Part shown: piece after piece, positions 1 to 20,124 of the stretch
Numbering within the stretch: position 1 is the first letter of the stretch
Layout of the letters: each line of letters opens with the position of its first letter
Source: a virus
IMG/VR virus record: IMGVR_UViG_3300042553_000290
Span: 1 to 20,124 of that record
Length of the DNA: 20,124 nt
Direction: 5' to 3' (one strand)
Made by a program: the position numbers and the translations under genes
The notes under the pieces: model-generated
What the model saw: the letters and a program-made list of their open reading frames with translations, nothing else
Told to the model about the DNA's origin: nothing
Databases searched by the model: none

Positions 1-1260
1 GATAAGGAGAGACGTATCGTCTCTGGCTTTGCATCTCTTGATAACATTGATAAGCAAGGCGATATAGTTACCGCAGAGGCATCAATGAAAGCATTTTCAA
101 AGTTTCGTGGAAACATTCGTGAAATGCATCAGCCACTAGCGGTTGGCAAAATGGTTAACTTTAAAGAAGATAGATATTTTGATCCAGAATCTAAAAAGTT
201 TTATTCTGGTGTTTTTGTGTCTGCATATGTTTCAAAAGGTGCACAAGATACATGGGAAAAAGTTTTGGACGGTACATTGACAGGGTTTTCAATTGGTGGC
301 CGTATGAATAAGTGGGATGACGGTTATGATGAGAAGTCAGATTCCACAATTAGAATTATTAAAGATTATGACCTAGTAGAGTTATCTCTAGTAGACTCTC
401 CAGCAAATCAATTTGCAAACATTATGCATGTTGAAAAAGTTGATGGTGTTGAAATTGTTAAGGGTCAAGATGTTACATTGGAAAATGTTTTTTATGATGA
501 GGAATCTGGTTTAGTAATGATGTCAGATCAAGAATCAGTAACAAGTCCAGTTACAGGAAATGAAATGAAGAATATAGGTTTCGTTGAAAAAGAAGACAAC
601 GAAAAAATGGATATAGTCAAATTCTTAGTAGATAGTGCTAAAGGCATTGATGCTAAGATTACGAAGGAGGATAATCCTATGGCAAAGAAAACAAAGACTG
701 AAGAAGTCGAAGTTACAAAGTCAGAAGAGATCGCTCCAGAGGCAGATGCAGTAGTTGAAACTCCTGTCGCAGAAGTTACTGAAAAGTCTGAAGAGACTGC
801 AGTGGCTGAAGAAACTGTTGAGAAGTCTGAAGAGACTCCAGCAGAAGAGGTTGCTAAGGCTGAGGAATCAGTTGAGGCACCAGCAGCAGAAGTTGCTACA
901 GAGGTATCTAAATCAGATGAAGCAATTGTTGAAGCAGTTGCTGAAATCAAGAATACAATTACATCAGCCTTTAGCGATTTAGTTCAAACTGTAAAATCTT
1001 TGCAGGCAGAAGTAGAAATGCTTAAGTCTTCAAAAGTTGATACAGCAGCAGTAAAGAGTTCACTTGATGCAGTCGCCAAAGACATTGCTGCAACAGTTGA
1101 GCAAGTAGATAAGTTTGGAAAGAGAGTAGACGCAGTAGAAGCAGACACTGCTTTCCGAAAGTCTGGCGATCTAGGCGAGATCGTACAGGAACAACCAGAA
1201 ATGGTTGAAAAATCCCTATGGGGCGGACGTTTCCTCAAAACAGCCGACTTATTTAATTAA
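1..1260 (+). CDS. Prohead protease, XkdF-like (S78-type), with C-terminal scaffold region; 5' partial
   Basis: The frame is open to base 1, so the true start lies left of the window; the first visible Met codon (85) has no ribosome site and falls inside the conserved domain. Bases 1 to about 450 encode a domain like the phage serine protease XkdF family: a glycine/aspartate-rich start (SGFASLDNIDKQGDIV), a probable catalytic His in REMHQP (codon 127-129), a probable nucleophile Ser in TGFSIGG (codon 289-291), and an acidic VELSLVDSPAN segment. Such proteases cut scaffold and capsid proteins inside the prohead. From about base 690 the sequence becomes acidic and low in complexity (Glu, Ala, Val, Pro, Lys), then a helical segment likely to form a coiled coil (about 930-1150), ending in a short hydrophobic tail (SLWGGRFL). 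This second half is probably the scaffold and also has its own internal start. The capsid gene follows after 25 bases. The family call is by motif and position; catalytic residues are inferred. Confidence 0.85.
   Translation, partial: DKERRIVSGFASLDNIDKQGDIVTAEASMKAFSKFRGNIREMHQPLAVGKMVNFKEDRYFDPESKKFYSGVFVSAYVSKGAQDTWEKVLDGTLTGFSIGGRMNKWDDGYDEKSDSTIRIIKDYDLVELSLVDSPANQFANIMHVEKVDGVEIVKGQDVTLENVFYDEESGLVMMSDQESVTSPVTGNEMKNIGFVEKEDNEKMDIVKFLVDSAKGIDAKITKEDNPMAKKTKTEEVEVTKSEEIAPEADAVVETPVAEVTEKSEETAVAEETVEKSEETPAEEVAKAEESVEAPAAEVATEVSKSDEAIVEAVAEIKNTITSAFSDLVQTVKSLQAEVEMLKSSKVDTAAVKSSLDAVAKDIAATVEQVDKFGKRVDAVEADTAFRKSGDLGEIVQEQPEMVEKSLWGGRFLKTADLFN
664..681 (+). promoter_or_regulatory. Internal ribosome binding site and ATG for the nested scaffold
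   Basis: AAGGAGG at 664-670 is a 7-base Shine-Dalgarno match, 8 bases before the in-frame ATG at 679-681. It sits exactly where the protease-like domain ends and the acidic scaffold-like sequence begins. A match this good at a domain boundary, followed by an in-frame ATG, is unlikely to be a by-product of coding. Confidence 0.75.
679..1260 (+). CDS. Nested in-frame scaffolding protein, 193 aa (internal start within the protease gene)
   Basis: An ATG at 679 lies in the same frame as the protease and is preceded by AAGGAGG (664-670) with 8 bases between, the best ribosome-site match in this gene. Translation from it yields a 193-residue protein starting MAKKTKTEE. It has an acidic, probably disordered N-terminal half (Glu, Ala, Val, Lys; EKSEET occurs twice), a predicted helical coiled-coil segment in the middle and a C-terminal SLWGGRFL tail that could contact the capsid subunit. 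This is the layout of lambda C/Nu3, where the scaffold is the separately translated C-terminal part of the protease gene. No other scaffold gene lies between protease and capsid gene, which supports the reading. The start is strongly suggested by sequence; production of the free protein is inferred. Confidence 0.75.
   Translation: MAKKTKTEEVEVTKSEEIAPEADAVVETPVAEVTEKSEETAVAEETVEKSEETPAEEVAKAEESVEAPAAEVATEVSKSDEAIVEAVAEIKNTITSAFSDLVQTVKSLQAEVEMLKSSKVDTAAVKSSLDAVAKDIAATVEQVDKFGKRVDAVEADTAFRKSGDLGEIVQEQPEMVEKSLWGGRFLKTADLFN
781..837 (+). repeat. Direct repeat of an 18-base EKSEET-coding unit in the scaffold
   Basis: Two near-identical 18-base units (781-798 and 820-837, one base different) encode EKSEET in the acidic part of the scaffold, with 21 bases between them. 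They are part of a wider Glu/Ala/Val low-complexity segment, probably a flexible, highly charged linker. Confidence 0.7.
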
Positions 1261-1285
1261 GCAAAATCACTTAGGAGGTGACAAT

Positions 1286-2425
1286 ATGTCGGAAGAAATT
1301 AAGAAAAACCAGCCAGGAGAATCAGGCGAACTCGGTGGAACAACACCAGGTTTATATCAAGGACAGGGTGCATTCGCATCAGGTTCTGACGCAGGATCAA
1401 ACATCCCTGGCAACTACACAGATGGTGGCGCACTAGGAAACATTCCTAACGCTAACCTTGGTGTTACTACTGGTCCTAATGCCGTAAACCCTTCGGGTGA
1501 TGCTGCAAGCGGAATCCTACGCCCTGAACAAGCACGTCGTTTTATCGATTATGTTTGGGATGCTACAGTTCTCGCTCAAGATGGTCGTCGTGTGACGATG
1601 AGAGCAAACACCATGGAATTAGAGAAGATCAACGTCGGTGAGCGTGTAATTCGTGCTGCTGCACAAGCAGTTGGCGATTACAAGAACACTGGTGCTACAT
1701 TCTCAAAGGTAGAACTTACAACCAAGAAGATTCGTCTTGATTGGGAAGTATCTGCTGAAGCACTAGAAGACAATGTCGAGGGTGGTGCATTAGAAGATCA
1801 TCTCGTTCGCTTGATGACAAATGCATTTGCTAATGACATTGAAGATCTTGCAATCAACGGTGATGGTGCAACAGCACCATTCCTTTCCATTATGCCTGGC
1901 TTCATCAAGAAGCACAAGGATAATGGTGACTCGCATGAAGCAGCCGTAACAGTTGCTGACAATGCTTGGACACCTGCAGTAATGCAGGATATCATTCTCG
2001 CTATGCCACGCAAGTACCGTGCACTTAAGAATAATCTTAAGTTCTACGCAGGTACAGATGCATTCGCAGGTATCGTTAAGAACAACGGTACTCTTTCAGA
2101 TGCAATTGCTGAAGCACTTGGTAAGAATGGTAATACGTATGCAAATACACAATCATACCTTGATGGTCAAGGCCAGACATTCGGTGGAGCACGTACAACT
2201 CGTGTCCTCGGAATTGATGTCCAAGAAGTTCCTTACTACCCAGACAATTATATTGATCTGACGTTCCCACAGAACCGTGTATGGGGCTTCCAGCGTGATA
2301 TCGTCGTTAACCGTGAATATGTAGCGAAGAAGGATACAATTGAATATACTGTATTCGTTCGCTTTGGTATTCAATGGGAAGAAGAAGACGCTATTGCATG
2401 GGCAGATGCTGCTGCAGATGCATAA
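1286..2425 (+). CDS. Major capsid protein, HK97-fold type, 379 aa
   Basis: The start is the ATG at 1286, preceded by AGGAGGTG (1273-1280). An in-frame TTG at 1205 lies inside the previous gene and has no such site. Residues 1 to about 73 are Gly/Asn/Pro-rich and probably flexible. The folded part starts at SGILRPEQARRFIDYVWDAT and continues through segments typical of phage major capsid proteins (VLAQDGRRVTMRANTMELEK, an IVVNREYVAKKDTIEYTVFV stretch near the C-terminus). Length and position directly after protease/scaffold fit the main shell subunit. Codon use differs from most neighbours: 17 of 18 Arg codons are CGT or CGC, with many C-ending codons, as expected for a very highly expressed gene. 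A strong hairpin terminator follows. The identity rests on context plus sequence style; the fold is inferred from family knowledge. Confidence 0.92.
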   Translation: MSEEIKKNQPGESGELGGTTPGLYQGQGAFASGSDAGSNIPGNYTDGGALGNIPNANLGVTTGPNAVNPSGDAASGILRPEQARRFIDYVWDATVLAQDGRRVTMRANTMELEKINVGERVIRAAAQAVGDYKNTGATFSKVELTTKKIRLDWEVSAEALEDNVEGGALEDHLVRLMTNAFANDIEDLAINGDGATAPFLSIMPGFIKKHKDNGDSHEAAVTVADNAWTPAVMQDIILAMPRKYRALKNNLKFYAGTDAFAGIVKNNGTLSDAIAEALGKNGNTYANTQSYLDGQGQTFGGARTTRVLGIDVQEVPYYPDNYIDLTFPQNRVWGFQRDIVVNREYVAKKDTIEYTVFVRFGIQWEEEDAIAWADAAADA

Positions 2426-2444
2426 TCTGTAAACAGTAACCTTT

Positions 2445-2487
2445 GAGAGGGGGCAGGGGCTAGTTCTCCTCCCCCTCTTAACTTTTT
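2445..2487 (+). terminator. Intrinsic terminator after the capsid gene
   Basis: AGAGGGGG (2446-2453) pairs with CCCCCTCT (2471-2478) in an 8-bp GC-rich stem, which can be extended inward by AGG/CCT after a bulged C. The stem is followed by a T-rich run (ACTTTTTATT). It starts 20 bases after the capsid stop codon. It should end most capsid transcripts and separate this gene from the head-tail operon downstream. Confidence 0.85.
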
Positions 2488-2494
2488 ATTATTC

Positions 2495-2503
2495 TGTTAT
2501 AAT
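2495..2503 (+). promoter_or_regulatory. Putative extended -10 promoter, TGTTATAAT
   Basis: A perfect TATAAT (2498-2503) with the extended TGn element (2495-2497) lies 17 bases after the capsid hairpin and 21 bases before the next start codon. The expected transcript start, near 2510, gives a leader of about 15 bases containing the ribosome site. There is no good -35 box at 17-base spacing, as is common for extended -10 promoters. The same motif recurs at 6309 and 7021. Confidence 0.6.
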
Positions 2504-2524
2504 AGTCACATAGGAGGTAAAATA

Positions 2525-3025
2525 ATGGAAGAAAATAATCTTAACAACGAAAACAATGAGGCATCAGTAGAAAATATTGTTGCTGAACAGGCCCCTATTG
2601 AAGCACCAGTTGCTGAAGCACCAGTTGCTGAAGAACCAGTAGTTGAAACAAGAGTAGAAGAAGTTGCTGCTGAAAATAATATTGAAGCATCAGTTTCTGA
2701 AGTATCAGAATCTTCTGATGCTATCACTACAAATGATTTAAATAGATCTGCAAGTGATACAGTGCAGGCTGTAGGTTCTATTGTAAATGGTGTAATCGGA
2801 GTCGCAGAAACCCCACGTCCAACAAGAGGTGCAGCACCTGCTGCTCCAAAGAAGTCAAATAAGACTGTCGCTATTCATTCTACAAAGAATGTAAGTTGGA
2901 ATGGAGTTGGCAAGGTTTATCGTGGATATAATATTGTTACGCCAGAACAATCAGAAAAATGGCTAACTCGTAATCACGTTAGACTTGCTACACCAGAAGA
3001 AGTAGCCAGGGAGTTTGGTCGCTAA
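2525..3025 (+). CDS. Head-associated protein with acidic N-terminal tail and small C-terminal domain, 166 aa
   Basis: The start is the ATG at 2525, preceded by TAGGAGGT (2511-2518). Residues about 15-75 are acidic and rich in Ala, Val, Pro and Glu, with tandem EAPVA units; residues about 75-110 are Pro/Ala-rich. The last 45 or so residues form a compact domain (VSWNGVGKVYRGYNIV then EKWLTRNHVRLATPEEVARE) of a kind I associate with small proteins found between capsid and connector genes in actinobacterial phages; its exact function is not known to me. Position suggests a structural or head-decoration protein, or one that helps connector attachment. The next gene starts at the base after this stop codon. 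The assignment as head-associated is inference from position. Confidence 0.6.
   Translation: MEENNLNNENNEASVENIVAEQAPIEAPVAEAPVAEEPVVETRVEEVAAENNIEASVSEVSESSDAITTNDLNRSASDTVQAVGSIVNGVIGVAETPRPTRGAAPAAPKKSNKTVAIHSTKNVSWNGVGKVYRGYNIVTPEQSEKWLTRNHVRLATPEEVAREFGR
2600..2644 (+). repeat. 15-base tandem repeat encoding EAPVA, three units
   Basis: Units at 2600-2614 and 2615-2629 are identical; a third at 2630-2644 is diverged. They encode EAPVA-EAPVA-EEPVV in the acidic tail of the preceding entry's protein. The pattern points to recent slippage or unequal recombination in a disordered linker. Confidence 0.75.
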
Positions 3026-3904
3026 ATGGAAATTCTAAGAGTTCCGCCATATAACTTAAGTGTTACACTTGATGTTTCTTCAGCAAGTGTGGTATATAAC
3101 TATACGATTGTTGATATGGCGGACTCTTCAGAAGTAATTGGCATAGCAACTTCAAGTGCTTCAAAAAAAGTAACTATTCCACTTTCTTCAAAATATGATA
3201 CCCAATATAAAATCACGGTAGACGGAGAAGACACATATGTAGATGTAGTACGTCCATATGTAGATCCAAACAAACATGGAACTACCGCTACAGAGATAGA
3301 TGCATATAGAAAAAATGAAGAATTAGCAAGAGCAATAATTGATTCGGTTTGCGATATAGAATTTTATTATAAAAAGAAAGTAATTGAGACAACAGGTTTG
3401 GGATTAGATTATATCCCTATCTGGACAGATGCAAAAAAGATTTTAAAAGTTTATGAAAATAATGTTTTGGTCTATGATGCAGATGATGAAGAAAACTCTA
3501 CTTTTGTATTTGAGATAACTTCTGACGGGTCTGCTATTACTACAAAATACCCAGACTTAATTAATCGTAATGAGTCAAAGCCAATCTTTTACCCTGGGTC
3601 CCCTACAGACTATTTAGATTTTTTATTCTCAGATAGAGGTTTTCCAAAGGGATGGGATTATAAGATAGAGTTAGAATTTGGATATCATAAGGTTCCATCA
3701 GATATAGTTAGAGCAACAGAGTTACTGGTTCACGATATTGATTGCGGTAAATTAGATTATTATAAGAGATATATTGGTTCATATAATACTGATCAATTTA
3801 GAATTCAATTTGATAAGGCTGTGTTTGAAGGCACAGGTAATTTATTAGTAGATAAAATACTTGATAAGTATCGTAAGCCGATTGAGTTCGTCGGGGTTCT
3901 ATAA
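3026..3904 (+). CDS. Head-tail connector (adaptor) protein with N-terminal beta domain, 292 aa
   Basis: The ATG at 3026 directly follows the previous stop codon, so translation is probably coupled. Residues 1 to about 80 are rich in alternating Val/Thr/Ser and look like a beta-sandwich (Ig or fibronectin-like) domain. From about residue 90 the sequence matches the style of gp6/gp15-type head-tail connectors: helix EELARAIIDSVCDIEFYYKK, a beta-rich middle, and a helical end with PSDIVRATELLVHDI and a C-terminal LVDKILDKYRKP. Such proteins form a ring under the portal and join head to neck. Usual connectors are about 100-200 residues, so the N-terminal domain is an extension. Identity is by pattern and by position (after capsid, before head closure and tail terminator). 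Confidence 0.75.
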   Translation: MEILRVPPYNLSVTLDVSSASVVYNYTIVDMADSSEVIGIATSSASKKVTIPLSSKYDTQYKITVDGEDTYVDVVRPYVDPNKHGTTATEIDAYRKNEELARAIIDSVCDIEFYYKKKVIETTGLGLDYIPIWTDAKKILKVYENNVLVYDADDEENSTFVFEITSDGSAITTKYPDLINRNESKPIFYPGSPTDYLDFLFSDRGFPKGWDYKIELEFGYHKVPSDIVRATELLVHDIDCGKLDYYKRYIGSYNTDQFRIQFDKAVFEGTGNLLVDKILDKYRKPIEFVGVL

Positions 3905-4353
3905 TGGTAATATGCGAAACTCCAGACTTCGCATTTCCAATGCAAGCAGATGTATATCATCCTATAGTTGAACAAGGTGTGTACGGAGAAGTTAAAAAGA
4001 CTTGGATTTTAGATAGAACGATTGCATGTTCTTTTGCTCCAGCAGGAACTGCCTTTAAGGAAGAGGTTATTCCAAATATCAACATTACTCAAGATAAGAT
4101 ACTTCTTGGCCGTACAAAAACTGATATTCGTATTTCTAGTTTAGAGGCTCGTAACTCAATTACAAATGTTATTATTACAAATATTCGTGATAAAAATTGT
4201 AATGAAATATACAAAGAAACATCTGGGCCTCGTGCAGGAAAGTCAACTATATTTGAAATAGCAACACAGGATCCATTTGCTGGTCCATTTGGCAATGTAG
4301 AATATTACAAATTAATTATTCGTAGATCTGAGAATCAGGCGGTAGACGTCTAA
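3904..4353 (+). CDS. Head closure (stopper) protein, 149 aa
   Basis: The start codon overlaps the preceding stop codon by one base (TAATG), typical of translational coupling; no strong ribosome site is visible. The protein is mostly beta (PMQADVYHPIVEQGVYGEVKK, then alternating Ile/Val strands) with short loops and has the size of SPP1 gp16 or lambda FII-type stoppers, which close the head channel after packaging and dock the tail. No catalytic motif is seen. Assignment rests mainly on gene order: connector, this gene, neck protein, tail terminator. Alternative: another neck component. Confidence 0.6.
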   Translation: MVICETPDFAFPMQADVYHPIVEQGVYGEVKKTWILDRTIACSFAPAGTAFKEEVIPNINITQDKILLGRTKTDIRISSLEARNSITNVIITNIRDKNCNEIYKETSGPRAGKSTIFEIATQDPFAGPFGNVEYYKLIIRRSENQAVDV

Positions 4354-5027
4354 TGTTAAAGTTAATTATAAATAGCAAACAATTCCAAAGAGAAATGAAT
4401 AACATAGTTAATTACTCTACTGGATTTATTGAGGGTATTGGCAGAGGCAAGAAGGCTATGTATTCAGCACTAGGACCACAGATATCAGAATTAGCAGGAC
4501 AGTTTATAGATGCCAATGCAAGGGTTTCTCCAGAATTATTGCATCACGTATATGAATGGCATAGAACTGGAAGCCCAGAGGCAAGATTATTTGATATTGA
4601 TTTTACAGTTAGCAATATTGGTTTAACATTTAAGTCATCACTGAAGCAGTCCACATCAATTAAGAATGGATCTAATGTGCCATTTTATAATAAAGCAGAA
4701 GTTATGGAAAGAGGTATTGGTGTAACAATTAAGCCAAAAAAGGCACAGGCGTTAAGGTTTGAAATAGACGGACAAGAAATATTTACCTCAAGAGAAGTTA
4801 GAGTTGAAAATCCTGGAGGACAAACAGAGGGACAGTTTAAAAATGTCATCTCTAATTTCTTTGGAGTTTATTTTAGACAATCATTTTTGGAGTCAAGTGG
4901 TCTTGGACAATACTTTAAGTATCCAAAGGTTTATGCAAAAAATTTAAACGCAGGAAAACGTGGCGGAAGATCTGTAGGATTAAAGGCTGGATATCAGTGG
5001 GTAGCAAATGCGGGGGCAATTAAATGA
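4353..5027 (+). CDS. Neck / tail-completion protein (HK97 gp10-like position), 224 aa
   Basis: Starts in a one-base TAATG overlap with the preceding gene and ends in a four-base ATGA overlap with the next one, so it is the centre of a coupled translation block. The N-terminal third is helical (FQREMNNIVNYSTGFIEGIGRGKKA and on), followed by a mixed beta region and a basic, Gly-rich C-terminus (NLNAGKRGGRSVGLKAGYQW). Phages of this layout usually carry a tail-completion or minor head-tail protein (HK97 gp10 family) here. Length is above the usual 120-170 residues of that family. I do not see a decisive motif; the call is positional. Confidence 0.55.
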   Translation: MLKLIINSKQFQREMNNIVNYSTGFIEGIGRGKKAMYSALGPQISELAGQFIDANARVSPELLHHVYEWHRTGSPEARLFDIDFTVSNIGLTFKSSLKQSTSIKNGSNVPFYNKAEVMERGIGVTIKPKKAQALRFEIDGQEIFTSREVRVENPGGQTEGQFKNVISNFFGVYFRQSFLESSGLGQYFKYPKVYAKNLNAGKRGGRSVGLKAGYQWVANAGAIK

Positions 5028-5563
5028 CAGAATCAACATCAGTATTAAATACACCAGTATTGTGGATTAATAAATATTTAGAGCAAAGAATTGGTGAATT
5101 GGCTGGATATACTATGGAGGCATTTTTCCCAACAGGTCCATCAACATTAGAGACTCTTACAAAACAGTTTCCAGACGGCAATATGGTTGTTTGGGACAGA
5201 ATGTTTAGAATGCGTCGTGGACCTTTCCCACACATTAAATGTGAACAGGTTTTGTATTATTTTTATGCTAATGGGGATTTAAGTGGAGAAACTCCACAAA
5301 GAAGAATGGTTAAAATACAAGAGGCTGTAATGAGGCTAATGGATCGTGGAGACGAAAGTGCCCAAGAACTCAATGCTTGGACTAAGGGCAAGACTTTTGA
5401 GGGTATGGAATGCAAGTTTTATTTCCATAACTTTAAGATATACCAATTAGAAGAGGCAAGGGATATAGTCGACTTCGGAACAGCCCGAACCTATGCGGGT
5501 AATAAGATAATTATTGACTACGACTACCATCAAATGCAAGACATAATCGACTCAGTAAACTAA
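5024..5563 (+). CDS. Tail terminator protein, 179 aa
   Basis: Starts within a four-base ATGA overlap. The sequence has an N-terminal helix (VLWINKYLEQRIGELAG), a central beta segment (MVVWDRMFRMRRG, ECEQVLYYFYANG-like strands), a helix (RRMVKIQEAVMRLMDRGDE) and a C-terminal beta portion, the alpha/beta make-up of tail terminators (lambda gpU, SPP1 gp17), which cap the finished tail tube and bind the head. It is the last gene before the tube protein, the usual place for a terminator. The residue pattern agrees, but a structure comparison would be needed to settle between terminator and completion protein. Confidence 0.6.
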   Translation: MTESTSVLNTPVLWINKYLEQRIGELAGYTMEAFFPTGPSTLETLTKQFPDGNMVVWDRMFRMRRGPFPHIKCEQVLYYFYANGDLSGETPQRRMVKIQEAVMRLMDRGDESAQELNAWTKGKTFEGMECKFYFHNFKIYQLEEARDIVDFGTARTYAGNKIIIDYDYHQMQDIIDSVN

Positions 5564-5565
5564 TA

Positions 5566-5608
5566 AAAAGGCTGTATAATTATCGATGAGGAAACACGCC
5601 TTTTAATT
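5566..5608 (+). terminator. Hairpin with T-rich end after the tail terminator gene
   Basis: AAAAGGC (5566-5572) pairs with GCCTTTT (5598-5604), starting two bases after the stop codon at 5563 and running into TTTTAATTT. The loop is about 25 bases and carries a TATAAT. The stem is only 7 bp with a long loop, so termination is likely partial. Confidence 0.5.
5573..5580 (+). promoter_or_regulatory. Putative promoter -10 (TATAAT) inside the hairpin loop
   Basis: TATAAT at 5575-5580 is preceded directly by TG, without the usual one-base gap of an extended -10. The expected start near 5587 leaves a leader of about 48 bases before the tube protein. Transcripts from here lack the left arm of the hairpin and would not be stopped by it. 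Weaker than the motifs at 2495, 6309 and 7021. Confidence 0.45.
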
Positions 5609-5634
5609 TCTAGAAAAATAAAGAGGTGAAATAC

Positions 5635-6258
5635 ATGGCATATACACGTGGTACTAGCAATAATATCATCGTTGGTGCAGCAGCACTCTTCACATATGAA
5701 GACGGTGTTCTACCAGAAGCAGGAGTCCTTCCAGGATATTCTGCAGGTGTCTCTTACAAGACAACTCTTTCCGATGAGGAAGGGTTCCGTAACGTAGGTT
5801 ACACTATGAACGGTTTGGAACTACAGTTCCAACCAGATTTCGGTGAAGTTTCAGTAGACCAGGTTCTTGACGTTGCTAAGTTGTTCAAGCAAGGCATGCA
5901 GGTAAACCTAAATACTACATTCGCAGAATCAACATTAGAGAATCTTCTTTTTGCTCTCGCAAGCAAGGATGAGAATCTTACAACAGTATCTGGTAATCCA
6001 ACATTAAATCTTTCCGCAGGCGACATCGGCGAATGCCCAGTCGAACGTGGTTTGGTTGCCGTTGGCCCAGGAACTGGTGACTGTGCAGCATCTGATCAAA
6101 TCGAAAGAGTTTACGTTGCATATCGTGCACTCTCAATCGAGAGCGTAACGGTTGGTGCAAAGCGTGATGAGGCAACAATGTTCGAAGTCTCATTCCGTTT
6201 GCTTCCAAACGACAACGGTTCTTACGGTAAGATCGTAGATCGTACAATCCCAGCATAA
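5635..6258 (+). CDS. Major tail (tube) protein, 207 aa
   Basis: The ATG at 5635 has AGAGGTGA (5622-5629) at good spacing; the in-frame GTG at 5626 is part of that ribosome site and is rejected as a start. The protein is beta-rich (LELQFQPDFGEVSVDQVLD, RVYVAYRALSIESVTVGAKR, EVSFRLLPND), soluble, about 200 residues, and sits between the tail terminator and the chaperone genes, which fits the tube subunit that polymerises around the tape measure. Seven of eight Arg codons are CGT and many codons end in C, like the capsid gene and unlike the neighbouring tail genes, as expected for the most abundant tail protein. A clean terminator follows. Confidence 0.88.
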   Translation: MAYTRGTSNNIIVGAAALFTYEDGVLPEAGVLPGYSAGVSYKTTLSDEEGFRNVGYTMNGLELQFQPDFGEVSVDQVLDVAKLFKQGMQVNLNTTFAESTLENLLFALASKDENLTTVSGNPTLNLSAGDIGECPVERGLVAVGPGTGDCAASDQIERVYVAYRALSIESVTVGAKRDEATMFEVSFRLLPNDNGSYGKIVDRTIPA

Positions 6259-6282
6259 TACAACTTAATATAAGATTAGCCC

Positions 6283-6304
6283 AGCCCAAAAGGTTGGGCT
6301 TTTC
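6283..6304 (+). terminator. Intrinsic terminator after the tail tube gene
   Basis: AGCCCAA (6283-6289) and TTGGGCT (6294-6300) form a perfect 7-bp stem with a four-base AAGG loop, followed by TTTTCTGTTT. It lies 24 bases after the tube stop codon and ends just before the promoter-like TGATATAAT. Confidence 0.9.
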
Positions 6305-6308
6305 TGTT

Positions 6309-6317
6309 TGATATAAT
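6309..6317 (+). promoter_or_regulatory. Putative extended -10 promoter driving a leaderless mRNA
   Basis: TGATATAAT (TATAAT at 6312-6317) ends exactly six bases before the ATG at 6324, so the expected transcript start coincides with the start codon. There is no Shine-Dalgarno match in 6305-6323 and an in-frame stop at 6309 rules out an upstream start. Together these indicate a leaderless transcript, common in Actinobacteria and Deinococcus. Confidence 0.7.
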
Positions 6318-6323
6318 AGTTTA

Positions 6324-7004
6324 ATGCCTACAGAAATATATAAAAGTGCTGTTGTTGAATTAATAGACGGAACAGAAATATATATAACACCATTAAAAAT
6401 AAAGTTCTTAAAACTATTTTTAGATGAGTTTGAAAATGTTAAGTCTGCTAAAAATGATGACGAGGCTATAGATGCATTGGCAAAATGTACAGTAATAGCC
6501 ATGAGACAGTATTATCCTCAAATAAAAACACAACAAGAACTAGAAGATAATATTGATATGCCAACTATATATAGAATATTAGATTTTGCTGCTGGTATTA
6601 AGATTAATGAAAAGTCAGAAGAAACAGTTAAGCAGCAGGCAACTGACAGTGGGTCTACCTGGGATGAGTTAGATCTTGCTGAATTAGAATCAGAGGTTTT
6701 TTTGCTGGGTATTTGGAAAGACTATGAAGAATTAGAATCTTCAATGTCAATGCCTGAAATAATAGCAACACTAAAAATAAAAAGAGATCTAGACTATTCT
6801 CAGAAAAAGTTTTTGGCTGCAATGCAAGGAGTAGACTTAGATAAGGCAAGCAATAAGAATAATGCCTGGGAAGAGATGAAGGCCAGGGTATTCAGTAAAG
6901 GAAAGGCATCAGACTCAAAAGACATACTATCACTACAAGGAGTGAATGCACAAAAAGCAGGGTTTGGCATTGGTATGGGTCTTGAGTACGAAAATCTTAC
7001 CTAA
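6324..7004 (+). CDS. Tail assembly chaperone, long form (G-like plus T-like domains in one frame), 226 aa
   Basis: Residues about 10-92 form a helical domain (VELIDGTEIYITPLKIKF, CTVIAMRQYYPQI, MPTIYRILDFAAG) that is clearly related to the next gene. After a hydrophilic linker, residues about 115-226 form a second domain (DLDYSQKKFLAAMQGVDLD, NAWEEMKARVF, VNAQKAGFGIGMGLEYE). In lambda the equivalent fusion gpGT arises by a -1 frameshift; here both domains are in one uninterrupted frame. Long chaperones load the tape measure and recruit tube protein, and are not in the virion. The start at 6324 has no ribosome site and lies six bases after a TATAAT, so it is probably leaderless. A T_TTT_TTG heptamer at 6698-6704 could allow slippage to a 134-residue product. 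The chaperone call is by position and domain pattern. Confidence 0.8.
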   Translation: MPTEIYKSAVVELIDGTEIYITPLKIKFLKLFLDEFENVKSAKNDDEAIDALAKCTVIAMRQYYPQIKTQQELEDNIDMPTIYRILDFAAGIKINEKSEETVKQQATDSGSTWDELDLAELESEVFLLGIWKDYEELESSMSMPEIIATLKIKRDLDYSQKKFLAAMQGVDLDKASNKNNAWEEMKARVFSKGKASDSKDILSLQGVNAQKAGFGIGMGLEYENLT

Positions 7005-7020
7005 AAATAAAGTCTTCTTG

Positions 7021-7029
7021 TGGTATAAT
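7021..7029 (+). promoter_or_regulatory. Putative extended -10 promoter, TGGTATAAT
   Basis: TATAAT at 7024-7029 with TG at 7021-7022 lies 17 bases after the long chaperone gene. Expected start near 7036, giving a leader of about 19 bases with the AAGGAGG site. No convincing -35 box and no terminator hairpin between the two chaperone genes. It would let the short chaperone be made independently of the long one. Confidence 0.6.
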
Positions 7030-7054
7030 TTATTCAATACCTTAAGGAGGAACA

Positions 7055-7381
7055 ATGGCCGAAAAGCCTAAAGATAATACAAAAACAGTTACATTAGTTG
7101 ATAATACAGAGATTCCAGTTAGAGCCTTAAAGTTATCTCTTCTAAGACCATTCATGCTAAAATTTGCTGAACTGGCTGCAGTTGCTGAAGATAACGATAA
7201 GTCTATGGATATCCTTATGGACTGTGTTCAAATTGCAATGAAACAATACAAGCCAGAATTGGCAGACGATAGAGAACAACTAGAGGAGTTGCTAGATCTT
7301 CCTACAGTTTATCAGATAATTGATGCAGCATCTGGATTCCAAAATGCTGATGCATCAGTTGTTGCTGGTCTAGTAAAATAA
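7055..7381 (+). CDS. Tail assembly chaperone, short form (G-like domain only), 108 aa
   Basis: The ATG at 7055 follows a strong AAGGAGG (7044-7050). The whole protein aligns with the first domain of the preceding gene: VTLVDNTEIPVRALKL against VELIDGTEIYITPLKI, CVQIAMKQYKPEL against CTVIAMRQYYPQI, LPTVYQIIDAASGF against MPTIYRILDFAAGI. By eye about a third of positions are identical. It ends shortly after this domain and has no T-like part; the tape measure frame is closed by a stop at 7387, so it cannot be extended by frameshift into the next gene. It probably plays the part of lambda gpG, the abundant short chaperone, coating the tape measure during tube assembly. It sits 23 bases upstream of the tape measure start codon, the normal location. 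Confidence 0.8.
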   Translation: MAEKPKDNTKTVTLVDNTEIPVRALKLSLLRPFMLKFAELAAVAEDNDKSMDILMDCVQIAMKQYKPELADDREQLEELLDLPTVYQIIDAASGFQNADASVVAGLVK

Positions 7382-7390
7382 ATAAATAAA

Positions 7391-7407
7391 GAGGTGCGAA
7401 GGAATTG
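7391..7407 (+). promoter_or_regulatory. Ribosome site and TTG start of the tape measure gene
   Basis: GAGGTG (7391-7396), with a second purine-rich GAAGGA at 7398-7403, precedes the TTG at 7405. A stop codon at 7387 in this frame, and the lack of any in-frame ATG or GTG between it and 7405, leave TTG as the only start that retains the N-terminal ADVNSNININF strand. Confidence 0.7.
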
Positions 7408-10400
7408 GCAGATGTAAACTCTAATATTAATATTAATTTTAATACTGCCGACGCTTTAGCACAATTACGCAGACTACAGGCAGGCCTCAGCAAGTTTCAT
7501 CAATCACTTGCTGAAGGCAACCTGGCTGCTGCAAATGCACAAAAAGGTTTAAACGCTCAATTAGCACAAGCCGTAGGGGCAACAGGAAAGTTTGCTGTCA
7601 GTCAAGCAAAAGTTGCGTCCAGCACTATGGCATTTACAACTGCCTTAGAAAAAAATAAACTATCCCTTAAAGAATATTATCGATATAGCATGGCTGCTGC
7701 AACAGCCAATACAAAAACATTAGGCAAGGCTTTTGCACAAGAACGTGAAATTATTAACCGTGCTCGTAGAGATAGAGTAAAATCACTACAAGCACAGTAT
7801 ATACAGATGGCTAAAGCGCAGGGTGGCTTTATTGATGCTATGCGTATTATGCCACGTACATTGATGATGACAAATGGACAATTTACAGAACTTGGTACAC
7901 GTATCCAATATGCAGCACAAAGACAACAGTTCCTAAATCAATTATTAAAGCAGGGATCTACACAACTTCTAAACTTTGGTAAGAATACTCAATGGGCTGG
8001 ACGCCAGTTGATGGTTGGTTTAACAATACCACTAGGCATGCTTGGCGGGTATGCATCAAAGGCATTTAGAGAGTTAGAACAGGCTACATTAAAGTTTAGA
8101 CGTGTATATGGAGATGCCTTTACTAATGATGCTGAAGTAGAAAGCGCAATAGCCAATATAAGAAAACTTGCAGAAGAATTTACTAAATATGGAGTTGCAG
8201 TAAAAGATACAGTAGAGATGGCTGCAACGGCTGCAGCAGCAGGTTTTCAGGGTGAAGATTTAACTAGACAAGTTGAAACTGCAACAAAGTTAGCAGTGCT
8301 AGGACAAGTAGAGCAACAGCAGGCACTTGAAACAACCATATCATTACAGAACGCATTTGGATTATCTAGTGAGCAGTTAGCAGAAAAAATTAACTTTCTA
8401 AACGCAGTTGAAAACCAAACTGTTTTATCTATTGAAGATTTAACTATTGCAATTCCAAAAGCAGCACCAGTTGTTAAGCAACTAGGCGGTAACGTAGAAG
8501 ATCTTGCATTCTTCTTGACTGCCATGAAGGAAGGCGGTATTAATGCATCAGAAGGTGCTAACGCACTTAAGTCTGGTCTTGCTTCATTAATTAACCCAAC
8601 AGAAAAAGCAAGCAAGATGCTTGGCGAAATGGGAATTAATATCAAAGGAATTGTTGAAGCAAATAAAGGTGATGTTAAGGCTACAGTAGTTGGTTTTGCA
8701 AAAGCACTTGATACCTTAGATCCACTTAACCGTGCACGTGCCATCGAACAATTATTTGGAAAATTCCAGTTTGCTCGTTTGTCTACCTTATTTCAAAATG
8801 TATCCAAGGATGGAACTCAGGCAGCAAGAGCATTTGATTTAGCAGGGGCATCAGTTGAAGAGTTAGCAGTTCTATCAGAACGAGAAATGAAGAAGGTAGA
8901 AGATGCTGTAGGTGTAAAGTTTCAGGCTGCAGTAGAACAATTTAAGCAAGACATCATGCCATTAGGAAAGGCATTTCTTGAAGCAGTCACACCAATAGTA
9001 CAATTTTTTGGTAAGTTATTTGAAAAATTTAATGGTTTGGGAGATCAAACAAAAAAAGTAATAGCAATAATTGTTGGAGTAGTTGCTGGTCTTGGTCCAA
9101 TTCTTTTGATGACATTTGGTTTGTTAGCAAATGGTTTAGCAAATCTTATTAAACTTTTTGCAACAATAAGAGGTGGAGTTGCTAAGTTAAATGGACAAAC
9201 AAATATTTTAGGTGCTGGCTTTAACTATGTAACACAAGAGCAGTTAGAGCAACAGGCAGCAAGTCAGGCACTTCATAATACTCATACTAGGCTAACAGAA
9301 GTATTTAATATTGAGCGTACTGCAGCAATGCAATTAGCAGCAGCGTATGGACAAATAACAACACAAATGCGAAATATGGCTGCACAAAATCCTGCGTTAT
9401 TTGCAGGAGGAGTTCGTGGTGCAGCAGGTGCAGTATCTAAACTTCCAAAGGGTAGAGTAGGATTTGAAGATGGTATTATAAGTGTTCCTGGACCAAAGGG
9501 TGCTGGAGATATAATTCCAGCATTTGTTTCTCCAGGAGAAGCGATTATTCCTGCAGATAAATCAGAGAAGTATCGTGGCCTTATTACTGCAATGTTCCAA
9601 GACAAGGTCCCAGGTTTTGAAGAAGGAAATGATCCACAAAAGGGAAGAGCAAAACTATCTAGTTATGAAAAATTTGCTTTAGGAACTTTTGATGAATTAA
9701 AAAATGATCCTAAGTCAAGAAGTCAAATAGATACAATTGTTAAAAGATTAGGAAAAGATGCTTTAGAAGAAATTGAAAAATTAAAAACATCTAATCCAAA
9801 GCAATATGAGTTGGTTAGTAAACTATTAAATAAAAAAGGTATTACGCCATCTAATATAACACAGCATGAAATGTTAAAGTATATTGATAATGAATTAGTA
9901 TACAAAGATGGACTTTATTATGATAAGAAATCTATAGACTCTGGCGCTAATGCTTTAACTGCTGGAAAGACATATGATGAGGTTAAGAAGAGAGTTCTTT
10001 ATAGATTAGGTGCAATTGAAAAGGGTGGAGCATTTTCTAATCCTAAAAAGATGAATCTTTCTAAGTTAAGATTCGACATGAGTCCAACAGGAAAGCAAAG
10101 TGGTGGATGGAGACAGGCTATTCCGACAAACTCATTACTGTATAAAACATTAGACGAACAAGAAAAACAGTTTAAAGCAGCAAATGCTGTACAGGGTAAA
10201 GTAGATCCATTAAAATCAGTAAAAGAATCTATGAGATCTTTAGGATATACAGAAAAACAAATTGCTCAAGCATTAAGACCAGAACTATCCCACATAGCAA
10301 AAACAGGAGAGTCAGGAAGAGGTGCTGCAAAATGGCTTAAAGGAACTGCACTATTTGACGTAAGATTATTAAATAATTATATGAATGCTGGTAAAAGAGC

Positions 10401-13400
10401 AACCAACATATTAGATTGGAATGATAAAAACAATAATGCTTTAAGATTAACTCCAGATCAAATTAAAGAATTTAGAAACTCAGCAACCTATATGTCTGGT
10501 CAAAATCATCCGACCAACACATCTGAAGTTAAGTTAGTTAGAGCAGCAGCACAACTTGATATTATTTCTGAAGATTTTCTAAAGAGCCAAACAACTAAGC
10601 CAAAGGCATTTCCTAAACTAGGAGAAGTAAGACAGTCTAGAGCAGTAGCAGAATTAATTGATGGAAGACTTGGTACAGGATACTACAATCAATGGAGACC
10701 ACAATTTAATTTGGCAAGCGGGGCTACAAAAGGAACAAATGTTTTAGTAAATCCTAATAAAGAATACATGGTTGATACTAAAACAGGAGCAATAACAAAA
10801 CTTACCACTGCTAATACTAGTCCAAAGCCAGCAGGAGCAGTTGCAGATACTGGAAAGTCAACTGATAGAAGAGTTGCAACAGAAACATCAACAAATAGAG
10901 TAGCGACAGGAACTCAAGTAAGACGTCTTGGACGTGGCTTTGTTATGACAGGAAGAGATGCTGGAGATCCAACATTAAGTAAGGCTGCAAGAGGTCGTAT
11001 TACAAAGGCGATGCAAGATCAGCAAAGATTGCTACAGCAACAAAATAGATATACTAAACAACAAATTGACGACGCTTTAAGAAGATATAGAAAAATAAAG
11101 GTACAAGAAGAAGTCAATAACGCTAATGCTAGAAGAAAAAGTCAAATAGAGCGAGAAGAATTAAAGAACAGACAGACAAGACAATTAAGCGCAAAAGAAC
11201 TTGCTAAACAAGAAAAGAATAATGCTAAAGCAATGCGTCAAGAGAAGGTAGGAAGATTCTCTGGTGGTGCCTCAATGGCCCTAGGAACGGCTGGTATGGC
11301 TGCTATGATGTCTGGAAATACTGGAATGGGCATGGGGCTTATGGGTGCTTCTGCGGTTGCTGGTATGGCTCCTATGTTTGCTGGCATGGGTCCTATTGGT
11401 TTGGTAACTACAGCAGCAATAGCCGTCGGAACTGGTTTGTTTGCATTGAACAAACATTTTGAAAATGCAGCAAAAAAGCAGGCGGAATATGTAAATTCAG
11501 TTTCTGCTACTACAACAAAGATGGAAGAAATTGGCGCTATAACAAACAAGGTTGGCGCATCACGTGCAATGCAGGAAGTAAGATCTAAGGGTTCATTCAA
11601 TGATTATAACGATGTAAGACGTGCTGGATCAAGGTTTGGAGATACATTTTTACAATCAGATGTTGGTAAAAAGATGGCTGAAGGCTTTGTTAAAAATATG
11701 GAAGACTTTGGCTCCAGGGATGCTGCTAAAAGTTTTGGTTTGCAGTTAGCCTCATATATTTCAGATGGAGTATTGACTCCAGAGCAAGCAGCAAGCATTG
11801 CAGAACAAATCGGAGTTAAGTTAGGAAGCAGAAAATATACAGTAAATATTTTAGGCAATCTTGATAGCATTATAGGCGCCAATGGGGAAGATTTAACAAA
11901 AGATCCTCTTGCAGTTAGAATGAAAATAATTCAACAAGCAGGCGAAAGAACAAAGTCAGAATTACAAGCATTAAGTGCTGGTGGCGGAAGAGATTCTGCA
12001 GCAAGGCTTGCAGCATTAAGTGTTAATAATGTACAGTTAGCACAGGCACAGGCAGACGCTACAGAATGGCAATATAAAAAGCAAATACAGTTATTAGAAA
12101 AACAATTAGCACAAACAACTAATCTTGAAAAACAATTAGAACTAAAGTCCAAGATTGCAGAATTAGATTCTCAAATGATAACAGATGTTTCTCAAATGAA
12201 TAAAAAGGTTAATGATCAAATTCAATCAGAGATTAAAACATTTAGAGAAAATATTCAAAATACACGTGCTGCAATTTTTGGTGGAGATGCTGAAGAAGAT
12301 GCATACTTTGATGCATTAAAATCATCTGTACAAGAAAGATACAAAACTGATTTTCCAGGAATGACAAAGGTTGTACAACAAAAACTTGCAGGTGTAAGCG
12401 GTAGTACTAATTTTGCTAGTAGAGGATTCAAGAGCATGGGGCAGGCTCAAGAACTCGAAGTTGTTGCAAACGTATTAATGGGACAAGGATTTGCTAACCC
12501 AGATCAATTTAATTCATTCTTGAAGATGTTTGAAGGCAAAGAAGGAGATCTTTACAACACATTAAATATGGGCATGGAAGTTCATGGCCCACAAAAAACT
12601 GTAGAGATGATGGAATTCTTTACTGATTTTGATAATAAAGAACTTGCTATGCAAATGTCTGCAGATGTTATAAGTAAAGATCCAGCACAATTTGATAAGA
12701 TAGGCAAAGCACTTGCACAACTTTCAGTTATGGATGGTAAAGAAATTAACATGGAGGCCTTTATAAAGGCTCAAGGTATAGAAGGATTAGAGAAACTTGC
12801 AAATGATTTAGACAAGATAGAGCAAGTACCAACTCCAATAACTAAAGAGGCAATTGCAAAAATAACAGAAATGGGTATTGCTGGAATCAATAAGAGCAGC
12901 ATGCAAACATTAATGTCTCAGTGGAAAGATTGGGATGCACTTCCAGACGTTGCAAAGAAAGAAGCAATTTCAAAATATAAAACTGTATATGATCTTATAT
13001 TCGCAAGCCCAGAAGCAAAAATAGAATGGGCAAGAAAAATTGCTGCAGAAAAAGCAAAGGCAGCAACAAAAGGTTTAACTGGAACTGCAGCAAAGGCTGT
13101 TGGAGAGTTAACATATAATGCAGAATCAAGCAAACTTGCTGCAAGTGACGCTACAACAGTTGCATCAGAAGCAGCAAAAACTTATGTTGGCGAAGATGGA
13201 AAAATCTATACTAAAGATGGCGGAAAGTATAAAGGTCCTAGCGATGGTGGCGGTAAGAAAGAAGATCCATATGCATTTATTCTTGCAAGATTAAAAAATG
13301 TTCGTAACGCTGCAATCGACGCTTCTGGCGGTATAAAAGAATTAAACAAAGCCTTAGCATCAGGCAACCTTCAATCAATAGCAAATAAGTATCAAGGCAT

Positions 13401-16371
13401 TCAGCAACAACTAGAAAAGATTGGCGCTAGTAGGCAGTTCGCTGACTGGTTAATGAATTTAGATCCAGCAGAACAAGCCAAGTTTATGAAGACTGCGACT
13501 ACCAAAATAAAAAGAGGTAAAAATAAAGGAAGAGTCGTAGATCCATTTGATCCAAAGGGTAAAAAACTATTACCAAAGGGTGCAAAGGTTGGAGATGTTG
13601 TTCTTGCTGATAATGCAAAAACAATGTCAAAGGCTTTTGATGCTGCTATTATTGGAGAGTTTAATACTGCTGCTGGTAAGTCTTTAGCAATTCTTAATGA
13701 GCAAGAAGTAACAAGAAGAAAGTTAGTTGCCCTTGGATATAGTGCTACTGCTATTGAAAGAATTTTACAAGATGAATATACTACTTCTGCAATTGCAAAT
13801 GGAAAAATTACAGAGCAAGATTTAAAAACAAATGCTGCACTTAACAATCAGGTAGTTATAAGAGAGAGAATTAATGGTCTTATTTCAAAAGGCTCTCAGG
13901 CGCTAGAACAGGCTGCAAACATTAAACAGGTTCCAAAGGTTTTAGAATTCTTCCAAAAGATGTCAAAGGAAGGAATAACATTGTCAAAGGGTGCAATGTT
14001 AGATATTATAAAAGATCCAGAACAACTTTCAGCAGCAATTGCTGCAATGCAAGATTATGAGTCTGGCGCTGCAGATGCTAGGGATAGATTAAAAGAAATA
14101 GTAGATGGACTTAATGCAATAAAAGCAAATTCAAAACTACAAGTTGCAATAGATTTTGCTACATCAAGTCCTGCAGAACAAGCAAGAACAGGTTTTGAAG
14201 CAGCACAAAAGGTTATGAAAGCCAGAAAACTTGCATACTCTAATATGACTCTTTCAGAATTACCAGGAATTACAACAGCAATAAGAACAGATAAAAAAAC
14301 TGGAAAACAGGTTGGTGGACAAAATATTGGGCAGCAAGCAATGGCTACTGTGGCAGAAAGATATAAGGCTGCTGGTCTTGCAATTCCTCAAATCGGAGCA
14401 GGACAAACACTTGCATCAATTCAAAAACAAAGAGCAGCCAATGCTCAAACATTAGGGTTAGCACAACAAAGAGCAAGTCAGTTACAAGGCAATGTAAATG
14501 CTGCTCAAGATGCTTTATCTTCTGCTGAAGATGCTTTATCTGCTGCCCAAGATCGTTTAGATGCCGCTCAAGATAATTTAGAAAAAGCAATTGATAATGA
14601 AAATAAGAGAATAGACAACCTAATAAAAGCAGAAGAAGATAAGATAGATTCAATTGAAAAACAAATTAAGATTAAATATCAAGATGAAGTTGATAAATTA
14701 AATAAGGAATCTGATAAATTAAATAATGATCTTGCAATAATGGATTATCAGGCTGAATCAATTAATGAAAAATATGATAAACAATTAGAAGCATTGCAAA
14801 AAGTAAACGAAATTAATCAAGATATTGCTGCCTCACAACAGCAGCAATTAGGTTTAGCAGATGCATTATCTCAAGGTGATATAGCAGCAGCAGCAAGAGC
14901 AGCACAGGAAATGAGAGCATCAGAACAAGAAAGAATGGCAAATGCTCAGATGTCATCTCTTGAACAAGCCAGAAAGAATGAACTTAATTCTTTGCGTGGC
15001 GCAGAAACTGGAATGACCAGAGAACAAATTTCTGAAAGACAGTTCCAGATTAGTCAGGCAATTTATAAATTAGAAAATGATCCTGCAAGACTAGAATTAG
15101 AAAAACAAATCGAAACTATTAAAGCAAATATTGCTAAGATTGAAGAAGGCCGTGCTGCAGCAATTGAAAAGATAAAAATAGCAGCAGAGGCCGAACTTGC
15201 TGCTGCTAAGGCTTCTGTACTTGAGGCTGAAAAAGGAGTTACTGCTGCTCAGGCACAAGTTACTGCAGCAAAAGCAAATCTTGCCGAACAAGAAAAAATA
15301 GTAAAGAAATATCAAGATCAAGAAGATAATTTATTCCAACAGGAACAATATCTACAAAGTATAGTTGATGCAGCAGAAGACATCGATGACAGTGCTGGCA
15401 TGACTTTAGAAGATTATGAAAATATGGTTATAAAGTTAGAGGCAATAGAAGGTTTAGCAGAAGCCTATGCTTTAGCAATGGAAGGTGCTGCAGCAGCAGC
15501 ATCAGCATCAGATACTTCATGGACATCAATTTTAGCAACTATAAATGCAATTCCAGATAGTGTAGAAACAGAAACCATAATTAATGAAATAAGAAATATT
15601 ACAGAAAACATTACAAGATATATAACAACTATAGATCTTGGTGGCTCTAGCAGTTCAAGCAGTTCTAGTAGTTCAAGTAGTTCCAGCACTAACACTGGCA
15701 ATACTAATACCAACACTGGTAATACTAATACTAATAACCAAAAACAACCTGGCGCTGCCTGGATCTCAGACGGTAAAGGCGGATGGACAAAACCACCTAA
15801 ACCAGTTGGAGATTATGAATGGGACGACAATAGAGGATGGGTTAAAGGTGGTACTGTAAATACAGGAAATACAGGATCTACTACTGATTCTGCAGCAGAA
15901 GCAAGATTAAGAGAAGAAGCAAGATTAAAGGCTGAAGCAGATGCAGCAGCCGCAAAAGCAGCAGCAGAAGCAAAAGCAGCAGCAGAAAAAGCAGCAGCAG
16001 AAAGAGAAGCGGAAGAAAGAGCAGCAAGAGCAGGGGCTTGGATTAATCCTTATGGCGGAATGGCATTTAGAAGTTCTGGAGGATTAATTCCAACTAAATA
16101 TTTTGCAAAGGGCGGATTATCACTTGGAACAGACATAGTTCCAGCAATGCTAACTCCAGGTGAGTTTGTGATGAGTCGTTACGCAGTTGAAAATTATGGT
16201 GTAGATAAGATGAAGGCAATAAACAATGGAGACTCAGTTGGAGACTCAGTGTATAATTATAGTATTAGTGTAAATGTTAAGTCTGATGCAAACCCTGATG
16301 AAATTGCACGGGCAGTAATGAGTCACATTAAGCAGGTAGATTCAAAGAGACTTAGAGGAGCCAGAATATAA
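7405..16371 (+). CDS. Tail tape measure protein, 2988 aa
   Basis: It sets tail length and passes through the tube at infection. Visible parts in order: N-terminal helices (1-220); TP901-type core (about 221-532, with VEMAATAAAAGFQGEDL and AMKEGGINASEGANALKSG); hydrophobic helices (552-587, start VIAIIVGVVAGLGPILLMTF); a DIIPAFVSPGEAII motif (702-715); a polar, Lys-rich segment without recognised similarity (about 745-1280); a Met/Gly/Ala hydrophobic stretch (1286-1348); long helical regions; a coiled coil (about 2351-2658); a 14-Ser tract (2748-2761), an Asn/Thr/Gly linker, a Trp-rich patch (2781-2816), an Ala/Glu helix (2829-2878) and a second motif DIVPAMLTPGEFVM (2910-2923). The length is unusually large: lambda gpH has 853 residues. 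At about 0.15 nm per residue the tail would be near 450 nm if the whole protein acts as ruler. It overlaps the next gene by one base. Confidence 0.95.
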   Translation: MADVNSNININFNTADALAQLRRLQAGLSKFHQSLAEGNLAAANAQKGLNAQLAQAVGATGKFAVSQAKVASSTMAFTTALEKNKLSLKEYYRYSMAAATANTKTLGKAFAQEREIINRARRDRVKSLQAQYIQMAKAQGGFIDAMRIMPRTLMMTNGQFTELGTRIQYAAQRQQFLNQLLKQGSTQLLNFGKNTQWAGRQLMVGLTIPLGMLGGYASKAFRELEQATLKFRRVYGDAFTNDAEVESAIANIRKLAEEFTKYGVAVKDTVEMAATAAAAGFQGEDLTRQVETATKLAVLGQVEQQQALETTISLQNAFGLSSEQLAEKINFLNAVENQTVLSIEDLTIAIPKAAPVVKQLGGNVEDLAFFLTAMKEGGINASEGANALKSGLASLINPTEKASKMLGEMGINIKGIVEANKGDVKATVVGFAKALDTLDPLNRARAIEQLFGKFQFARLSTLFQNVSKDGTQAARAFDLAGASVEELAVLSEREMKKVEDAVGVKFQAAVEQFKQDIMPLGKAFLEAVTPIVQFFGKLFEKFNGLGDQTKKVIAIIVGVVAGLGPILLMTFGLLANGLANLIKLFATIRGGVAKLNGQTNILGAGFNYVTQEQLEQQAASQALHNTHTRLTEVFNIERTAAMQLAAAYGQITTQMRNMAAQNPALFAGGVRGAAGAVSKLPKGRVGFEDGIISVPGPKGAGDIIPAFVSPGEAIIPADKSEKYRGLITAMFQDKVPGFEEGNDPQKGRAKLSSYEKFALGTFDELKNDPKSRSQIDTIVKRLGKDALEEIEKLKTSNPKQYELVSKLLNKKGITPSNITQHEMLKYIDNELVYKDGLYYDKKSIDSGANALTAGKTYDEVKKRVLYRLGAIEKGGAFSNPKKMNLSKLRFDMSPTGKQSGGWRQAIPTNSLLYKTLDEQEKQFKAANAVQGKVDPLKSVKESMRSLGYTEKQIAQALRPELSHIAKTGESGRGAAKWLKGTALFDVRLLNNYMNAGKRATNILDWNDKNNNALRLTPDQIKEFRNSATYMSGQNHPTNTSEVKLVRAAAQLDIISEDFLKSQTTKPKAFPKLGEVRQSRAVAELIDGRLGTGYYNQWRPQFNLASGATKGTNVLVNPNKEYMVDTKTGAITKLTTANTSPKPAGAVADTGKSTDRRVATETSTNRVATGTQVRRLGRGFVMTGRDAGDPTLSKAARGRITKAMQDQQRLLQQQNRYTKQQIDDALRRYRKIKVQEEVNNANARRKSQIEREELKNRQTRQLSAKELAKQEKNNAKAMRQEKVGRFSGGASMALGTAGMAAMMSGNTGMGMGLMGASAVAGMAPMFAGMGPIGLVTTAAIAVGTGLFALNKHFENAAKKQAEYVNSVSATTTKMEEIGAITNKVGASRAMQEVRSKGSFNDYNDVRRAGSRFGDTFLQSDVGKKMAEGFVKNMEDFGSRDAAKSFGLQLASYISDGVLTPEQAASIAEQIGVKLGSRKYTVNILGNLDSIIGANGEDLTKDPLAVRMKIIQQAGERTKSELQALSAGGGRDSAARLAALSVNNVQLAQAQADATEWQYKKQIQLLEKQLAQTTNLEKQLELKSKIAELDSQMITDVSQMNKKVNDQIQSEIKTFRENIQNTRAAIFGGDAEEDAYFDALKSSVQERYKTDFPGMTKVVQQKLAGVSGSTNFASRGFKSMGQAQELEVVANVLMGQGFANPDQFNSFLKMFEGKEGDLYNTLNMGMEVHGPQKTVEMMEFFTDFDNKELAMQMSADVISKDPAQFDKIGKALAQLSVMDGKEINMEAFIKAQGIEGLEKLANDLDKIEQVPTPITKEAIAKITEMGIAGINKSSMQTLMSQWKDWDALPDVAKKEAISKYKTVYDLIFASPEAKIEWARKIAAEKAKAATKGLTGTAAKAVGELTYNAESSKLAASDATTVASEAAKTYVGEDGKIYTKDGGKYKGPSDGGGKKEDPYAFILARLKNVRNAAIDASGGIKELNKALASGNLQSIANKYQGIQQQLEKIGASRQFADWLMNLDPAEQAKFMKTATTKIKRGKNKGRVVDPFDPKGKKLLPKGAKVGDVVLADNAKTMSKAFDAAIIGEFNTAAGKSLAILNEQEVTRRKLVALGYSATAIERILQDEYTTSAIANGKITEQDLKTNAALNNQVVIRERINGLISKGSQALEQAANIKQVPKVLEFFQKMSKEGITLSKGAMLDIIKDPEQLSAAIAAMQDYESGAADARDRLKEIVDGLNAIKANSKLQVAIDFATSSPAEQARTGFEAAQKVMKARKLAYSNMTLSELPGITTAIRTDKKTGKQVGGQNIGQQAMATVAERYKAAGLAIPQIGAGQTLASIQKQRAANAQTLGLAQQRASQLQGNVNAAQDALSSAEDALSAAQDRLDAAQDNLEKAIDNENKRIDNLIKAEEDKIDSIEKQIKIKYQDEVDKLNKESDKLNNDLAIMDYQAESINEKYDKQLEALQKVNEINQDIAASQQQQLGLADALSQGDIAAAARAAQEMRASEQERMANAQMSSLEQARKNELNSLRGAETGMTREQISERQFQISQAIYKLENDPARLELEKQIETIKANIAKIEEGRAAAIEKIKIAAEAELAAAKASVLEAEKGVTAAQAQVTAAKANLAEQEKIVKKYQDQEDNLFQQEQYLQSIVDAAEDIDDSAGMTLEDYENMVIKLEAIEGLAEAYALAMEGAAAAASASDTSWTSILATINAIPDSVETETIINEIRNITENITRYITTIDLGGSSSSSSSSSSSSSSTNTGNTNTNTGNTNTNNQKQPGAAWISDGKGGWTKPPKPVGDYEWDDNRGWVKGGTVNTGNTGSTTDSAAEARLREEARLKAEADAAAAKAAAEAKAAAEKAAAEREAEERAARAGAWINPYGGMAFRSSGGLIPTKYFAKGGLSLGTDIVPAMLTPGEFVMSRYAVENYGVDKMKAINNGDSVGDSVYNYSISVNVKSDANPDEIARAVMSHIKQVDSKRLRGARI
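14506..14589 (+). repeat. Four heptad repeats in the tape measure coiled coil
   Basis: Four consecutive 21-base units encode QDALSSA, EDALSAA, QDRLDAA and QDNLEKA (residues 2368-2395). The regular Leu and Ala positions show a coiled coil, and the related codons suggest tandem duplication of a 21-base unit. Confidence 0.75.
15646..15687 (+). repeat. Poly-serine tract built from a 9-base repeat
   Basis: Fourteen Ser codons in a row. From 15649 the DNA is four copies of AGY-AGT-TCN (period 9), followed by AGC. Both Ser codon families are used, so the tract grew by duplication of a mixed unit and not by single-codon slippage. Confidence 0.85.
15691..15732 (+). repeat. 21-base tandem repeat encoding NTGNTNT, two units
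   Basis: Units 15691-15711 and 15712-15732 differ only in third codon positions and encode NTGNTNT twice, right after the Ser tract. With it they form a flexible linker between the coiled-coil region and the C-terminal parts of the tape measure. Confidence 0.8.
15952..16002 (+). repeat. 18-base repeat in the Ala/Glu helix of the tape measure
   Basis: Two perfect 18-base copies (15952-15969, 15970-15987) encode AKAAAE, followed by a 15-base partial copy (15988-16002) encoding KAAAE. A long charged single helix is the likely structure. Confidence 0.8.
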
Positions 16372-17012
16372 TGTCAACATCATCATACATGACAGGTAGA
16401 AAAAAATATGGTAGACCACAGGCAATGCTATGGTCTGAGAACTCTGGCACATTAATTTCTGGTTTGTATATTCCAAATGGATTAGAGGTAGGCCAAGATC
16501 CAGGTTCAGAAACAGACGAATCTGTTTATAATCAATTTTTAATATTGTCTGATGATAATAGAGGTCCATTAGATTTTAATATTAAAAGAATTGAAACAAG
16601 AGAAAGAATGATTAACGGAAGAATGAGATCTTATCACATTGCCGATAAACTAACTCTATCAACTTCATGGGATATGCTTCCCTCAAGATCATACTTTACA
16701 GTTCCAGAGTTTAATCCTACAACTGGTAAGTCCCCGCATGGCGGACAAAATAATTTAGAGTACACAAGCGATGGTGGCGCAGGCGGTGTAGAAATTTTAG
16801 ATTGGTATGAAAATCACCAAGGTCCATTTTGGGTCTATCTTGCTTATGATAAGTATTCTAATTTTGGAAAAGATAATGATGCTTATGCACACCTTCCACA
16901 ATATAATCAATTAGTACAAATGTATTTTGCTGATTTTAGTTATAACGTTGTAAAACGTGGAAATAGTAATTTTGACTTTTGGAATATTTCGGTTACTTTG
17001 GAAGAGGTATAA
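16371..17012 (+). CDS. Distal tail / minor tail protein, 213 aa
   Basis: Starts in a one-base TAATG overlap with the tape measure gene and ends in the same kind of overlap with the next gene. The protein is rich in aromatic residues and beta strands (LWSENSGTLISGLYI, WDMLPSRSYFTVPEF, GPFWVYLAYDKYSNFG, FDFWNISVTLEEV), with no signal peptide or membrane segment. The slot directly after the tape measure is that of the distal tail protein (Dit), the ring linking tube and tip; the C-terminal strand pattern is compatible with a tube-like fold. Nine of ten Arg codons are AGA, unlike the tube protein gene. Assignment as Dit is by position; it could be another minor tail protein. Confidence 0.6.
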   Translation: MSTSSYMTGRKKYGRPQAMLWSENSGTLISGLYIPNGLEVGQDPGSETDESVYNQFLILSDDNRGPLDFNIKRIETRERMINGRMRSYHIADKLTLSTSWDMLPSRSYFTVPEFNPTTGKSPHGGQNNLEYTSDGGAGGVEILDWYENHQGPFWVYLAYDKYSNFGKDNDAYAHLPQYNQLVQMYFADFSYNVVKRGNSNFDFWNISVTLEEV

Positions 17013-20000
17013 TGTTTCAGAATAAAGACCTAAAATTATTTTTAGAAACATCTCCAACTGTTAGAACACAGTCTGCAGTAATAGCAGAGTGGAATATGAA
17101 TATTGCTAATAATATTTTTAGAATTGGAAATTATAGATATAGACCAATTGCAGAAAATTCCGAAAAATACAAACTATTGCCAAACACTTTTGACGTTAAT
17201 GACATTGGAAACTTTTATACGGGAGCAACAAATTCAGATATAGTTGTTGACGGTGGAATTAGTCCTGAAGATAACGAAGAGCCATGGTTCCTATTAGCAG
17301 AAAATAAAAAGTCATCAATGCTATATTCTCTTGAGGATTGTTTTAAAAAGTTTAGACCAAGATCAGGAATTAATAAAGCAGTATATTTTCCAGGAAGAAA
17401 AATACATCACTCAAATATTAACATGGCAAATAGACCAAGGTACTATATGGCTGATAAGAATGATAACTTTAAATACTGGACATCGTTTAGATCAGATCAA
17501 GGAACACTTCGTGGTATTGCTAATAATTTTGTTAATGGTCAACATTTTATAGATGATGCTGCCCCATTTGTTGTTTATGACAATCCAGTTCCTGCAAATA
17601 GAATAGTTATTAAAATGCAAACAAATGTAGGCTCCGTAGACTTGGGTCCGTTCTCAAACTCCTCTGGCTCTTTTTCAGATCCTTTGTACGGAGATGCTAA
17701 TAAAACTACTCCCGTAAAATGGAAGATTCAGTCTTTGCAGGGAAATAATTGGGTAGATATAATTAACTTTAACTCAGGAACAACAAGAAGAAGTGGCTTC
17801 CCAATAATTAGTAGTGATGGATATGTTGAACTATCTTACGGGTTAAAGGTTCCTGATAAATATCGTGATGTATTTGTTAGGGCTGAAGAGTACTCAGATG
17901 TTTCTTTTAAACCAGAAAAATCTGTTAATGGATATGCATATTTAATTAAACCAAATCCTCAAGATTTAGGCGAGTACCATATTTGGTTTAATAATCAATG
18001 GGAAATTTTTATACCAGAGTACGGTTGGTCTTTAGAAGAAGAAACTGTAGATAGACTTACAAATTTTGTAACTGATTTTGTTAGCCCAGTTAAGTTTACT
18101 TCAACCTCTGACGGTAGAGATATTTATAGAGAGTTTGAGTTTATAAAGGGACTAAGAATAGTAATTGATACAATGAACAAAGTAAATTCTACTTTTGACT
18201 TAATTGAACTATCGCCAAGACTTAGTGCAGACATTACAGATAAGGTTGTAGCCTTCAATGTATCTAAGACAGCGTCAGACTTAGGAACAAGCGGACTCCC
18301 AGTCGGTCAACTACTGGCCTCTAATGGTACATTAAATATTTTTGATTACGATAATTCATTTAACGAAAACAATACAGAAAGCATTATAAAAAATTATATA
18401 TCAAACAATATACAGATAAAGTTTTATGATATTACTGTTAATGTAAATGGCTATGATTATTTTGTTCCTATTAAAACTATGTACTCAGAAGGGTTCCCAG
18501 CAATTTCACATTCTGATAAAAAAGTTGACATTAATCTTAGAGATTTATATTTTTATTTTGAATCAATTAAAGCACCAGAAATGTTAGTAACAAATGTTTC
18601 TCTTAGTTATGCCATATCATTACTATTGGATTCAGTTGGATTTTCTAATTATGTATTTAAAAGAATAGAAAATGAAAAAGAATTAATGATTCCATTTTTC
18701 TTTATTCCACCAGATAAAACTGTAGCAGAAATATTAAATGATTTAGCAATATCTACTCAAACCGCAATGTTTTTTGATGAGTACAATAATTTTGTAATGA
18801 TGAGTAAAAACTATATGCTACCTTCAAATGATGAAAGACAGGTTGATACTACTTTATACGGATCAAATGATTTAGTTAAGGTTGGTCCTAAAGAAAATGT
18901 AAGTACTCAAGAAAAAATATCAAACATTATAGATATTTCATCAGAAGAAAGAAACATTTATAATGATGGAGTTATTAACTATAACACAAGATACATACAA
19001 AGATCTTATGGAAGTATAAAGCAAGCGTCTATGATTGATAATGAAGTTGCTGCAAAAAATTGGATATATAAGCCAGCCTTGCTATGGGAAATAACTGGAG
19101 ATCAAAATGTTAGATCTATAAATAACGAGGTATCTAATCAATCTGCGTACAACTTATCTGCAATACCACTTAACTCTAATTTGTCAAATCAACCACCATC
19201 TGTGGTTGGGAATAGATTAACAAACAACGTAATTGATTTAGGAGAGGCTGTTTATTGGTTGGGAAGATATAATGGATATTTTTATGCCAACGGAGAAATA
19301 ATTAAGTTTGATGCAGTTCAATATAGCATTCCAGGTGCACAAAAAAATATTTTAAGAGAAGAATCAGATGGCAAGTTCTCATATACTACAGAAACTGTCG
19401 GGGCAATAGGAAATGTATGGATTAGCAGTAATCAAGAATATCAAGATTACATGTCTAAACTTACCTTCAATGGAAAGATATATCCAACTGGTCTTGTAAG
19501 AATTTATGCTGAACCAAAGTACGAGGTTATTAATGGTATAACGGTTATGAAAAATGGAGACGTTGCAAGACATGGTCGTGGTCAGTTTGGTACTAACATT
19601 GTCTCCCATGATGCTGGTTTAAATACATATTGGAAAAATGATACCTATGTTCGTGGATTTAATATGCTTAGTTATAAGTTATTTGGTTTGCGCCCTGGAG
19701 ATGTTTACACGCAGCAAGAAATATTAGAGGAAGATTTGTCTGTAACAATACCTGGTTCTCCAGATCCAGCAAAAGCAAAACTAAATACAAGAACTGGAGT
19801 AATTAAAAACTTTTTATCTTATTCATATTTAAATGAATCTGAAAATAATACAAATAGATCAACACAGGCAGGATCAGTTCAGTCGTCAGCACTGGTTATG
19901 ACTGGGCCATCTTTCAGCCAAACAGAACCAGCGTTAGACTTTGTTTCGTATCAATACAAGTCTTTGGATAATAAATACAAGCATTTTGGTACAAGAATGC

Positions 20001-20124
20001 GTATTATCGGAAAGGTAGAAATAGGAGACACAAAGGAACAAACACCAGTTAACGCAGTTTCATATTATGTATTATCTGGAACACAGCCAAACCAGCAATT
20101 AAATATTTCTGGAGGGTCTGGAGG
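17012..20124 (+). CDS. Large tail tip / minor tail protein; 3' partial, at least 1037 aa
   Basis: Begins at the ATG at 17012 (one-base TAATG overlap; GAAGAGG at 17001-17007) and stays open to the right edge: 1037 full codons are visible. The first 400 or so residues are beta-rich with many Asn, Tyr and Phe. Residues about 500-610 resemble a tail-hub region: VTNVSLSYAISLLLDSVGF, then PPDKTVAEILNDLAISTQ and AMFFDEYNNFVMM. Near the right edge (from about 975: YKSLDNKYKHFGTRMRIIGK, later LNISGGSGG) it looks like the start of a LamG/concanavalin-like domain of the kind seen in minor tail proteins of actinobacterial phages, which would bind a surface sugar or polymer. The gene is in the place of Tal/gp27-type tip proteins. 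The domain readings are from pattern memory and need profile searches. Confidence 0.7.
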   Translation, partial: MFQNKDLKLFLETSPTVRTQSAVIAEWNMNIANNIFRIGNYRYRPIAENSEKYKLLPNTFDVNDIGNFYTGATNSDIVVDGGISPEDNEEPWFLLAENKKSSMLYSLEDCFKKFRPRSGINKAVYFPGRKIHHSNINMANRPRYYMADKNDNFKYWTSFRSDQGTLRGIANNFVNGQHFIDDAAPFVVYDNPVPANRIVIKMQTNVGSVDLGPFSNSSGSFSDPLYGDANKTTPVKWKIQSLQGNNWVDIINFNSGTTRRSGFPIISSDGYVELSYGLKVPDKYRDVFVRAEEYSDVSFKPEKSVNGYAYLIKPNPQDLGEYHIWFNNQWEIFIPEYGWSLEEETVDRLTNFVTDFVSPVKFTSTSDGRDIYREFEFIKGLRIVIDTMNKVNSTFDLIELSPRLSADITDKVVAFNVSKTASDLGTSGLPVGQLLASNGTLNIFDYDNSFNENNTESIIKNYISNNIQIKFYDITVNVNGYDYFVPIKTMYSEGFPAISHSDKKVDINLRDLYFYFESIKAPEMLVTNVSLSYAISLLLDSVGFSNYVFKRIENEKELMIPFFFIPPDKTVAEILNDLAISTQTAMFFDEYNNFVMMSKNYMLPSNDERQVDTTLYGSNDLVKVGPKENVSTQEKISNIIDISSEERNIYNDGVINYNTRYIQRSYGSIKQASMIDNEVAAKNWIYKPALLWEITGDQNVRSINNEVSNQSAYNLSAIPLNSNLSNQPPSVVGNRLTNNVIDLGEAVYWLGRYNGYFYANGEIIKFDAVQYSIPGAQKNILREESDGKFSYTTETVGAIGNVWISSNQEYQDYMSKLTFNGKIYPTGLVRIYAEPKYEVINGITVMKNGDVARHGRGQFGTNIVSHDAGLNTYWKNDTYVRGFNMLSYKLFGLRPGDVYTQQEILEEDLSVTIPGSPDPAKAKLNTRTGVIKNFLSYSYLNESENNTNRSTQAGSVQSSALVMTGPSFSQTEPALDFVSYQYKSLDNKYKHFGTRMRIIGKVEIGDTKEQTPVNAVSYYVLSGTQPNQQLNISGGSG

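Follow-up and report, generated by a model that had tools for sequence, protein, structure and literature searches.

Programmed frameshifting between the tail assembly chaperone genes G and T is widely conserved among long-tailed phages (PMC5009743). Work on lambda and TP901-1 describes gpG as a coat around the tape measure protein and the T part of gpGT as the portion that brings in the major tail protein, with a balance between these products being required (PMC5009743, PMC4493119). The question of whether slippage itself is required, as opposed to two products in a certain ratio, has been approached with laboratory mutants such as those of TP901-1, in which a forced in-frame gpG-gpT fusion gave particles that looked intact and were non-infectious (PMC4493119). 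Exceptions to the frameshift are already in print; in Microbacterium cluster EA phages, two chaperone ORFs are reported to be expressed 'without an evident frameshift' (PMC7302621).

Here, we analysed a viral locus in which the two chaperones appear to be encoded by two complete genes. The window (the whole stretch of DNA analysed, 20,124 nucleotides of IMG/VR record IMGVR_UViG_3300042553_000290) resembles lambda in that its two chaperones have an N-terminal G domain in common and one of them is extended by T (PMC5009743); it differs from the lambda gpG/gpGT pair in that the long form is encoded in one continuous frame and the short form by a separate, diverged gene. The TP901-1 fusion mutant described in PMC4493119 has an in-frame GT as well, but it was made in the laboratory and has no separate G. 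The Microbacterium EA phages are like the window in their lack of an evident frameshift; however, the ORFs of TeddyBear (EA1) and Schubert (EA8) are G and T apart and not G paralogues, the second ORF matching the T part of Pikmin (79% and 76% identity, respectively) and not the first ORF. On the basis of these two phages, the EA group was rejected as an earlier case of the present arrangement. TeddyBear and Schubert (loci L257 and L259) represent a third arrangement, in which the G and T ORFs are non-overlapping and 14 nt apart; in Pikmin, which belongs to the same cluster, G and T form a joined frameshift CDS. Searches of open-access papers, a collection that excludes most subscription titles, found no account of an in-frame GT accompanied by a duplicated G.

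The gene order in the window is major tail protein, long chaperone, short chaperone and tape measure protein, all on the forward strand. The major tail protein gene (5626..6258), of the Ig-domain type, was assigned by a match to PHROG 2175 ('protein with Ig domain', E 1.7e-32) and lies directly 5' of the chaperone genes. Of 13 cultured relatives that were fetched, 11 carry the annotation 'major tail protein' or 'protein with Ig domain' for the gene at this place, the other two being Trina, where it is hypothetical, and Naboo, whose record has no annotation. This gene is followed by a terminator-like hairpin with a T-rich tail (6278..6300, from a terminator scan) and a -10 box, TATAAT (6312..6317), which stands 6 nt before an ATG at 6324 and is the predicted leaderless promoter of the long gene. 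The long chaperone gene (6324..7004) encodes an in-frame G-T fusion of 226 aa, with the G domain (G1) at about residues 1-96 and the T domain at about residues 103-226. Then come an extended -10 box, TGGTATAAT (7021..7029), placed 25 nt before the start of the short gene, and a Shine-Dalgarno (SD) site, AAGGAGG (7044..7050), 4 nt before the ATG at 7055. The short chaperone gene (7055..7381) encodes G2, a stand-alone G-domain paralogue of 108 aa, and directly 3' of it is the gene for the tail length tape measure protein (7405..16371; 2988 aa from a TTG start), the first 865 aa of which match the tape measure family PHROG 10030 (E 6.3e-102). As encoded, the locus has the features by which tail assembly chaperones are recognised, namely a short G gene, a long gene with a G domain and a C-terminal T domain, and a position for both between the major tail protein and tape measure protein genes.

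The initial annotation had read the first gene as a G-like and a T-like domain in one continuous frame and the second as a free-standing copy of the G-like domain. Both readings were borne out. The ORF at 6324-7004 and the profile matches agree for the long gene, and the G domain of the long gene aligns with the short protein at 38.8% identity over 85 aa (blastp E 1.5e-19; within the record by tblastn, E 3.7e-17), a homology beyond chance; the motifs V.L.D.TEI, C..IAM.QY.P and PT.Y.I.D.A.G, which had been noted as common to both proteins, are present in the translations. PHROG 10504 is matched by both proteins (E 4.1e-20 for the long and 2.5e-13 for the short one) and PHROG 10474 by the C-terminal part of the long protein (E 2.7e-15), both families being labelled 'unknown function'. 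All 65 G sequences of one alignment (A4) match PHROG 10504, while the chaperone families PHROG 344 and PHROG 1932 are matched by three and four of the 65. The long protein also matches 132 records of cultured phages (127 Streptomyces and five Rhodococcus), and many of those listed are annotated 'tail assembly chaperone'.

Searches beyond phage protein families gave little. There was no usable Pfam match for either chaperone protein (DUF4778 and others fell below the cut-off), the G profile found nothing at E ≤ 1 among PDB sequences, and Foldseek searches with models of both proteins gave no match at E ≤ 0.001. The mean pLDDT of the predicted models was 79.3 for G2 and 72.7 for GT, and the G part has the same order of elements in both, two strands and then helices; a difference in structure between the two N-terminal domains, which had been raised at the outset as a point that would count against the proposal, was thus not seen at the level of predicted models. 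The list of structural matches was headed for each model by the HK97 tail assembly chaperone 2ob9 (Z 4.7, rmsd 5.1, 90 residues aligned for one; Z 4.5, rmsd 4.7, 83 aligned for the other), with low Z values that are tied with unrelated rows when rows within 1 Z are counted as tied, and this match fits the chaperone assignment of the models but is no proof of it.

To see how the arrangement is distributed, G and T profiles were built and the architecture of every locus collected was read in one uniform way. Three scans of IMG/VR contributed 240 loci, the best 80 of each; two of these scans were queried with the window's own proteins, so that the in-frame state is over-represented and the counts are no survey of abundance. 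A scan of genome contigs gave one locus only (L256). Three loci were left out: L001 and L002, which are the window itself, and L124, whose contig begins there with no G upstream of T and which could not be classed. The other 253 loci (the best 80 per IMG/VR scan together with the others) amount to 153 distinct G-to-T regions, which fall into two states. In 110 of the 153, GT is in frame and a second G lies downstream, and one more (L054) has an in-frame GT that is cut by the end of the contig. Forty have T in the -1 frame and no second G in at least 600 nt after T, and in one further region with T in the -1 frame the DNA is cut too soon to tell. The survey of related phages that the initial annotation had called for thus recovers the gene pair in 110 of 153 distinct regions, GT and G2 being found together in every in-frame region whose contig is long enough. 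A frameshift joining the short gene to a T domain, the second point raised against the proposal, was not found, since the T profile had no match after the second G in any of the 110.

The remaining region, L153, has formally a T in the -1 frame together with a second G. Its frame break (L153, 1-269) lies inside G1 near the start of the contig and there is no slippery site; it was therefore rejected as a frameshift locus with a second G, and looks like a damaged or misassembled copy of the in-frame state, the one exception.

Among cultured phages, tblastn of the long protein of the window found homologues of both domains with E values down to 9e-33, and 13 of these relatives were fetched and read. 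G and T are in the same place in all 13, with T in the -1 frame relative to G, and a second G was not found in the fetched stretch of any of them. Three are annotated with a joined frameshifted CDS (Yaboi, TunaTartare and Dorin), nine with two separate ORFs and one not at all; in all 12 that are annotated, the chaperones come after the major tail protein gene and before that of the tape measure protein. The Stanwilliamsviridae Streptomyces phages and the Rhodococcus phages Dorin and Trina are like the window in both homologous domains and in their place between the tail genes, but differ from it in having one G, T in the -1 frame, a slippery CCCAAAT, CCCGGAA or GGGAAAA, and no second G that we could find. 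The short protein of the window gave nothing at E ≤ 0.1 when compared with cultured phages by tblastn; the short protein of a distant relative, L159, matches 127 Streptomyces phage records.

A WhiB gene, which has been suggested as a mark of actinophages (PMC10202952), is carried by 11 of 12 large in-frame-state contigs and points to actinobacterial hosts for the group. The genome-contig scan found no host, the bin of its single locus being named as a cyanobacterium. That locus (L256; CAINGU010000031.1, about 4702-5315) is a frameshift-state pair of this chaperone family on a contig binned as an uncultured cyanobacterium, and is either a misbinned phage contig or a sign of a wider host range of the family.

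The two states differ in their slippery sites. A slippery heptamer lies in the zone of G/T overlap in all 41 frameshift loci, the Streptomyces and Rhodococcus phages included: 30 have a canonical X XXY YYZ (CCCAAAC, CCCAAAT, GGGAAAC or GGGAAAA) and 11 have CCCGGAA. Canonical heptamers occupy 31 of 772 in-frame positions in these overlaps, but 12 of 3,867 elsewhere in those G genes. In the in-frame state, they occupy 12 of 3,563 positions of the linkers (counted over a slightly narrower zone), a rate close to background and roughly one tenth of the rate in true overlaps, and they occur in the last 30 codons of G2 in six of 110 loci and are absent there from 104. No conserved slippery site is thus left, and a heptamer combined with a T in the -1 frame is found neither in the window nor in 111 of the 153 distinct regions.

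These counts bear on the view that recoding persists, with the in-frame GT gene yielding a short G1 by slippage and G2 serving as an extra chaperone with another job. The gamma product of dnaX arises by slippage; a canonical heptamer does lie in the linker zone of 14 of the 111 in-frame GT genes, and G1 and G2 are so far apart (mean identity 36.5% over all pairs) that G2 need not be a simple stand-in. The other 97 linkers have no such heptamer, however, the overall rate is close to the background just given, and it is G2, not G1, that groups with the G of the nearest frameshift relatives. We consider persisting recoding highly improbable. A loss of the -1 programmed frameshift, with the two genes encoding the long (GT) and short (G) siphophage chaperones, is in our judgement very probably what these comparisons of sequence reflect.

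The sharpest contrast between in-frame GT on the one hand and G2 or the frameshift-state G on the other is found in the start regions. GT starts could be scored in 109 of the 111 in-frame loci, and in 108 of them the hexamer TANNNT stands 5-8 nt before the start (at 6 nt in 102 of the 108); in the 109th, L052, it stands 6 nt before a GTG that is taken as the start in another reading. The stricter TATANT is found at that distance in 102 of 109 GT genes; among the other ATGs of these loci it is so placed before 92 of 14,254, and it precedes none of 105 tape measure starts. No GT start has an SD match of at least 5 nt (0/109), and only three of the 109 genes have any start codon within 60 nt of it with an SD match. 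In Actinobacteria, where leaderless genes are common, the first T of the -10 hexamer of such genes is described as lying about 12 bp ahead of the start codon, with no SD (PMC3160421); in the window, the first T of TATAAT is 12 nt before the ATG at 6324, likewise with no SD. Given this and the WhiB genes, leaderless initiation would be plausible in the host. The leaderless-type start that the initial annotation had proposed for the long gene is accordingly present at 6312-6317 and kept in 108 of 109 relatives scored.

G2 presents the opposite picture. When start codons with an SD were preferred, SD matches of at least 5 nt were found in 104 of 108 loci and of at least 7 nt in 92; without this preference, the figure is 105 of 110. 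An extended -10 box, TGNTANNNT, lies within 60 nt upstream of G2 in all 108 loci scored, and none has a leaderless-type -10 box. The strong AAGGAGG site claimed for the short gene thus stands, at 7044-7050, as a conserved element. A separate promoter for the long form had been proposed as well; the -10 box is there, but a promoter-like box of its own is not peculiar to the long gene, the short gene having its extended -10. Start regions of the frameshift-state G resemble those of G2, with an SD match in 39 of 41 and no leaderless -10 in any of the 41. The two without an SD match are L166, for which an internal start was scored in place of the annotated one, and L241, with a match of 4 nt.

In 108 of 109 loci, GT is preceded by a hairpin with a T-rich tail; 42 different stem sequences are represented, and most of these hairpins end 20-23 nt before the start. 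When run on shuffled upstream regions, the finder fired in two of 110. The frameshift relatives have an upstream hairpin in 36 of 41 loci, ending 58-67 nt before the start in the eight printed, and since the hairpin is nearer to the start of GT, GT seems to have lost its leader. No hairpin was found between GT and G2 in any of 108 loci, over a stretch that is shorter than the one scanned upstream, and so G2 may also be read from the promoter of GT.

Could the -10 boxes at the GT start be incidental, GT being reached by read-through on the major tail protein transcript and translated by coupling? Termination at the hairpin may be incomplete, and promoter-like motifs are common in the A+T-rich DNA of the window (15 against 7.1 in shuffled sequences). 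The terminator scan of the window alone does no better than chance, with one found against 1.4 expected in shuffles, and a consensus promoter scan lists neither chaperone promoter, as it asks for a -35 box. With these window-only scans weak, the case for the start signals rests on conservation. It is there that the incidental reading fares badly, against the -10 hexamer at 5-8 nt in 108 of 109 GT genes with no SD in any, the concentration of TATANT at GT starts compared with other ATGs of the same loci, and a hairpin with a T tract kept in 108 of 109 loci across 42 different stems. We think it very unlikely that the boxes have no role, and take the long gene to have a predicted promoter and leaderless start of its own.

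Three minor features of these regions were seen. In L015, L016, L018 and similar loci (e.g. L015, 3676-3735) the long protein has 8 additional residues (234 aa) and a gap of 28-29 nt precedes G2, so that in this subgroup the last nucleotides of the GT coding sequence seem to be shared with the putative -10 box of the G2 promoter. The Streptomyces-phage G genes of L163, L164, L165, L171 and others start with TTG or GTG behind an SD-type site. Start codons of the in-frame clade are mostly ATG, with GTG in a few.

The history of the two G domains was examined in a tree of 104 rows and 102 columns, which excludes the G's of L166, L167 and L191. G1 forms one clade (100/98) and so does G2 (100/98), which points to a single, old event. 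G2 groups with the G's of six frameshift relatives (96/84), and the stem of G1 is 0.73 long against 0.18 for G2. Sequence comparison within the alignment agrees: of 41 columns conserved in G2, the residue is kept in at least half of the six nearest frameshift relatives in 38, in at least half of G1 in 27, and in at least half of all 30 frameshift G's in only 20. In pairs of the same phages, G1 differs more than G2 in 517 of 666 comparisons, which are not independent of one another. By these measures G2 appears to have stayed close to the G of its nearest frameshift relatives while G1 diverged, the median identity of the two within one phage being 40.5%.

The same tree could be read to mean that G2 was acquired from another phage and placed beside an old in-frame GT, with no duplication within the lineage. 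Phage genomes are mosaic, and the grouping of G2, and not G1, with the six frameshift G's is what such an origin would give. It is equally what would be seen had G2 kept the ancestral sequence and G1 diverged quickly, as the stem lengths suggest, and the constant company of GT and G2 in all 110 in-frame regions with enough contig speaks against acquisition. We regard it as rather unlikely, though less so than persisting recoding or incidental -10 boxes. Duplication within the lineage and acquisition from a near relative give the same present state, and either way the frameshift would have been replaced by two genes.

In a free T tree of 70 rows the in-frame state sits among frameshift lineages, and its rows form one side of a branch in only 16% of 200 bootstrap trees; holding them as one clade gave a likelihood better by 10.8 (p-AU 0.707). 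Two changes are also needed in a rapidly built major tail protein tree, which has poor resolution around the base of the in-frame group. The alignments are short, at 122 and 102 columns. That the frameshift is likely ancestral is drawn from the broad spread of the G-T frameshift in tailed phages described in PMC5009743.

One frameshift locus, L205 (2708-3375), has its T inside the in-frame clade of the free tree (82/90) on a long branch, and its G outside both G1 and G2. A return to frameshifting was considered for this locus and was set aside as the less likely reading because of where its G falls; for the same reason the placement of its T is read as a misplacement, and the locus is possibly a mosaic.

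The DNA itself, then, shows a second G gene, an upstream G that continues in frame into T and a downstream G on its own; no slippery site is conserved, and each gene has a conserved start region of its own, with a leaderless-type -10 for GT and, in the case of G2, an extended -10, a leader and an SD site. The replacement of frameshifting by two genes, which the initial annotation had offered as conjecture, gains support from the two-state pattern, the slippery sites, the start regions and the trees. We propose that an ancestor had one G/T gene translated by -1 frameshifting, that G was duplicated, perhaps because G-T was copied in tandem and the second T was then lost, and that the first G copy became fixed in frame with T. 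On this view G2 would supply the short form, in abundance, to coat the tape measure protein, and GT would be the scarce product, bringing in the major tail protein through its T domain. An in-frame GT ought to need a separate source of G, as the fusion-only TP901-1 phage is reported as non-infectious (PMC4493119), and G2 offers one. The G:GT ratio would be set by differing initiation and transcription in place of ribosomal slippage: G2 has a strong ribosome site and a promoter-like box, and might be read from the GT promoter too. A surplus of G2 over GT is expected on these grounds, and leaderless translation, promoter use and the G:GT ratio are all predictions of the model.

A fuller version of this history, which we judge to be evenly balanced between right and wrong, holds that an ancestral phage of what is now a large actinophage clade replaced a widely conserved recoding event, once, by duplicating the gene, fusing one copy in frame and splitting initiation between a leaderless start for the long form and a Shine-Dalgarno site for the short one, and that the G domains then specialised, G2 keeping the ancestral coating of the tape measure and G1 becoming a dedicated part of the tail initiator, so that the two are no longer interchangeable.

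The clade is seemingly a natural experiment in which both products are kept without slippage. Frameshifting forces the G domains of the two products to be identical; once freed, G1 and G2 have become about 40% identical within one phage, with the separate copy the more conserved. Both the clade and its sister state are defined, and a reporter test is readily available.

Elsewhere in the window, a head maturation protease is encoded at 1-1260 (PHROG 9427, E 2.5e-104), with a C-terminal part rich in E, V and A. After the capsid gene, at 2525-3025, lies a gene for a protein of 166 aa, without a PHROG match at E ≤ 0.001, whose make-up is like that of the E/V/A-rich C-terminal part of the protease.
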